Source: Rhodocyclaceae bacterium
Lineage (GTDB): Bacteria > Pseudomonadota > Gammaproteobacteria > Burkholderiales > Rhodocyclaceae
Length of the DNA: 64,000 nt
Reading direction: 5' to 3'
NCBI GenBank assembly: GCA_022072095.1
Contig: JAJVIJ010000012.1
Span: 62,001 to 126,000, forward strand
The notes under the pieces are model-generated. The model was not told where the DNA came from. It saw nothing but the letters and a program-made list of their open reading frames with translations, and searched no databases. The stretch's first letter is position 1; each line of letters starts with the position of its first letter. Position numbers and translations under genes: made by a program. Shown piece after piece: positions 1 to 64,000 of the stretch.

Positions 1-1
1 T

Positions 2-247
2 CTCGATGACAAACGTATCCGTGAGCTGGGCGCGACTGGGCTGATGCAGCCGATCAAGACCTCCTGCACGGACCACGAAGGCGGCGGCGCGATCCTGATT
101 AACCAATGGGATGGCGGCAAGTGGGTGCCTCAAAAGGAATGGGTCAAGGCAGACCGTAGCGTCGTGCGCCCGTTCCTCGAAAGTCTGGCGACCGCCTACG
201 CGAAGGAGAAAGGCATCACGCCGCGCGACTGCTCGAAGGAGCGGTGA
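2..247 (+). CDS. ABC transporter substrate-binding protein, branched-chain amino-acid type (C-terminal fragment)
   Basis: Only the last 81 residues are inside the window; the frame is open to the left edge. They contain the run GLMQPIKTSCTDHEGGG and a Trp-rich segment (NQWDGGKWV), which resembles the C-terminal end of periplasmic type I binding proteins of the LivJ/LivK family in betaproteobacteria. Such proteins capture a small polar ligand in the periplasm and hand it to a LivHMGF-type transporter. The substrate cannot be named from this fragment. The gene converges on tldD, with a hairpin and T-run between them. Confidence 0.6.
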   Translation, partial: LDDKRIRELGATGLMQPIKTSCTDHEGGGAILINQWDGGKWVPQKEWVKADRSVVRPFLESLATAYAKEKGITPRDCSKER

Positions 248-295
248 GCCCACTATCGGGCGCTACCACCAAGTGTTCTCCTTGACATCGCTTCC

Positions 296-360
296 CTGTA
301 GCGCGCCTGAGGGTGCGCTACAGGCTTCCACATGCGTGCCCGCCATATTGCGGCTTTTTT
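296..360 (+). terminator. Inverted repeat plus short hairpin and T-run between convergent genes
   Basis: A perfect 9-bp inverted repeat CTGTAGCGC/GCGCTACAG lies at 296-304 and 315-323. It is followed by a weak 4-bp hairpin (CCGC at 340-343, GCGG at 350-353) and six T residues at 355-360. The second part looks like a weak rho-independent terminator for the rightward substrate-binding gene. The longer repeat has no T-run of its own. Confidence 0.35.
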
Positions 361-1852
361 ACGCCGTACCGCCTACCGTCAGCCCATCGACCAGTAGCGT
401 CGGCTGTCCGACCCCTACCGGTACGCTCTGCCCGTCCTTGCCGCAGGTACCGACACCCGGATCCAGTGCCAGATCGTTGCCAATTGCGCGCACACGTGTC
501 AGCACATCCGGTCCATTGCCGATCAGCGTTGCGCCGCGAACTGGCCGCGTCACCTTGCCATGTTCGATCAGATAGGCTTCTGCCGCGGAGAAAACGAATT
601 TGCCGCTGGTGATGTCGACCTGGCCGCCACCGAAATTGACCGCATACAGGCCATGTTCGACCGAGGCGATGATGTCTTGGGGGTCGCGATCGCCGTTGAG
701 CATGATGGTGTTGGTCATTCTGGGCATCGGCAAATGGGCGAACGACTCACGTCGGCCATTACCCGTGACCGGCACGCCCATCAGACGGGCATTGAGCGTG
801 TCCTGCAGGTAACCCACCAAGATGCCATCCTCGATCAGCACGGTGCGTTGCGTCGCATTGCCCTCGTCATCGACGGTGAGCGACCCGCGTCGCCTGGCCA
901 GTGTGCCGTCATCGACGACCGTCACCCCAGGGGCCGCGATACGACTGCCCAATCGGCCCGAAAACGCCGAACTGCCCTTGCGGTTGAAATCACCCTCCAG
1001 GCCATGGCCGATGGCTTCATGCAGCAGGATCCCAGGCCACCCCGAGCCGAGCACGACCGGCATCAGACCCGCTGGCGCGGGCCCTGCTTCGATGTTGACA
1101 CTGGCCTGGTGTACGGCCTGCCGCGCATAATCGTAGAGAACATCGTCGGCGAAGTGCGCGAAATCGAATCGACCGCCGCCGCCGGCCGAGCCCTGTTCAC
1201 GTCGCCCGTGCTGCGCCATGATCACGGCGACACTGACCCGAACCAGCGGGCGCACGTCGGCCGCCATTTTGCCATCCAGACGAGCGACCAGGATCACGTC
1301 ATAGGATGCGGCGACACTGGCCATGACCTCGACGACGCGTGGATCCAGGGATCTGGCATAACGTTCCAGATTCTCGAGCAATGCAACCTTGTCGCGAGCG
1401 GCCAGGGAAGCGATCGGGTCCGAAAATGCGTAAGACGGTGCAGCGGCATGGGTAGGTGCACGCAGCGCGGTCCGTCGCTGCTGGCCCTGAAGCGTGATCG
1501 CACGCGTGGTGCGGGCAGCTTCCTCGATCGCGGCACGGCTGATGTCATCGGAATAGGCAAAGGCGGTCTTCTCTCCGCATACGGCACGTATGCCGACGCC
1601 CTGCTCGATGTTGAAGCTGCCCGACTTGACAATGCCTTCCTCCAGACTCCAGCCTTCGCTGCGGTGATACTGAAAATACAGATCGGCATCGTCGACCCGA
1701 TGGCTTCCAAGCAGATCGAAAGCGCGTTCGAGCTGGGCCTCCGTCAGTTCGAACGGTGAGAGCAGGGTCGAGCGTGCGATGTCCAGCGCGTGCTGCGGGG
1801 AGTCCTTCTGGGTGTGCGGGTCCATGAATATCCGACTCGGAGTTGAAGACAT
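359..1852 (-). CDS. tldD: Metalloprotease TldD
   Basis: A 497-residue protein of the TldD/PmbA family. TldD pairs with TldE (PmbA) to form a zinc protease that degrades unfolded peptides and, in some bacteria, trims modified peptides such as microcin B17. The family zinc motif HEAIGHGLEGDF is at about residues 278-289, with the Gly-rich tract GSGWPGILL just before it. Length matches the family (about 480). The ATG at 1852 lies 4 bp after the upstream stop codon; the ATG at 1825 is an alternative with a slightly better Shine-Dalgarno sequence. It is the last gene of an operon with the acyltransferase and the hydrolase. No tldE is in the window. Confidence 0.95.
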   Translation of the reverse strand: MSSTPSRIFMDPHTQKDSPQHALDIARSTLLSPFELTEAQLERAFDLLGSHRVDDADLYFQYHRSEGWSLEEGIVKSGSFNIEQGVGIRAVCGEKTAFAYSDDISRAAIEEAARTTRAITLQGQQRRTALRAPTHAAAPSYAFSDPIASLAARDKVALLENLERYARSLDPRVVEVMASVAASYDVILVARLDGKMAADVRPLVRVSVAVIMAQHGRREQGSAGGGGRFDFAHFADDVLYDYARQAVHQASVNIEAGPAPAGLMPVVLGSGWPGILLHEAIGHGLEGDFNRKGSSAFSGRLGSRIAAPGVTVVDDGTLARRRGSLTVDDEGNATQRTVLIEDGILVGYLQDTLNARLMGVPVTGNGRRESFAHLPMPRMTNTIMLNGDRDPQDIIASVEHGLYAVNFGGGQVDITSGKFVFSAAEAYLIEHGKVTRPVRGATLIGNGPDVLTRVRAIGNDLALDPGVGTCGKDGQSVPVGVGQPTLLVDGLTVGGTA

Positions 1853-1856
1853 CGGC

Positions 1857-2645
1857 TCAGCCAGCCTTGCCGAGGCGCGCGACGATGGCGCTTTCCTCGT
1901 CCGGGTGGAAGCCGTATTTGTACAGCGATTTCTCTTCGGGGTGCTCGCGCCAGCGCCCGCCGAACTCTCGCAACAGTGACGCCGCCCGCGCGCATTCCAG
2001 ATGAAGCAGGACGGCCGGCGCACCGACGCGATGGCAGACATGCTCCTTGCCTACGCGGGCAAAATGCAGTGCGCGCAGATAGAACAGCGCGTGGCGGGGG
2101 TTGACCTCGATCATGAGATCGGTGCAGCCCAGCAGATGGTGGGCGTAGATATAGGTCAGATGAAACATGGTCATCAGCAGCCGCTTCGAGCGCACCGTTT
2201 GCTCGACTGCGAATTTGCCGATTTCGCAGAGTTTCCGGCCTTGCTCGCGCAAGGCTCGGATCTCCTCGGGAAAGGTCTCGTCCACGCCCAGACCCATCGG
2301 CGAATCGACATTGACCGTAATCGTGCCGTAGATGTGGCCGTTGAATTCTGCGGTCAGCGTCAGTCTGTTGGGCTGCTGCTCTAGCGGTGCGTGCGAGCGA
2401 TAGCCACGCCAGGAATACATTTTTTCGATCAGCAGGCTGGACTCCCGTCGGCGGTTGGTGTCACCGCTGAGCATGCGCACACGAAATTTGTCGCGTTGAC
2501 GAGCCAGTTCCCAACTTCCGGGAGCTTCTTCCTGCTCGATGCACATCGGCCGCAGGCGGTCGACGTTCATCACGGTCACCTCGGCCAGAGTCATTGGCCA
2601 GGGAGCGGGGTTGAGATTCGGATCCTTGTTCGCCTTGTTCGTCAT
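1857..2645 (-). CDS. FeeM-like N-acyl amino acid synthase / GNAT-fold acyltransferase
   Basis: 262 residues. The sequence has the layout of the FeeM/autoinducer-synthase-like acyltransferases that transfer a fatty acyl chain from acyl carrier protein to an amino acid: an N-terminal 'VTVMNVDRLRPMCIEQE' strand region, a central ITVNVDSPMGLGVDETF stretch, then CEIGKFAVE and a LMIEVNPRH segment. The PEP-CTERM-associated acyltransferases belong to the same superfamily and are an alternative label. The start is the ATG at 2645, 7 bp after the hydrolase stop. Its stop is 4 bp before the tldD start, so the three genes are probably co-translated. Its amino-acid acceptor and acyl donor are unknown. Confidence 0.7.
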   Translation of the reverse strand: MTNKANKDPNLNPAPWPMTLAEVTVMNVDRLRPMCIEQEEAPGSWELARQRDKFRVRMLSGDTNRRRESSLLIEKMYSWRGYRSHAPLEQQPNRLTLTAEFNGHIYGTITVNVDSPMGLGVDETFPEEIRALREQGRKLCEIGKFAVEQTVRSKRLLMTMFHLTYIYAHHLLGCTDLMIEVNPRHALFYLRALHFARVGKEHVCHRVGAPAVLLHLECARAASLLREFGGRWREHPEEKSLYKYGFHPDEESAIVARLGKAG

Positions 2646-2652
2646 CGTGGCC

Positions 2653-3465
2653 TCACAATGTCCGGTGGCGCAGCGCGGGGAGCTTCGCACGCGTGTCTTC
2701 GAGCACACGCGGCTCCAGGTCCGCCAGCACGACCCCCGGCCCCTTGCCAAGCCGGTTTGCGATCGTCCCCCAAGGATCGACGATCAGGCTGTCGCCGTAG
2801 GTTCGCCGCCCGCTTTCGTGCGTACCGCCCTGGGCAGGGGCGAGTACATAGCATTGATTTTCGACGGCGCGGGTGCGCAGCAGCAGTTCCCAGTGGGCCA
2901 ATCCGGTGGAGACCGTGAAGGCCGAGGGCACCACGATCAGCGCGACATCGCCCATGGCCCTGAACAGCTCCGGGAAGCGCAGGTCATAGCAGACTGCCAC
3001 GCCGATGCGACCCGGCGGAGCGGCGAAGGTCACGACCCGATCCCCGGCCTCGATGGTATTGGCCTCCTCGTAGCGTTCGTCGCGGGTGCTGTAGCCGAAC
3101 AGATGAATCTTGTCGTAGCGCGCGACCCGCTCGCCTTCCGGGGAGTAGACGAGGCAGGCATTGCGTACCTTGTCGGGATTCCCGGCTCGCATTGGAATCG
3201 TGCCGCCTATCAGCCAGACACCGTGCTTTCGAGCGGCTTCGCTGAGGAAATCTTGAATCGGGCCTGCCGCGTCGTCCTCACGGATGCGCAACTTGGCCGT
3301 TTCGTCCTCGTGGATCAGCGGAAAATACTCGGGCAGTGCGACGAGCCGGGCTCCCTGGCGCGCAGCGTCCGCGATCAGTCGCTCGGCCTCGCTCAGATTG
3401 TCTGCGACCTGCTTGCGGGACACCATTTGCAGTGCAGCGATCCGGAACGAACTGTTTCCCTGCAT
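2653..3465 (-). CDS. Carbon-nitrogen hydrolase (nitrilase superfamily, Nit1-like)
   Basis: 270 residues, the usual length for a stand-alone nitrilase-fold amidase. The catalytic triad is visible as E46 (LPEYFP), K119 (RYDKIHLFG) and C159 (AVCYDLRFPELFR). Nit1-like members hydrolyse amides such as deaminated glutathione or omega-amides in the cytoplasm; the true substrate here is not determined. It heads the minus-strand operon with the FeeM-like gene and tldD. In many betaproteobacteria a nitrilase gene also precedes tldD, but usually directly. The start ATG at 3465 has GGGAG about 8 bp upstream. Confidence 0.88.
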   Translation of the reverse strand: MQGNSSFRIAALQMVSRKQVADNLSEAERLIADAARQGARLVALPEYFPLIHEDETAKLRIREDDAAGPIQDFLSEAARKHGVWLIGGTIPMRAGNPDKVRNACLVYSPEGERVARYDKIHLFGYSTRDERYEEANTIEAGDRVVTFAAPPGRIGVAVCYDLRFPELFRAMGDVALIVVPSAFTVSTGLAHWELLLRTRAVENQCYVLAPAQGGTHESGRRTYGDSLIVDPWGTIANRLGKGPGVVLADLEPRVLEDTRAKLPALRHRTL

Positions 3466-3581
3466 GGATCGATCTCCCGATGCCTGTGTGGGCGGAAAGG
3501 GTACATGATATTCAATGTGCTCGCTCCCTTGGGCGGTCCCGGAACGTGCGACGTGACACCATGGGTGTGTGGGGTATCTGG

Positions 3582-4385
3582 TTATGGCCGTGGTCGGTAT
3601 GTCGACGACATCGGTACATTCCTGATTCGTCCCGACAGCGTGTCCTGACCCAAAAATTCGCGCAACAATTCGTAGACGTCCGGGTAGTCCCCGAAAAGCC
3701 AGTCGGGTGAACCGAAAAAGGTTTCGACGGCGACAGCGAAAAACTCGGCGGGATGTTCCGCGGCATAAGGGTCCATGGCCAAGGCTTCGTCGTCGGAGTC
3801 GAGCCGGGCGCGAAAATTCTCGAATGCGCGCTGAAAGGCAAGCTGCCAGCGTTTTCGGCCTATCTTCCTGGGCAAGGGGGGGATGCCGTCCGCGACGCCA
3901 TCGCGCATGTCGAGTTTATGGGCGAATTCATGCAGCACGACGTTCACGCCGTCGTGCCGATCCTGCTCCGGCTGCCAGGCGAGCAGCACCGGCCCCCCTT
4001 CCCAAGCCTCGCCCAGTGCCGGCTCCAGATATTCATGCACGACGCCAGCATCGTCGGTGATCTGCCTTGGAATCAGGAAGTCGCCCTGATAGACGACGAT
4101 TCCGACCCAGTCATCATACCAATCGAGCCCCAGATTGAGCACGGGCAGGCAGGCCTGCAGGGCAATGGACAGACGCATCGTGTCCGTGATTTCGAAATCG
4201 TGGGCACCGTGAATCTGCTTGCTGTTCAGAAAGGCCAGAGCCAGCGCGCGCAGTCGTAGCCGCGAAGCCGCGTCCAGATGATGGGTCAGCGCAAGTGAGG
4301 CTTCGATCGCTTGCCAGGTTGATTCCTGAATGCGCAGTGCCGAAGCGCGGTAGTGTTGCCACCATCGAACCAGTCGGGTCAACAT
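3582..4385 (-). CDS. mtfA: Zinc-dependent peptidase MtfA (M90 family)
   Basis: 267 residues, equal to E. coli MtfA. The zinc motif HEFAH is at residues 152-156 and the third ligand is in EFFAVAVE at about 214. MtfA is a cytosolic aminopeptidase that binds the glucose repressor Mlc in enterobacteria; in betaproteobacteria the partner is not established. The frame stays open upstream to 4499, but the family begins at MLTRLVRWW, so the ATG at 4385 is chosen. Residues upstream of that start are derived from the adjoining IS5 remnant, so the transposon sits in the promoter region of this gene. Confidence 0.9.
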   Translation of the reverse strand: MLTRLVRWWQHYRASALRIQESTWQAIEASLALTHHLDAASRLRLRALALAFLNSKQIHGAHDFEITDTMRLSIALQACLPVLNLGLDWYDDWVGIVVYQGDFLIPRQITDDAGVVHEYLEPALGEAWEGGPVLLAWQPEQDRHDGVNVVLHEFAHKLDMRDGVADGIPPLPRKIGRKRWQLAFQRAFENFRARLDSDDEALAMDPYAAEHPAEFFAVAVETFFGSPDWLFGDYPDVYELLREFLGQDTLSGRIRNVPMSSTYRPRP

Positions 4386-4443
4386 CGCAGGCGGAACCGA
4401 AGGCACCTCGTACACGGGGTGTGGGAGGCGGGTCGTGGGAGGG

Positions 4444-4806
4444 TCATTGCAGTATAAATGTCTCATATTGGAGTTGATAGCCCGCATCCCCGAAGACATC
4501 GGTTTCGTCTCCGTGCAACAGCGCCTGGGCCTGGGTCACGTCGTTGGCGTTGGCGGCCGTTCCCACCACGGTATGAACCAGCCCCGACTCGGCATCCACG
4601 CCGATGTGCGCCTTCATCCCGTAGTACCACTGCTTGCCCTTCTTGGTCTGATGCTTGTCGGGGTCCCGCTCTCCGGTCTGATTCTTGGTCGGGGGCGGCG
4701 CCGCGATGATTTTGGCATCCACCACGGTCCCATGGCGCAGGAACAGACCTTTCTCCGCCAGAAAGCGGTCTCGCCGCGTCCGCTTCTTCTCAGATCTTCC
4801 CGCCCA
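4444..4806 (-). pseudogene. IS5-family transposase remnant, truncated at both ends
   Basis: The frame reads [19 protein letters not shown], then [18 protein letters not shown], then [20 protein letters not shown], then GDAGYQ. This is the central DDE region of IS5-group transposases. After GDAGYQ (near 4485) the family sequence is lost and a stop follows at 4444-4446. On the other side a stop at 4807-4809 closes the frame, and the family resemblance fades before that. Only about 100 of roughly 330 residues survive, so it is inactive. I found no terminal inverted repeats around it. Confidence 0.85.
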
Positions 4807-4879
4807 TCAGGGCGGAAACAAGGAATAAATCAGCGTTTCCCCAGGCGTGTTGGCACGCGGTCACGCGCTCCAAATAGTT

Positions 4880-5263
4880 TCAAGCGGGCTGGTGCCGCGC
4901 AGTCCAGCGTGCGAAGAGCGCACAGCCCAGCAGCAGGGTCGTGGCGAGAGCGACTTCGATCATCGCCAGGTAGTGGGACAGGCCACGATCGGATGTGGCA
5001 CGCACCAGCCCTTCACATAGATAGAGCAGCGACAGCAGGCTGGCCCATTGATGGGTGTAGCGCCGTCCGCGCAGCACGCCGAACAGCGCGAGCAGCAGTG
5101 GCACCACTTTCAATACCAGCCAGGTACCGCCCTGGCGCAATGGCGCCAGCCACAGCTCCCAGGCCGTGCCGAGGGCTATCAGCCCCACCAGACTCGCCGC
5201 AGCGAGGTGATTGGCATGGCGTATCACCATTCCGGTATGGCTGGGAGCGAGGGGATCAGACAT
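4880..5263 (-). CDS. DUF2069 family small membrane protein
   Basis: 127 residues with four predicted hydrophobic helices: LAAASLVGLIALGTAWELWL, LVLKVVPLLLALFGVLRG, WASLLSLLYLCEGLVRA and IEVALATTLLLGCALFA. Length, topology and the RRYTHQWASLL motif match the DUF2069 inner-membrane proteins of beta- and gammaproteobacteria, whose function is unknown. It lies 12 bp downstream of the PilZ-like gene and may be co-transcribed with it. Confidence 0.85.
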   Translation of the reverse strand: MSDPLAPSHTGMVIRHANHLAAASLVGLIALGTAWELWLAPLRQGGTWLVLKVVPLLLALFGVLRGRRYTHQWASLLSLLYLCEGLVRATSDRGLSHYLAMIEVALATTLLLGCALFARWTARHQPA

Positions 5264-5275
5264 CGTGCCGCGCGG

Positions 5276-6769
5276 TCAGATAGGGTAGGGGTCGGATTCG
5301 AAGCGGAACACATCCAGGTAGGCAGTCTGCGTCACCATGTCGCGCATCCGCCCCTGCTGGATCTGTACCCGGCTGCCATGGTCGATGATGACCACCAGTC
5401 TTCGTGAGACGCAGGCATCACGCTCGGCGATCAGCGCCGGATGCGGGCGAGCGCTGCCCACCGGGGGCAACATCAGGGCTCGAGTCGGCTCGACGTCCTG
5501 ATTCGAGCGAAAAGCCAGTCGTACCGGGCGCGGCTGTTGTCCGAGCAGCTCGAGGCCGAGCTCCATGTGCTCCGGATTATCACTACGCAGCCAGCGTACG
5601 ACGCATGCGCCCCACGCGGATTCGATGGGCAGACGCAAAACCACCAGCATGCCTGGGCGCAGCGGGGGGATGGCGCCCGACACGTGCATGGCCGCAAATC
5701 CCCCCGGGCTCTCGTTGACCACCAGCCACTCGGATGGCTGTTCCTCATCGGGCGAGGCGTCGACCTGGCTCAACATCGTCCAGATGCAGTCCAGGCCGGC
5801 ATGCAGATGGGCGCGAAAATTGTTTGGACGACGGTGCAGCTGGCGGGTCGTGGGCGCCAGCCAGCGCTGGAATATGCGCCGCATGGCAGGAGTCAGCGCT
5901 GACGATGCCTCTGGGTCGCTGCGATCGAGATCTTCGGTAATCTTGTCCGCAAGCGCGGCGAAGTCGATATGGAGAACATTCTGACGACTCTTCGCGGCAG
6001 GCATGGGAAAGCGAGCCAGCGCACGTGGGCCGCTATCCTGAGACGAGTCGATCCAGTACCCGGTGGTCGCGATCCGATCGGTGTCCTGAGCCGTCGGCGC
6101 GGCGTTGATCGCAACCTGGTCGGCATGTTGTCCGAGGAGCCCGAGCAGAAACTCGAGTTCGATCGGCGACAGCGTTTCGGGCTGGACCGTTGCCAAGGCC
6201 AGGATTTGCTTCCAGAAATTGGCACCACGACTGTCTGTGGCGCTCGGCACATCCTGCGCGGGGGGCTGCGGCAGCGCCATCGCAAGACTTTGCGCGCGCA
6301 ACCAGAAGCCGTGTGGCAGCGGCATGCCCGACAGCGCACCCAACACCATCTGCTCCAGAACCAAACGAAGACCCTGTGCAGCGATCGCATTGATCCGGTC
6401 GATGGTCGCGGCCGAGAACTCCGGCCCAAGTACGCGTTCATGGTCGGCCGCCAATTCCCCAAGCAGTTCCGACAAGCCACTCGCAAGCACGCGGTTGACG
6501 CGCGACAGCGGCAGGCTGGCTTGCGCGAGGCTAGGTTTGATCGTGTCGGACAACTCAAGGGTACGCCGCGCGATCAGTCCGAGGATGCGCTGAAACTGGG
6601 CGGCCTGCTCGACATGGGCATGAAGCGACTTCAGTAGCTGCCGCAGCCCGGCCAGTTCGGTTTCCGCGTCGCCGGCAACCGGGCCGGCAAGCCAGGCCAG
6701 CATGTCCGCGAGCACGTCTTCATGGGCCGCTTCCGGCGTTTGCATGGGTACCGTATCCGGGTTTGACAT
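5276..6769 (-). CDS. Conserved hypothetical protein with C-terminal PilZ-like domain
   Basis: 497 residues, no signal peptide or membrane helix. The N-terminal 350 residues are mostly helical. The C-terminal part (about 340-460) contains SEWLVVNESPGGFAAMHVSG and a VVRWLRSDNPEHMELGLELL stretch. That is the beta-barrel pattern of PilZ-like domains (N/DxSxxG, then a GVxxL-type strand). The RxxxR half of the c-di-GMP-binding signature is not obvious, so ligand binding is uncertain. I cannot assign a pathway. It is transcribed with the DUF2069 gene. Confidence 0.55.
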   Translation of the reverse strand: MSNPDTVPMQTPEAAHEDVLADMLAWLAGPVAGDAETELAGLRQLLKSLHAHVEQAAQFQRILGLIARRTLELSDTIKPSLAQASLPLSRVNRVLASGLSELLGELAADHERVLGPEFSAATIDRINAIAAQGLRLVLEQMVLGALSGMPLPHGFWLRAQSLAMALPQPPAQDVPSATDSRGANFWKQILALATVQPETLSPIELEFLLGLLGQHADQVAINAAPTAQDTDRIATTGYWIDSSQDSGPRALARFPMPAAKSRQNVLHIDFAALADKITEDLDRSDPEASSALTPAMRRIFQRWLAPTTRQLHRRPNNFRAHLHAGLDCIWTMLSQVDASPDEEQPSEWLVVNESPGGFAAMHVSGAIPPLRPGMLVVLRLPIESAWGACVVRWLRSDNPEHMELGLELLGQQPRPVRLAFRSNQDVEPTRALMLPPVGSARPHPALIAERDACVSRRLVVIIDHGSRVQIQQGRMRDMVTQTAYLDVFRFESDPYPI

Positions 6770-7156
6770 GACTAGTTGGGGTCGGGAAAGCAGTCCATGA
6801 CTGGATTCTATTATCCCCGGATGCCCGTTGGTGAAGCGCTGATCAAATTACCAAGCCGAGGCCTGTGGGCGGATCCGCTATCGAAGGGCGAAATGGATAG
6901 GACGTTCAGCGGAAAAGTGCGTCTTCCGGGCGTAGCACGTGCGTGTTTCCCATACGTTCCGCTCAGGCCCAGCTTCGCGAGCACGTCCTTCGTCGGCGAG
7001 CGCCCCCTGCCCGGCGTGGTTGGCCGTAACGAAACGGCTTGTATGGAGCATTCTGGCATGCCGTGTCGGCTGGCGCCGCATCAACGCACGGCCTCTCTGT
7101 TCCGATGCGGGCGCAGATCGTTTGAGGTCTGGTCCGCCATGGCACTGGGCGCGCAA
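6770..7156 (-). other. 387-bp intergenic stretch without a recognisable gene
   Basis: It lies between the 2-hydroxy-acid dehydrogenase gene and the PilZ-like gene, both on the minus strand. A GGGATAATAG sequence near 6806-6816 (minus strand) could be a -10 element for the PilZ-like gene, but no -35 matches at normal spacing. I see no RNA gene, IS end, convincing terminator or conserved peptide. Confidence 0.4.
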
Positions 7157-8200
7157 CTACGACACGAGCTGGCGCCGATCGATATCCGCGAGGCTAGCGC
7201 AGCCGGCCAGAGCCATGGTCATTTCCAATTCGTCGCGCAGCAGTCGGAGCACGTGCGCGACGCCCAAGGCGCCGCTGGCAGCGAGCCCCCAGACATAGGG
7301 CCGCCCGAGCAGCACCGCGGTCGCTCCATGTGCGAGTGCGATGAAAACGTCCTCACCGCTTCGAATGCCGCTGTCGAAGAGTACGGGAACCCGACCGGCG
7401 ACGCGCTGGACGATTGCGGGCAGAGCGTGGAGGGCAGCCGGGCTGCGACTCAGTATGCGCTGGCCATGGTTGGACACAACGATGCCATCGCAACCGATGG
7501 CGAGCGCGCGTGCGGCATCGTCCGCATGAAGGAGTCCCTTGACCAGCAGCGGTCGATCCGACTGCTCGCGCAGCCAGCACAAGTCGTCCCAGGTTGGTGC
7601 CTGCGCCATCCAGCCATCGAATACCGTGCCGGACGCGCTGCGAGCCGTGGAGGAGGCACGGCCGGGTTCCAGGTTGACGGCGCGAATGCCATCCGGCAAA
7701 TGTAGCGTGGCTCGCTTGATCGGCGCGTCGACGGTGAAGACGATGACCGAGCAGTTGGCCTCCGCGCGCCGCAGCAGGCCAAGCGTACGCTGGCGGTTTT
7801 CCTGCCAATAGAGCTGAAACCAGGGTCTGGGTCCGCCCTCGCTCGTGGCGGCGTGGGCGATGGCTGGCAAGCTTTGACTCGCAAGGCTGCTGATGACCAT
7901 CTGACCCGACTGCGCGGCCGAGGCCAGTGCGGTCGCCTTTTCGCCTCCCGGGTGAAACAGCATCTGGTAGGCGATGGGTGCGAGCAGGATTGGATGGCCC
8001 AGGCGTTGGCCGAATAGCTCGATTCGGGTGTGGCCGCCGCCTACGCTGCACAGTGGGCGGGGAATCAGCCGGGCCGCTTCAAGCGCGCGGACATTATCGC
8101 CGTCATCGCCCTCCTGAAGATAGCTTCGCACGGGCGGGTCGAGTCGTGCCTCGGCGAGCGGCCGGTAGTCGCGGACACGGCATACGCTCGGTGGGAGCAT
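7157..8200 (-). CDS. FMN-dependent alpha-hydroxy-acid dehydrogenase/oxidase
   Basis: 347 residues, a full-length FMN TIM-barrel of the L-lactate dehydrogenase / glycolate oxidase family. FMN and active-site segments are visible: LLAPIAYQMLFHPGGE, WFQLYW, the FMN lysine in LLVKG, the catalytic His in VSNHGQR, and LFDSGIRSGED with LLGRPYVWG. The usual NHGGRQ is NHGQRI here, so one active-site Gly is replaced by Gln. The start ATG overlaps the piuC stop (TGATG), implying translational coupling. The substrate is unknown. It is the last gene of the iron-uptake block. Confidence 0.85.
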   Translation of the reverse strand: MLPPSVCRVRDYRPLAEARLDPPVRSYLQEGDDGDNVRALEAARLIPRPLCSVGGGHTRIELFGQRLGHPILLAPIAYQMLFHPGGEKATALASAAQSGQMVISSLASQSLPAIAHAATSEGGPRPWFQLYWQENRQRTLGLLRRAEANCSVIVFTVDAPIKRATLHLPDGIRAVNLEPGRASSTARSASGTVFDGWMAQAPTWDDLCWLREQSDRPLLVKGLLHADDAARALAIGCDGIVVSNHGQRILSRSPAALHALPAIVQRVAGRVPVLFDSGIRSGEDVFIALAHGATAVLLGRPYVWGLAASGALGVAHVLRLLRDELEMTMALAGCASLADIDRRQLVS

Positions 8201-8880
8201 CAGAGCTCCGCCCACTGGCGCAACAGGTTGTGATAGGTGGCGGTGAGTCGAATGACGGCATCGATCTCGCCGAAGTCCTGACGCAGCCTCAGCAGGGCCA
8301 TGTCCATGTCGTACAGGATGCGGCGCTGCCCGACGTCACGCACCATGCTTTGTATGAACATGAAGCAAGCGATACGCTCGCCACGGGTGACCGGTGATAC
8401 GGCGTGTATCGACGAGGAGGGATAGATCACGAGACTGCCGGCAGCGAGCTTCACCGCGTGTGTGCCGAACGTATCTTCCACGATCAGTTCGCCGCCATCG
8501 TAGTCCGCCGGGTCGTTGAGGAACAAGGTGGCCGAGATATCGGCTCGCACCAAATGTCCGCCATCGTATTGGCGAACGGCATTGTCGACATGAAAGCCAT
8601 AGACATTCGTTCGGCCCGTGTAGCGGTTGAAGAATGGCGGAAGGATCTTCCGGGGCAAGGTCGCGGAAAAAAAGAGCGCACTGCGGTCGAGTGCGGCCAA
8701 CACCAGTCGGCGCAGTGCGGGAAATTGCGGTGCGTCGTCGGCTAGCTGCTGGTTGTTTTTCACACGAGCAGCCTGCGGGCCGGCCGTGGCCAGTCCGCTA
8801 CTCCAAGCCGCGCGAGCGAGCAGTGCACTCGCTTGGGTCATCTCGTTGTGGCTCAGCAGGTCGTCGATTTTGATCAGCAT
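8200..8880 (-). CDS. piuC: Fe(II)/2-oxoglutarate dioxygenase, PKHD-type (PiuC/YbiX)
   Basis: 226 residues, the normal PiuC length. The iron ligands are visible as HVDNA (HxD) and the distal His in SSSIHAVSPVTRGERIA, where the Arg binds 2-oxoglutarate. PiuC proteins are iron-repressed cytosolic hydroxylases found beside catecholate siderophore receptors; their substrate is not firmly known. The gene follows the TonB-dependent receptor by 59 bp and overlaps the dehydrogenase start. The arrangement receptor-piuC is a conserved one. Confidence 0.92.
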   Translation of the reverse strand: MLIKIDDLLSHNEMTQASALLARAAWSSGLATAGPQAARVKNNQQLADDAPQFPALRRLVLAALDRSALFFSATLPRKILPPFFNRYTGRTNVYGFHVDNAVRQYDGGHLVRADISATLFLNDPADYDGGELIVEDTFGTHAVKLAAGSLVIYPSSSIHAVSPVTRGERIACFMFIQSMVRDVGQRRILYDMDMALLRLRQDFGEIDAVIRLTATYHNLLRQWAEL

Positions 8881-8939
8881 GGTCTAGACAAGCGGTCACA
8901 AGTCGACGTGGGCCGACCTGCGCCGCCCGATTCGGTCGG

Positions 8940-11195
8940 CTAAAACTTGAGCTCTCCGGTCAGAATGAACTGACGTCTCGAGCCCGGTATGGTGAATGGG
9001 CCGTTGTCATATATTGCGTCGTAGTAGACCTTGTCGAAAAGGTTTCTGACATTCACGCGCATCGCCCAGTCCCTTTGTTCGTACGCGAGCATTGCATCCC
9101 AACGTGTGTAGGACGGGGCCGTGTTCGGATGAAATGCCGTCCCGCCTGGTAGCGTAGGAATCGGCCCAGCGCCACTCGGGTTGTAGCCATAACGCTCACC
9201 TTTCGCCTCCGCGCCACCACCGATTTTCCATCCGCCGCCGAGCTTGTAGGTGCTCCAGAGATTGACCGTGTAATCGGGTGTGTTTCGCGGTCGCTGGCCG
9301 ATATAGCCGGGGTTGCCCTTGGTGACGACTCCCGTGGTCGCGTCGATGTTTTCGGCGGTGTCGAGAATCTTGGCGTCCATGAGCGCCAGCCCGGCAAAGA
9401 TCTCCCAGTCGTTCGTGATCCGGCCGGCCGCCTCGATTTCGATGCCGTCGGTGCGTCGCTTCTTGGTCAGGATGGCCGCGGTCGATTCGAGATCGGTGTT
9501 CCGTTCCCAGTGTTTTTCGGCACGGTAGAGCGCGGCGCGAAGATTGAGATCACCATCGAACAGCATCCATTTCGCACCGATCTCGACCACTTTGCTGGTT
9601 TCCGGGGGCTGCGGGACGACGGTCAGCTGGTACAGATCGGCCGTCGGGCTGAACGAGTCGCTGTAGCTGACGTAGTAGTGGGCGGACTCGGTCGGCTGAT
9701 AGGAAAGCGCCGTCCGACCGCTCCAGCGTCCATAATCGAGCCGGGGCGACGTGACGCTGGAGTACGTGGCATCGAGCTCGTCACGCCTCACGCCCAGCGT
9801 GGCTTTCCAGGACGGGATGAATTCCACGGTATCCTGGATATAGACCGCATAGGAGTTGCCGGTGAAGTCGTTGATGCCGGCCGTCGATTCGACATAGGGT
9901 TTGAACGTCGGCGGTGGAAACAGCGCCACCGTGTTGCCGCCGCTCAAGTTCAGCAAACTGGCACGGTGACTGTCTTCGCGCAGATATTCGAAGCCGGCGA
10001 CCAGCTCGTGCTTCATGCCCAGAGCCTGAAAACGGTTGCCGAAATCCGATTGCAGAGTCAGTGTCTTATAGTCCGACGCCCGTGTCGGGCCAGCATTGTA
10101 GTTGGCGCCATTTATCAGCGTGCCGGCGGCGTTCGGCGCCACCGTCGGGCTCGGCGTCCGTGCCCAGTAGCTGCGCTCGTAATCGCCGTAGCGCACGGTC
10201 GTGCGCAACTCGCTCTGGGGGGTGAAGCGACGGGTCCATGTGGCGGTGGTGATGTGCGTGTCGCCATGGTCGAAGTTGGCGTCGATTCCCCAGAAGGTAT
10301 CGGGCGTGAAGTTGGTGTTCGGACGGCGCGTGTTGTTGTCGAAGGAAAATCCGTAATCGGGAATGTCCCGGTTACGCAGATAGACGTGGGAGAGGGCAAT
10401 CTCGGCGTCCGTTTTCAGGCCGTGTACAAAGCTGATCTGGGCGCCACCGCGGTCGACTTCGGGCTCTGCGCCGGTGACCGGGTTGGAACGCCAGCTGCCT
10501 TCGTTTCGCTTCATGAGATTGATGCGCAGTGCGGAGTCGTCGCCCAGGCGCTTGTTGAGGTCGGCGGTGGTTTCGAGGTAGCCATCGCTGCCGACGCTTC
10601 CGGTCAATTTGTAGGCGTCGACCAGCCTGGGCGACTTGGACACGAGATTGATGACGCCACCGGCCTGGCCGCGCCCGAACAGCATCGACGCAGAGCCTCG
10701 TAGTACATCGATTTGCTCGAGAAAGAACGTCTCGCGATTGTATTGGGCGGTATCGCGGATCCCGTCCAGATAGAGGTCGCCAAAGGTGTAGAAGCCACGC
10801 AGCATCATGTTGTCTCCGCTGCGACCGCCTTCCGCGGCGTTGAAGGTCAGCCCGGAGACATTGCGCAGGGCTTCACGCAGGGAGCCGACCTGCTGTTCCT
10901 CCATCAGCTGTTGCGTGATGGTGGTCAGGGCCTGCGGGATCTCGTGCGGGTCCTGTTTGATTTTGCCGACCCGGGTTTCCGTTGCCTGGTAGCCGGGGTT
11001 GACGGTCATCGGATCCACCCTGTCTTCAACTCTTATTGTCGGCAGCGTGGCTTCCGGCATGCGCTGGCCGATCGCGTTGGGCGATAGCATCATGAAGGCA
11101 ATGGAGGTGACCGCGATCGGTGTGGCGCCTGGTTGCGGGAGCATCGATGGCTTGGGCAGCTGATGGGACGATCGCGGCGTTCGTGAGCGAGACAT
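8940..11195 (-). CDS. fiu: TonB-dependent catecholate siderophore receptor (Fiu/PiuA-like)
   Basis: 751 residues. After an N-terminal export region (about 1-45) comes the plug domain with ALRNVSGLTFNAAEGGRSGD, MLRGFYTFGDLYLDGIRD and RGSASMLFGRGQAGGVINLV, followed by a 22-strand barrel ending in ...RRQFILTGELKF with a terminal Phe. These plug motifs match the Fiu/PiuA group that imports ferric catecholates and monomeric catechols across the outer membrane using TonB-ExbBD energy. The adjoining piuC supports this subgroup. No siderophore biosynthesis genes are in the window, so it may scavenge foreign siderophores. Confidence 0.93.
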   Translation of the reverse strand: MSRSRTPRSSHQLPKPSMLPQPGATPIAVTSIAFMMLSPNAIGQRMPEATLPTIRVEDRVDPMTVNPGYQATETRVGKIKQDPHEIPQALTTITQQLMEEQQVGSLREALRNVSGLTFNAAEGGRSGDNMMLRGFYTFGDLYLDGIRDTAQYNRETFFLEQIDVLRGSASMLFGRGQAGGVINLVSKSPRLVDAYKLTGSVGSDGYLETTADLNKRLGDDSALRINLMKRNEGSWRSNPVTGAEPEVDRGGAQISFVHGLKTDAEIALSHVYLRNRDIPDYGFSFDNNTRRPNTNFTPDTFWGIDANFDHGDTHITTATWTRRFTPQSELRTTVRYGDYERSYWARTPSPTVAPNAAGTLINGANYNAGPTRASDYKTLTLQSDFGNRFQALGMKHELVAGFEYLREDSHRASLLNLSGGNTVALFPPPTFKPYVESTAGINDFTGNSYAVYIQDTVEFIPSWKATLGVRRDELDATYSSVTSPRLDYGRWSGRTALSYQPTESAHYYVSYSDSFSPTADLYQLTVVPQPPETSKVVEIGAKWMLFDGDLNLRAALYRAEKHWERNTDLESTAAILTKKRRTDGIEIEAAGRITNDWEIFAGLALMDAKILDTAENIDATTGVVTKGNPGYIGQRPRNTPDYTVNLWSTYKLGGGWKIGGGAEAKGERYGYNPSGAGPIPTLPGGTAFHPNTAPSYTRWDAMLAYEQRDWAMRVNVRNLFDKVYYDAIYDNGPFTIPGSRRQFILTGELKF

Positions 11196-11325
11196 GGTTT
11201 GGCTCCTTGGAGTGATAAGTCATTGGCTGGCGGAGCTAACGCTTGGCTGGCTGAACGGTGATGGGTCGGCAAATTGGATCCGGCCGATGGCGGATGGGTG
11301 ATGCACCGGGTGGTCGGGGTGGTGA

Positions 11326-11748
11326 TCAGGGCAGGGTTTCTGGCGTGGTGACGAATCCGAGTCGGGTCAGTCCGGCACGGGCAGCGTCGGACATGACTCG
11401 TGCCACATTCTTATAGGCCAGCTCGCCGTCGGCTCGAACATGGACCTCCGGCTGATTGGCTTGCGTGGCGGCATCGGTCATTCTTCGCTGTAGCGCCAGA
11501 CCGTCGACGCGCTCGCCATCCCAATAGATCGTGCCGTCGGACTTGATCGACAAATTGATCGTCCGGGGCCGGACGTCGTTCGGGCGACTCGAAGCCTTGG
11601 GCAGATCGACTTTGACCGCGTGGGTCATCAGGGGGGCCGTGACGATGAAAATCACCAGCAGAACCAGCATGATGTCGATCAACGGAATCATGTTGATCTC
11701 GGCGTTGTCGCGATCGATGTCGCTGCCAGAAAAGGACTGGAAGGTCAT
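11326..11748 (-). CDS. exbD: Biopolymer transport protein ExbD
   Basis: 140 residues. One N-terminal membrane helix (LIDIMLVLLVIFIVTAPLM) contains the conserved protonatable Asp of the MIPLIDIMLVLLVIF motif, followed by a periplasmic domain ending in LTRLGFVTTPE. With ExbB it forms the proton-driven motor that energises TonB. The ATG at 11748 is chosen because family homology starts there; the frame is open further upstream. It lies 13 bp after exbB. The 130 bp that separate it from the receptor gene show no clear terminator. Confidence 0.95.
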   Translation of the reverse strand: MTFQSFSGSDIDRDNAEINMIPLIDIMLVLLVIFIVTAPLMTHAVKVDLPKASSRPNDVRPRTINLSIKSDGTIYWDGERVDGLALQRRMTDAATQANQPEVHVRADGELAYKNVARVMSDAARAGLTRLGFVTTPETLP

Positions 11749-11761
11749 GGTGTGTTTCCGC

Positions 11762-12529
11762 TCAGGTGGGCGAGCGTCCTGCGACGCGTGCCAACGAAGA
11801 CTTGGGTGCGGTATTTGGTGCGCGCTTCGGAAGAGGGGGCTTGCAGCCCGTGACAAGAAAAGTGAACAAGTCGTGTGCGAAGGCATCCAGCTCCACCAAC
11901 ATCGCACGATGCGTGCGCGCGAACACGTTGTAGGCCACGGCCGCGGGAATGGCCACGGCCAAGCCGATGGCGGTCATGATCAAGGCTTCTCCGATAGGTC
12001 CGGCCACCTTGTCGAGCGTGCCCTGGCCGCTGATGCCGATGGCGATCAGTGCGTGATAAATCCCCAATACGGTCCCAAACAAGCCTACGAAGGGCGCCGA
12101 GGACGCTACCGTGGCCAAATAGGTCTGACCATATTCGACGCCGGACTTGCTCCGAGCGATGGCTCGACCCAGCGCTTGCGAGAGAAATTCGGCTAACGGG
12201 ATGGTGTCGCCCCGGCCGCTCGCTCGTGGCTCATCGGATGACGAGCGATGTTGCTCGATAGCAATCAGAGCGCTGCGAGCGAGTGAGACATGGGGGTTGT
12301 CGAGGTGATAGCGATCCGGCGAATATTCGGCCACCACATCCAGGCCAGGCACCGCCCAGAAGGCCTCGAGAAACGCCTTGCCGTAGCGCTTCGCCCACAT
12401 CGTTCGGAGGCTCTTGACGAATATCAGGCACCAGGTTCCTATCGACATCAGTAGCATCAGCATCAGAACCGACGTTGCGACGCCGTCTGCGTTTTTGAGG
12501 AAGTGGGTGAATCCCAAACCATGTTCCAT
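11762..12529 (-). CDS. exbB: Biopolymer transport protein ExbB (MotA/TolQ/ExbB family)
   Basis: 255 residues with three membrane helices: one near residues 19-39 and a pair in the C-terminal half (TVASSAPFVGLFGTVLGIYH and GEALIMTAIGLAVAIPAAVA), which carry the family signature. It is the pentameric stator partner of ExbD in the TonB complex. Its start is 2 bp after the tonB stop, a typical operon spacing. Confidence 0.95.
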   Translation of the reverse strand: MEHGLGFTHFLKNADGVATSVLMLMLLMSIGTWCLIFVKSLRTMWAKRYGKAFLEAFWAVPGLDVVAEYSPDRYHLDNPHVSLARSALIAIEQHRSSSDEPRASGRGDTIPLAEFLSQALGRAIARSKSGVEYGQTYLATVASSAPFVGLFGTVLGIYHALIAIGISGQGTLDKVAGPIGEALIMTAIGLAVAIPAAVAYNVFARTHRAMLVELDAFAHDLFTFLVTGCKPPLPKRAPNTAPKSSLARVAGRSPT

Positions 12530-12531
12530 GA

Positions 12532-13194
12532 CTAATCCTTAAGGGTGAATACGACGGGGATCAGAATCCATGCATCGACGGCCTGATTCCCTTGGCGCGC
12601 GGGGAGAAATTTCCAGTGGCGCACCGTTGCCAGCGCCGAGTCGTCCAGCCTCGGGAAGCCACTGGAGCTTGCCAGCGAGAGCTCATTGGCTGTGCCGTTT
12701 GCGCCGACATGAACGCGAACCAGCACTCGCCCTTGTTCTCCTTTGCGGCGGGACATCGACGGGTAGGGGGGGGCGGGGTTTTCGAGATACTCGGGGATCG
12801 AGCTCCGAGATGGTGTCGCGATTTGCGCAACCGTGGGCGCCACCGCCGGGGTTGCGCCGGGGGCCTCCTCCGAGGGCAGGGCGGCCGCTGTAGGTGTCGT
12901 TGGCAGCGTCGCGGCATCCTGCGATGTGCTTGGCCGCGTAAGCAGTGGTGATGATATGTCATTCGTATTTGTCGTCGCTTTCGGCCGACGAGCGGTTGGC
13001 TGTGGCGGCTTCGGCGCAGCTTTGTGGACAACGGCGTTGTCCTCGACTGGTTCGACCAGGCGGATGCTGAGCAGGGCGGGCGGTGTCGGTGGGGTTTGCG
13101 GGCCAGATCGGAGAAGTGCAAGTAAGACCAGCGCGTGCATGAGGAGCGCGACCACCGGGCCGGACCAGCCCAGATGGCGTGGCCAGGTACTCAT
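12532..13194 (-). CDS. tonB: TonB energy transducer
   Basis: 220 residues. Layout: one N-terminal anchor helix (VVALLMHALVLLALL), a Pro/Thr/Ala-rich periplasm-spanning linker (about 45-135), and a C-terminal TonB domain with YLENPAPPYPSMSRRKGEQG, then VRVHVGANG and VRHWKFLPA. It couples the ExbBD motor to outer-membrane receptors. The ATG at 13194 overlaps the hemP stop (ATGA). A longer frame upstream runs through hemP in another phase and is rejected. Confidence 0.95.
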   Translation of the reverse strand: MSTWPRHLGWSGPVVALLMHALVLLALLRSGPQTPPTPPALLSIRLVEPVEDNAVVHKAAPKPPQPTARRPKATTNTNDISSPLLTRPSTSQDAATLPTTPTAAALPSEEAPGATPAVAPTVAQIATPSRSSIPEYLENPAPPYPSMSRRKGEQGRVLVRVHVGANGTANELSLASSSGFPRLDDSALATVRHWKFLPARQGNQAVDAWILIPVVFTLKD

Positions 13195-13376
13195 TTGGTC
13201 AGGATCAGCTTGCCGTTGCGTGTCAGTTGCAAGCGGTAGCGCTCCCCTTGGTGCACGATGGTGATTTCGCGTCGACCCTGGAGAATCTCGGCACTCGAAC
13301 GCTCGGTCGACCCAGGTGGTGACGAGATCGACAAAAGGCTGTCTCTTTCGCCGCTTTCTTCGGTTGTCTTCTTCAT
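13191..13376 (-). CDS. hemP: HemP family hemin uptake protein
   Basis: 61 residues, normal for HemP. The conserved C-terminal half reads ILQGRREITIVHQGERYRL followed by QLTRNGKLILTK. HemP is a small iron-regulated cytosolic protein; in Burkholderia it acts as an activator of haem-receptor expression, though its general role is debated. It is the first gene of the tonB-exbBD operon, about 80 bp downstream of the Fur-controlled promoter, and its stop overlaps the tonB start. Confidence 0.9.
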   Translation of the reverse strand: MKKTTEESGERDSLLSISSPPGSTERSSAEILQGRREITIVHQGERYRLQLTRNGKLILTK

Positions 13377-13443
13377 GGTGATCGCTGATTGTCGTGGGCA
13401 TCGGCAGATCGCGAGAACGGTGGCGTGCAGCGAGCGCATTAAC

Positions 13444-13462
13444 GATAATGAAAATTATTATC
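13444..13462 (-). promoter_or_regulatory. Fur box
   Basis: The 19-bp sequence GATAATGAAAATTATTATC matches 17 of 19 positions of the Fur consensus GATAATGATAATCATTATC. It covers the -10 element of the hemP promoter, so Fe-Fur would block RNA polymerase binding. This predicts iron repression of hemP-tonB-exbBD and perhaps of the genes downstream. Confidence 0.92.
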
Positions 13463-13485
13463 ATTCCTGTTTTATCTGAAGTCAA
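13457..13485 (-). promoter_or_regulatory. Sigma70 promoter of hemP-tonB-exbBD
   Basis: On the minus strand TTGACT (13485-13480) is separated by exactly 17 bp from GATAAT (13462-13457). Both hexamers are one mismatch from consensus. Transcription would start near 13450, inside the Fur box. Confidence 0.85.
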
Positions 13486-13668
13486 GCGGCGTGCATCGGC
13501 GTTTGGTCATCGCCGCCGGGGGCACGCTTTGGCGCGTGGAAAACCGCCCGAGACGCGCGCGCAGTTCCGCCCGGGCCGCGACGTGGTTCGGCCTCGCGCT
13601 GCGCGATAATCGACACACGACCTCATTGCCCGACGCATGCTCGGGCGTAACGATTTGGGTTCAGCAAA

Positions 13669-14334
13669 GTGGCTCATGGAAAATTGATCAGTTTCGAGGG
13701 CATCGACGGCGCGGGCAAATCCACGCAGCTCGACCATGCTGCGCGTTGTCTGGCGGCGCGCGGCCTGCGTACACGCGTTACGCGCGAGCCGGGAGGCACG
13801 CCGCTCGCGGAACAATTGCGCGCCTTGCTGCTCGCCGAGCCGATGGATGCGATCACCGAAACGCTGCTGCTGTTCGCGGCGCGGCGCGATCATGTCGAGC
13901 GCGTGATCCGGCCCGCTCTGGCGGCCGGTGAGTGGGTGCTGTGCGATCGCTTCTTCGACGCCACATTGGCCTACCAGGGCGCCGGGCGTGGCGTCGCCGA
14001 GGACTGGCTGCGTGGCCTGCAGGCGCAGATCGCCGGCGATCTGGAGCCGGATCTGACCTTGCTGTTCGACGTCCCGGAGGCGCTCGCCGCAGCGCGCTTG
14101 CGCCACTCCGGGGCGGCCGCCGATCGTTTCGAGCGGGAGCCGGAGACGTTTTTCGGGCGCGTCCGCTCGATGTATCTGGCACGTGCGCGCGCCGCGCAGA
14201 CGCGTGTATGCGTGATCGATGCACGTGCGCCCGCCGAGCAGGTCACCAGTCAGGTCGAAGCCGCCCTCACTCGACTGACCGAGCGATCGGCGGCGGGCCG
14301 GCCCGTTTCCGGCGGGCCAGGTGAGGGGCGCTGA
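13669..14334 (+). CDS. tmk: Thymidylate kinase
   Basis: 221 residues. The P-loop FEGIDGAGKST is at the N-terminus, the DR(F/S) motif is in LCDRFFDATLAYQG, and TREPGG is the substrate loop. It phosphorylates dTMP to dTDP in the cytoplasm for DNA synthesis. The start codon is GTG at 13669, since family homology (KLISFEGIDGAGKST) leaves no alternative. mltG, often located just upstream, is absent. holB follows after 12 bp. Confidence 0.95.
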   Translation: MAHGKLISFEGIDGAGKSTQLDHAARCLAARGLRTRVTREPGGTPLAEQLRALLLAEPMDAITETLLLFAARRDHVERVIRPALAAGEWVLCDRFFDATLAYQGAGRGVAEDWLRGLQAQIAGDLEPDLTLLFDVPEALAAARLRHSGAAADRFEREPETFFGRVRSMYLARARAAQTRVCVIDARAPAEQVTSQVEAALTRLTERSAAGRPVSGGPGEGR

Positions 14335-14346
14335 GGGGTCATCGGA

Positions 14347-15396
14347 ATGGAGGCGCTCTATCCCTGGCAAGCCGGTTTGTGGACGAAGCTCACACGCGAG
14401 TTCGCGAGCCTGCCGCATGCCTGGCTGTTTGTCGGACCTGAAGGGGTTGGCAAGCGCCAATTCGCCCGTTTGCTGGCGAAGCGCCTGCTGTGCCGCACGG
14501 CGCAAGGCACGGCCATGGCCTGTGGCACCTGCCAGTCCTGTCGCTGGCTGGATGCGGGAAGCCATCCCGGCTACCACTGGCTGCAACCCGACAGCGAGGA
14601 GGCGCCCGGCGATGAGGCACCGGACGGGGCCGCACGCGGCGAAAAAGCGCGTTCGAAGCAGATTCGCATCGCCCAGGTGCGCGCCTTGCAGGAGCAACTG
14701 AATGTCGGCGCGCAGGGGGGGGTACTGCGCATCGCTTGTCTGGCGCCCGCCGAGGCGATGAACCGCGTCGCCCAGAATGCGCTCTTGAAAACGCTCGAGG
14801 AGCCGCCTCCCGGCACCTTGTTCATTCTGGTCTCCGATGCGCCGTCGGCGCTGCTGCCGACGGTACGCAGCCGGACCCGCGCCGTGACGTTTCCGGTGCC
14901 AGCGGCGGCGGCAAGCGCCGCCTGGGCCGGATCGCAGGGCATTTCCCCCGTGCTGCTCGCGGCTTGCGGTGGCAGGCCGCTGATGGCGGTGGAGCTGGCA
15001 GCAAATGGGCACGGCGAATGGCTGACCGCCTTCATCGGCGATCTCGGCGGCCGCGCCGCCAGTCACCCGGTCGAGGTCGCGATACGCTGGGAGAGCTGGC
15101 TGCGTCCGCGTACGGATGCGGTGCCGCCGCTTGCGGTCTCACGACTGGTCGACTGGATGCAGAAGTGGCTCGCGGACCTGATTGCGCTGGCTGGAGCCGG
15201 CCGGGCACGATTTTTTCCACATGAACCGGTGCTCGGCAGCCTGGCGGCACGCACGCGCCCGGAAGCGCTGTTCGCTTGTTACAATGCGCTCGTCGAATTG
15301 CGCAAGTTGGCCGACCACCCTTTAAATCCGCGCCTGGTCGCCGTTGACATGGCCTTGCGCTACGCCCAAGCCATCGGACGACAGAACCCAGCATGA
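14347..15396 (+). CDS. holB: DNA polymerase III delta-prime subunit
   Basis: 349 residues. AAA+ clamp-loader fold with P-loop-like FVGPEGVGKRQFARLLAKRL, a zinc-binding CGTCQSCRW segment, and the SRC-like region NRVAQNALLKTLEEPPPGT. It is the stator of the clamp loader that places the beta clamp on DNA. It follows tmk by 12 bp and its stop overlaps the pilZ start (ATGA). The tmk-holB-pilZ-tatD order is classic for proteobacteria. Confidence 0.95.
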   Translation: MEALYPWQAGLWTKLTREFASLPHAWLFVGPEGVGKRQFARLLAKRLLCRTAQGTAMACGTCQSCRWLDAGSHPGYHWLQPDSEEAPGDEAPDGAARGEKARSKQIRIAQVRALQEQLNVGAQGGVLRIACLAPAEAMNRVAQNALLKTLEEPPPGTLFILVSDAPSALLPTVRSRTRAVTFPVPAAAASAAWAGSQGISPVLLAACGGRPLMAVELAANGHGEWLTAFIGDLGGRAASHPVEVAIRWESWLRPRTDAVPPLAVSRLVDWMQKWLADLIALAGAGRARFFPHEPVLGSLAARTRPEALFACYNALVELRKLADHPLNPRLVAVDMALRYAQAIGRQNPA

Positions 15397-15782
15397 CCGA
15401 CGCTTCCCGCACTGCCGACGTTTCCGGCGTCAAAGCCCATGTCGCGCGACCGTCGGTGCTGTCGCTCAACATTTCGTCCAAGTCCGCGCTGTACGCGGCC
15501 TACATGCCGTTTCTCAAGCAGGGCGGGATCTTTCTGCCGACCAACAAGCCGTTCCGGATCGGCGACCAGATCTATCTGCTGTTGCAGATCATGGACGAGC
15601 CGGCCAAGCTGCCTGTTTCCGGCACGGTGGTCTGGGTGACGCCGGCCAACGCCCAGGGCGGCAAGCCGCAGGGCGTGGGGGTGGAATTCAGCGACGACGA
15701 CAGTGGTCAGGCGGCAAAGCGCAAGATCGAAACCGTCGTCGGCGCCTATCTCGGGTCCTCGCGCTCGACGCATACGCTTTGA
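15393..15782 (+). CDS. pilZ: Type IV pilus assembly protein PilZ
   Basis: 129 residues; a lone PilZ domain. Features are SLNISSKSALYAAYMPFLKQ, then GGIFLPT and VSGTVVWVTPANAQGGKPQG and GVGVEF. As in the canonical PilZ of type IV pilus systems, the Arg-rich c-di-GMP-binding motif is not evident. PilZ works by binding the pilus ATPase regulator FimX or PilB rather than c-di-GMP. The start overlaps the holB stop. Confidence 0.93.
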   Translation: MTDASRTADVSGVKAHVARPSVLSLNISSKSALYAAYMPFLKQGGIFLPTNKPFRIGDQIYLLLQIMDEPAKLPVSGTVVWVTPANAQGGKPQGVGVEFSDDDSGQAAKRKIETVVGAYLGSSRSTHTL

Positions 15783-15795
15783 TCCGGGGGGTCGG

Positions 15796-16575
15796 ATGTT
15801 CGTCGATTCCCATTGCCATCTCGACTTTCCCGATTTTGCCGGCCGCATCGACCAGGTGCTCGCAGACATGCGCGACCACCGCGTCAGCCATGCGCTGTGT
15901 ATCGGCGTGAATCTGGAGGACTGGCCGGGGGTGATCGCGCTCGCGGAGCGGCATCCGGAACTGTGGGCAACGGTCGGCGTCCATCCCGATTACGAGACGG
16001 TCATCGAGCCGGATGTCGATGCGCTGGTGACGCGCGCACGGCATCCGCGCGTGCTGGCGATCGGCGAGTGTGGGCTCGATTACTACCGGCTGTCGGGCGA
16101 CCTCGGCTGGCAGCGCGAGCGCTTTCGCACGCATATCCGCGCTGCCATCGCCTGCGGCAAACCGCTGGTCGTCCATACGCGCGCTGCGGCCGAGGATACG
16201 CTCGCCATCCTGAAGGAAGAGGACGCCAGGCGTGTGGGCGGCGTGATGCATTGCTTCACCGAGACGCAGACGGTCGCCGAAGCCGCCATGGCGATGGGTT
16301 TTTACATCAGTTTTTCCGGCATCGTCACGTTCAAGAACGCGCACGCGCTCAAGGACGTGGCGCGGGCCGTGCCGCTCGAGCGCATGCTGATCGAGACCGA
16401 CGCCCCCTATCTGGCGCCGACGCCGCATCGCGGCAAGACCAATCAGCCCGCGTGGGTGAGCCATGTCGCCGAAGCCATCGCGCTGCTCAAGGGCCGCACG
16501 GTGGAGGAGATCGGACAGGCCACCAGCGCGAATTTCATGCGCCTGTTCGGAGTTCCCTCGGGGGACGGTTCATGA
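15796..16575 (+). CDS. tatD: TatD family metal-dependent DNase
   Basis: 259 residues. The amidohydrolase-fold motif DSHCHLDF is at the N-terminus, GECGLDYYR is in the middle, VVHTRAA and GVMHCFTE follow, and METDAPYL-type ligand residues appear as LIETDAPYLAP. TatD proteins are 3'-5' exonucleases or deacylase-like hydrolases. The ATG at 15796 has GGGGGGTCGG upstream, 13 bp after pilZ. Its stop overlaps the ankyrin gene start (ATGA). Confidence 0.95.
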   Translation: MFVDSHCHLDFPDFAGRIDQVLADMRDHRVSHALCIGVNLEDWPGVIALAERHPELWATVGVHPDYETVIEPDVDALVTRARHPRVLAIGECGLDYYRLSGDLGWQRERFRTHIRAAIACGKPLVVHTRAAAEDTLAILKEEDARRVGGVMHCFTETQTVAEAAMAMGFYISFSGIVTFKNAHALKDVARAVPLERMLIETDAPYLAPTPHRGKTNQPAWVSHVAEAIALLKGRTVEEIGQATSANFMRLFGVPSGDGS

Positions 16576-17237
16576 GCGGGCTTTCGGAACACCGTCGGCG
16601 GCTGCTGATCGCGCTGGGCGGCCTCGCGCTCGGTTGGCCATTCGGCGTGTGCGCCGGTATGTACGACGATCTGATGCAGGCTGCCCGTTCCGGCGACGGT
16701 GGTGGTGTGCAGGCCTTGCTCGATCGGGGCATGGACGCGAACACTGCCGACGAGGACGGTATGACGTTGCTGATGTATGCGGTCCGCAACGGCGACGTGA
16801 CGCTCGTCCGCGACCTGCTGCGCCGGCGCGCACGGTTACGCGTGCGCAACCGCGCCGGCGACACGGCACTGATGCTGGCCGCATTGGAGGGTCAGCGCGA
16901 GATCGCCGGCCTGTTGCTGGACGCAGGCGCCGAACTGAATCACGACGGCTGGAATCCGCTGCTGTATGCCGCATTTGCCGGCAAGGCCGAGCTCGTGCGC
17001 CTGCTGCTCGCGCGAGGCGCGATGATCGACGCGACGGCGCCGAACGGCATGAGCGCGCTGATGCTGGCCGCGCGCAACGGCCATGTCGATGTCGTCCGCA
17101 CGCTGCTCGCGCGCGGTGCGCGCACCGATCTGCAAAGCGACCGCGGTGCCCGTGCGATCGATCTGGCGCGCGAGAGCGGCAATACCGATATCGCCGAGCT
17201 GATTTCGTCGATGCGAGGGTCGGTGCCGGACAAGTAG
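16572..17237 (+). CDS. Exported ankyrin-repeat protein
   Basis: 221 residues. A signal-peptide-like N-terminus (RRLLIALGGLALGWPFGVCAG) is followed by about five ankyrin repeats, for example DGMTLLMYAVRNGDVTLVRD, GDTALMLAALEGQREIAGLL and NGMSALMLAARNGHVDVVRT. Ankyrin repeats mediate protein-protein contacts, here probably in the periplasm. It is translationally coupled to tatD, an arrangement seen widely in betaproteobacteria, but its partner is unknown. Confidence 0.85.
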   Translation: MSGLSEHRRRLLIALGGLALGWPFGVCAGMYDDLMQAARSGDGGGVQALLDRGMDANTADEDGMTLLMYAVRNGDVTLVRDLLRRRARLRVRNRAGDTALMLAALEGQREIAGLLLDAGAELNHDGWNPLLYAAFAGKAELVRLLLARGAMIDATAPNGMSALMLAARNGHVDVVRTLLARGARTDLQSDRGARAIDLARESGNTDIAELISSMRGSVPDK

Positions 17238-17250
17238 TCGCGGGACTGTC

Positions 17251-18057
17251 TCAATTCGGCTCCGACGGTACCGCGAGCAGCACCGCCGCCCAGGGAATCA
17301 GGCATTCCGCGGCATCGCCGGGCTCGAGTCGCGACGCGTGCTCGCCAACCCCCCACAGCGTCAGCCGGCGCGTGATGGCAACGCGGAACTGGGGCGCAGC
17401 GCCCTCGTCAGCGCGATGCTCGATTCGGCCCCGGAGCACATTGCATTGCCCGAGGTCCGAATTCGCCGGGGCGGGTGCGCGCACCGAGACAGCGCTGGCC
17501 TTGACCAGCGCCAGTACGTTGCTGCCTGGCAGCAGATCGAGCGCGTCGATGGCTGCACGGGTGACCGAGGCCTGGAGCGTGAGCTTGTCGTCCAGATTCA
17601 GTGTGACATGCATGAGACCGGATTCATCCGGCAAGCGCTGGATCGTGGCGATGAACTGATTGCGTGCGCTGCTGCGAAAGGCGATATGGCGCGCCAGCTC
17701 CAGGAATCGCTGGGGGTCCCGAACTTCCTGCGCGAGCTGTTCGGTCAGTCGACGATGTGCGGCCTCGGCTTCACGGAAGACGCGTATGAGCTGGCGTCCG
17801 GCTTCGGTCAGGTGCGACCCGCCGCCGCCCCGGCCGCCCGGGGCGCGCTCCACGAGCGGCTCGCCGGCCACGTTGTCCATGGATTCGATCGCCTCCCAGG
17901 CCGCGCGATAGCTCATGCCCAAGTCATGGGCTGCGCGCGAGATCGAGCCCAGCGCATCGATGCGTTCGAGTAGCGCAATGCGTCCTCGTCCGGCCAGCCC
18001 CTTGCCGCCCCGGTCGAGAAAAACCTCGCTCGACAGTTGCACCTTCGGATTCGTCAT
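17251..18057 (-). CDS. modE: Molybdate-responsive transcriptional regulator ModE
   Basis: 268 residues. The N-terminal winged helix-turn-helix (ALLERIDALGSISRAAHDLGMSYRAAWEAI) is followed by two Mop/TOBE-type domains (about 125-265) that bind molybdate. ModE represses modABC when molybdate is plentiful. It is divergent from modA across a 314-bp region with two candidate operators. It converges on the ankyrin gene with only 13 bp between stops. Confidence 0.92.
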   Translation of the reverse strand: MTNPKVQLSSEVFLDRGGKGLAGRGRIALLERIDALGSISRAAHDLGMSYRAAWEAIESMDNVAGEPLVERAPGGRGGGGSHLTEAGRQLIRVFREAEAAHRRLTEQLAQEVRDPQRFLELARHIAFRSSARNQFIATIQRLPDESGLMHVTLNLDDKLTLQASVTRAAIDALDLLPGSNVLALVKASAVSVRAPAPANSDLGQCNVLRGRIEHRADEGAAPQFRVAITRRLTLWGVGEHASRLEPGDAAECLIPWAAVLLAVPSEPN

Positions 18058-18167
18058 TTCAAGGCCCTCGGGCGCATTGTCGCGCAGTTTGCGCGGTCCG
18101 TGCGACGACCGATGGCGAAGGTGACGGCCGTCGCCGGTATCATCACGGCGTTATGCGCATAGGTCAT
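18054..18167 (-). CDS. Possible 37-codon leader ORF coupled to modE
   Basis: A minus-strand ATG at 18167 opens 37 codons whose TGA overlaps the modE ATG (ATGA). It begins MTYAHNAVMIPATAVTF and has no recognised family. A weak AGG lies 11 bp before the start. It may simply be chance, but the exact stop/start overlap is what a translationally coupled leader would look like, so I record it with low confidence. Confidence 0.2.
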   Translation of the reverse strand: MTYAHNAVMIPATAVTFAIGRRTDRANCATMRPRALK

Positions 18168-18171
18168 GACG
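18149..18171 (+). promoter_or_regulatory. Candidate ModE operator in the modE-modA intergenic region
   Basis: The half-sites CGTTATG (18149-18155) and CATGACG (18165-18171) form an imperfect palindrome that resembles the CGTTAT...ATAACG pattern of the E. coli modA operator. The spacer is 1 bp shorter than in E. coli. Location between the divergent mod genes supports the call. Confidence 0.4.
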
Positions 18172-18371
18172 AAATGCCTGGATGACCCCACGCACCTGCC
18201 CGAGTGTGTCGACGATGGGGCCGGTGAGCTGGTCCGGCCCTTGCTTGTATGCCGGTCGAGCGGGTGCTGCGAAGGCTGTTCGGTGAGCGATGTCGGGCTG
18301 GCACCACTGGCGGGACGGCGCGCGATCGCGGTGTGCGCCCTGTTCGTGCCACTCTGATGGCGGAGAGAGTC

Positions 18372-19148
18372 ATGTCGCGTTTGTCTTTTTTTGCACGTCG
18401 TTATGTATCGATATGCACAACGGTGCTGGGATGCGTGCTGCTCGGCCCCTTGGCTCAGGCGCAGGAGCTGACCGTGTCGGCCGCAGCCAGTCTGGCCGAT
18501 GCGTTCAGGGAGATCGGCAGGGCCTTCGAGGCCACGCGGCCGGGTGCAAAGCTCGTGTTCAATTTCGCGGCCTCGGGGCCGCTGTTGCAGCAGATCGCGC
18601 AGGGGGCCCCTGTCGACGTCTTCGCCACCGCCGATCAGGAAACCATGGATCGGGCCGCTGCCCGGTCGCTGATCGCCAGCGATTCGCGAGCGGTCTTTGC
18701 CGCCAACCGGGTTGTGCTGGTGGTACCGGCCGGAGCGAGCGCCACCCCCACATCCCTGCGCGATCTGAGGAATGCGGCCTACAAGCGGGTGGCCGTGGGC
18801 AATCCCGCGAGCGTCCCAGCCGGCCGTTATGCGCGTGAGGCCATCGACGCCGCGGGCTTGAGCGAGGCCTTGAAGGACAGGCTGATCCTTGCCGACAGCG
18901 TGCGTCAGGTACTGGTCTATGTCGGGCGTGCCGAGGTCGATGCCGGCTTTGTCTATCGGACCGATGCGCTCGTCGACAGGGAGCGTGTCCGGGTCGCGCT
19001 GGAGCTGCCGACGAGGACCCCTGTGACTTACCCCGTCGCCCAAGTCGCGGCCAGCGCTCGACCCGCACTGGCGCGGGCGTTCATCGCCTTTCTGGCGACG
19101 CCGCTGGCGCAGGCCGTGCTCGCGCGCCACGGCTTCGCCAAACCCTAG
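18372..19148 (+). CDS. modA: Molybdate ABC transporter substrate-binding protein ModA
   Basis: 258 residues. A signal peptide ends at AQA before ELTVSAAASLADAF; ligand-site regions are NFAASGPLLQQI, GAPVDVFATAD and the late VYVGRAEVDAGFVYRTDA. It binds molybdate or tungstate in the periplasm. The ATG at 18372 is preceded by GGAGAGA at optimal spacing, which decides it over the ATG at 18357. modB follows after 13 bp. Confidence 0.93.
   Translation: MSRLSFFARRYVSICTTVLGCVLLGPLAQAQELTVSAAASLADAFREIGRAFEATRPGAKLVFNFAASGPLLQQIAQGAPVDVFATADQETMDRAAARSLIASDSRAVFAANRVVLVVPAGASATPTSLRDLRNAAYKRVAVGNPASVPAGRYAREAIDAAGLSEALKDRLILADSVRQVLVYVGRAEVDAGFVYRTDALVDRERVRVALELPTRTPVTYPVAQVAASARPALARAFIAFLATPLAQAVLARHGFAKP
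18399..18422 (+). promoter_or_regulatory. Second candidate ModE-like palindrome, inside the modA signal-peptide coding region
   Basis: A 24-bp imperfect palindrome with left half CGTTATGTAT and right half ATGCACAACG (8 of 10 positions pair). The ends and overall length equal those of the E. coli modA operator. It lies 27 bp inside the modA coding sequence, an unusual place for an operator, so chance is a real alternative. Confidence 0.3.
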
Positions 19149-19161
19149 ACAAGGCCAAGCG

Positions 19162-19824
19162 ATGGATCCCGGAAACACTCCCATCCTGCTGACGCTGAAG
19201 GTCGCGAGCCTGGCCACGCTGGCGTCGGCGCTGATCGGCATCCCCTTGGCGCGCTGGATCGCGTGCAGCCGCTTCCGCTTGCGTGACGGACTTGACGCGA
19301 TGCTGATGCTGCCGATGGTGCTTCCACCGACGGTGCTCGGTTACTACCTGATCGTCTTGCTGGGCCGTAACGGTCCGTTGGGACGCTGGCTCGAACAGTC
19401 CTTCGGCGTCAGCTTGATGTTTACCTGGCAGGGGGCCGTGGTGGCCGCGACACTGGTTGCGTTTCCGCTGGTCTACAAGGCATCGCGTGCGGCGTTCGAG
19501 GACGTGGAAGCCACGCTGGAGAACGCCGCGCGCACGCTGGGTTCGCACGAGCTGGAGCTGTTTTTCCGCGTCACGCTTCCGGTGGCCGCACGCGGCATCG
19601 TTGCCGGCCTGATGCTCACGTTCGCGCGAGCGATGGGTGAGTTCGGCGCCACGCTGATGATCGCCGGCAATCTCCCTGGCAAGACCCAGACGCTGTCCAT
19701 CGCCATCTACGATGCAGTGCAGTCGGGACAGGAGGAGCATGCGTTGTTGCTGGTGGGCGTCATCTCGGTGCTGTGTGTCGGTGTGCTGTGGATGGCCGGG
19801 CGCTTGCTGCCATCGCGACCTTGA
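19162..19824 (+). CDS. modB: Molybdate ABC transporter permease ModB
   Basis: 220 residues, normal length. Five to six membrane helices, with the permease EAA loop visible as EDVEATLENAARTLGSHE and RVTLPVAARGIVAG. It forms the inner-membrane channel for molybdate. Between modA (13 bp gap) and modC (13 bp gap). Confidence 0.95.
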   Translation: MDPGNTPILLTLKVASLATLASALIGIPLARWIACSRFRLRDGLDAMLMLPMVLPPTVLGYYLIVLLGRNGPLGRWLEQSFGVSLMFTWQGAVVAATLVAFPLVYKASRAAFEDVEATLENAARTLGSHELELFFRVTLPVAARGIVAGLMLTFARAMGEFGATLMIAGNLPGKTQTLSIAIYDAVQSGQEEHALLLVGVISVLCVGVLWMAGRLLPSRP

Positions 19825-19837
19825 GGGTGCCGACCCT

Positions 19838-20632
19838 ATGCGCCTGGACGTGGATTTTTCCTTGACCTTGGAGAGCCGCCAGCGGCGCTTCGAACTGAAG
19901 GTCGCTTTTTCTTCCGAGGAAGATCGGGTCGTCATGTTCGGCCAGTCGGGGGCCGGCAAGAGCAGCACGCTCCAGGTCATCGCCGGACTGCGCAAGCCGG
20001 AGCGGGGGCGCATCGTGGTGGGCGGGCGCACCTTGTTCGATCGCGAGCGCAACATCGACCTGCCTGCGCGCGAACGGCGCGTCGGCTATGTCTTTCAGGA
20101 TTACGCGCTGTTTCCGCACCTGACGGTCTGGGGAAACGTGGCCTACGGCTTGAAGCATTTCGGCAAATGGCGCCTCACCGAGGAGGAGCGCGCGCGCGTG
20201 GCCGAGCTGCTGCGTCTGACGGGTCTGACGCCGTTCGCCGAGGCCCGGCCCGGCTCGCTGTCCGGCGGCCAGCGTCAGCGCGTGGCGCTGGCACGCGCGC
20301 TGATCACCCAACCCAGCGTGCTGCTCCTGGACGAACCCTTTGCCGCCCTCGACGCTCGCCTGCGTCGGCGCATGCGCGATGAGCTGGTCGATATGCAACA
20401 GTGCTTCGCGGTTCCGCTCGTACTCATCACGCACGATCTGCAGGACGTGGAACGTCTCGCACAGACGCTGGTGGTGATCGACCTGGGTCAGGTGACGCGG
20501 ACGGTGTCCACGGGCGCGCTGCGCGGTTCACGGGGCGGTGAGGCGTGGATGACCGAATTGGCGCACCTGTGCGGAGTGCTGGAGGGGCCGGCACCGTGCT
20601 TGCCCGGCACGTCGACGGTCAACGAGGTCTAA
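19838..20632 (+). CDS. modC: Molybdate ABC transporter ATPase ModC, short form
   Basis: 264 residues. Walker A is GQSGAGKSS, the signature is [15 protein letters not shown], Walker B is [12 protein letters not shown], and the switch His is in LITHD. Typical ModC has about 350 residues with a C-terminal Mop/TOBE domain that binds molybdate. Here the protein ends soon after the nucleotide-binding domain, and that domain is missing. It powers ModB. The frame starts at the ATG at 19838. Confidence 0.92.
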
Positions 20633-20772
20633 CGCCGATCCGCCCATGTCTGCGGCGACGTGCCGGAATAGGCGCCGAATTGCCCCTCAGTTTCGCGCTT
20701 TCCCGGCGTGTCATCCGCGCTGTAATCCGGCCACGGCATTCAACAGGCCACATGGGCCAAGGGGCTTGCGCC

Positions 20773-21555
20773 ATGATTCGTTCGCTGTGGATCGCAAAGA
20801 CCGGGCTGGAAGCGCAGCAGACCCAGCTCGACGTCATCACCAATAATCTCGCCAACGTTTCGACGAACGGCTTCAAGCGCGGTCGCGCGGTGTTCGAGGA
20901 TCTGCTCTATCAGACGCTGCGGCAGCCGGGCGCGCAGTCCTCGCAGCAGTCGACGATCCCGTCCGGCCTGCAACTGGGTACCGGTGCGCGACCGATCGCG
21001 ACCGAGCGCATCCATACGCAGGGCAACCTGCAACAGACCGGCAATCAGCTCGATGTCGCGATCCGCGGCGAGGGCTTCTTTCAGGTGTTGTTGCCCGACG
21101 GCAGCAGCGCCTACACGCGCGACGGTGCGTTCCAGAAGGATGCGCAGGGTGTGCTGGTCACGTCCAGCGGCTACCCGGTGCAACCGAGCATCACCATACC
21201 TGCGAACGCGTTGACGGTGACCATAGGCAACGATGGCGTGGTCAGCGCGCTGCTCGCCGGGCAGACCGCGCCGACACAGCTGGGCACCTTGCAACTGGCG
21301 ACGTTCGTGAACCCCGGCGGTTTGCAGAGCCAGGGGGAAAACCTGTACGCCGAGACCGCGTCCTCCGGGACGCCGACACCGAACACACCGGGCAGCAACG
21401 GCGCCGGCCTGCTGAACCAGGGCTATGTCGAGACTTCCAACGTCAATGTCGTCGAGGAACTGGTGTCGATGATCCAGACCCAGCGCGCCTACGAGATCAA
21501 CTCGAAGGCGGTGCAGACCTCGGACCAGATGCTCGCGCGTCTGGCGCAACTGTGA
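20773..21555 (+). CDS. flgG: Flagellar basal-body rod protein FlgG
   Basis: 260 residues, the normal distal-rod length. The N-terminal rod motif [20 protein letters not shown], the RGEGFFQV region and the C-terminal [29 protein letters not shown]-type helix are all present. FlgG forms the distal rod in the periplasm. It follows modC by 140 bp; the flgBCDEF genes expected upstream are not there. Its TGA overlaps the flgH ATG. Confidence 0.96.
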
Positions 21556-22241
21556 TGCAAGCTTGTCTGAAAGAGGCAAGCCGCGTCGCGGTGTCCATGG
21601 CGCCGGCACTGCTGCTCGCCGGCTGTCTGCACACGACGCCGCCGACCAGCGTACACCAGCCCATGAGCGCGCGTCCCGAGCCTCGGCCCACTCCCGTCGT
21701 CGCGAACGGGGCCATCTACCAGTCGGGCTATGTCCGGCCGCTGTTCGAGGACCGGCGCGCGCGCTGGGTCGGCGACACCTTGACCATCCAGATCGCCGAA
21801 AAAACCCAGGCGCAGAAAAAATCGTCCAGCGCCGCCGAGCGTTCGCAAACGGCCAAGGCCGACGTGCCGACCGTGAGCGGGCTGCCGTTCAAGCTCGCCC
21901 AAGGCATCTCGCTGAACGGCTCCAGCGACAACAAGTTCTCCGGCAAGGGCGACAGTGCCGCGAACAACGATTTCACCGGCACGATCACCGTGACGGTGGT
22001 CGAGGTCCTGCCCAACGGCAACCTGCTCGTGTCCGGTGAAAAGCAGGTGGCGATCAATCAGGGCGACGAATACATCCGCTTTTCCGGTGTCGTCAACCCG
22101 ATCCACATCACGGGTACGAACTCGGTGGTGTCCACGCAGGTGGCCGACGCGCGCATCGAGTACAAGGCCAGCGGCTATATCGACGAGGCCCAGGTCATGG
22201 GCTGGCTCGCGCGCTTTTTCCTTTCGGCCTTGCCGTTCTGA
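21555..22241 (+). CDS. flgH: Flagellar L-ring lipoprotein FlgH
   Basis: 228 residues. A lipobox (LLLAGCL) marks the lipid-anchored Cys, and the L-ring motif [18 protein letters not shown] and [19 protein letters not shown] follow. It forms the outer-membrane ring around the rod. The ATG at 21555 overlaps the flgG stop; a GTG one codon earlier is less likely. Confidence 0.96.
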
Positions 22242-22245
22242 CATC

Positions 22246-23358
22246 ATGGTCATTCGCATCTTTCCTGCTCTGGTACTGGCAGTGAGTCTGATGACGGTCA
22301 TGCTGCCACCGGCCCAGGCCGAACGTGTCAAGGATCTGGCCGGCTTCGCCGGTGTGCGCAGCAACCAGCTGATCGGCTATGGGCTCGTCGTCGGCCTGGA
22401 TGGCAGTGGCGACCAAACCACGCAGACGCCGTTCACGGTGCAGAGCATCGTCAGCATGCTGTCCAACCTCGGCATCAGCCTGCCGCCGGGAACGAACCTG
22501 CAATTGAAGAATGTCGCGGCGGTCATGGTGACGGCGACGCTGCCGGCCTTTGCGCGCCCCGGTCAGACGATCGACGTGACCGTGTCGTCCATGGGTAACG
22601 CCAAGTCGCTGCGCGGCGGCACCTTGCTGATGACACCGTTGAAGGGCGCCGATGCTCAGGTGTATGCGATCGCGCAGGGCAATGTCGTCGTCGGTGGCGT
22701 CGGCGCCCAGAGCGCTGGTTCCAAGGTGACGGTGAATCACCTGTCCGTGGGGCGGGTCGCCGCCGGCGCAACCGTCGAGCGCAGCGTACCAACCGCGCTG
22801 GGAGAGGAGGGCTCGGTGGTGCTCGAACTGGCCGAAAGCGGGTTCGCCAACGCGCAGAAACTCGCCCAGGCGATCAACCGCCATTTCGGCAACGCGCCTG
22901 CTCAGGCACTCGACGGTCGTCAGGTGCATGTGCGCCTGCCCGCGGACCCGGGCGCACGCATGGCCTTCCTGGGGCAGCTGGAAGGCATCGAGGTCGAGCC
23001 CGTCCCCGGCGTCGCCAAGGTCATCATCAACGCGCGCACCGGCTCCGTGGTCATGAACCAGAATGTGACGCTCGAACCCTGTGCGGTCGCCCACGGCAAT
23101 CTGTCCGTGACCGTCAGCACCGAGCCGGTGATCAGCCAGCCGGCGCCGCTTTCCGGCGGCACCACCGTCGTCGGCCAGAAAAGCCAGATCGACATCAAGC
23201 AGGAAGGTGGCGCATTGATGAAGCTCGGGCGGAGCGCGAACCTGGCCGAGCTGGTCAAGGCGCTCAACGCGCTGGGCGCCAACCCGCAGGACCTGATCGC
23301 GATCCTGCAGGCGATGAAGGCGGCCGGCGCGCTGCGCGCCGAATTGGAGATCATCTGA
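22246..23358 (+). CDS. flgI: Flagellar P-ring protein FlgI
   Basis: 370 residues, standard length. A signal peptide ends at AQA before [33 protein letters not shown] and the conserved [12 protein letters not shown] follow. It forms the peptidoglycan-level ring. It begins 4 bp after flgH and ends directly against flgJ. Confidence 0.97.
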
Positions 23359-24309
23359 ATGGACGCCATGCCGAGCGCGACGCTGGCCATCGGTATGAGC
23401 GATACCGTGGGGCTGCGCGGCCTGGCCGCACGCGACCCGGACGCTGCGTTGAAGGCCGCCTCGCGGCAGTTCGAGGCGATCTTCCTGAACATGATGCTGA
23501 AATCGATGCGCGACGCCACGCCCGAATCCGGGCTGATGCAAGGCGAGGAAGGCAAGATCTATCAGGAAATGATGGATCGGCAGCTGTCGCAACTGCTCGC
23601 GAGCCGCGGCGCCACCGGGCTCGCCGGCCTGATCGAAAGGCAATTGTCCGGCGCGAAGGGCGGGCCCGCCGGCGCAGACGGCAAGGCGCCCGATCCGGCG
23701 TCGGACAGTCGCTTCGAGCGCGGCACGCTGCGCGCCGCGGGCGTCTTCCTGCTTGAGTCCGGCAACGCGGGCGCGGCGCCACCGTCTTCGGTCGATCCAT
23801 CGCAGAAATCGAGCACAGCGGAGCCGTCGGCCGCATCTGCCGCCCCCGCACGCGAATTCGTCGAGCGTGTCTGGCCGCACGCGATGCAGGCCGCCAGCGC
23901 GACCGGCGTGCCGGCGCAATTTCTGGTCGCACAGGCGGCGCTGGAGACCGGCTGGGGGCGGGCCGAAATCCGGCTACCGGATGGCCGGCCAAGCTATAAC
24001 CTGTTCAACATCAAGGCGGGCAGTGGCTGGAGCGGCGAACGTGCCACCGTGCCGACCACTGAATTCGAAAATGGTGTCGCGGTCAAGCGCAACGACAGTT
24101 TTCGCGTCTATGGTTCCTATGCCGAGGCCTTTCGCGACTACGCACGCCTGCTGGAGCTGCCGCGCTATGCGGCCGTGCGCGGCACGAACGATCCCGAGTC
24201 GTTTGCGCGCGGTTTGCAGCGCGCCGGCTACGCGACCGATCCGGCCTATGCCGACAAGCTGATGCGCATCATGAACGGACCCATGTTGCGTCAGGCGCTC
24301 GCGGGCTGA
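23359..24309 (+). CDS. flgJ: Flagellar rod assembly protein/muramidase FlgJ
   Basis: 316 residues. The N-terminal rod-cap domain (LKAASRQFEAIFLNMMLKSM) is followed by a low-complexity Ala/Ser/Pro linker (about 115-170). The C-terminal glucosaminidase domain has WPHAMQAASATGVPAQFLVA and the catalytic Glu in ALETGWG. It caps the growing rod and cuts peptidoglycan so the rod can pass. The start is directly after the flgI stop. Confidence 0.96.
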   Translation: MDAMPSATLAIGMSDTVGLRGLAARDPDAALKAASRQFEAIFLNMMLKSMRDATPESGLMQGEEGKIYQEMMDRQLSQLLASRGATGLAGLIERQLSGAKGGPAGADGKAPDPASDSRFERGTLRAAGVFLLESGNAGAAPPSSVDPSQKSSTAEPSAASAAPAREFVERVWPHAMQAASATGVPAQFLVAQAALETGWGRAEIRLPDGRPSYNLFNIKAGSGWSGERATVPTTEFENGVAVKRNDSFRVYGSYAEAFRDYARLLELPRYAAVRGTNDPESFARGLQRAGYATDPAYADKLMRIMNGPMLRQALAG

Positions 24310-24326
24310 GAGGCGGAGAATGGGGC

Positions 24327-24353
24327 TTCAGTCGCACGCGCGCACGCCGATAA
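24327..24353 (+). promoter_or_regulatory. Candidate sigma28 (FliA) promoter of flgKL
   Basis: TTCAGTCG (24327-24334), an 11-bp spacer and GCCGATAA (24346-24353) match the FliA consensus TAAAGTTT-N11-GCCGATAA: the -10 element is perfect, the -35 has four of eight positions, and spacing is exact. It lies about 120 bp before flgK. Confidence 0.7.
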
Positions 24354-24471
24354 CGGGCGTCATGGCTATCCAGATTCATCGGGACGGACGGCACGGGTGG
24401 CACCGCTGCAACCGGTGGCGACCAGGCACGGTGTCTTCGGCGGTTGAACGCGGCGTGCGGGTGCATCGACC

Positions 24472-26430
24472 ATGAGCAGCGCACTGGCCATAGGTGTCTC
24501 CGGACTCAATGCTGCGCAGTCCGGGCTGGTCACGACCAGCCACAATATCGCCAACGCGGCGACACCCGGATACAGCCGACAGCACGTCGTTCAGTCGAAT
24601 GCCACACCGCGTCAGACCGGGGCCGGGTTTTTTGGCACCGGTGTGCGCGTGGAAAGCGTCGTGCGCAGCTACAGCGCCTATCTCGATGCCCAGCTGCGCC
24701 TGAGCGAGGGGCGCGCAGCCGAGTTGTCCGCATACGGCAAGGAGATCGGCGATCTGGCCAATCTGCTGGCCGATCAGCAGGCCGGTCTGAGTCCTAGCCT
24801 GCAAAACTTCTTTGGCGCCTTGCAGGATCTGGCAACCTATCCGGATTCGGCGGCCGCGCGCCAGTCGACGCTGTCGGGTGCCGAGGCGCTGGTGACGCGC
24901 TTCGACAGTCTGGGCCGGCAGATCGACGAAATACGTGCCGGCGTGAACAGCCAGATCCAGAGCTCGGTCACCACCATCAACGCCCTCGCGCGCCAAGTGG
25001 CCGAGATCAGCAGCCGCATCACCGCCGTCGAATCGGGGGCGCAGCAGCCGGCCAATGACTTGCGCGATCAGCGCGAGCAGCTGGTACGGGACCTATCCAA
25101 GGAAATCGGCACCGCAGCGGTCGAGGGTCAGGATGGCACCTATTCCGTGTTCATCGGCAATGGTCAGCCGATCGTGATGGGCAGTACCGCATATGCGCTG
25201 GACACCAACGGTGTCTCCAGCGATCCGCGCAATGTCGCGCTCGCCTACACGGGCGTCGGCGGCGTCAAGGTGCCCTTGTCCGAGAATCTGCTGAGCGGTG
25301 GCCGCATCGGCGGCTTGCTCGGCATCCGGCGTGAGGCGCTGGATCCGGCGCAGAACGCGCTCGGGCGCGTCGCCATCGGACTGGCCTCGGGGTTCAATGC
25401 GCAGCATGCGCTGGGACAGGATCTCAATGGCCAGTTGGGAGGCAGTTTTTTCAAGGTGCCCGGCGCCCAGGTATGGGCCGGCTCCGCAAATGACCCGGTC
25501 GCGGCGGCGCAGCTCACGGTGAGCCTGGCCAATGTCGCGGATCTGAGCACCAGCGATTACCGTCTCGATTACGACGGCGCCAACTACACGCTGACGCGGC
25601 TGTCCGACAACACCTCGTGGTCTGCCGCGACGCTGGCCGGTTTGCCCCCCGCCGCGAGCCCGCAGGGCTTTATGCTGACCCAGACGGCCACGCTGCCGGC
25701 CACCGGCATGCAGGCCGGTGACACCTTCCTGATCCAGCCGACGCGCGCCGGCGCCACGCAGATCGCGGTCGCGATCGCATCGACCCAGGCCATCGCCGCG
25801 GCCGCACCGGTGCGCACGATTGCCGCCGGCAGCAACGTCGGTAGCGGCAAGATTTCCGCCGGCACGGTCACCAGTACCGCGGGGCTGCCGCTGGCCGCAT
25901 CCCCGGCCGGCGACATCACGCTCACCTTCGTTGCCGCGACCAATCAGTTTGCGGTGACCGGCGGGCCGGGTGGTACGCTGGCTTTCAATCCGACGGTCGA
26001 TGCCGGCGGCAAATCGTTCACATTCCCGACGGTTGGCGGGTTCTCGTTTTCATTGTCCGGCGTGCCACGCGATGGCGACACCTTCGTCATCACACGCAAC
26101 AGCAACGCGCGCGGCGACAACCGTAATGCGCTGGCACTGGGGGGCTTGCAGTCGCAGACCGTGCTGGCGGGCGGCACGGTCAGCTATCAGGGTGCCTACG
26201 CGCAAATGGTCAGCGACGTCGGCAGTCGCGCGCGCGAGGTGGACGTTGCCAATCAGGCACAAGAGGTTGTGGTCGAACAGGCGCGGGCGTCACGCGAATC
26301 GGTGGCGGGTGTCAATCTGGACGAGGAGGCCGCCAATCTGCTGCGCTATCAGCAGGCCTATCAAGCGGCCGGCAAGGTGATCGAAATCACCGGCAGGCTG
26401 TTCGATTCACTGCTCGGCATGGGGAGGTAG
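24472..26430 (+). CDS. flgK: Flagellar hook-associated protein 1 FlgK
   Basis: 652 residues. The N-terminal coiled domain (ALAIGVSGLNAAQSGLVTTS, HNIANAATPGYSRQ) and the C-terminal SVAGVNLDEEAANLLRYQQA with YQAAGKVIEITGRLFDSLL are classic. The middle is a variable Gly/Ala/Thr-rich region (about 330-560), longer than in enterobacteria. FlgK joins hook and filament outside the cell. It is followed 3 bp later by flgL. Confidence 0.95.
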   Translation: MSSALAIGVSGLNAAQSGLVTTSHNIANAATPGYSRQHVVQSNATPRQTGAGFFGTGVRVESVVRSYSAYLDAQLRLSEGRAAELSAYGKEIGDLANLLADQQAGLSPSLQNFFGALQDLATYPDSAAARQSTLSGAEALVTRFDSLGRQIDEIRAGVNSQIQSSVTTINALARQVAEISSRITAVESGAQQPANDLRDQREQLVRDLSKEIGTAAVEGQDGTYSVFIGNGQPIVMGSTAYALDTNGVSSDPRNVALAYTGVGGVKVPLSENLLSGGRIGGLLGIRREALDPAQNALGRVAIGLASGFNAQHALGQDLNGQLGGSFFKVPGAQVWAGSANDPVAAAQLTVSLANVADLSTSDYRLDYDGANYTLTRLSDNTSWSAATLAGLPPAASPQGFMLTQTATLPATGMQAGDTFLIQPTRAGATQIAVAIASTQAIAAAAPVRTIAAGSNVGSGKISAGTVTSTAGLPLAASPAGDITLTFVAATNQFAVTGGPGGTLAFNPTVDAGGKSFTFPTVGGFSFSLSGVPRDGDTFVITRNSNARGDNRNALALGGLQSQTVLAGGTVSYQGAYAQMVSDVGSRAREVDVANQAQEVVVEQARASRESVAGVNLDEEAANLLRYQQAYQAAGKVIEITGRLFDSLLGMGR

Positions 26431-26433
26431 TTG

Positions 26434-27717
26434 ATGCGCATCTCGACGACCCAGATGCATGCGTTTGGCCTGGACGCGATGTCACGCCAGAACGAACGCC
26501 TGCTCAAGACCCAGCAGCAGATCGCCACGGGACGCAAACTGCTGACACCGGCCGATGGCCCGGTCGAGGCGGCGCGTGCGCTGGAGCTGCGCCAGTCGAA
26601 GGCCATGGGCGAACAGCAACGCGTCAACCAGGACAGCGCACGTTCCGCGCTCGGTATCGCGGAAACACAGCTTGCCGCCGCCGAAAGCGTGTTGACCGAT
26701 TTGCGCACACTCGCCGTTCAGGGCGGAAATGGTGTGCTGGGTACTCCCGAGCGCACCAGTATCGCAGCGGAAATGCGCAGCCGCTTTCAGGAGTTGCTGG
26801 GGATCGCCAATGCCACCGATGCCGCCGGCGGTTATCTGTTTTCGGGCTATCAGACGGCAACCCGCCCGTTCGCCAGCAGCGTCGGCGGCGCGACCACCTA
26901 TTTTGGCGACGACGGTCGGCGGCTATTGCAAGTGGGCCCCAGTCGCCAGCTCGAAATCAGCGATCCGGGCAGCGAACTGTTCATGCATGTGCGCACCGGC
27001 AACGGAACATTTTCGACCCAGGCGCTCGCCACAAATGCCGGCAGCGGCATCATAGACAGCGGCGCGGTCACCGACCCGTCGAAGTGGGCCAGTCCCGCCA
27101 ACAGCGGCGATCTCAGCATCCGCTTCGCCGTGATCAATGGCACCACGACCTATGATCTGGTCGACAACGTCAGTGGCAATTCGCTGCTGACGGGCGCTCC
27201 GAGCGGCGCCGGGCCCTATGCGCGCACCTATGTGTCGGGGCAGCCGATCAATCTGCGTGCACAGGGGGTCGAGCCGCCTTTCGATTTCGGGTCCGCGGTG
27301 ATCATCAACGGTGCGCCGGCGAACGGGGATCGCTTCGATCTCGAGTCGAGCGGCACGCAGAGCGTTTTCGATACGCTGTCGCAGATCATCCTGGCGCTCG
27401 AACGTGGCCCGGCTGGCGGCGCGAGCGGCAACGCTCCGCTGATGAACGCGATCGGCGCCGGGCTGGCCAACCTGGATCAGGCACTCAGCCGTGCCACCGA
27501 TACCCGCGCCCGCATCGGCGCAAGAACGAATGAGCTGGACTCACTCACGGATTCCAATGGTGCGAGCGATATCCAGTATGCGCAGACACTGTCGAAGCTG
27601 GAAGATCTCGATCTGACCGAGGCCATTTCCCGACTGACGCTGCAGCAGACCGGGCTCGAGGCTGCGCAGAAATCCTTCGTGCGCATCGCCAATCTGTCGC
27701 TGTTCAACTATGTCTGA
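26434..27717 (+). CDS. flgL: Flagellar hook-associated protein 3 FlgL
   Basis: 427 residues. MRISTTQMHAFGLDAMSRQ and LLKTQQQIATGRKLLTPADG at the N-terminus, and the flagellin-like C-terminal helix SRLTLQQTGLEAAQKSFVRI are diagnostic. It is the second hook-filament junction protein. The ATG at 26434 has GGGGAGG just upstream; a TTG one codon earlier is rejected. Confidence 0.95.
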   Translation: MRISTTQMHAFGLDAMSRQNERLLKTQQQIATGRKLLTPADGPVEAARALELRQSKAMGEQQRVNQDSARSALGIAETQLAAAESVLTDLRTLAVQGGNGVLGTPERTSIAAEMRSRFQELLGIANATDAAGGYLFSGYQTATRPFASSVGGATTYFGDDGRRLLQVGPSRQLEISDPGSELFMHVRTGNGTFSTQALATNAGSGIIDSGAVTDPSKWASPANSGDLSIRFAVINGTTTYDLVDNVSGNSLLTGAPSGAGPYARTYVSGQPINLRAQGVEPPFDFGSAVIINGAPANGDRFDLESSGTQSVFDTLSQIILALERGPAGGASGNAPLMNAIGAGLANLDQALSRATDTRARIGARTNELDSLTDSNGASDIQYAQTLSKLEDLDLTEAISRLTLQQTGLEAAQKSFVRIANLSLFNYV

Positions 27718-28189
27718 TCGGTTCGCGCCCGCCGGCCGCTGGCGCTGGGTCGGATCGGCGGTGTCGTGCTGCGCACTCGCCATGGTGGGCTGTGCGAACA
27801 TTTCGGGGGGGTACCCGCGTGACAACAGCCTGATTCCCGGGGCCTCGATCAAGGTGTCGCCGCACCAGACCATCAGCCTGGAAGGCCTGGTGCAGGCGGC
27901 AGCGACGGCCTATCTGTTCTATGTCATCGTCGATCCTCTGGCGCCGAACTGGCACATCGAGGAGGCGAGGCTGTCGGAAGAACACTATTTGCTCAGCCTG
28001 CGCATGAAGCCGGTGATCACCGGTGGCGACGGCGAAGCGCGGCAGGTCCTGGCACGCCGTGCGGAGCAGCTCGCACGCGAGCGTGGCTACTCCGGGTATC
28101 AGCTGCTGAAGTACTCCGAGGGCATCGAATCGGGACTGCTCGCGCGGCGACGTGGCGACGGTCTGATCGAACTCGTGAGAGGCATGTAG
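27710..28189 (+). CDS. Small lipoprotein of unknown function
   Basis: 159 residues. A signal peptide with a lipobox (ALAMVGCAN) predicts a lipid-anchored protein. The mature part contains SLEGLVQAAATAYLFYVIVD and EEARLSEEHYLLSLRMKPV. I recognise no family. The start overlaps the last 8 bp of flgL, so it belongs to the flgKL transcript; a link to the flagellum is inferred only from this position. Confidence 0.7.
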   Translation: MSDRFAPAGRWRWVGSAVSCCALAMVGCANISGGYPRDNSLIPGASIKVSPHQTISLEGLVQAAATAYLFYVIVDPLAPNWHIEEARLSEEHYLLSLRMKPVITGGDGEARQVLARRAEQLARERGYSGYQLLKYSEGIESGLLARRRGDGLIELVRGM

Positions 28190-28292
28190 GGGCTTCACGG
28201 TACGGCGAAACACGGTCGCGATGCGAGCGATGCCCCGGAAATGAAGCCGTTCCAGAAGGGCTTCAGGTACGATCAGTGCGTGTCGCACCGGG

Positions 28293-28315
28293 TCGACAAC
28301 CGGGGCCGTTGTCGA
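28293..28315 (+). repeat. Palindrome across the -35 element of the rpsP promoter
   Basis: TCGACAAC (28293-28300) and GTTGTCGA (28308-28315) are perfect inverted repeats with a 7-bp spacer. The right arm contains the -35 hexamer. This placement could be a repressor or activator site; no regulator is known to me. Confidence 0.5.
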
Positions 28316-28337
28316 TTGCCCCGCCGTCACCTATAAT
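28309..28337 (+). promoter_or_regulatory. Sigma70 promoter of rpsP-rimM-trmD-rplS
   Basis: TTGTCG (28309-28314), a 17-bp spacer and a perfect TATAAT (28332-28337) precede rpsP by about 30 bp. The start point would be near 28344, giving a short leader. Confidence 0.85.
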
Positions 28338-28366
28338 CACGCCCTTTTTCCAGCGGATCTTCCAAT

Positions 28367-28624
28367 ATGGTCGTCATTCGACTTGCCCGGGGTGGCGCCA
28401 AGAAGCGGCCCTTCTACAGCATCGTTGCCACCGACTCGCGCAATCGTCGCGATGGCCGGTTCATCGAGCGCGTCGGTTATTACAACCCTTTCTCGTCCGA
28501 GCGCGAAAAGGGCTTGAGTATCAACCACGAACGCGTGGCCTATTGGTGCAGCCAGGGCGCACAGGTGTCGGACACGGTCGCGCGCCTGCTCAAACAGGAC
28601 AAATCGGCAGGCGCCGCCGCCTAG
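28367..28624 (+). CDS. rpsP: 30S ribosomal protein S16
   Basis: 85 residues. The start [20 protein letters not shown] and the segment [15 protein letters not shown] are diagnostic. S16 binds 16S rRNA early in 30S assembly. First gene of the conserved rpsP-rimM-trmD-rplS operon; rimM starts 25 bp later. Confidence 0.98.
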
Positions 28625-28649
28625 GTACTCGTAGCGGGTTGGGCGGTCG

Positions 28650-29183
28650 ATGATCGTGCTCGCGCGCATCACCGGGGCGTTCGGCTTGCAGGGCGGCCTG
28701 CATGTGCGGCCGCTGGGCGATGACCCGATGTCCTGGCGCGCGATGCCGGCGTGGTGGCTGTCACCGTCTGCGGACGCGGAGGAGTCGGCATGGCGGCCGG
28801 TCAAGGTCCTCGATTGTCGCGAGCGCGGGCAGGAGCTGTTGGTCGCGATCGATGGCGTGGGCGACAGGACCGCGGCGGAAGCGCTGAAGGGCTGGTGGAT
28901 CGGCGCACCGAGGTCGGCGTTGCCGGCCACGCATGAGGACGAGTATTACTGGTCCGATCTGGTCGGAATGGACGTCGTCAACTGTCAGGGCGTAGCACTA
29001 GGCAGGATCGAGAACCTGATTTCGACCGGCGCCCACGAGGTTTTGTGCGTGAGGGCCGAAGCGGAGAGTGGGCGGGGTGCTTCGTCCGGGCGTGAGCGGT
29101 TGCTGCCATTCATCGCCAGTGTCGTGAAGACGGTGGACATGCAGGCGCGGTCGGTCTGTGTCGACTGGCAGGCCGATTGGTGA
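28650..29183 (+). CDS. rimM: 16S rRNA processing protein RimM
   Basis: 177 residues. [18 protein letters not shown] is the RimM motif; [12 protein letters not shown] and [13 protein letters not shown] belong to the PRC-barrel half. RimM helps mature the 3' domain of 16S rRNA and binds S19. It lies between rpsP and trmD. Confidence 0.95.
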
Positions 29184-29227
29184 CGGACGCAGACATGCAG
29201 GGTGAGACGGCAACAGGGGGAGAAGGC

Positions 29228-29956
29228 ATGCGCTTCGATGTCGTCTCGCTGTTTCCGGCCATGTTCGCCGCGGTCACCGAACACGGTGTGAGCGGGCGCG
29301 CATTCGAACGGGGGCTCTGTTCGCTCCACGCCTGGAACCCGCGCGAATTCGCATCGGATCCGCACCGCACCGTCGATGACCGTCCTTACGGTGGCGGGCC
29401 GGGCATGGTGATGATGGCCGAACCTCTGGCGCAGGCCTTGTCGGCCATTCGCATCGCCCAGCAGCGAGCATGTGGTGCTCCTGGCCCGGTGATCCTGCTG
29501 TCGCCGCAGGGCAGGCCCTTGCGCGATGCGCGCGTGCGTGCGCTGGCGGCCGAGCGGATGCTGACGCTGGTGTGCGGTCGCTATGAAGGTGTGGATCAAC
29601 GACTGATCGATGCTTGTGTCGATGAGGAGGTGTCGGTCGGGGATTTCGTGCTGTCCGGCGGGGAGCTTGCGGCGATGAGCGTGATCGATGCGGTCGTCAG
29701 GCTGTTGCCCGGTGCGCTGGGCGACAGCGAGTCGGCGCAGCAGGAGTCGTTTGCCGAGGGGCTGCTCGATTGTCCTCATTACACGCGCCCCGAGATCTGG
29801 CGTGGGGTCGCGGTGCCGGAGGTGCTGCTGTCGGGCCATCACGAGCGCATCCGTGCCTGGCGTGCGAGCGAGTCCATGCGTCTGACACGCGCACGGCGTC
29901 CCGATCTATTGACGGCGATGGTGATGGATCGGACGGCAGACGAGCTCACGTCATGA
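29228..29956 (+). CDS. trmD: tRNA (guanine-37-N1)-methyltransferase
   Basis: 242 residues. [30 protein letters not shown] and [14 protein letters not shown] mark the SPOUT-fold enzyme that methylates G37 of tRNA with SAM. The ATG at 29228 is preceded by GGGGGAGAAGG, which decides against the in-frame starts at 29177 and 29195. Confidence 0.97.
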
Positions 29957-30002
29957 CGAGGATTTGGTGTGTCGCGGAAGGCTTGTGCCATCTGCGTGGT
30001 CG

Positions 30003-30024
30003 CCGGCCACGGTTTCGTGGCCGG
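30003..30024 (+). other. Perfect hairpin in the trmD-rplS leader
   Basis: CCGGCCACG (30003-30011), loop GTTT, CGTGGCCGG (30016-30024). The stem is 9 bp, very GC rich, and has no following T-run, so it is not a typical terminator. It could protect or regulate the mRNA upstream of rplS. Confidence 0.6.
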
Positions 30025-30090
30025 GAATAAGGAACGCTCCCATCACCTGCGGGTGCTCTGGGCGCAAGGCAGTGCCATCAGGAGAGCATC

Positions 30091-30495
30091 ATGAATTTGA
30101 TCGAGCAGCTTGAACAGGAAGAAATCGCCCGTCTGGGCAAGGTCATCCCGGCGTTTGCGCCTGGCGATACCGTGGTCGTGCAGGTGAAGGTCAAGGAAGG
30201 CAGCCGAGAGCGCTTGCAGGCCTATGAGGGCGTGGTCATCGCCCGCCGCAACCGAGGACTTAATTCCTCGTTCATCGTGCGCAAGATCTCGTCGGGCGAG
30301 GGTGTGGAACGGACCTTCCAGCTCTACTCGCCGACGCTGGCCTCGATCGAAGTCAAACGTCGTGGCGACGTGCGTCGCGCCAAGCTGTACTATCTGCGCA
30401 AGCGCTCCGGCAAGTCGGCGCGCATCAAGGAAAAGCTGGTGCGCAAGGTGAGCGAGCGGAAGTCCGCCGAAGCAGGTTTGCCGAAAGCAGACTGA
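30091..30495 (+). CDS. rplS: 50S ribosomal protein L19
   Basis: 134 residues. [40 protein letters not shown] and [20 protein letters not shown] are diagnostic. L19 sits at the 30S-50S interface. It is the last ribosomal gene of the operon; the next gene begins 10 bp after its stop, so transcription probably continues. Confidence 0.98.
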
Positions 30496-30505
30496 GGTTT
30501 CAGGC

Positions 30506-31696
30506 ATGCAGCGGCGTGGGTTCCTGAAGGCGCTGGCCGGCGCGGCGCTGGTCGGCCCTGAGCTGTATCCGGCAGCGAGCGGCGCTCGGGAGACATCTGG
30601 CAACGCTCCCGTCCGCATCGGTTTGATGCTGCCCTATACCGGGGCCTACGCGCAGCTGGGCACCAACATTACCAATGGTTTCAGGCTGGCGATGGCCGAA
30701 CGCGGTCAGCGCCTGGCCGGGCGTGGGGTCGAGATCCTGACGCTCGACGATGAATCGAATCCGGCCAAGGCGCCGGAAAATGCCCATCGTCTGGTTTCAC
30801 GTGACAAGGTGGATGTGCTCGTTGGCAGCGTGCATTCCGGGGTTGCGCTCGGTATGGCACGGGTCGTGCGAGAAACCGGTACACCGTGGATCAATCCGAA
30901 TGCCGGCGCCGCCGAAATCACCGGCAGCCTGTGCGCGGCAAATGTATTCCGGACCTCGTTTTCCAACTGGCAGACGATCTACCCGCTAGGGCAGGTGCTC
31001 AGGGCGCGCGGGCATCGCAGTGCCGTGTTCCTGACCTGGCGCTATGTCGCCGGCGAGGAGGCCGCGGCGGCCTTTCGCGAGGGCTTCGAGCAGGCCGGCG
31101 GCAAGGTCGTCAAGGAACTCTACCTGACGTTTCCGCAGACCGATTTTCAGGCGCTGCTGACCGAGATCGCTGCCCTCAAGCCGGACGCGGTCGGGACCTT
31201 CATCTCCGGAGCCGGCGCGATCAAGTTCTTGAAGGATTATGCGGCGGCGGGGCTGCGCGGCCGCATTCCCTTGTACGGCTCCGGCTTTCTGACCGACGGC
31301 ATTCTCGATGAGGTGGGCGACGTCGCCGAGGGCATCGAGACGACGCTGCATTACGGGGACGGCATCGAGAACAAGAAGAATCAGGCCTTTCGCTTGGCCT
31401 ACGCGAAAACCTTCAAGCTCCAGCCCGATGTCTATGCGGTTCAGGGCTACGATGCCGGGCAGCTGCTGGCACTGGGGGTCGAGGCCGTTCAGGGTGCGGT
31501 CGGTCGGCGTGCGGAACTGCTGTCGGCGATGGCAAAGGCGAAGATCGACAGTCCGCGAGGGCGCTTGGTGTTTTCGTCCGCACACAACCCGATACAGGAC
31601 ATCTATCTGCGCAAGGTTGTCGGCCGGGAGAATCGCGTGATCGGTGTGGCGCACAAGGCGCTGGCCGATCCCGGGCGCGGCTGCAAGATGGCCTGA
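30506..31696 (+). CDS. ABC transporter substrate-binding protein, branched-chain amino-acid type
   Basis: 396 residues. A twin-Arg/leader-like start (MQRRGFLKALAGAALVG) suggests export. The type I periplasmic-binding fold has RIGLMLPYTGAYAQLGTNIT, LVGSVHSGVALGMARVVRET, NPNAGAAEITGSLCAANVFR and QGYDAGQLLALGVEAVQG. It delivers its ligand to LivHM. The substrate could be a branched-chain amino acid, an amide or an aromatic acid; the sequence does not decide. It follows rplS by 10 bp. Confidence 0.88.
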   Translation: MQRRGFLKALAGAALVGPELYPAASGARETSGNAPVRIGLMLPYTGAYAQLGTNITNGFRLAMAERGQRLAGRGVEILTLDDESNPAKAPENAHRLVSRDKVDVLVGSVHSGVALGMARVVRETGTPWINPNAGAAEITGSLCAANVFRTSFSNWQTIYPLGQVLRARGHRSAVFLTWRYVAGEEAAAAFREGFEQAGGKVVKELYLTFPQTDFQALLTEIAALKPDAVGTFISGAGAIKFLKDYAAAGLRGRIPLYGSGFLTDGILDEVGDVAEGIETTLHYGDGIENKKNQAFRLAYAKTFKLQPDVYAVQGYDAGQLLALGVEAVQGAVGRRAELLSAMAKAKIDSPRGRLVFSSAHNPIQDIYLRKVVGRENRVIGVAHKALADPGRGCKMA

Positions 31697-31712
31697 GTCC
31701 CGTCGGTCGCAG

Positions 31713-32579
31713 GTGGAGCCGACATTCGTACTGATCCAGTTGCTGAACGCCGCTCAGCAGGGCCTGTTGCTGTTTCTGGTCGCGAGCGGCTTGACGCTGA
31801 TCTTCGGCGTCATGGGCATGATCAATCTCGCCCACGGCAGCCTGTACATGCTGGGCGCCTATGCTGTCTACGCGCTGACCGCGCTGGTCGGCAATTTCTT
31901 CATCGCGCTGGCGCTCGGTGTAGGCGCTGCCGCGGTGTTTGGCTGGACGCTGGAGCGTCTGCTGTTCGTCCACCTTTATCGACGCGATCATTTGTCGCAG
32001 GTTCTGGCCACTTTCGGCTTGATCCTGCTGTTCGAGGAGTTGCGCTCGCTGATCTGGGGTGACGACGTCCACGGTCTGCCGGTGCCGGCCTGGTTGGCCG
32101 GATCGATTCCGCTCACCGACACGCTGTCCTACCCGGTCTATCGTCTGGCGGTTTCGGCCGTCTGTCTGTTGCTTGCCGGCGCGCTGTTCGCGGGCCTGCA
32201 GGGTACACGCCTGGGCATGGCGATCCGCGCCGGAAGCCGCGATCGGATCTTGGTGGCAGCGCTCGGTATCGACATTGCCCGCATTCAGACCTGCGTGTTC
32301 ACGCTCGGCGTCATGCTCGCAATGACGGCCGGCATGCTGGCGGCACCGATCGAATCGCTGGCGCCCCACATGGGTACGCGGATTCTGATCCCGAGCTTCA
32401 TCGTCGTAGTGCTCGGTGGCCTGGGTTCGGTGCGCGGTGCGCTGGTGGCAAGCCTATTGCTGGGTGTGGTCGATACCTTTGGCCAGGTATGGCTGCCCGA
32501 GCTGGCCGGGGCGATGGTGTATCTGCTGATGGCCTTGACGCTGTTCTTTCGGCCCGCCGGGCTGTTCGCCCGCGGATGA
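31713..32579 (+). CDS. livH: Branched-chain amino-acid type ABC permease LivH
   Basis: 288 residues, eight hydrophobic helices. ASGLTLIFGVMGMINLAHGS and LGGLGSVRGALVASLLLGV are family signatures. It forms half of the inner-membrane channel. The GTG at 31713 is the only start compatible with family length; no strong Shine-Dalgarno sequence is present. Its stop overlaps livM (ATGA). Confidence 0.93.
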   Translation: MEPTFVLIQLLNAAQQGLLLFLVASGLTLIFGVMGMINLAHGSLYMLGAYAVYALTALVGNFFIALALGVGAAAVFGWTLERLLFVHLYRRDHLSQVLATFGLILLFEELRSLIWGDDVHGLPVPAWLAGSIPLTDTLSYPVYRLAVSAVCLLLAGALFAGLQGTRLGMAIRAGSRDRILVAALGIDIARIQTCVFTLGVMLAMTAGMLAAPIESLAPHMGTRILIPSFIVVVLGGLGSVRGALVASLLLGVVDTFGQVWLPELAGAMVYLLMALTLFFRPAGLFARG

Positions 32580-33580
32580 AGTCCATGCCTAGGCGGCGTC
32601 CCGATCATGGTGTTCGGAATGGGGTCTCGGCGGTCCCGGCGGTCCAGGACGCCGTGGCCGGGCTGCTGTTGTGCCTGGTGCCGTCGCTGATCCTCGTCGA
32701 GGCGCCTTACACCACGCAGCTTGTCACGCGCATCATGATCCTCGGCCTTTTCGCGATGAGCCTGCAATGGCTGGTCGGACAACTGGGCCTGGTGAGCCTC
32801 GGCCATGCCGCCTTTTTCGGGCTGGGTGGCTACGTGCTCGCCTTGCTCGGGTCGTTTGCGGACGAGGCGGTGTCCAAGTCATTCTGGCTGTCGCTCGCCT
32901 CGTCGGTCGGGGTCGCCATGGCCTTCGCTGCCGTGAGCGGCTATCTGGTGCTGCGTACGCGCGATGCCTACTTCCTGATGGCGACACTGGCATTCGGACA
33001 GCTCACGTATTTCGTCGCACACGATACGCGTCTGGCGGGGGGCTCGGATGGCCTGTTTCTCGTGGTCAGGCCGGAGTTGGCCGGCCATTCCCTGGGCTCG
33101 GCGCCGGTGCTGCTGGTCGTCGTCTGGTTGTGCGTGCTGATCGCCTGGCTTGCGCTGAGGCGCCTGGCCGGCAGTCATTTCGGCCATGCGCTGGCGGGCG
33201 TGCGCATGAATGCGCAGCGCATGCGTTCGCTCGGCTACGATGGCCTGCGTTTGCAGCTCGCGGGCTATGTCGTGGCCGGTGGTCTGGCCGGGCTTGCGGG
33301 CTATCTGGCCACGGTGCAGTACGGATTCGTAAACCCGGAATCCTGTTCCTGGCAACAGTCCGGTGCAGTATTGCTGATGGTCATCCTCGGCGGCCGGCGA
33401 TCGATCCCCGGCGCGCTGCTGGGTGCGGCGGCGATCGTGCTGATTCAGGAAGTGTTCGGCAATGCGGCGCTGTTCGGCGACGGGGCGCGGCACTGGCCGC
33501 TGGTTCTGGGGGGCGGCTTTCTGGCGGCGGCGCTTTGGCGCCGCTCCGGCATGGCGGGCTCCGGCCCGGGCCGGCGATGA
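32576..33580 (+). CDS. livM: Branched-chain amino-acid type ABC permease LivM
   Basis: 334 residues. LQWLVGQLGLVSLGHAAFFG and the late LLMVILGGRRSIPGALLGA motif are the permease signature; about nine helices. It pairs with LivH. Starts and stops overlap livH and livG by ATGA. Confidence 0.93.
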   Translation: MKSMPRRRPDHGVRNGVSAVPAVQDAVAGLLLCLVPSLILVEAPYTTQLVTRIMILGLFAMSLQWLVGQLGLVSLGHAAFFGLGGYVLALLGSFADEAVSKSFWLSLASSVGVAMAFAAVSGYLVLRTRDAYFLMATLAFGQLTYFVAHDTRLAGGSDGLFLVVRPELAGHSLGSAPVLLVVVWLCVLIAWLALRRLAGSHFGHALAGVRMNAQRMRSLGYDGLRLQLAGYVVAGGLAGLAGYLATVQYGFVNPESCSWQQSGAVLLMVILGGRRSIPGALLGAAAIVLIQEVFGNAALFGDGARHWPLVLGGGFLAAALWRRSGMAGSGPGRR

Positions 33581-34344
33581 CGGCGCTGCTCGAAGCCACC
33601 GGGCTCGGCCATCGGTTTGGTGGCGTGAGCGCGCTGCACGATGTGGGCATTACGCTCAGGCGGGGTGAGGTCCATGCGGTGATCGGCCCCAACGGCGCTG
33701 GCAAAACGACACTGCTCAATCTGCTCACCGGCGTGCTGGTGCCGCGTTCGGGCAGCATCCTGTTGCGCGGGCGCGACATTGCCGGACGCACGGCCGTCGA
33801 CATCGCGCGCCTGGGCGTTGCGCGCACGTTTCAGCACAGTCAGGTATTCATGGAAGCGAGCGTGCGTGAAAACCTGCGGCTGGCCGCGCAGCGCGGCGAG
33901 CGCGATGCATTGAGCCCGTGGCGGGGGCCGGGCGGGCGGGGCGTGCAGGCAGGTTCGTCGCGGGCGGCGCAGCGTGTCGCCGCGGTGCTGGAGCAAATGA
34001 ATCTTGCGGACCAGGCCGACGAAGCCGCCGCGAACCTGTCCCACGGCGGCCGCCGCCTGCTCGAGATCGGCATGTGTCTGGCCGTGTCGGCCGAAGTACT
34101 GTTGCTCGACGAGCCGCTGGCCGGTCTCGACGCCCAGGAGGCGGAGCGCATGATCCGGCGCGTCGACATGTTGGCAGCGGATCACGCCATCATGCTGATC
34201 GAGCACGACATGGATGCCGTATTCCGGCTCGCTGCTCGTATCACGGTGCTCGCCGAAGGTCGGGTGATCGCATGCGGCGATGGGGAAACGATCCGCCGCC
34301 ATCCGGCCGTGCAGAGGGCGTACCTTGGCGTGCACCATGGATGA
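33577..34344 (+). CDS. livG: Branched-chain amino-acid type ABC ATPase LivG
   Basis: 255 residues. Walker A GPNGAGKTT, Q-loop RTFQHSQVF, signature LSHGGRRLLEIGMCLA, Walker B VLLLDEPLAGLD, and IEHDMDAVF. The signature is LSHGG instead of the common LSYGQ, still in the family range. It hydrolyses ATP for the LivHM channel. Overlaps livM by ATGA and livF by 8 bp. Confidence 0.95.
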   Translation: MTALLEATGLGHRFGGVSALHDVGITLRRGEVHAVIGPNGAGKTTLLNLLTGVLVPRSGSILLRGRDIAGRTAVDIARLGVARTFQHSQVFMEASVRENLRLAAQRGERDALSPWRGPGGRGVQAGSSRAAQRVAAVLEQMNLADQADEAAANLSHGGRRLLEIGMCLAVSAEVLLLDEPLAGLDAQEAERMIRRVDMLAADHAIMLIEHDMDAVFRLAARITVLAEGRVIACGDGETIRRHPAVQRAYLGVHHG

Positions 34345-35074
34345 GCCAAAGCCCGTGACCCGCGATCGCTTGCTGCGCGCTTGTGGCCTCACGGTCGGAT
34401 ACGGATTCGGGCCGGTTTTGCACGGGGTCGATTTCGAATTGGCTGCGGGCGAGGCGGTGGCGCTGGTGGGGCGCAACGGCATGGGCAAGAGCACGCTGCT
34501 CAAGGGGCTGATCGGGATCCTGGCACCGAGTGCCGGTACGCTGCACGTGGGGGGCGCCGATGTGCTGGGCTGGAACACGTCGCGCATCGCCCGTCTCGGC
34601 ATGGGCTATGTCCCGGAGGGGCGGGGCGTGTTCCCTAATCTGAGTGTGCGCGAAAACCTGGTCATGTCCGCGCGCGCGGGCCGCGACGGCCGGCGCGAGT
34701 GGACCTTGTCACGCGTACTCGATCTGTTTCCGCAATTGTCCGCACGGCTCCATCATGCGGGCGACGCCTTGTCGGGCGGCGAGCAGCAAATGGTCGCGCT
34801 CGGGCGGGCGCTGCTGACCAATCCGTCTATCTTGCTGGTCGATGAGGCCACGGAGGGGCTGGCGCCACGCGTGGCCGGACAATTGTGGTCCGCGTTGAAG
34901 AACGCCCGCGGCAGCGGGCTCGCCATGGTCGTGGTCGACAAGGATTTCGACGCGCTGCGCGCCTGTGCCGACCGCTTCGTGATCATGGAAAAAGGCAGCG
35001 TCGCCTGGTGCGGCCGCTCGGATTTGCTCGACGAGAACCGGGAGGTGTTCGAGCAGTTCGTCGGGGTGGCGTAG
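34337..35074 (+). CDS. livF: Branched-chain amino-acid type ABC ATPase LivF
   Basis: 245 residues. Walker A GRNGMGKST is the LivF form, then GYVPEGRGVFPNLSVRENL, signature LSGGEQQMVALGRAL and Walker B ILLVDEATEGLAP. The last helix includes VVVDKDFDAL where family members usually have VEQ; this is a local variation in the H-loop, with Asp/Lys in place of Glu/Gln/His. Last gene of the liv operon. Confidence 0.93.
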   Translation: MDEPKPVTRDRLLRACGLTVGYGFGPVLHGVDFELAAGEAVALVGRNGMGKSTLLKGLIGILAPSAGTLHVGGADVLGWNTSRIARLGMGYVPEGRGVFPNLSVRENLVMSARAGRDGRREWTLSRVLDLFPQLSARLHHAGDALSGGEQQMVALGRALLTNPSILLVDEATEGLAPRVAGQLWSALKNARGSGLAMVVVDKDFDALRACADRFVIMEKGSVAWCGRSDLLDENREVFEQFVGVA

Positions 35075-35153
35075 ACGCCGGTAGGCAAGCCGTGTCGGCG
35101 AGATCGTGGGTTGCATCCGAGACGGCACCGGGCGCGGCGCTCAGGAAGAACGT

Positions 35154-35173
35154 GCGCCCGGCCCGCCGGGCGC
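35154..35173. terminator. GC-rich hairpin between convergent livF and GDSL genes
   Basis: GCGCCCGG, loop CCCG, CCGGGCGC form a perfect 8-bp stem 2 bp from the GDSL stop codon. No T-run follows on either strand, so termination may be weak or need Rho. Confidence 0.4.
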
Positions 35174-35174
35174 G

Positions 35175-36209
35175 TCATTGCGCCATTCGCGATGGCCGCG
35201 CGGACAGTCGGCGCCGACCCGCCACCAGCACCAGTCCCAGACCGATGACGAACAGTGCAAGCGTCGTCGGTTCCGGCACGGCCTGCGCGAATTGCATGCC
35301 TAGCAGTTCATGCGCCCGTGCCGTGGGATGCTGGCCATCGAAAAACAGATATTCGTCCGGATTCATGCAGGGTGTGACGCTGTTGTTGGGCAGGCAGCGG
35401 CCGGTGACGTTGCTGATGCCGTTGGAGCTGCCGTTCTGGGCGACCTCATTGACGAAATCAGTCATGAAGCCCCAGACATCGAAAAAGCTGATGTCCAGCT
35501 GACTGCTGGCCTGGTCGAACGCGGACAGCGTGCCGCGCAGCAGCGTGTTGTAGTTCTTCGTCAGGCCGCTCACCGTGGCGCTGAAGGTCGGGTCACCCAT
35601 GAGCGCTCCCGCCGCCAGCACGTTGGGTGTGAGCCCGAGGTTCGGCAAGTTCGGCACGAAAAAATGCCGCGCGCCATCGGCGGCGAGACTGCCGATCGCG
35701 GTCTGTACGTTGCCGATGACGCGTGTCCAGTCATTGCCCTGGTTGGTCAAGACCTGGGTTTCGGTGAAGTCGTTGGCACCGGCCCAGACCACATACAGCG
35801 CATTCGGGTCGGCGTTGCCGGCACCGACGGTATTGCGGAACATGCCGGTCTGCACTTGCAGGCCGGTACCGTTCAGGACGGCGTTGTTGTTGTCCAGATT
35901 CGACCAAGGGCTGGTGCCCGTGCGCGCACCGCCGTGCGCATAGTTGTTTGCCAGCGCGAGCGGTTGTCCGGTCAGTTGCAGCGCCAGCATTTCGACGGCG
36001 ACTGGGCCGTTGGAGAAGCGGCCCGCTGCATAGCCGAATGTCGGCCCGGGGAAGCCGCCAGTCAATGCGGACACCCGGCCGATGTCGGACAGGCTGTCGC
36101 CGAACACGTAGACCGAGGAAAACGGGCTGGCGGCTACCGCCATCCCTGCTTGCAGGACCGCAAAGGTCGCAGTGATGCCGGCGAGCCTGCGCAGAAATTG
36201 AGCCTTCAT
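35175..36209 (-). CDS. SGNH/GDSL hydrolase with PEP-CTERM sorting signal
   Basis: 344 residues. A signal peptide (MKAQFLRRLAGITATFAVLQ...) is followed by the GDSL block VYVFGDSLSDIG and the Asp-His block FDGQHPTARAHE. The C-terminus is VPEPTTLALFVIGLGLVLV, then AGRRR: a PEP motif, a hydrophobic segment and basic residues. That is the sorting signal cleaved by an exosortase. It likely acts as an esterase at the cell surface or outside. A strong sigma70 promoter lies at 36240-36268. No exosortase gene is in the window. Confidence 0.92.
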   Translation of the reverse strand: MKAQFLRRLAGITATFAVLQAGMAVAASPFSSVYVFGDSLSDIGRVSALTGGFPGPTFGYAAGRFSNGPVAVEMLALQLTGQPLALANNYAHGGARTGTSPWSNLDNNNAVLNGTGLQVQTGMFRNTVGAGNADPNALYVVWAGANDFTETQVLTNQGNDWTRVIGNVQTAIGSLAADGARHFFVPNLPNLGLTPNVLAAGALMGDPTFSATVSGLTKNYNTLLRGTLSAFDQASSQLDISFFDVWGFMTDFVNEVAQNGSSNGISNVTGRCLPNNSVTPCMNPDEYLFFDGQHPTARAHELLGMQFAQAVPEPTTLALFVIGLGLVLVAGRRRLSARPSRMAQ

Positions 36210-36239
36210 GTTGTTGCCTCTCGGGTGATTGGTGAGCGA

Positions 36240-36268
36240 ACTATAGGGAGTGCCGCATTGCCGGTCAA
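36240..36268 (-). promoter_or_regulatory. Sigma70 promoter of the GDSL/PEP-CTERM gene
   Basis: On the minus strand TTGACC (36268-36263), a 17-bp spacer and TATAGT (36245-36240). The start point would be near 36233, about 24 bp before the ATG at 36209, with GAGAGG as ribosome binding site. Confidence 0.8.
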
Positions 36269-36415
36269 TCAATGACGTATGGCCGGCGGGAACATGTCAC
36301 GGTCGGTACTAGTGACCAGCCTCGGTTAAAATGCGCCGGTCGGGGTTGTATGCCTGCCTCGCCGCCTACCGCACTTGTCCTTATGCTGTACTCTTTGATT
36401 GAATGGAAAGCCGAT

Positions 36416-36898
36416 ATGCTTATCGCCAAGAACACGGTCGTCACACTGAAAATGCGCGTGACCGATGCCGACGGCAATGTCGTCGATGAAGGGCGGGAGC
36501 CACTCGCTTACCTGCATGGCGGGTATCACGGTATTTTCGAGCAGATCGAATCTGCCCTAGACGGCAAGGCCGAGGGCGACAGCCTGACCGTCAAGCTTCA
36601 ACCAGAGGATGCGTTTGGAGAGTACGACGCCGCGCTGGTCAGCGTCGAACCAATCGGACTGTTTCCGGAGAATATCGAGGTCGGCATGCAATTCGAGCGC
36701 TCGGGCGAGGACGAGGACGAAGAGTGCATTTACACGATCACCGATATCGCCGGCGACAAGGTCGTGGTCGATGGCAATCACCCCCTGGCCGGGGTCGCGC
36801 TGACCTTCGACATCACGGTCGCTCATGTTCGCGCCGCGACCCGTGAGGAAATCACCCACGAGCATGTCCATGGGGCTCACGGCCACGTGCATCATTGA
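36416..36898 (+). CDS. slyD: FKBP-type peptidyl-prolyl isomerase SlyD-like
   Basis: 160 residues. The FKBP core is split by the inserted flap (residues about 70-120) as in SlyD: LAYLHGGYHGIFEQIESAL, then GEYDAALVSVEP and VDGNHPLAGVALTFDITV. The tail THEHVHGAHGHVHH is His-rich, which in this family binds nickel and other metals. It catalyses prolyl isomerisation and acts as a chaperone in the cytoplasm. ATG at 36416; the open frame upstream is not family sequence. Confidence 0.93.
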   Translation: MLIAKNTVVTLKMRVTDADGNVVDEGREPLAYLHGGYHGIFEQIESALDGKAEGDSLTVKLQPEDAFGEYDAALVSVEPIGLFPENIEVGMQFERSGEDEDEECIYTITDIAGDKVVVDGNHPLAGVALTFDITVAHVRAATREEITHEHVHGAHGHVHH

Positions 36899-37044
36899 TC
36901 GACCGGGGACATTGGCGAGTTTGGGCGTGTGGCGGTGGCACTGATCGAGGAACGTAGTGGCACAGGTGCGCTCGCGTGATGCTCGCTACGTGACGGTTCG
37001 CGCGCCGCAGAGATCGGAGTCGGTCTCAGCAGGCCGTTCTAGTT

Positions 37045-37989
37045 CTACCTTCCCATGAGCTTCTCGAGCCAGGCATTCACCACCGCTGTCGCGACGTAAT
37101 CGGGATTGCCGAGCTCGCGGTTGATCTGCGCGTGTCCCCGCAGCCCGGTGCCGGGGAAGCTGCCGAATTCGACCGCAGTGCCCGCGGCCTCGAGCGCGCG
37201 GCCCAGTGCCTCGGCCTGCCGCACGCCGTCGGGCCGCTGCACGTACAGCAGCAAGAATGCGGGCGCGTTGGGTGCGCCGGCGTTGTAGGTGGGTGACAGC
37301 GCCCGCTGGCGCGCGGGATCGCTGCCAAAGGCCTGCGTGTAGGTCTGCAAGCCCATCCGGCCGGCGGCGCGTATCTGCGCCGGCGCGTCGTAGGCGGCGC
37401 CGTCGATGGCGATGACGCCTTCTACATCGGCGAAGCCGAGACCGGCCGACCTCAGATACTGCTCATCGGTGCCGACCAGCGCCACCAGATGTGCGCCGGC
37501 GCTGTGGCCCATCAGCACCACGCGCTCGCGGTCGATGCCGAATTCCCGCGCGCGGTCCAGCAAGGCCTTGAGCGCAAGGGCCACGTCTTCGCCCTGCTGT
37601 TCAACGGTGGCGGCGGGCACGAGGCGATAGTCGATGGCGGCATAGACATAGCCCTGCCGCGGAAAATACGTGGGTGCCCAGCGACTCGTGGCGCTGTCCT
37701 TGCTGCCGCGCTTCCAGCCGCCGCCGTGGACGAACATCACTAGCGGCGCGGGTTGGCGGCCCTGCGCCGGCCACACGTCAAGTCGTTGCAGCGGGTCGCT
37801 GCCGTAGGGGATGGTGGTGCCGGGTTGGGGGGTGTCCGGCGCCGCGCGCTCGGTGCGGCCCTGGATACGTTCGGCCAGCCGTTCCCGCAGCGTTTCGCGT
37901 GGGCTGGCTTCGACCCGCGGGCAAGCGAGCAGCGCCAGTCCGACGACGACAGCCATGGCCGCGACGTTCATACCCATGCTCTTTCGCAA
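37045..37989 (-). CDS. Exported alpha/beta hydrolase (carboxylesterase)
   Basis: 314 residues. A signal peptide (MNVAAMAVVVGLALLACPRV) precedes an alpha/beta-hydrolase fold. The oxyanion-hole motif is HGGGW, the nucleophile elbow is GHSAGA, and a late LRGHAQINREL holds the likely catalytic His. The pattern is that of hormone-sensitive-lipase/BD-FAE-type esterases. Substrate unknown. It stands alone between convergent slyD and divergent phaZ. Confidence 0.85.
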   Translation of the reverse strand: MRKSMGMNVAAMAVVVGLALLACPRVEASPRETLRERLAERIQGRTERAAPDTPQPGTTIPYGSDPLQRLDVWPAQGRQPAPLVMFVHGGGWKRGSKDSATSRWAPTYFPRQGYVYAAIDYRLVPAATVEQQGEDVALALKALLDRAREFGIDRERVVLMGHSAGAHLVALVGTDEQYLRSAGLGFADVEGVIAIDGAAYDAPAQIRAAGRMGLQTYTQAFGSDPARQRALSPTYNAGAPNAPAFLLLYVQRPDGVRQAEALGRALEAAGTAVEFGSFPGTGLRGHAQINRELGNPDYVATAVVNAWLEKLMGR

Positions 37990-38248
37990 GCACTCATGAT
38001 CAGCTATGTTTGATCATCCCGTCATCGGCGCAAGGAGGACTGGAGGGCCGTGAAGGCATCGTTATACCAGCCGTCAACGCAATTGAAAGGCCGGGCGTGG
38101 TGCGACGGAGACTGCTCGGCCGTGTCCATGGTGCGCTGCAAAATATTCGTCACATTTCAAGCGCGGCTCGGTTAAGCTTGCGAGGCATGAATAGATGATC
38201 CGTGGGGCGTGCCCCGCCCAGCGTGCGGACGTTCGGGAGCTTTTTGCG

Positions 38249-39466
38249 ATGATTTACATGCTTCATGAAATGCAGCTTGCGGCCTCGGCGCCGTTGCGTG
38301 CCTGGGCAAAGACCAACCACAAGCTGTTTTCGAATCCGCTGTCGCCATGGTCTTACCTGCCGGGCAGCAACCGCATCGCGGCCGGATCGGAATTGCTCGC
38401 CCGTTTTGTCAAGCGCTACGAAAAGCCCGAATGGGGGATCGAGTCGGCCGTCGTCGATGGCAACGAGGTGCCGCTGAGGATCGAGACGGTGGCGACGCGC
38501 CCGTTCTGTCATCTGCTGCATTTCAAGCGCTACCTGCGCCGGAAGGATCCGCCCGTGCTGCTGGTGGCGCCGATGTCCGGCCATCATGCGACGCTGCTGC
38601 GCGATACGGTGCGCGCACTGATCCGCGATCACGATGTTTTTGTCACGGACTGGATCGATGCGCGCCAGGTGCCCTTGTCGCAAGGGCCGTTCCATCTCGA
38701 TACGTATATTGAATACGTGATGGATTTCATCCGCATCGTCGGCCCCGAGGTCCATGTCGCGGCCGTGTGCCAGCCGACCGTACCGTCGCTGGCGGCGGTT
38801 TCGCTGATGGCGGCGAACGGTGAGACGGTGCAGGCGCGCAGTCTGATTCTGTTCGGCGGCCCGATCGATACGCGGCGCAGCCCGACCGCCCCGAACCTGT
38901 ATGCCAAGTCGCACTCGCTGCGCTGGTTCGAGTCCAATGTGATCGATCGTGTGCCGCTGCGCTACCCGGGCTACCTGCGTCGTGTCTATCCGGGCTTCCT
39001 GCAGCACTCCGGCTTCGTCGCGATGAACCCGGATCGGCATCTGCAAGCCCATCTAGACTTCTATCAGCACCTTGTCCGCGGCGACGGTGAGTCGGCCGAG
39101 GCCCATCGCCGTTTTTACGATGAATACAATGCCGTCATGGATATGCCTGCCGAGTACTATCTGGAGACCATCGAGCGCGTGTTCCAGAAGCACGAACTGC
39201 CACTGGGGGTGATGAAATACCGGGGGCAGGTCGTCGAGCCCGCGACAATTCGGGAGACGGCATTGCTGACCATCGAGGGTGAGCTGGACGATATTTCAGG
39301 GCCGGGGCAGACTCAGGCTGCGCACGATCTGTGTGCCGGCATCCCAATCGACAAGAAGCAGGATTTCGTCGTCCCCGGCGTGGGTCACTACGGCATTTTC
39401 AGCGGGCGACGCTGGCGCGAGCAGATCTACCCGTGCGTGCGCGATTTCATACGGGTGAACACATGA
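38249..39466 (+). CDS. phaZ: Intracellular polyhydroxyalkanoate depolymerase
   Basis: 405 residues. The family uses a Cys nucleophile, here C174 in AVCQPTVPSLAAVSLM, with the His in VPGVGHYGIFSGRRW near the C-terminus. It degrades stored PHB granules in the cytoplasm to 3-hydroxybutyrate for energy. The ATG at 38249 gives the family N-terminus MIYMLHEMQLAASAPLR. No phaC or phasin gene lies next to it in this window. Confidence 0.95.
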   Translation: MIYMLHEMQLAASAPLRAWAKTNHKLFSNPLSPWSYLPGSNRIAAGSELLARFVKRYEKPEWGIESAVVDGNEVPLRIETVATRPFCHLLHFKRYLRRKDPPVLLVAPMSGHHATLLRDTVRALIRDHDVFVTDWIDARQVPLSQGPFHLDTYIEYVMDFIRIVGPEVHVAAVCQPTVPSLAAVSLMAANGETVQARSLILFGGPIDTRRSPTAPNLYAKSHSLRWFESNVIDRVPLRYPGYLRRVYPGFLQHSGFVAMNPDRHLQAHLDFYQHLVRGDGESAEAHRRFYDEYNAVMDMPAEYYLETIERVFQKHELPLGVMKYRGQVVEPATIRETALLTIEGELDDISGPGQTQAAHDLCAGIPIDKKQDFVVPGVGHYGIFSGRRWREQIYPCVRDFIRVNT

Positions 39467-39484
39467 ACGGGTCGGCGAAGCTGC

Positions 39485-40189
39485 TCAGACCTTCAGTGCG
39501 AATGGCGAGAAGTTCGTGTGACGGTCGTAGTAGTCCTCGTGTTCGACACGCTTCAGCCAGCCGACGACGCGGTAGGTCACGGGCGTGAACACGACCTCGA
39601 CCCCGACCTTGACCACGAACTGTGACAGCATCAGTTTGGGCAGCAACGCGTCGGGGATGATGCCGGCGCCGTAAAAGGCGAGCGGGTAGAACAGCATGGA
39701 ATCGACGCCCTCGCCAAAGAGGGTCGAACCGATCGTTCGCATCCACAAGCGGCGTCCGGCCATCCACACCTTCATTTTCGCCAGCACGAATGAGTTGACG
39801 AATTCGCCGCAGAAAAAGGCGATCAGCGAAGCCGCGACGATGCGCCAGGTCGATCCGAAGGCGACCTCGTAAGCCTGCTGATGCGGCCAGCCCGGGGACG
39901 GGGGCAAATGCACGACCACCCAGGCCATGAACGACGCGAATATCATGGCGGCAAAGCCCATCCAGATGACCCGGCGGGCGCGGGCGTAGCCATAGACCTC
40001 CGTCAGGATGTCACCAAAGATGTACGAGATCGGAAAAAACAGCACGCCCGCGCCGAAGGTCACCTGTCCCAGCCATGGCAGGTCGAACTGGGCCGCCTTG
40101 GCCGGCCCGATCAGGTTCGAACACAGATACACGGCCACGAAACTCGCCATCACGAAATCGAAATAGCGGTAGCTCTTGCGCGCATTCAT
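39485..40189 (-). CDS. yhhQ: Queuosine precursor transporter (YhhQ family)
   Basis: 234 residues with six hydrophobic helices. [33 protein letters not shown] and [14 protein letters not shown] are signatures of the QPT family, which brings queuosine precursors (preQ0/preQ1) into the cell. The start ATG overlaps the ispH stop (ATGA), so the two are probably translated together. The downstream phaZ converges on it with an 18-bp gap. Confidence 0.93.
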
Positions 40190-41154
40190 CGCGTCGCGCT
40201 CCCCACGGTCGAGATCGCAAGCTCTCGCGGCAGTGGAAACGTGACTGACTCCTCGATCACCGTGACTGGCCTGACGGATACGGCGCCGAGTTCGCGCAAG
40301 CGCGCGATGAGCTGCTGGACCAGAAATTCCGGTGCCGAGGCGCCGGCCGTGACGCCGATCCGCTTCGCATCGTGCAGCCATTCCTCCCGCAGCTCATCGG
40401 GACCGTCGACCAGATAGGCCGGTACCCCGCGATTCGCGGCGACTTCACGCAGGCGGTTGGAGTTCGAGCTGTTGGGCGAGCCGAGCACGATCAGCACGTC
40501 GCACTGCGGCGTAATGAACTTCACCGCATCCTGGCGGTTCTGCGTGGCGTAACAAATGTCGTCGCGCTTGGGTCCGGCGATATCGGGGAAACGTGCGCGC
40601 AGCGCGGCAATGATCGTCGCCGCGTCGTCCATGGACAGTGTCGTTTGCGTGACGTATGCGACTCGGCCGGGATCCGCGACCGACAAGCTCCGTACGTCCT
40701 CGACCGTTTCGACCAGGTGCATGCCATCCTCGACCTGGCCCATCGTGCCTTCGACCTCGGGGTGGCCGCGATGGCCGATCATGATCACCTCGCGGCCATC
40801 CTGGCGCATGCGGGCCACTTCGGCGTGGACCTTGGTGACCAGAGGGCAGGTCGCATCGAATACGCGTAAGCCACGTCGACGCGCCTCATCGCGCACCGAT
40901 CTGGGAACGCCATGGGCACTGAATATGACGGTCGCGCCGTGTGGTACCTCATCCAGGTGCTCGACGAACACGGCACCTTTTTCCCGGAGGCTATCGACCA
41001 CGTAGCGGTTGTGAACGACCTCGTGGCGAACATAGATCGGGGCGCCGAAGCATTCGAGCGCGCGCACGACGATCGCGATCGCGCGCTCGACACCGGCGCA
41101 GAAGCCGCGCGGCTCCAGCAGCAATAGCTCCACCGCGCTATCCCGCCGATGCAC
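40186..41154 (-). CDS. ispH: 4-hydroxy-3-methylbut-2-enyl diphosphate reductase
   Basis: 322 residues. Cluster-binding Cys are C19 (PRGFCAG), C103 (DATCPLV) and the late ICYATQNRQ. It makes IPP and DMAPP in the last step of the MEP isoprenoid pathway, using an iron-sulfur cluster. The operon continues with yhhQ. Confidence 0.97.
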
Positions 41155-41208
41155 GATAGAGGCGTGCCGGGCACCTCGAGTGCATGTTGGCTCGCGCCAG
41201 AGTTTTCA

Positions 41209-42234
41209 TCATTTCTTGAGTGCGTCGTTAAAGGCCTTGAGGATTTCGCTGCCAGGCTTGCCACGCTTGTCCAGCGCCTCGGCCCACTCCTGCGACACCT
41301 GGCCCATCGCCTGCACCATTGCCGCGTGTTCTCCGGCTGGCAGCTTGACCAGCGTCACGCCTGCCTGGCGCAGTTTTTCGATGTCGCCATCCTGATCCTT
41401 GTCGACCAGCTGGCAGGCCTTGCGGGTGACCGCATCGCCGGCTTCGAGCATGGCCTTCTGCACATCGGCCGGCAGCTGCTTCCAGCGATTCTCGCTGATC
41501 ACATAGTTGGCCACGAAGCTGCCGAGGTTTTCGCCGACCGTCGAATACTTGAGTAGCTTGTGCAGTTCGTAAGGAAACAGGCTGGAAAAGGGCAAGACCC
41601 CGCCATCCACGGTCCCGCGGCTCATCGCTTCGTAGACCTCAGGCGCCGGGATGTTCACCGGTACCGCCTTCATCTTGCGGACGACGACATCGAGTGCGCC
41701 GCCGGTACTGCGGATCTTGAGGCCCTCGATGCTCTTCATGCCCTCGATCTTTTGCTTGGTCGTGCCTACCTGGTAGGGTGCCAGCACCACCGTGAACAGC
41801 AGCCGGACGCCGTTCGGCGCGAACTCCTTCTGTGCCAGTACGCCATCACGGGCGATCTTCCAGTACGCGAGCGTGCCCTCGCAGGACGTGGAAAAGGAGC
41901 CCGGCAGCTGTGCGACCGCCGACAGCGGCATCTTGTCCGAAACGTATGAAGGCCCGACGTAGCCGATGTCGGTGACACCATTGATTGTCAGCGACAGCAG
42001 ATCCTTGGCCTTGCCCAGCTGCTCGGCGGGATAGTGCTCGAACTGGACCTGTCCCTTGGTCAAGGCGGTCACCTGGTCCATCCAGGGCTTGGCCGCATAG
42101 CGCGATAGATAGTGGCCCTGTGGGAAAGAGTCCGCGACCCGAAGCGAGAGTTTCTTGTCCTGACCCAGCGCGATGGTCGAAACCACGCACAAGGCGCCAG
42201 CCGTACCCAAGGCCACAAGTGTCGTCGTCTTCAT
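41209..42234 (-). CDS. TRAP transporter solute-binding protein DctP family
   Basis: 341 residues. A signal peptide ends near ALGQ, then LSLRVADSFPQGHYLSRYAA. Mid-protein features are LKIRSTGGALDVVVRKM and MSRGTVDGGVLPFSSLFPYE, the DctP family fold with the ligand-carboxylate Arg (IRSTGG). It would bind an organic acid in the periplasm. No DctQ/DctM membrane genes are adjacent. It follows the CoA-transferase gene by 55 bp. Confidence 0.88.
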   Translation of the reverse strand: MKTTTLVALGTAGALCVVSTIALGQDKKLSLRVADSFPQGHYLSRYAAKPWMDQVTALTKGQVQFEHYPAEQLGKAKDLLSLTINGVTDIGYVGPSYVSDKMPLSAVAQLPGSFSTSCEGTLAYWKIARDGVLAQKEFAPNGVRLLFTVVLAPYQVGTTKQKIEGMKSIEGLKIRSTGGALDVVVRKMKAVPVNIPAPEVYEAMSRGTVDGGVLPFSSLFPYELHKLLKYSTVGENLGSFVANYVISENRWKQLPADVQKAMLEAGDAVTRKACQLVDKDQDGDIEKLRQAGVTLVKLPAGEHAAMVQAMGQVSQEWAEALDKRGKPGSEILKAFNDALKK

Positions 42235-42289
42235 TTGATCAGTGTCTCCTGGTCGCAGGGCACGGGGTATCGCACCCACTCATGCCCAA

Positions 42290-43501
42290 TCATGCCGTCT
42301 CCGGCCCCAGCAATACGGTACCACGTTCGGCCATATGGTCGATCTCGGCCGCGGCATAGCCCAGCTGTGACAGAACCGAGCGCGTATGCTGGCCCAGCAT
42401 GGGGGGTGGCGCCAGCACCTTGCGCTCGCGGCCCTCGATCCAGATCGGCTGGGCGACGGCACGCTCGGCGCCGAGAAACGGATGCTGATAGTCCATCACC
42501 ATGTGTCGCGCAGTCGTTTGCGGGTGAGCGAGCACCTTGTCGAGCGGGTTGATGGGTGCGCAGGGCACGCCCGCCCGCTGCAGGATCTCGACCCAGGCGT
42601 CGACCGTTTGCCGCTTCATGACATCCGCCACGACGCGCACGGTTTCGTCGAAATGGGCGACCCGGTCCGGGTTGGTCTTGAATTTCGGGTCATCCTGAAT
42701 GGCTTGCAGGCCCGAGACGGCACAGAATTTTCGCCACAAGTTGTCGTTGCCGACACCGAGCAGCACGTAGCCATCCGCCGCCTCGAACGCCTGATAGGGA
42801 CACAGGGATTCGTGCCCCGAGCCGAAGCGCTCCGGCACCACACCCTTGACCCAATAGCTCTGGGCGTTATAGGCGAGAAATGCCAATGCGGTCTCGAACA
42901 GCGAGACCTCCATGTACTTGCCCTCGCCGGTTTGCTGACGGTTCATCAGCCCGGCGAGGACACCCACCAGCGCATGCATGCCGGTGGTCTGGTCGAGCGG
43001 GGAGAACGGACTCCGTATCGGCCCGCCATCCTTTTCTCCGGTCAGACTCATGATGCCGGAAAAGGCCTGCCCCATCAGATCGTAGCCGGGTTGCTGCCCC
43101 ATCGGGCCGGTCCGGCCATATCCGGAAATGGCGCAATAGACCAGACTCGGGTTGACCTCGCGCAGGCTGCGGTAGTCGATGCCGAGGCGCTCTGCGACCC
43201 CGGTACCATAGCTTTCCACGACGACCTGTGCGGACTTGGCGATTTTCTTGACGATCTCGACACCTTCAGGCGATTTGAGATCGATCGCGACGCTCTGCTT
43301 GTTGCGATTCACCGCCAGGAATACCGCACCTTGCCCGTCCTTGCGGGGAGGCCAGGAACGCGTGTCGTCGCCACCCTCGGGCGGTTCGATCTTGATGACC
43401 TCGGCGCCCAGTTCTCCCAGGTATTGGGTGCACAGCGGACCCGCCAGGATTTTTGACAGATCCAGCACGCGCACGCCCTTGAGCGGGAACATGATTTTCA
43501 T
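42290..43501 (-). CDS. CaiB/BaiF (class III) CoA-transferase
   Basis: 403 residues. KGVRVLDLSKILAGPLCTQY, LGELGAEVIKIE, and the catalytic Asp in PGYDLMGQAFSGIMSLTGE are family signatures. Such enzymes move CoA from a donor acyl-CoA to a carboxylic acid. The ATG at 43501 or the one at 43492 may be used. Located in a divergent block with TRAP binding proteins and an enoyl-CoA hydratase, so it probably activates a transported acid. Confidence 0.92.
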   Translation of the reverse strand: MKIMFPLKGVRVLDLSKILAGPLCTQYLGELGAEVIKIEPPEGGDDTRSWPPRKDGQGAVFLAVNRNKQSVAIDLKSPEGVEIVKKIAKSAQVVVESYGTGVAERLGIDYRSLREVNPSLVYCAISGYGRTGPMGQQPGYDLMGQAFSGIMSLTGEKDGGPIRSPFSPLDQTTGMHALVGVLAGLMNRQQTGEGKYMEVSLFETALAFLAYNAQSYWVKGVVPERFGSGHESLCPYQAFEAADGYVLLGVGNDNLWRKFCAVSGLQAIQDDPKFKTNPDRVAHFDETVRVVADVMKRQTVDAWVEILQRAGVPCAPINPLDKVLAHPQTTARHMVMDYQHPFLGAERAVAQPIWIEGRERKVLAPPPMLGQHTRSVLSQLGYAAAEIDHMAERGTVLLGPETA

Positions 43502-43755
43502 CTCCTCAAAATTACGTTTTCATTGGTGCCGGCACGGGCAGCGCGGAGCGAGCTTGGTGGTCGGCGACGTGTATCGAGAGACCGTACCTTGCCGTGACCC
43601 GCCGGGCTGGATAGTATGCGGCCAATCGCGCTCATTGACACCGCGATGCCCCGGCCTGACCAGCGGGAGGCGTCGCTGGCGTCGCGCGATGCACCGCCGA
43701 CCATGGTGTGTGAGTCGGGACGAGCCGAGAACAACCAACATTGGAGGAGAGCGAT

Positions 43756-44844
43756 ATGGTGAGAAAGTTTGGCCGCTTGTCAGGCCGCTTGTTGGCCCGT
43801 TTGTCAGCCCACTTGGCCATGGTGATTTCGACAGCGTTCTTCGCTGCCGCATCCATACCAGCGGATGCAGCCGAGCCCATTCAGCTGGAGTTCGGCAACT
43901 GGCTTCCGAGCACGCATCCTCAATCGGTCAACAGTTTCGAACCCTGGAAAAAACTGGTCGAGGAGAAGACCAAGGGGCGGATCAAGGTCAACCTTTACCA
44001 TGGGGGCACGCTGGGCACGTCGCGCGCGGTGCTCAACGACGTCAAGGGCGGCGTCTATCACCTCGGCCTCATGGTGTCGGCCTATTATTTCGACACCCCG
44101 ATCTTCAAGGTCACGATCGGCGAACTGCCCTTCGCATTGCCAGGGCCCATCGTCGGCTCGAAAATTCTGGCGGAATGGACGCAAAAGCACGCCAACGACA
44201 TCTGGGACAAGATTGGCGTCAAGAGCCTGGGTGTGTTCTGCACCGATGCCTACAATCTGTTCAGCACCAAACCGATCCGCCGCTTCGAGGACATGAAGGG
44301 CGTGAAACTGCGTGCTGCCGGCAAGGCCTGGGTTCAGGTCGCCAAGGACTGGGGTGCGGTCCCCACTCCGATGCAGCCGGAGGAAGCGTACACGGCGCTC
44401 GAGCGCGGCACGCTGACCGCGATGCATTACTCGCCTGCCGGCGCGCTCGGCTGGAAATACTTCGAACCGGCCCCCTATCTGATACGGGTCGATTCGCCCG
44501 TGGTAGTGGGCGGGCTGCTGCTGAACAAGGCGTTCTATGACAAACTGCCGCCGGATCTGAAGAAGATGTTCGACGAAGAGCTCGGGCCGGCCCTTTCGAA
44601 CATGATGATCCAGATCTACGACAAGGTTGGCAGGGATGCCATCGACATCATCGCCAACGCCGTCAAAGGCAAGGGCGAGATCATCACGTTCAGCGCCGAA
44701 GAGCGCGCCAGGTTCATCAAGGTCACGCAGCCGGAATGGGACAACTGGGTCAAGGAGGCGAACAAGCGTGGCTTCCAGGGCGACGTGATGATGGCCGACT
44801 TCAAGTCGATCATGCGCAAGCACGGCGTGACGCCGCCGTTCTGA
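43756..44844 (+). CDS. TRAP transporter solute-binding protein DctP family
   Basis: 362 residues. The N-terminus has an unusually long basic/hydrophobic leader (MVRKFGRLSGRLLARLSAHL, then a signal segment) before EPIQLEFGNWLPSTHPQS. GVKLRAAGKAWVQVAKDWGA and ERGTLTAMHYSPAGALGWK are the binding-site regions. A GGAGGAG ribosome-binding site precedes the ATG at 43756. Divergent from the CoA-transferase gene across 254 bp, and 63 bp before the enoyl-CoA hydratase gene. Membrane subunits are absent nearby. Confidence 0.88.
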   Translation: MVRKFGRLSGRLLARLSAHLAMVISTAFFAAASIPADAAEPIQLEFGNWLPSTHPQSVNSFEPWKKLVEEKTKGRIKVNLYHGGTLGTSRAVLNDVKGGVYHLGLMVSAYYFDTPIFKVTIGELPFALPGPIVGSKILAEWTQKHANDIWDKIGVKSLGVFCTDAYNLFSTKPIRRFEDMKGVKLRAAGKAWVQVAKDWGAVPTPMQPEEAYTALERGTLTAMHYSPAGALGWKYFEPAPYLIRVDSPVVVGGLLLNKAFYDKLPPDLKKMFDEELGPALSNMMIQIYDKVGRDAIDIIANAVKGKGEIITFSAEERARFIKVTQPEWDNWVKEANKRGFQGDVMMADFKSIMRKHGVTPPF

Positions 44845-44907
44845 GTTTCTGACATACCGGTGTCGGCGGTGGCCGACGCCGCTCCTGCCCATCCAATGAG
44901 GAAAGCC

Positions 44908-45711
44908 ATGTCATACAAGACGATCAGGCTCGAAAAAGACAAGGATGGCGTCGCCCGCCTGACGCTCGCGCGGCCCGCCATCCACAACGCGATGAGCATC
45001 GAGTTGGTGCGCGAATTGCGGCATGCCATACGCGCGATCGGCGAGGACGCCGGCATTCGTGCGCTCGTGGTGACCGGCGAAGGTCAGAGCTTTTGCGCCG
45101 GCGGTGATCTGAACTGGATGAAGAGCATCATGAACCAGTCGCGCGCGCAGCGCATCGCCGAGTCGTCGGAGCTCGCCGACTTGCTCTACGAGTTCGACCA
45201 TCTGCCGACCGCCGTGATCGGCCGGATCAACGGACCGGCAACCGGCGGCGGATTCGGTCTGACCTGTTCCTGTGACATCGCCATCGGCTCGACGACGGCA
45301 CGGTTCGCGCTCACCGAGGCGCGCTTGGGCCTGCTGCCGGCCAATATCGCGCCCTACGTCGTCCGGCGGCTGGGACTGGCCAGGTCACGAAGGCTGGGGC
45401 TGGGCGCGCGCTTCATCGACGCCGTGGAGGCCGAGCGGCTCGGCCTGCTGGATCGCGTCGTCGCGCCCGAGGACCTCGACAAGGCCGTGGAAGAAGAGCT
45501 CGGCCCGATCCTGAGTTGCCCGCCGCGCTCGGTGGCGGCGACGAAACGACTGTTCGACTACGTCGCCACGCGCGAACCGCGCGACTGCATGATCTATACG
45601 GCGGACCGTTTGGCCGATGCCTGGGAAACCGCAGAGGGCAAGGAAGGCATCGCCGCATTCCTGGAAAAACGGCCGGCGTCCTGGGTTGTTCGGCGCGGCT
45701 CAGCGGACTAA
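44908..45711 (+). CDS. Enoyl-CoA hydratase/isomerase (crotonase family)
   Basis: 267 residues. ALVVTGEGQSFCAGGDLNWM holds one oxyanion-hole motif, and RINGPATGGGFGLTCSCDIA the second. The catalytic Glu region is ARFALTEARLGLLPANIAPY. It probably acts on a CoA thioester in acid or branched-chain catabolism. The ATG at 44908 with GAGGAAA upstream is preferred over the in-frame ATG at 44896. Confidence 0.92.
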   Translation: MSYKTIRLEKDKDGVARLTLARPAIHNAMSIELVRELRHAIRAIGEDAGIRALVVTGEGQSFCAGGDLNWMKSIMNQSRAQRIAESSELADLLYEFDHLPTAVIGRINGPATGGGFGLTCSCDIAIGSTTARFALTEARLGLLPANIAPYVVRRLGLARSRRLGLGARFIDAVEAERLGLLDRVVAPEDLDKAVEEELGPILSCPPRSVAATKRLFDYVATREPRDCMIYTADRLADAWETAEGKEGIAAFLEKRPASWVVRRGSAD

Positions 45712-45735
45712 CTGCGCCCGCGGGTCGGGGGCGGC

Positions 45736-46392
45736 CTATCCGTCCAGACCCGGGATCCTCAGCCTGATCCTGGGGACCGCGCGCTGATCGAGCTGGTAGG
45801 GGGTCGGCAGCGCCTCGCGCGTCGACATGAGCCGTTGATAACGCTCGATCACCCGGGGGACATAGGCGCGTGTTTCGGCGTAGGGCGGGATGCGTCCGTA
45901 ACGGCTGACCGCGCCCTCGCCGGCATTGTAGGCGGCGAGCGCAAGCGAGACGTCGTCGCCGAAGCGATCCATCAGCTCGCGCAAGTAGTGGGCCCCGGCA
46001 CGCAGATTGTCCCGGGGCTGACTCGGATCGCGGACCTTGAAGCGTTTGGCAGTGCCCGGCATCAACTGTGCGAGCCCGGTTGCCCCCTTGGGTGACACGG
46101 CCCTGTGGTTGTAGCCCGACTCGACGTGCACGAGCGCATGCAGCAACTCGGGGTCCAGGCGGGCCGCATCCGCGGCCTCTTCGACGAGGCCGTTGAACGG
46201 CAGATCGGCGAGCCGCGGGTTTGTTTTCACCGTGTCGACGGCAAGTCGGTAGCGTTGCCCATCCGCCAGGTTGAGGCGATAGGAGGCCGCCGACAAACCA
46301 CCCCAGTCGAGCTGTTCGGCGCATGCGGGCCACACGATGGCCCCCGCCAATGTCAGGATGATCGACAAGCTACGGAACATGCTCGAATTCAT
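45736..46392 (-). CDS. Lytic transglycosylase (SLT/MltE-like)
   Basis: 218 residues. A signal peptide ends at ACA. The catalytic Glu is in LLHALVHVESGYNHRAVSPK, followed by GATGLAQLMPGTA and LALAAYNAGEGAV, the lysozyme-like fold signature. It cuts peptidoglycan in the periplasm. It stands directly downstream of the EpsG/EpsF genes on the minus strand (42-bp gap), where it may help place an export machine. Confidence 0.9.
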   Translation of the reverse strand: MNSSMFRSLSIILTLAGAIVWPACAEQLDWGGLSAASYRLNLADGQRYRLAVDTVKTNPRLADLPFNGLVEEAADAARLDPELLHALVHVESGYNHRAVSPKGATGLAQLMPGTAKRFKVRDPSQPRDNLRAGAHYLRELMDRFGDDVSLALAAYNAGEGAVSRYGRIPPYAETRAYVPRVIERYQRLMSTREALPTPYQLDQRAVPRIRLRIPGLDG

Positions 46393-46433
46393 GATTGCTG
46401 ATGACGCTGCGCCCCCAAAGGCAAGCGCGTCAG

Positions 46434-47312
46434 TCAGTGCTGATTGATGACGGTGCCGACCAGTACCGAGCCCGATTGCGTCAGCGTATCGGCCAATGCA
46501 CGCAAGCTCGATGCCCGGCTCCGGTTCTGCTCGGCGAGCAGCACGGCACCGCCCGCACGTGCGGCGATCGTCTGCGCATCGGCATGCTCGTTGGCGGCCG
46601 CGGAATCGATGATGATCACGTCGAAGTCCCGCGACAGGCTGTCGAGCAGGCTCGAAAAGGAAGGGCGCGACAGCAACTCGACGGGGTTGGGCGGTTTTGC
46701 GCCGGCGGGCAGTACCGACAGATCACGCAGTGCTGGAATGCGCTGAGCCGATTCCGGGCCGCCACGACCGGATAGTGCCGCCGAGAGTCCGATGGTGTTA
46801 TCGACACCGAATAATTGGTGCTGCCTGGGGTTGCGCAAGTCGGCATCGATCAGCAGCGTCTTTTCGCCGAGCTGGGAAAAGACGATGGCCAGGTTGGCCG
46901 CAAGCCAGCTCCGCCCTTCGCCGCGTTCAGGGCTGACGATGGCCAGCATGCGACGACCGGGGTCAAACCAGCGCAGCAACAGCTGACTGCGCAGCGAGCG
47001 CAGGGCCTCGACCGGGGCGCTGAACGGCGTATAGGCCGCCACCAGCTCCTCGGACAGTCGGCTTTCGCCTTGGCGCAGATAGGGGTAGTCGAACTGGCGT
47101 GACAACGCAAACTCGACATCCTGGTCGGTGAGCAGTCCCAGGGACTTGGCGGCGTCGCCGAACAGCATGCCTCTTTCGCTCTGAGCACGCAGGATGCGCT
47201 CGGCGTCATCGGGTTTGAGCCGGCCCGCGTCGATCAGTATCGCGCCGATGGCGCGCCCCGTGCTGTCATCTTTCGAAAGGGTACTGAGCGCATTCACTGA
47301 TGGGATCTCCAT
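46434..47312 (-). CDS. epsG: EpsG-type polysaccharide tyrosine kinase (XrtA-associated autokinase)
   Basis: 292 residues. The N-terminal half (about 15-95) resembles the GspE/T2SS N-terminal domain (IGAILIDAGRLKPDDAERIL). The C-terminal ATPase has SPERGEGRSWLAANLAIVFS as Walker A with Arg in the Lys position, LLIDADLRNPRQHQLF as Walker A', and DVIIIDSAA. No Tyr-rich tail is visible; the protein ends at VINQH. Such proteins control chain length of exported polysaccharide with EpsF. It follows EpsF by 18 bp. Confidence 0.88.
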   Translation of the reverse strand: MEIPSVNALSTLSKDDSTGRAIGAILIDAGRLKPDDAERILRAQSERGMLFGDAAKSLGLLTDQDVEFALSRQFDYPYLRQGESRLSEELVAAYTPFSAPVEALRSLRSQLLLRWFDPGRRMLAIVSPERGEGRSWLAANLAIVFSQLGEKTLLIDADLRNPRQHQLFGVDNTIGLSAALSGRGGPESAQRIPALRDLSVLPAGAKPPNPVELLSRPSFSSLLDSLSRDFDVIIIDSAAANEHADAQTIAARAGGAVLLAEQNRSRASSLRALADTLTQSGSVLVGTVINQH

Positions 47313-47330
47313 GGATTCGTGTCCAATCGT

Positions 47331-48716
47331 TCAGGCCGCGGATTTTCGCGAAAGCCAACGGCCACGCCTGGCTTGCGCCGGGGGGATGCTGCCGAGGAAA
47401 GGGGCGGCGATCAGCTGGCTCAAGCCTTCGGCGCCGCGCACCCGTTGATCCATCAGCTCCAGCATCAGCGCGGTGCCGACACCGAGCAGCAGGCCGAGGA
47501 ACACGGCGATCAGCGAGTTGAGCAGCAGTTTCGGGCTGGACGGCTCGATCGGAGGCTGCGCCGGGGTCAGCACGACGATATTGGTTTGTCGTGCCTGGCT
47601 CTCCAGGTTGGTCTGGGCCAGGCGCTGCGTCGTGAGGTCATAGACGCGCTGCGCGTTTTCGACATCGCGTTGCAGGACCGCAAGTTCGTCACGCTGCGTC
47701 TTGAGCTCCAGAACCTTCTTCTTCTGTCTCTCCAGCGAGGCACGGTTCTCGGCTTCCCGCTGCACATTGACCTGATCGGTCGTCCCCAGGCTCGAGGCGA
47801 TGCGCCGTGTCTCCAGAGCCAGGCGCTCACGCAGGGAGTTGATCTGCGATTCGGTCTTGATGAAGTCCGGGTGATTCTTGCCCAGGCGCGTCCGCATGTC
47901 CTCGAGCTGAGCCTCGCTGCGGGCGATGTCGCTCTTCAGGCCCGCGATCAACGGGTTCTGCAATACCTCCGGCAGCGTCTCGTTGCTGGTCCCGACCTGC
48001 TTCTGGCGGGACTGGCTCTCGGCCCGTGCCGCCTGGATCGCGGTCAGCTGGCTGGACAATTCGTTCAGGCGCGCGGTTTCGACGTCGATGCGCTCATCGC
48101 TGGCGACGATGCCCTGCTCGCGCTGAAACGACGAAAGCCGGGTCTGCGCCTTTTCCAGGTTGTCGCGCAACTGCTTGTTGCGATCGTCGAACCATTCCGC
48201 AAACTGCCTGGCGGGGTCTACCTTGAGTTCGAGATTGGTTTCGATGTAGGCCCGCGCGAAGGCATCGGCGACGGCGGCGGCGAAGCGGGGTTCGGTGCCG
48301 GAAAACTCGATATTGATCACACTGGATTCGCGCGCCGGACGCACGTCCAGATGCTTCTTCAGAAACACCGCCAGCCATTGGGATATCGTACCTTGACCAT
48401 CGGTGTCCTCCCGCCAATCGCGCTGGATCGCCGGTACCTGATCGAGCTTGAGCAGTTTGACGACACGCTCGGCAACACGGTCACTGGTGACGATGTCGAT
48501 CTGCGTCGCCATGTAGCCGGGCAGCATTTGCGCCGGCAGCAGGGCGCCCATGATCGGGTCGGAGGACTTGACATCGACGAGTACCGAGGTCGAAGCCGTG
48601 AACCGTTCCGGCAGCAACAGACTCACGACCAGTGTGGTCGCGAACACCAGGGCCAGCGTGCCCACGACCACTTTCCAGCGGGCGCGGAGAATCAGCAGGA
48701 ATTGTTGAAAAGTCAT
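47331..48716 (-). CDS. epsF: Polysaccharide chain-length determinant, EpsF family (Wzz/GumC-like)
   Basis: 461 residues. The N-terminal helix (VVVGTLALVFATTLVVSLLL) and C-terminal helix (LNSLIAVFLGLLLGVGTALM) anchor the protein in the inner membrane. The part between (about 180-400) is a long periplasmic coiled coil. The PNP-like segment near the second helix appears as TPAQPPIEPSSPK. It sets polymer length for exopolysaccharide in PEP-CTERM/exosortase bacteria. First gene of the epsF-epsG pair; the 215 bp upstream hold its promoter region but no clear hexamers. Confidence 0.9.
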   Translation of the reverse strand: MTFQQFLLILRARWKVVVGTLALVFATTLVVSLLLPERFTASTSVLVDVKSSDPIMGALLPAQMLPGYMATQIDIVTSDRVAERVVKLLKLDQVPAIQRDWREDTDGQGTISQWLAVFLKKHLDVRPARESSVINIEFSGTEPRFAAAVADAFARAYIETNLELKVDPARQFAEWFDDRNKQLRDNLEKAQTRLSSFQREQGIVASDERIDVETARLNELSSQLTAIQAARAESQSRQKQVGTSNETLPEVLQNPLIAGLKSDIARSEAQLEDMRTRLGKNHPDFIKTESQINSLRERLALETRRIASSLGTTDQVNVQREAENRASLERQKKKVLELKTQRDELAVLQRDVENAQRVYDLTTQRLAQTNLESQARQTNIVVLTPAQPPIEPSSPKLLLNSLIAVFLGLLLGVGTALMLELMDQRVRGAEGLSQLIAAPFLGSIPPAQARRGRWLSRKSAA

Positions 48717-48931
48717 CTCGGTCAGGTCAGTCGAAAGTTGATTTTGCGTTTGACATCAATGTTGGTCACCATGCCCGGACATTCCGTATGGCCAGACATC
48801 GGTGCCGGTCAGTATATGGCGCACGTGTGACAACTCGGCGGGCATTCTATAGGGAATATGGCTGAGGCTTGCATTTCGTGCATGCCTGAATGCGCATTCG
48901 GTCTCGGTCCGGACCCCGGCTCGGCCCTTGT

Positions 48932-50275
48932 TCATTCATCGTGGTCCTTTTCTGAGGATCTGGACGCGGCATCGCGAATGCGCAGGCGAGCGAGCCTGTC
49001 GGCGATGCGTGCCTCGAATCCGCGTGCGCTGGGGCGATACCATGGACCGGCTTCGACCCCTTCCGGGAGATAGCGCTCTCCGGCCGCGTAAGCATCGGCT
49101 TCGTCATGGGCGTAGCGATAGCCTTGGCCATAGCCGAGTCCGCGCATGAGAGCCGTCGGCGCATTGCGCAAATGCATCGGTACCGGCCGGCTGACATCGC
49201 GCGCGATCTGTCCACGCACGGCCTTGTAAGCCTGATAGACGGCATTCGATTTTTCGGCGCAGGCCAGGAATATCGCCGCCTCGGCCAAGGCCAGTTCGCC
49301 CTCCGGCGAGCCGAGGCGCTCGTACACCGCGCAGGCACCCAGTGCGATATCGAGCGCCTGCGGTACCGCCAGGCCGATGTCCTCGACCGCCATGCGGACC
49401 AGTCGCCGGCCCAGGTACAGCGGATCGGCGCCGCCATCGAGCATGCGCACCAGCCAGTAGAGCGCGGCATCCGGGTCGGAGCCGCGAACCGATTTGTGCA
49501 GAGCGGAAATCTGGTCGTAAAACATCTCGCCGCCCTTGTCGAAGCGACGCAGATCCTGCGCGATGCTTCGCTCGACGAATTCAGGGTTCACCTCGCCCAG
49601 CCCGGCAGAGCGTGCGGCATGGCCGAGCAGCTCGACCAGATTGATGACTCGCCGGGCATCCCCGTCGGCATGACCGAGCATGCGCAAGCGCGCCGCCTCG
49701 GTGATCGCGATTTCGGGAAAGGCGGCCACGCGCGCACGCTCCAGCAAGCGTGCGAGCTCATCGCTTCCGAGGGCTTCGAGCACATAGACGGTGGTGCGCG
49801 ACAGCAGCGCCGAGTTCAATTCGAAACTGGGGTTCTCGGTCGTGGCGCCGATGATCGTGATCAGCCCCTGTTCGACAAAAGGCAGGAATGCGTCCTGTTG
49901 TGCCTTGTTGAACCGGTGCACCTCATCGACGAACAGCACGGTGCGCCGAGCATCGCGTGCGAGCACCTGTTGTGCATGGGCCACCGCGTCCCGAATGTCC
50001 TTGACGCCGGCAAACACGGCCGACAGCGCAATGAACTCGGCGTGGCAGGCACGGGCCAGCAAGTGGGCCAGTGTCGTCTTGCCGACGCCCGGTGGACCCC
50101 ACAAGATCAGCGAATGCAGCGTGCCGGTCTCGATCGCCACCCTGAGCGGTCGCCCGGGACCGAGCAGATGCTTCTGCCCGACGAACGCCTCCAGGTCTTG
50201 CGGGCGCAATCGTTCGGCAAGCGGCTGCGCCGGCGCGGCCGGTGCGAACAAGTCGAGGTTTGTTTCTGGAGGCAT
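48932..50275 (-). CDS. rarA: Replication-associated recombination protein RarA/MgsA
   Basis: 447 residues. RPQDLEAFVGQKHLLGPGRP, Walker A WGPPGVGKTTLAHLLA, Walker B LFVDEVHRFNKAQQDAFLP and IGATTENPSFELN are the AAA+ core; the MgsA C-terminal part ends HDEADAYAAGERYLPEGVEA. It acts at stalled forks. The ATG at 50275 is the family start; a longer frame runs into unrelated sequence and is not used. Located 116 bp after serB on the minus strand. Confidence 0.95.
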   Translation of the reverse strand: MPPETNLDLFAPAAPAQPLAERLRPQDLEAFVGQKHLLGPGRPLRVAIETGTLHSLILWGPPGVGKTTLAHLLARACHAEFIALSAVFAGVKDIRDAVAHAQQVLARDARRTVLFVDEVHRFNKAQQDAFLPFVEQGLITIIGATTENPSFELNSALLSRTTVYVLEALGSDELARLLERARVAAFPEIAITEAARLRMLGHADGDARRVINLVELLGHAARSAGLGEVNPEFVERSIAQDLRRFDKGGEMFYDQISALHKSVRGSDPDAALYWLVRMLDGGADPLYLGRRLVRMAVEDIGLAVPQALDIALGACAVYERLGSPEGELALAEAAIFLACAEKSNAVYQAYKAVRGQIARDVSRPVPMHLRNAPTALMRGLGYGQGYRYAHDEADAYAAGERYLPEGVEAGPWYRPSARGFEARIADRLARLRIRDAASRSSEKDHDE

Positions 50276-50391
50276 TTTGCGGTCGGCCTCGCGGTCGCCT
50301 ACTGCAACGCGTCGTCGGCAGGCGGTGTTTTTGGCGGGTTTTGCCAGCCGGACAATGATACAAGTTCGTGACGCGCGCGCACGAAGCGGCG

Positions 50392-51246
50392 TCAGCCGCC
50401 CGCGCCTTCGAACAGATTCAGGATGCCATCCAGATCGCTGTGGTCCAGATTGAAGGTGGCCACCGCGCGCAGTGCCGGTTTGGCACGATAGCCGATACCG
50501 ATGCCGGCCGCGGCCAGCATGTCGCAGTCGTTGGCGCCGTCGCCGCAGGCGACGGCCTGGCCGGGGGCGAGGCCTAGCCGTGAGCAGGCCTGCTCCAGCG
50601 CACGGCGCTTCGCGGCACCGTCGACGATCGCGCCGAGCACTCGGCCGGTGACGCGACCGTCCACGATTTCCAGCGCATTGGCATGGGCTTCGTCGAATCC
50701 CAGGCGTGTGCGCAGGCGTTCCGTGAAATAGGTGAATCCGCCGGACACGAGCACGGTGTGCAGTCCGGCGCGTTTCAGTTCGGCGATCAGTCGCGGCGCA
50801 CCGGCGCGCAGGCCGAGTCGCTCCGCGTACACCTGGTCGAGCGCGCCTTGGTCCATGCCGGCGAGCAGTGCGACGCGTCGGCGCAGGCTTTCCGCGAAAT
50901 CGATCTCGCCGCGCATTGCGGCATCGGTGATGGCGCTGACTTCGGTTTTTCTGCCACACAGATCGGCGAGCTCGTCGATGCATTCGATGTCGATCAGCGT
51001 CGAATCCATGTCGGTCACGAACACGCCGAAGTCGGCGAGCCGCGTACCGGTCGGCACATACGCGGCATCGAGCCGGTTGTGCCTGCAATAGTCGGCGACA
51101 TCCGCCGACCGCTCCACGTTGCGAAAACGCGCCGCGGTCGCCGAGAGCGGTTCGATCGTGTTCGTGTCGAGGTATTGCGCGAGTTCGCGCAGGTGGCGCG
51201 GATCGAGATTCGGGCCCTGCACGACCAGATGCCAGCGACCCGTCAT
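50392..51246 (-). CDS. serB: Phosphoserine phosphatase
   Basis: 284 residues. HAD motif I is VFVTDMDSTLID, motif II is LVSGGFTYF, motif IV is ACGDGANDCDML. It makes serine from phosphoserine. The ATG overlaps the aroG stop (ATGA), an unusual pairing of serine and aromatic amino-acid genes. The N-terminal ACT-like part is short. Confidence 0.95.
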   Translation of the reverse strand: MTGRWHLVVQGPNLDPRHLRELAQYLDTNTIEPLSATAARFRNVERSADVADYCRHNRLDAAYVPTGTRLADFGVFVTDMDSTLIDIECIDELADLCGRKTEVSAITDAAMRGEIDFAESLRRRVALLAGMDQGALDQVYAERLGLRAGAPRLIAELKRAGLHTVLVSGGFTYFTERLRTRLGFDEAHANALEIVDGRVTGRVLGAIVDGAAKRRALEQACSRLGLAPGQAVACGDGANDCDMLAAAGIGIGYRAKPALRAVATFNLDHSDLDGILNLFEGAGG

Positions 51247-52322
51247 CGCACCCTGACCATCATCTGGTGAGCCTCGCGGATCATCGCGGCCGTCGCGTCC
51301 CAGTCCAGGCAGGCGTCCGTGACCGAGCAGCCATAGCGCAGCTCCGCAAGATCGGCCGGGATCGGCTGGTTGCCGGCCTCGATGAAACTCTCGATCATGG
51401 CGCCGACGATCGCACGCCGGCGCGGATCGGGATTGTCGCGCAGTTGGTTGATCACATCCGCGAGCACGCGCGGTTGCAGCTCCGGCTTCTTGTACGAGTT
51501 GGCGTGCGAACAGTCGATGACGATGTTCGCGGCGAGTCCGGCCTTCTTCAATGCCTCGGTCGCGATGGCAACGCTGACGCTGTCGTAGTTCGGTCGGCCG
51601 CCGCCGCCGCGCAGCACGAGATGGCCATAGGGGTTGCCGCGCGTGCGGATGATCGCGGACCGGCCTTGGCTGTTCACGCCGAGAAAGCTGTGCGCCTGCG
51701 CGGCCGACAGAATCGCATTGATCGCGACCTCGAGGCTGCCATCGGTGCCATTCTTGAAGCCGACCGGTGTAGAGAGGCCGGAAGCCATTTCGCGGTGGGT
51801 CTGCGATTCCGAGGTGCGCGCGCCGATCGCGGTCCAGGAAATCAGGTCGCCGAGGTATTGCGGCGAGATCGGGTCCAGTGCTTCGGTGCCGGCCGCAAGA
51901 CCCAGTTCGGCGACCTGGCGCAAGAATGCGCGCGCACGTTCCATGCCGGTTTCGATATGGAAGGAGTCATCCATGTGGGGATCGTTGATGAATCCTTTCC
52001 AGCCGACGGTGGTGCGCGGCTTTTCGAAGTACACGCGCATCACCAGGTAGAGCGTGTCGGCGACCTCCATGGCGAGTGCCTTGAGCCGGCGGGCGTAGTC
52101 GTAGCCGGCGACCGGGTCATGGATGGAGCAGGGGCCGACCACCAGAAACAGTCTGGGGTCCTGGCGGTCGAGAATGCGCTTGAGTGTCAGCCGGCCCTCG
52201 ATGACCGTGCGCGCGGCCGCTTCCGAAAACGGCACGCGTGCCTTGATCTCCTCGGGCGAGGGCATCAGGTCGAATGCGCTGACGTTGAGGTCTTCGAGTT
52301 CGGAGGCGGTGGTCATGATCAT
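51243..52322 (-). CDS. aroG: 3-deoxy-7-phosphoheptulonate synthase (DAHP synthase, type I)
   Basis: 359 residues. LVVGPCSIHDP, YFEKPRTTVGWKGFINDPH, GARTSESQTHREMASGLS, GFKNGTDGSL and DCSHANSYKKP are the diagnostic blocks. It condenses PEP and erythrose-4-phosphate, the first step to aromatic amino acids. Which of Phe/Tyr/Trp inhibits it cannot be read here. Two ATGs, 52322 and 52316, are both possible. Lies 31 bp after mfd. Confidence 0.97.
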   Translation of the reverse strand: MIMTTASELEDLNVSAFDLMPSPEEIKARVPFSEAAARTVIEGRLTLKRILDRQDPRLFLVVGPCSIHDPVAGYDYARRLKALAMEVADTLYLVMRVYFEKPRTTVGWKGFINDPHMDDSFHIETGMERARAFLRQVAELGLAAGTEALDPISPQYLGDLISWTAIGARTSESQTHREMASGLSTPVGFKNGTDGSLEVAINAILSAAQAHSFLGVNSQGRSAIIRTRGNPYGHLVLRGGGGRPNYDSVSVAIATEALKKAGLAANIVIDCSHANSYKKPELQPRVLADVINQLRDNPDPRRRAIVGAMIESFIEAGNQPIPADLAELRYGCSVTDACLDWDATAAMIREAHQMMVRVR

Positions 52323-52353
52323 CGTTCCTTGCAGGGTGGCCCGCTGAAAGCGC

Positions 52354-55300
52354 TCAGCTCGGCAGGGCCGCGCGTCGCGCGGCCGGTTTCGTCGTGTCCG
52401 GGTCGATGCGTGCGAGCAGCGCACGGGTCGCGGCAAGCCGGCCATCGAGGTCGGTGCTCGGCTCCTGCCAGACGAGTTTGTCGGAGCCGGTCAGGCGTAG
52501 CGTACGGTCATTTTGCATCAGCGCAATGATGCGGCCCGGGTCCACCGGCGTGTCCGGTCGAAACACCAGCTGGACGCGGTTGTCGTTGGCATCGATCTTG
52601 GCGATGCCAAGCGCGCGTGCGCGCAACCGCAGCCCGTGTGTGGCCAGCAGCACGCGGGTGGGCGGCGGCAGCGCGCCGAAGCGGTCGATGAGCTCTTCGC
52701 GTATCCGTGCCAGGCTGTCGTCATCCTCGCTGTGGGCCATGCGCTTGTACAGCACCAGGCGCTCGTGCACGTCCGGGCAATAGTCATCGGGCAGCAGCGC
52801 CGGCAGGTGCAGATTGACCTCGGCGATCACGGCAAGCGGCGCATCGAGGTTGGGCTCGCGTCCGGACTGGAGGTCGCGGATGGCCTGCTTGAGCAGGTCG
52901 GTGTAGAGCGCAAAACCGACTTGCTGCATTTCGCCACTCTGGTTTTCGCCCAAGAGTTCGCCGGCACCGCGAATCTCCAGATCGTGCATGGCCAGATAGA
53001 AGCCGGAGCCTAGCTCCTCCATGGACTGGATCGCTTCCAGGCGGCGCGCGGCCTGGGCCGTCGGCTTGCCCGCGGCATCGACGAGCAGGTAGGCGTAGGC
53101 CTGGTGGTGCGAGCGGCCGACACGGCCGCGCAGCTGGTGCAGTTGCGCCAGGCCCAGGCGGTCAGCGCGGTCGATGATGATGGTATTGGCGGTGGCGATG
53201 TCGATGCCGGTTTCGATGATCGTGCTGCACAGCAGCAGGTTGGCGCGCTGCTGCGTGAATTCGCGCATCACGCGCTCCAGCTCACGTTCCGGCATCTGGC
53301 CATGCCCGACCACGATGCGGGCTTCCGGCAACAAGGCTTCCAGCTCGGCGCGTGTGCGCTCGATGGTATCGACCTCGTTGTACAGGTAATAGACTTGGCC
53401 GCCACGCTTGAACTCGCGCAGCACCGCTTCCCGGATCGTGGCCCGGGACCACGGTCGGACGAAGGTCTTGATCGCCAGCCGCCGCGCTGGCGCGGTGGTG
53501 ATCACGGAGATGTCGCGCAATCCTTCCAGCGCCATGCCCAGCGTACGCGGGATCGGGGTCGCGGTCAGCGTCAGCAGGTCCACTTCGGCGCGCAGGCTCT
53601 TCAGCCGCTCCTTCTGACGCACACCGAATCGATGTTCTTCATCGACGATGACCAGCCCGAGGCGCGCGAAGCGCACATCGCTCTGCAGCAGACGATGCGT
53701 GCCGATGACGATGTCGCAGCGGCCGGCGGCCAGCTCGGCCAGCGCTTGAGCCTGCTCGCGCGCACTGCGAAAGCGCGACAGCTCGACGATCCTGACGGGC
53801 CAGTCGGCGAAGCGGTCGCGGAAGGTCTGGAAATGCTGCTCGGCGAGCAGCGTCGTCGGCGTCAGCACCGCCACCTGCCGGCCGCCCATCACGGCCGCGA
53901 AGGTCGCGCGCAAGGCGACTTCGGTCTTGCCGAAACCCACGTCGCCGCAAATCAGGCGGTCCATGGGCTTGCCCGAGCGCATGTCGGCGAGCGTGGCCTC
54001 GATTGCCGCCGCCTGGTCGTTCGTTTCGTCGAAACCGAAACCGGCCGCGAATGCTTCGTAATCCTGTTCCGCATACGAAAAGGCGTGGCCTGCACGCGCA
54101 CTGCGTTGCGCGTACAAGGCGAGCAATTCGGCAGCCGTGTCGCGCACCTGCTGTGCCGCTTCGCGCTTGGCCTTTTCCCACTGCCCAGAGCCGAGCTTGT
54201 GCAGGCTGATCTCGTCGCTCGGCAGGCCGCTGTAGCGCTGGATGAGATGCAGCGAGGAGACCGGTACGTACAGGCGGTCACCGCCGGCGTATTCGAGCTC
54301 CAGGAACTCGGTCTCGCCCTCGCCCAGATCGAGATGACGCAAGCCGTGATAGCGGCCGATGCCGTGGTCGATATGGACCACCGGGTCGCCGATCTTGAGC
54401 TCGGTGAGGTCGCGCAACCAGCCTTCGACCGGTGATGCACGTCCATCGCGCCGGCGCTGACGCAGACGCGGCGCGGTCGCGTAAAGCTCGGTCTCGGTGA
54501 CGATCAGCGCGCTGTCGTCGGCCACGCGAAAGCCGGCGGCGAGCGGCCCGATCGTGATCGCGAGCCGGCTGGAGTCCTTCGACCAGTCGGCGAAATGATT
54601 GCAGGGTTCGGCCGGCAGCTTGTGGAGCGCGAGCATCTCGGCGATGGTCTCGCGCCGACCCGGCGATTCGGCCACGATCAGCACGCGTCCGGGGAAGGTC
54701 TGCAAACGGCTGCGCAGCCGATGCAGCGGATCCTCGGCGCGTCGGTCGATGGCCAGCTCACCGGTCGGCAGGGTCAGCGCGCCGGCTTCGGTGCCATCCT
54801 TGTCCGTGCTTTCGGCCGCACCGCTACGAATGGTGCAGCGCGCAAACGCATGCGTGGCGCGAAAAAACTGCTCGGCGTCGAGAAACAGCTCGTCCGGGGG
54901 CAGTACCGGGCGGCTGCGATCGCCCCCCAGCAGGCGATGGCGCTCGCGCGCGTCCCTCCAGAATTCATCGATGGCGGCATCGACCGCGCCATGCAGGACC
55001 AGCAGGCTGTCGGCCGGCAGGTAATCGATGAGGGTTTCGGTCTCGCTGAAAAACAAGGGCAGGTAGTACTCGATGCCCGCGGGCGCGATGCCGTTGGAGA
55101 CATCCTTGTAGAGGTGGGTACGGCTCGGGTCGCCTTCGAAGCGTTCGCGAAAGCGGCTGCGGAAGCGGCTCCGGCCGGTCTCGTCCATCGGAAACTCGCG
55201 CGCCGGCAGCAAGTGGATCTCGGGCACCGGGTACAGGCTGCGCTGGCTGTCGATGTCGAAGGTCTTGATGGTTTCGATCTCGGCATCGAGCAAGTCGATG

Positions 55301-55839
55301 CGGAAGGGCAGCGCCGAACCGCTCGGAAAAAGGTCGATCAGGCCGCCACGCAGCGCATATTCGCCCGGTGCCAGCACCTGCTGGACATGGCTGTAGCCGG
55401 CGGTCAGCAACTGCTCGCGAAGCTTGTCGAGATCCAGGCGCTCATGGCGGCGGATCTTGAAGGCATGCGCAGCCAGGTATGAGCGTGGCGCCAACCGGTA
55501 GAGCGCCGTCGTCGCCGCCGTCAGCAACACGTCGAAATCCCGGCGCGACACGCGGTAGAGGGTGTCCAGACGCTCGGACACCAGGTCCGGATGCGGCGAG
55601 AACGGGTCGTAGGGCAGCGTTTCCCAGTCCGGCAGCAGACACACGCGCAGGCCGGAATCGAACCAGGCGATTTCCGTCGCCATGCGCTGTGCATCGAGAG
55701 GGCTGGCGGCGATGACCGTCACCCCGGCGGAACTGAGTCGGGCAGTCTGGGCGAGCAGGGCGGAGTCCGCCGATCCGGCCAGTCCGGGCCAATGCAGACG
55801 AGAGCCCGAACGTGGCAAGTCCGGGGTGGGCAATTTCAA
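52354..55839 (-). CDS. mfd: Transcription-repair coupling factor Mfd
   Basis: 1161 residues, standard length. UvrB-like N-terminal part (LPDWETLPYDPFSPHPDLVS), RNA-polymerase interaction domain (ELKIGDPVVHIDHGIGRYHG), and RecG-like helicase motor with CGDVGFGKTEVALRATF, VDEEHRFGVRQKERLK and the C-terminal TRCF domain. It releases stalled RNA polymerase and recruits UvrA. The start is TTG at 55839 with AGGA upstream. A MITE-like element sits 36 bp upstream of that start. Confidence 0.97.
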   Translation of the reverse strand: MKLPTPDLPRSGSRLHWPGLAGSADSALLAQTARLSSAGVTVIAASPLDAQRMATEIAWFDSGLRVCLLPDWETLPYDPFSPHPDLVSERLDTLYRVSRRDFDVLLTAATTALYRLAPRSYLAAHAFKIRRHERLDLDKLREQLLTAGYSHVQQVLAPGEYALRGGLIDLFPSGSALPFRIDLLDAEIETIKTFDIDSQRSLYPVPEIHLLPAREFPMDETGRSRFRSRFRERFEGDPSRTHLYKDVSNGIAPAGIEYYLPLFFSETETLIDYLPADSLLVLHGAVDAAIDEFWRDARERHRLLGGDRSRPVLPPDELFLDAEQFFRATHAFARCTIRSGAAESTDKDGTEAGALTLPTGELAIDRRAEDPLHRLRSRLQTFPGRVLIVAESPGRRETIAEMLALHKLPAEPCNHFADWSKDSSRLAITIGPLAAGFRVADDSALIVTETELYATAPRLRQRRRDGRASPVEGWLRDLTELKIGDPVVHIDHGIGRYHGLRHLDLGEGETEFLELEYAGGDRLYVPVSSLHLIQRYSGLPSDEISLHKLGSGQWEKAKREAAQQVRDTAAELLALYAQRSARAGHAFSYAEQDYEAFAAGFGFDETNDQAAAIEATLADMRSGKPMDRLICGDVGFGKTEVALRATFAAVMGGRQVAVLTPTTLLAEQHFQTFRDRFADWPVRIVELSRFRSAREQAQALAELAAGRCDIVIGTHRLLQSDVRFARLGLVIVDEEHRFGVRQKERLKSLRAEVDLLTLTATPIPRTLGMALEGLRDISVITTAPARRLAIKTFVRPWSRATIREAVLREFKRGGQVYYLYNEVDTIERTRAELEALLPEARIVVGHGQMPERELERVMREFTQQRANLLLCSTIIETGIDIATANTIIIDRADRLGLAQLHQLRGRVGRSHHQAYAYLLVDAAGKPTAQAARRLEAIQSMEELGSGFYLAMHDLEIRGAGELLGENQSGEMQQVGFALYTDLLKQAIRDLQSGREPNLDAPLAVIAEVNLHLPALLPDDYCPDVHERLVLYKRMAHSEDDDSLARIREELIDRFGALPPPTRVLLATHGLRLRARALGIAKIDANDNRVQLVFRPDTPVDPGRIIALMQNDRTLRLTGSDKLVWQEPSTDLDGRLAATRALLARIDPDTTKPAARRAALPS

Positions 55840-55869
55840 GACAGCAATCCTGACGAGACGGGGGCAGGC

Positions 55870-56013
55870 ATTATCCTAGAAACCGCAGTTGGACGCGCCC
55901 GATGGTGCGTAGCGATCTCACCCAACAGGCGAAGGCGAGCAAAGGCAGAAAAGTCAGCGCGCATGCGATGTCCGCAACGGCATGGAGCGGTCAACTGAGG
56001 TTTCTAGGATTAT
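55870..56013. mobile_element. MITE-like element with 17-bp inverted repeats and 5-bp target duplication
   Basis: The element spans 55875-56008 (134 bp). Its ends are CCTAGAAACCGCAGTTG (55875-55891) and CAACTGAGGTTTCTAGG (55992-56008), which pair at 16 of 17 positions. A perfect ATTAT direct repeat flanks it (55870-55874 and 56009-56013). No coding frame is credible inside. It lies between divergent mfd and roxA. This is the structure of a non-autonomous transposon. I see no second copy in the window. Confidence 0.85.
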
Positions 56014-56093
56014 GGGCTTGCCGTATTCGGTGCAGGCTGGCCTCCGCGCTCGCGGCCGTATGCGTTCGGCCGGGCGTGCGCGCTCACCGAATC

Positions 56094-56099
56094 TATAAT
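56094..56099 (+). promoter_or_regulatory. -10 element TATAAT immediately before roxA
   Basis: A perfect TATAAT ends 6 bp before the roxA ATG at 56106. Transcription would start at or beside the ATG, giving a leaderless message. No -35 hexamer resembling TTGACA is found at 16-18 bp, so the promoter is weak or needs an activator. Confidence 0.4.
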
Positions 56100-56105
56100 C
56101 GCCCG

Positions 56106-57248
56106 ATGACTGCGGCCTTTCTCGGTGGACTGTCTCCCGCGCAATTCCTGCGGCGCCATTGGCAGAAACGTCCCTTGCTCGTGCGCGGCGCGTTTCCCGA
56201 CATCGATGGGCTGCTCGATCCGGCGGCACTGTTCGCGCTGGCCGCGCGTGATGATGTCGAATCGCGTCTGGTCGAGCGGCCGGGCGGACGCTGGCGGCTC
56301 CGGCACGGACCGTTCGCGCTCGAAGAGCTCAGTGCGCGCACGCGCGCTCGCCGCTGGACCGTGCTCGTCCAGGGTGTCGATACGATCCACGACGGCGCGC
56401 ATACCTTGCTGCGGCGCTTCGATTTTCTGCCCTATGCGCGCGTAGACGACGTCATGGTCAGCTACGCCACACACGGTGGCGGGGTGGGCCCGCATTTCGA
56501 TTTCTACGATGTGTTCCTGATTCAGGGCAAGGGGCGGCGGCGCTGGCGCGTGGGGATGCAGACGTCGCTCGCGCTGGTCGAGGATGCACCGCTGCGCCTG
56601 TTGGCCGATTTCCGGCCGGACGAGGAGTGGGTACTGGAGCCGGGCGATCTGCTCTACCTGCCACCGTGTTACGCGCACGACGGCATCGCGCAGGGCGAGT
56701 GCATGACGTTTTCGGTGGGCTTCCGCGCGCCGGCGGCACAGGAGCTCGCCGAGGCCTTCCTGGCCTGGCTGCCGGAACGCCTCGCGCTCGCTGGCCGCAT
56801 CGCCGATCCTGGCCGCCCGCCGACGTCGACACCGGGCGCGATCCCGGCCGACATGCTGACCATGGCGCAGGGTTTTCTGCGCGGGATCCGCTGGAACGGC
56901 GCGCTGGTCGGCGATTTTCTGGGCGAATATCTGAGCGAGCCGAAGCCGAACGTGTTCTTCGATCCGCCGGCGCGGCCGATGAGCCGATCGCGATTCACCG
57001 TGGCCGCAGCGATGCACGGCTTGCGACTCGATCGGCGCAGCCGCCTGCTCTATCTGCGCGGTCACTACTATCTGAACGGCGAGCAGTTGGCGAGCGCATC
57101 GATGCATGCGCTCGGACCGGGCGGGCGTCGGCGATTGCGTCGTCTGGCGGATCGACGCAGGCTCGCGGCCAGCGCGCTCACCGATGCCGAGGGCGCGTTC
57201 TATTACCAGTGCTATCGCGATGGTTTCGTCTGGCTCAACGAGGAATGA
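56106..57248 (+). CDS. roxA: 50S ribosomal protein L16 arginine hydroxylase (JmjC-type oxygenase RoxA/YcfD)
   Basis: 380 residues. HWQKRPLLVRGAFP at the N-terminus, the iron site HFDFYDVF (HxD), the distal His in PPCYAHDGIAQGE, and a winged-helix C-terminal region. The enzyme hydroxylates an Arg of ribosomal protein L16 with 2-oxoglutarate and Fe(II). There is no Shine-Dalgarno sequence before the ATG. Divergent from mfd across the MITE-like element. Confidence 0.92.
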   Translation: MTAAFLGGLSPAQFLRRHWQKRPLLVRGAFPDIDGLLDPAALFALAARDDVESRLVERPGGRWRLRHGPFALEELSARTRARRWTVLVQGVDTIHDGAHTLLRRFDFLPYARVDDVMVSYATHGGGVGPHFDFYDVFLIQGKGRRRWRVGMQTSLALVEDAPLRLLADFRPDEEWVLEPGDLLYLPPCYAHDGIAQGECMTFSVGFRAPAAQELAEAFLAWLPERLALAGRIADPGRPPTSTPGAIPADMLTMAQGFLRGIRWNGALVGDFLGEYLSEPKPNVFFDPPARPMSRSRFTVAAAMHGLRLDRRSRLLYLRGHYYLNGEQLASASMHALGPGGRRRLRRLADRRRLAASALTDAEGAFYYQCYRDGFVWLNEE

Positions 57249-57327
57249 GGTTTCGTTGCCGGGCCGGCAAGGCCGCTCCCCGGGGCGACGGGCACGTGCG
57301 CAGGCCGCCAGCCGTCGATGCCGCGAC

Positions 57328-58008
57328 TCAGAATCCTGCGCAGACGGTATAGACCGTGGTGTCGTTGACGTCCGCGGCGGCCACCGCGGCGCTGGCGCGG
57401 GTCGTGCCGGACGTGGCCTGGATGCTGCCCGTATTCGTCTGGCCATCGTCCATGGTGGTGTCGATCTGGCGCACATAGCGCCCCTGGATGCCGCCGGTGC
57501 ATACATAGAACGACGCGCGCATGCCGGCGATCCAGGGTGCGGCCGTGCCGTCGGAGGCGATGCCGCTTTCGACACCGATGGGGCTGTTCTCGACATTGCG
57601 CGGCCCATAACCCACCGCGATCGTGGTGCTTCCCGATGCGAGGTTGGCGAGCCGGATGTGCTGCCACATCACATAGGTTTCGGCACGATTGGCGTCGTCG
57701 TTGGCGTTCCAGTCACCATCGATGCGACCGTTGCCGGGCGTGCAGCCGGGGGCGCCGGTGGTGCATGCGGCGGCGGCGGCGCCCAGACCGGCGCTGAGTT
57801 GCGCCGCGGTCTGATCGCCGGGCAGGGCCCGGAACCGGTCCTGGTAGGCGTAGACCATCACCGAGGTATTCTTGATTTCACTGACGATGTTTTTCACCTT
57901 GGCGCTGTTGATCAGTTCCTGCCCTTTCAGCACGCCCCCCAGCAGCAGGCCGATGATCACCAGCACGATGGCGATTTCGATCAGCGTAAAACCTTGTTGT
58001 CGTTGCAT
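57328..58008 (-). CDS. Type II/IV pseudopilin
   Basis: 226 residues. The prepilin leader MQRQQG is followed by FTLIEIAIVLVIIGLLLGGV, cleaved by prepilin peptidase between Gly and Phe, with the conserved Glu5. The mature part includes LPGDQTAAQLSAGLG and a disulfide-rich segment with four Cys (ACTTGAPGCTPGN). Ends at VYTVCAGF. Function (pilus minor subunit or T2SS pseudopilin) is undetermined. It is monocistronic and divergent from the sensor kinase. Confidence 0.85.
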   Translation of the reverse strand: MQRQQGFTLIEIAIVLVIIGLLLGGVLKGQELINSAKVKNIVSEIKNTSVMVYAYQDRFRALPGDQTAAQLSAGLGAAAAACTTGAPGCTPGNGRIDGDWNANDDANRAETYVMWQHIRLANLASGSTTIAVGYGPRNVENSPIGVESGIASDGTAAPWIAGMRASFYVCTGGIQGRYVRQIDTTMDDGQTNTGSIQATSGTTRASAAVAAADVNDTTVYTVCAGF

Positions 58009-58181
58009 GATTGGAATCAGTCCGGAACGGAGCTTGATTTAGGTATGAAACGGACAGCAAGACACGTGCCACATTACTTTCCATTGCATCGAGCCGCTGC
58101 CGGCCATCCATCGCTGCGCACCGCGATGATCGCGAGGTCCGGCGACATCGTGACGAAATGCGCAGTGTCGATAAGCGGACG

Positions 58182-58205
58182 GATGTGACCAATATTCGTC
58201 ACATC
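58182..58205. repeat. 24-bp palindrome between pseudopilin and sensor kinase genes
   Basis: GATGTGAC (58182-58189) and GTCACATC (58198-58205) are perfect inverted repeats with an 8-bp AT-rich spacer (CAATATTC). The TGTGA/TCACA half-sites resemble CRP-family sites, but the spacing is 10 rather than 6 bp. It lies in the divergent intergenic region. Confidence 0.55.
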
Positions 58206-58254
58206 GGACGGGCATATCGATGGGTTCCGGCACCCTTTTCGATGTCGGTGGCCT

Positions 58255-60084
58255 GTGCGGTGGGTACGCCGTGAATGGAGCATCAGCGTGAGAGTGGACG
58301 GCGGCGACGGGGTGGCCGACCAAGGCCAGCGTACGTGGCGGCCTGGATGGCGCCAGGCGGAGCCGCTGCTGCTCGTCGCGCTGCTGGCGAGCGTGCACAC
58401 GCTGCTGTTGGCCGGGGCCGAAACGGCTTTGGGTCGTGCGCTGGCGCTCAGCAGTCTGGGCCTGATGCTGCTTTGGCAGCCGCTGGTCGCCGGTGCCGTA
58501 GCCGTCACACCCCGCCAGCTCTGGGGGGCCGTGCTGGGGGCCGGGGCGGTACTGGTTTGGCTGAACGGCTGGATCGTGCTGCTGTGGATCGTGTTGCTCG
58601 CCGCGCTCATCGGCGGCCGGGTCGTCGTCGGCCCCGGGCGGCTGCCGCGCATCGCGCAATTGTGTGCGTTCGCCTATCTGGTCGGCGCGCTGTCGCTGAT
58701 TGCGCTGCCCGCGCTCGTCGAGCCCGAGTTTGCGCCGCCGGCGGGTTTGCGCGAGCTCGCGTTCTGGGTGCTGCCGGTGCTGTGGTTGCCGCTGTGCCTG
58801 CCAGGGGCCGGAGCGCGCCAGCGTTCGCTCGGCGCGGGCATCGACTTCATCGCCAGCCTGATCGTGCTGCTCGTGCTGGCGACCGTGGGTCTGGGTACGC
58901 TGGCGATCCTGTCGACGAGCCGGATCGGCTATGTGCCCAGCCTGCTGATCGCACTGGCGGGCGTTGCCGCGATGCTGGTCGCGCTGAGCCTGGCCTGGCA
59001 GCCTCGCGGCCGTTATCGCGGCATAGGGCTGTCGATGACGCGCTACCTGCTGTCGCTGGTGCTGCCGTACGAACGCTGGCTGGCCGGGCTCGCCGAGTTC
59101 GCGCGGCGCGAGGAGGATCCGGATCGTTTCCTGATCGAGGCGCTGGACAGCCTGCGCGACCTGCCCTGGGTCGCCGGGGGCCACTGGAGCCTGGGCGGCA
59201 GCGAACACCGTTTCGGGCGCACGCTGGGTCATGCGCAGCCCTTCAACTTCGGCGACGTGGCCCTGGTGCTGTATACCGCGCACCCGCTGTCCCCGAGTCT
59301 GCTGTGGCACTTCGACTTGATGCTGCGCCTGCTGGCCGAGTTTCATGCCGCGAAGCGGCGCAGCCTGGCGCTGCAGCAGCTCACTTACCTCAGTGCCGTA
59401 CACGAGACCGGCGCGCGTCTGACGCACGACATCAAGAATCTCTTGCAGTCGCTGACCGCGCTGTGCTTCGCCGCCGAGCGTGAGTCGGATCCGCCCAGCC
59501 CGCATTTCCGGCAGCTGATGCAGCGACAGCTGCCTCAGCTCGCGCAGCGCTTGCAGGCGACGCTGGACGCCTTGAGCCACCCGGACGCCGGCCGTGACGA
59601 TGAGCGCCCGGCCTTGGTGTGGTGGGAGTCCCTGGTGCGGCGCTACGAAGGCAGCGGCATCCGCTTCAGCTGCGTCGATACCCCAGACGACTCGCCGGTG
59701 CCGGTCGATCTGCTGGACAACGTCGCCGACAACCTGTTGCGCAATGCCCAGGCCAAGCGTGCCCGCCAGGCGGGGGCGGAGGGGGAAGCCGAGGTGGCGA
59801 TCACCGTGCGAGTCCGATTTGCCGGTGGACCGGCCTTGTCCGTGGAGGACGACGGTCGGCCGGTGCCCGACGCGCTCGCGCGACAGTTGTTTCGCGCACC
59901 GGTGGATTCGGCCACCGGCTTCGGCATCGGTCTGTTGCAGGCCGCGCGCTATGCCGAACGTCGCGGATTTGTGTTGTGGCTTGCCGAGAATCGGCCCGGC
60001 CGCGTGCGTTTTCAGTTGGAGCCGGCGCGCTCGGCGCGGCCGGGGGTGACCGCATCGGGATCGGCACTGCCAGCCAGACGATAG
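58255..60084 (+). CDS. Membrane-bound sensor histidine kinase
   Basis: Up to 609 residues. Seven or more hydrophobic helices (about 35-285) precede a cytoplasmic region. The phospho-acceptor is H391 in RLTHDIKNLLQSLTALC. ATP-binding boxes are DNVADNLLRNAQAK (N), LSVEDDGRPVP (G1) and ATGFGIGLLQAARYAERRG (G2). The layout resembles the PEP-CTERM kinase PrsK, but it is shorter and lacks a clear GAF motif. No response regulator lies beside it. The GTG starts at 58255 or 58288 are both possible. Its last 73 bp overlap the convergent cyclase gene. Confidence 0.85.
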   Translation: MRWVRREWSISVRVDGGDGVADQGQRTWRPGWRQAEPLLLVALLASVHTLLLAGAETALGRALALSSLGLMLLWQPLVAGAVAVTPRQLWGAVLGAGAVLVWLNGWIVLLWIVLLAALIGGRVVVGPGRLPRIAQLCAFAYLVGALSLIALPALVEPEFAPPAGLRELAFWVLPVLWLPLCLPGAGARQRSLGAGIDFIASLIVLLVLATVGLGTLAILSTSRIGYVPSLLIALAGVAAMLVALSLAWQPRGRYRGIGLSMTRYLLSLVLPYERWLAGLAEFARREEDPDRFLIEALDSLRDLPWVAGGHWSLGGSEHRFGRTLGHAQPFNFGDVALVLYTAHPLSPSLLWHFDLMLRLLAEFHAAKRRSLALQQLTYLSAVHETGARLTHDIKNLLQSLTALCFAAERESDPPSPHFRQLMQRQLPQLAQRLQATLDALSHPDAGRDDERPALVWWESLVRRYEGSGIRFSCVDTPDDSPVPVDLLDNVADNLLRNAQAKRARQAGAEGEAEVAITVRVRFAGGPALSVEDDGRPVPDALARQLFRAPVDSATGFGIGLLQAARYAERRGFVLWLAENRPGRVRFQLEPARSARPGVTASGSALPARR

Positions 60085-61403
60085 ACGCGCGTGTCACCCT
60101 TGCCTTTCAGATAGATCGTCTGCGGCTCGAAAAACCGGTAGCGACCGCACAGTCGCCGCCACGTGGCGGTATCGGTCTGGATCATCCCCGGCACGCCCTC
60201 GCTGGTGATGCGGCTGGCCAGGTTGACGGTGTCGCCCCAGAGGTCATAGATGAATTTCTTCTTGCCGACGACGCCGGCGACGACCGGGCCGGTGCCGATG
60301 CCGATGCGCACGTCGAGCGGCCGGCCAATGTCCTGGGTGTGGGCGGCGAGCCAGTCGCGCATCGCCAGCGCCATGTCGGCGATGGCGGCGGTGTAGTCGT
60401 GGGTGTCGGTGTTGAGACCGCCGGCGACCATGTAGGCATCGCCGATCGTCTTGATCTTTTCCAGCTTGAGCGATTCGGCGAGTTCGTCGAAATGCGAAAA
60501 CACCCGGTTCAGCATCGCGAACACCTGTACCGGGGTCATGCCGGCCGCGACCTGCGTGAAATTCACGATGTCGGCGAACATCACCGTGACATCGGCGAAG
60601 CCGTCGGCGATGGTCTGGTCGTTGCGCTTCAGCCGGTCAGCGACCGGCCCCGGCAGGATGTTGAGCAGCAACATCTCCGAGCGCGCCTGCTCGACGCGCA
60701 GCTGCGCGTGGGCGGCGTGCAGGCGCGCACGCGCGCGCGCCTTTTCACGAAAGGCGAAACGCAGCAGCAGGAATACGATGGTCGAAACCGTCGCGATGTT
60801 GAGCGTGAAGAACACGACGACCGTCTCGAGCGGGATGTGCGGTCGCCGATAGGTGGCGAGCGGACCGAGCGCATAGTCGAAGTAGCCGGTCAGCGCGAGC
60901 ATGAAGAGGTAAGCCGCGAACCAGGCGCCGGCCGGCCTCGTGCCCAGGCACAGCAAGGCGCCCACCGGCCCGAGCAGCCCCCACAGCACGAGGCCCGATC
61001 CGGCGACGATATTGCCGATCGCCCATTGCATCACGAAGGGAAAGAACAGGAACAAGGCCAGCTGAATGACGCGAAAGCGCTCGAAGCGGCCGCTCTTCAG
61101 GTATGCGAACAGATTGACCGCGAGCAGGACCTGGTAGGCGAACGGCAGTGTCGACGACACCTGCGGCCCCATGCGCCAATAGAGAGCGAGCCAGAGCGCG
61201 GACGCGATGCTGACCAGGCCGGTGGCGAAGATCAGCAGCGCCTTGGCCAGGCGCGTGTCGTCGTCGTCTTCGGGTGTGATGCCGGCCTCGCGCAGCCGTG
61301 TCAGCAAGGGGGCGCGGGTTGTGGCTTCGGCTCGCTCCGGTGCCAGTGGTTCAGCCGCCACGGTCGGCACAGGGTCGGCTGAGTCGGCAGGTTTGGCGGA
61401 CAT
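60012..61403 (-). CDS. Class III adenylate cyclase with membrane domain
   Basis: 463 residues. Six hydrophobic helices (about 55-225) precede a cyclase domain (about 260-450). The metal Asp residues are in VTVMFADIVNFTQ and TIGDAYMV; the adenine-specifying Lys and Asp are in EKIKTIGD and YDLWGDTVNLASRI. These favour ATP over GTP, so it should make cAMP. Its start follows the pseudopilin stop by 18 bp. Its 3' end overlaps the convergent kinase gene. Confidence 0.9.
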   Translation of the reverse strand: MSAKPADSADPVPTVAAEPLAPERAEATTRAPLLTRLREAGITPEDDDDTRLAKALLIFATGLVSIASALWLALYWRMGPQVSSTLPFAYQVLLAVNLFAYLKSGRFERFRVIQLALFLFFPFVMQWAIGNIVAGSGLVLWGLLGPVGALLCLGTRPAGAWFAAYLFMLALTGYFDYALGPLATYRRPHIPLETVVVFFTLNIATVSTIVFLLLRFAFREKARARARLHAAHAQLRVEQARSEMLLLNILPGPVADRLKRNDQTIADGFADVTVMFADIVNFTQVAAGMTPVQVFAMLNRVFSHFDELAESLKLEKIKTIGDAYMVAGGLNTDTHDYTAAIADMALAMRDWLAAHTQDIGRPLDVRIGIGTGPVVAGVVGKKKFIYDLWGDTVNLASRITSEGVPGMIQTDTATWRRLCGRYRFFEPQTIYLKGKGDTRVYRLAGSADPDAVTPGRAERAGSN

Positions 61404-61421
61404 CGGTTCGATCGCGCTCGG

Positions 61422-62156
61422 TCAGGGCAATTGCTGCGCCGCGATCATGCGGTTATACAGCACATTGGCGGACAGCCAGACGACGAGGTCATCGAAATCG
61501 CTCGCTTCGGTCCGGCCCACGAAGGCGGGGTCGGCGGCCACGGTGGCGTTCGGGTTGGGGTTGTGGGTCTCGTCGCTGCCGGCGCCGGAGCCCGAGCCGC
61601 GTCGGCCCAGCGAATAGACGACGGCCACGGCATCGTCGGCCAGCCGGTTCGCGGCCACGCAATTCGCCGCCGCGGTGCCGGGTGCGGTGATCGCGCTGCC
61701 TTGGGCGCAGATCTTCAGGTCCGGCGCCAGGTTCGACAGGCCGACACTGCGCAGCCCGTTCGCCGTCGAAAACGCGTTGGCATTGGCCGTGGTGAGCGCA
61801 TAGCGCACACGGTTGCCCCAGCCGTCGAGCAGGTAGCCCTGGGTGTCCGTTGGCGACAGTCCGAGCGTCACCGCCGGGACGTAGCCGTTCCACGGGCGCG
61901 CACAGACACCCCCGCCGGACGGATATTCGATGCCAGTGTCGCCGGCATCGCCGCGTGCCGGGCAGGGCAGGCGGCCATGTGCCGCGGCATAGCCCAGCAG
62001 GGCGTCGCGCACTTCGTCCAGCCGGCGCAGGCTTTCCTGGGTGTTGCGCGCATCCATCTGCGCCGACAAGGGCACGAGCAGGCCGCCCAGCAGCAGCGCG
62101 ACGACGAGCAGCACCATGGACAGCTCGATCAATGTGAAACCTCGTTGCCGTTTCAT
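61422..62156 (-). CDS. Type II/IV pseudopilin, second copy
   Basis: 244 residues. Prepilin leader MKRQRG then FTLIELSMVLLVVALLLGGL with Glu5. The mature part includes LPCPARGDAGDTGIEYPSGG, a NALLDGWGNRVRYAL-like strand (seen as YLLDGWGNRVRYALTTANA) and a disulfide-compatible Cys set. The ATG overlaps the stop of the upstream gene (ATGA), and the adenylate cyclase follows 18 bp after. That makes a tight three-gene operon. Confidence 0.85.
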   Translation of the reverse strand: MKRQRGFTLIELSMVLLVVALLLGGLLVPLSAQMDARNTQESLRRLDEVRDALLGYAAAHGRLPCPARGDAGDTGIEYPSGGGVCARPWNGYVPAVTLGLSPTDTQGYLLDGWGNRVRYALTTANANAFSTANGLRSVGLSNLAPDLKICAQGSAITAPGTAAANCVAANRLADDAVAVVYSLGRRGSGSGAGSDETHNPNPNATVAADPAFVGRTEASDFDDLVVWLSANVLYNRMIAAQQLP

Positions 62157-64000
62157 ATGCGGCCGACGAGTTGATCGTTGAAGCCGGGCGACAACGGCCG
62201 CTGGATGAAGCGGGGGTCCGGGCTGGCGGCCAGGCCGTTGCGCGAGGTGTGGGCGTTGGTCGCTGGGTCGGGCAGACCGAAAGGATTGGCTTCTCCTTCG
62301 AAGTACTGCCTGATGTCGGCGCTGGGACGGAGCTGGCCGGTCAGTGCGTGGCCCGGTATCAGCACCACCAGCGCATAGGGCTTGCCGTCGATCGTGAGCG
62401 GGTGCGCCGGATCGGCGGCGAGCTGGTAATAGACGCGCGTAGGCCAGTCGTTGTCCGCGAACCACTTGTGGCAGCCGGTGCCATCGTCCCAAACCACGGC
62501 GATCTTGGCGCCGGCGCTCCCCCGTGGCACCGGCAGCGCTGCCAGCGCCGCCAGCGCGGCATCGGCCGCGGCCAGTGCCTGGCCGGTTTGCAGGTCGCTG
62601 GCCGAGCCGATGACATCGACCGCTTCCGCGACCGCGGTGCGCAGCAGCGGCGGCAGCGTGCCGCTGGCCGGATCGAGCGCCGCGAGCAGGTCTTGCAGGT
62701 CGTCACCGGCACCCGGCAGGGTCTGGCCGAGCATGCCCAGCAATTCGGCGGTCGCCGCCGCCGCCGTGCGCAGCGCCTGCTCGCTGGCCGGGCCGGGGGC
62801 GGAGACGTGGTTGGCCAGCAAGGTCAGCAGCTCCTGGCGACGCAGGCGCGTGCTCGACTGGTCCAGCGCCGCGGTCACCAGTTGCAGCGTCAGCGCCAGC
62901 CCGCCGCTGACCTGCCCTAGTGTGGTCGTGGCGATCGCGTTGGCCAGGTTCGCGCCGGCGCTGGCAGCGGCGGCAAGCTTGGCAGCGGTCGGGTCGGCCA
63001 GCGCGGCCGCGGCGGCGCTTTCGGTCTGCGCGGCTGCGTCCAGGGCCGCCTGCCGGACAGGCAGAATCCCGCTTGCCTGCGTCTGCAAGCGGGTGAGCGC
63101 CGCGGTCGCGGCCTGGGCGCCGGCACGCAGCGTCGCGGCCATCTCCACGGAAGCGGGCATGGCAACGATCGCGCGCACGCCGTCGGCGAGCTGGAGCGCG
63201 GTCGCTTGCGAAAATCCGAACACGCGTTGCATTTCGATGGTCTGGCGCAAGCCCGTAGCGGTGGTCACGGCAAGGTTCCCGAAAATGATTGCGTTGCTGA
63301 CGGCGCCGGCATTGCCCATTCCGGTGGCAAGGACTTGCTGGGCCGCGGTCCATGCACTGTTGGCGGTCGCCGCGGTATTGCTCAAGGGCGACGCAATTTG
63401 GGCATTGCCGCTGCGTGCCAGGCCGCTCAGGCGAGCGAGCCGATAGGCGGCATTGGCCAGCATGGTGGCGCCAGCCATGGTCGGCTGGGCTCCGAACGCG
63501 CTGACTGCGGTGGCGAGATCGCCGACCGTCTGGGCGAGGACCGGCGCGTAAAGGTCGAGGCCGGTGTCGATCAGATGCTGGATCAAGGTATCGGTGTCGG
63601 TCCCGAGTGCAAGCAATAGGCTGGAAAACTGGCCGGTTGCGGCCACGGCCAGGGCGTTGGCGGACGTACGCACCGCCAGGACATCAGGGATCACCGTGGC
63701 CAGTCCGGGATGGAGCCGCGCACCCTGCTGCAAGCTGGCTTGCAGGCTGATCGTCAAGGTCTGTGCGGCAGCGCTGCGTTCGGTCGCGGACTGCGCGCCG
63801 GCCAGCGCCGCGCGCGCCGTGCCGACGCGGGCGACCGCCTGTTGAAACTCGCCGGCGACATCGACATCGGATTGCAGTGCCGGCAGGCGACCGAAGCGCA
63901 CGCCGGGAAGTCCGAGTCGCTCGTTCGAGGCGATCGGCGCCGGCCAGGGGTGGCGGCCGTGCAGACTGGCGTAATGGGTCAGGCATTCGCGCGCCTCGGC
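62153..64000 (-). CDS. Large Ala-rich pilin-associated protein (N-terminus outside window)
   Basis: About 615 residues are present and the frame is open to the right edge. The visible N-terminal end (AREC, then LTHYASLHGRHPWPAPIASN and GVRFGRLPALQS) resembles the part of large pilin-like proteins that follows the prepilin helix. The middle 400 residues are Ala-rich and helical. The C-terminal part has VVWDDGTGCHKWFADNDWPT, VYYQLAADPAHPL and ALVVLIPGHALTGQLRPSAD, typical of beta-rich pilin-like domains. Function unknown. It is translationally coupled to the pseudopilin. Confidence 0.55.
   Translation of the reverse strand, partial: AEARECLTHYASLHGRHPWPAPIASNERLGLPGVRFGRLPALQSDVDVAGEFQQAVARVGTARAALAGAQSATERSAAAQTLTISLQASLQQGARLHPGLATVIPDVLAVRTSANALAVAATGQFSSLLLALGTDTDTLIQHLIDTGLDLYAPVLAQTVGDLATAVSAFGAQPTMAGATMLANAAYRLARLSGLARSGNAQIASPLSNTAATANSAWTAAQQVLATGMGNAGAVSNAIIFGNLAVTTATGLRQTIEMQRVFGFSQATALQLADGVRAIVAMPASVEMAATLRAGAQAATAALTRLQTQASGILPVRQAALDAAAQTESAAAAALADPTAAKLAAAASAGANLANAIATTTLGQVSGGLALTLQLVTAALDQSSTRLRRQELLTLLANHVSAPGPASEQALRTAAAATAELLGMLGQTLPGAGDDLQDLLAALDPASGTLPPLLRTAVAEAVDVIGSASDLQTGQALAAADAALAALAALPVPRGSAGAKIAVVWDDGTGCHKWFADNDWPTRVYYQLAADPAHPLTIDGKPYALVVLIPGHALTGQLRPSADIRQYFEGEANPFGLPDPATNAHTSRNGLAASPDPRFIQRPLSPGFNDQLVGRI

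Follow-up and report, generated by a model that had tools for sequence, protein, structure and literature searches.

The window, a stretch of 64,000 nucleotides from a Rhodocyclaceae genome, contains a short element bounded by inverted repeats in the intergenic region between the divergent genes mfd and roxA (Table 1). The original prediction had given the two genes these names, and profile matches bear them out, with TIGR00580 identifying the transcription-repair coupling factor Mfd and PF08007 and PF20514 identifying the ROXA-like JmjC protein. Direct reading of the letters likewise agrees with the predicted anatomy: the element is 134 bp long, its 17-bp terminal repeats pair at all but one position (16 of 17), and it is flanked on either side by ATTAT, duplicated perfectly. 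Pairing between the arms is 84% over 31 nt when the target duplication is counted in. The end sequence, with up to three mismatches allowed, occurs at two places in the 64 kb, both of them the element's own ends, whereas 0.11 occurrences are expected and none of 100 shuffles reached two. As had also been predicted, the element is gene-free; overlapping open reading frames are either fortuitous or belong to the extended roxA frame. Its orientation in Table 1 is the one in which the lost hairpin described below would be 5′ of the retained half.

Table 1 Features of the mfd–roxA region in the window, and related hairpins in other genomes
Feature	Position	Strand	Basis
mfd (transcription-repair coupling factor)	52354..55839	-	TIGR00580, 986.6 bits
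Left target-site duplication ATTAT	55870..55874	.	sequence reading
134-bp internally deleted MITE	55875..56008	+	alignment to long copies
Left terminal inverted repeat CCTAGAAACCGCAGTTG	55875..55891	+	sequence reading, arm pairing, end count
GGTGCGT, junction of the 100-bp internal deletion	55904..55910	+	alignment to long copies
Right terminal inverted repeat CCTAGAAACCTCAGTTG	55992..56008	-	sequence reading, arm pairing, end count
Right target-site duplication ATTAT	56009..56013	.	sequence reading
TATAAT, probable roxA -10 (not part of the element)	56094..56099	+	sequence reading; same position in most relatives
roxA-like ribosomal oxygenase (JmjC and ROXA-like winged helix)	56106..57248	+	PF08007 and PF20514
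Hairpin in elements with other ends (L244, L255, L271, L274-L277, L279, L281-L283, L286, L287)	around 1501		

The probable roxA -10 element stands only 6 bases before the start codon (window 56094-56108), a layout seen in most relatives, and because it lies so near the start codon the roxA transcript may be almost leaderless. Of 27 relatives, about 18 have a -10-like hexamer 12–14 bases ahead of the start codon, and 23 have one within 40 bases. In the sequence read upstream of roxA in relatives, mfd never adjoins roxA, and no unoccupied insertion site came to light.

Related copies and the 100-bp deletion

Six copies of the element are present in the window's own genome (2.82 Mb, 67 contigs), two of them short and four long (233–235 bp). 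The short copies are that of the window (C3, 134 bp, ATTAT on both flanks) and C15 (133 bp, flanked by TTGAA and TTGAG), and the long copies are C28 (233 bp, flanks ATTAT), C5 (234 bp, flanks ATGAT), C1 (235 bp, flanks ATGAT) and C54 (234 bp), one end of which has decayed. Perfect 5-bp duplications accompany four of the six. Alignment to the long copies reveals that the window copy is the long form minus exactly 100 bp, and that the missing segment comprises most of an internal hairpin; no match of the hairpin model rises above noise in the window (best E = 0.14). In the long copies the heptamer GGTGCGT stands at both edges of the 100-bp segment, within longer imperfect direct repeats at the hairpin base (GGACGCGCCCGATGGTGCGT / GGCGTGCCAGCGGGTGCGT). 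Slippage or recombination between these repeats would remove the segment, and since most of it is hairpin, slippage across the hairpin would be the natural mechanism. The 100-bp loss in copy C15 has a different junction, about 10 bp to the left of the one in the window copy, which suggests either two separate deletions between the same repeats or a single deletion reshaped by gene conversion.

Scanning public genomes for an exact copy of the end gave at least 120 loci, nearly all of them, among the matches listed, in beta- and gammaproteobacteria; records labelled Nitrospinota, Bacteroidota and Verrucomicrobia may reflect binning errors. Among these listed matches, perfect 5-bp duplications flank 40 of 74 paired elements on public-genome contigs. 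All 40 duplications have the form nTNAn (T second, A fourth), and 34 are palindromic outside the middle base. The 234-bp length class dominates the listed matches and is common to several genera, with the same 234-bp element present in Thiobacillus, Polaromonas, Rhodoferax and others. Copy number is very high in some genomes (one of 2.9 Mb has 83 forward end matches and 73 reverse ones), and a recognizable long-form copy is present in 19 of 399 genomes of the window's own order. Plasmids yielded only two copies of the element, five viral contigs carry one exact end, and the phage records searched contained none. The same ends also bound elements of 163 bp (L026, L056, L066), 176 bp (L039, L102, L103, L142) and 186 bp (L064), and at L092:1957-3649 a 234-bp-type element has its hairpin split by a degenerate IS1634 and carries a smaller palindromic insertion as well.

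Known prokaryotic MITEs include the Correia elements, QMITE1/2 of Coxiella and TIMEs (PMC5896051, PMC4133298, PMC10969869). Such elements resemble the present one in being gene-free, multicopy and 100–400 bp long, with terminal inverted repeats, a target duplication and stem-loop potential, and the three named groups differ from it in their transposase families and ends. Among the papers searched by title, and in some cases by passage, none deals with or names IS1380-type MITEs, and a search by title found the element's sequence strings in no repeat context.

An IS1380-like partner and competing explanations

An insertion sequence (IS) whose ends match, roughly 1.63 kb long, is intact and multicopy in other genomes, and was found at L074, at L215 and in G153 (other genomes and a plasmid). 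In G153 there are five transposase copies, and three of the four copies for which both ends of the 1639-bp IS were read have exact duplications (ATCAC, ATAAA and TTCAT). Polaromonas plasmid CP087967 carries a 1630-bp IS with TTAAA on both sides and the right end CCTAGAAACGGCAGTTA, and a 234-bp MITE lies about 360 bp from it. At L074, 1625 bp between CCTAGAAACCGCAGTTG and CCTAAAAAACGCAGTTA encode a 507-aa transposase; one end is identical to that of the MITE, and the two flanking pentamers differ. The L074 transposase is 50–61% identical to the other partner transposases and scores above the cut-off of Pfam DDE_Tnp_1_4 and below that of NCBIfam IS1380. For the partner transposases IS1380 is the best family by far, with scores of 170.5, 151.8 and 155.5 bits against a curated cut-off of 180. 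A search for solved structures of the partner transposase found none.

IS1380-family elements have ends starting CC and 4–5-bp duplications, ISEcp1 begins CCTAGA, and the family is related to the eukaryotic piggyBac. The partner IS likewise has CCTA- ends and 5-bp duplications, and shares with ISEcp1, ISSsu5 and ISPsp9 an IS1380-like (DDE_Tnp_1_4) transposase, CCTAG- ends and a 5-bp AT-rich duplication. Its transposases constitute a distant subgroup, just below the family cut-off and about 24% identical to IS1380-family transposases on plasmids. The MITE differs from the family in having no transposase and shares only the terminal 17–22 bp with the partner IS, so its interior is no simple deletion of the IS. 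The CCTAGAAA- end of the element resembles the end of piggyBac, which duplicates TTAA, in contrast to the 5-bp nTNAn of the present MITE family. IS1380 serves as the prokaryotic outgroup of piggyBac (PMC10813416).

The original prediction had proposed a search for the terminal repeat and for a full IS with the same ends; copies were found in the genome and in relatives, and the IS was found elsewhere but not in the window's own genome. No intact cognate transposase was found in that assembly, which is about 96% complete, and for lack of a transposase the copies there are probably immobile at present. An IS1380-type (DDE_Tnp_1_4) transposase fragment does lie near a contig end (G000:C10:63651-63893, L146); it gave no match to the partner transposase at E 1e-15 and so is not cognate at that threshold. 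A related transposase gene was detected in only 5 of 26 genomes searched, all of them element-bearing. Inspection by eye of the open reading frames enclosed by a 1626-bp pair of ends at G101:C128 recognized no transposase.

Short and gene-free, with inverted repeats, a target duplication, several copies and a same-ended autonomous element elsewhere, the element has the features that define a MITE, and the six genomic copies, the four perfect duplications and the IS in other genomes uphold the MITE reading of the original prediction. Taken alone, the window element is unremarkable: it derives by deletion from a widespread MITE of the IS1380 type. We consider it very probable that an IS1380-like DDE transposase acting in trans mobilized the MITE, that the window copy lost its 100 bp by slippage or recombination between the direct repeats, and that it most likely has no specific role. 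Such a transposase would recognize CCTA-N4-CNGCAGTTR ends, duplicate a 5-bp nTNAn target and move in trans a standard form of about 234 bp with a 118-nt hairpin. Between divergent mfd and roxA the shortened copy would most likely do nothing specific and be neutral. The window element would then be a single, probably defunct member of a MITE family that is very widespread, undescribed as far as our searches show and now assignable to a defined group of insertion sequences resembling IS1380.

Mobilization by an IS1634-family insertion sequence, or descent from one as a remnant, was suggested by L092, alone among the 1.7-kb elements in having two exact ends plus a duplication, in which 1693 bp lie between two exact ends flanked by TTTAA and an open reading frame inside matches IS1634 (NF033559, 185 bits); relatives also contain IS1634 elements with CCTAGATACA-like ends. 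The L092 sequence itself refutes this for L092: the IS1634 there is a nested insertion that has ends of its own, CCACCCGA(C/G)TTCGACAGTT, and splits a complete 234-bp-type element within its central hairpin. The window's genome has no IS1634 match, and this origin is very unlikely. A repeat of host regulatory or REP-like nature, retained in place for its function and not transposed, could account for the strongly conserved structure of the long form and its very great abundance in some genomes, but is hard to credit given that the target duplications are perfect and strictly of the nTNAn form and that the element has its terminal repeats in common with an active-looking IS.

A functional insertion that supplies or alters the mfd and roxA promoters is somewhat more likely than these two but still improbable. 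Only 30 bp separate the left duplication from the mfd start codon, so the insertion must have displaced whatever part of an mfd promoter lay further upstream, and the left junction reads GATAAT towards mfd. The original prediction had read GGATAAT and GGATTAT outward at the two ends as resembling a -10 element that could change expression of both genes. These letters are indeed present, but the last five are the target duplication itself: the -10-like hexamer at each junction consists of G and the duplicated pentamer, and therefore changes with the target site. In addition, 55700-56200 contains no promoter-like site (sigma-70-like hexamer pairs) and no terminator was found there, and roxA keeps its own TATAAT, intact downstream of the element and conserved in relatives. 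The proposed effect on expression of the two genes is accordingly not supported; the element may act on mfd, given how close to the start it inserted, though nothing supports an effect.

The hairpin of the full-length form

With the window element read as a trans-mobilized MITE, the point of interest is the conserved hairpin module of its family rather than the window copy. Elements of the 234-bp class can be folded into a hairpin of 118 nt (for example L011:1519-1636 and L030:3327-3444; model R1). Across 31 elements, changes on both sides occur at 38 of 43 pairs, a count to which related copies do not contribute independently. Pairing is retained in 95.1% of cells, compared with 73.9% in shuffles and 28–47% in slid controls, and none of 500 shuffles was as high on any measure. 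G-U cells number 167, about the shuffle value of 170, whereas A-C cells number 12, well below the shuffle value of 52, and this depletion of A-C with G-U at shuffle level points to one strand folding as RNA or single-stranded DNA. At 18 loci, neither the element nor the hairpin had an Rfam match up to E 0.1.

With a covariance model of the hairpin, a single genome yields as many as 77 copies, and 26 of the 185 genomes in a class sample contain a match. Weaker significant matches (E 1e-5 to 1e-16) lie inside elements with different terminal repeats, including CTAGGGCCTGTTAACACT (with two hairpins), TATACTTCGCGCGGTCACGAC, TACTAAGCTTCCATGAAGTATTGTCAGG, CTAGGGCGTGTCGTCAT and others (Table 1). In an alignment fitted to the model, the stem sequences of these hairpins differ while pairing reaches 93%, and the internal loop CAAGGCGC ... 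GCAACGC is exact in 12 of 18. Together, the strong covariation, the conserved internal loop and the recurrence in different-ended elements suggest a functional structured module common to bacterial MITEs. Template-switch repair of quasi-palindromes can also generate paired changes, though it would tend to remove, not keep, a fixed internal loop. We tentatively propose, as a reading with a reasonable but not yet even claim to be right, that the 118-nt hairpin is an undescribed structured nucleic-acid module selected on one transcribed or single-stranded strand, with a fixed internal loop and stems that covary freely, that is shared by beta- and gammaproteobacterial MITEs with unrelated ends and may serve the elements or their hosts. 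It might act, for example, as an RNA or by binding a host protein.

Two genomes rich in element ends (G108 and G115) have no hairpin-model match. In the alignment, viewed by eye, copies of the Thiobacillus type, L011 among them, seem to have the two strands of the internal loop exchanged in comparison with the Polaromonas/Rhodoferax type.
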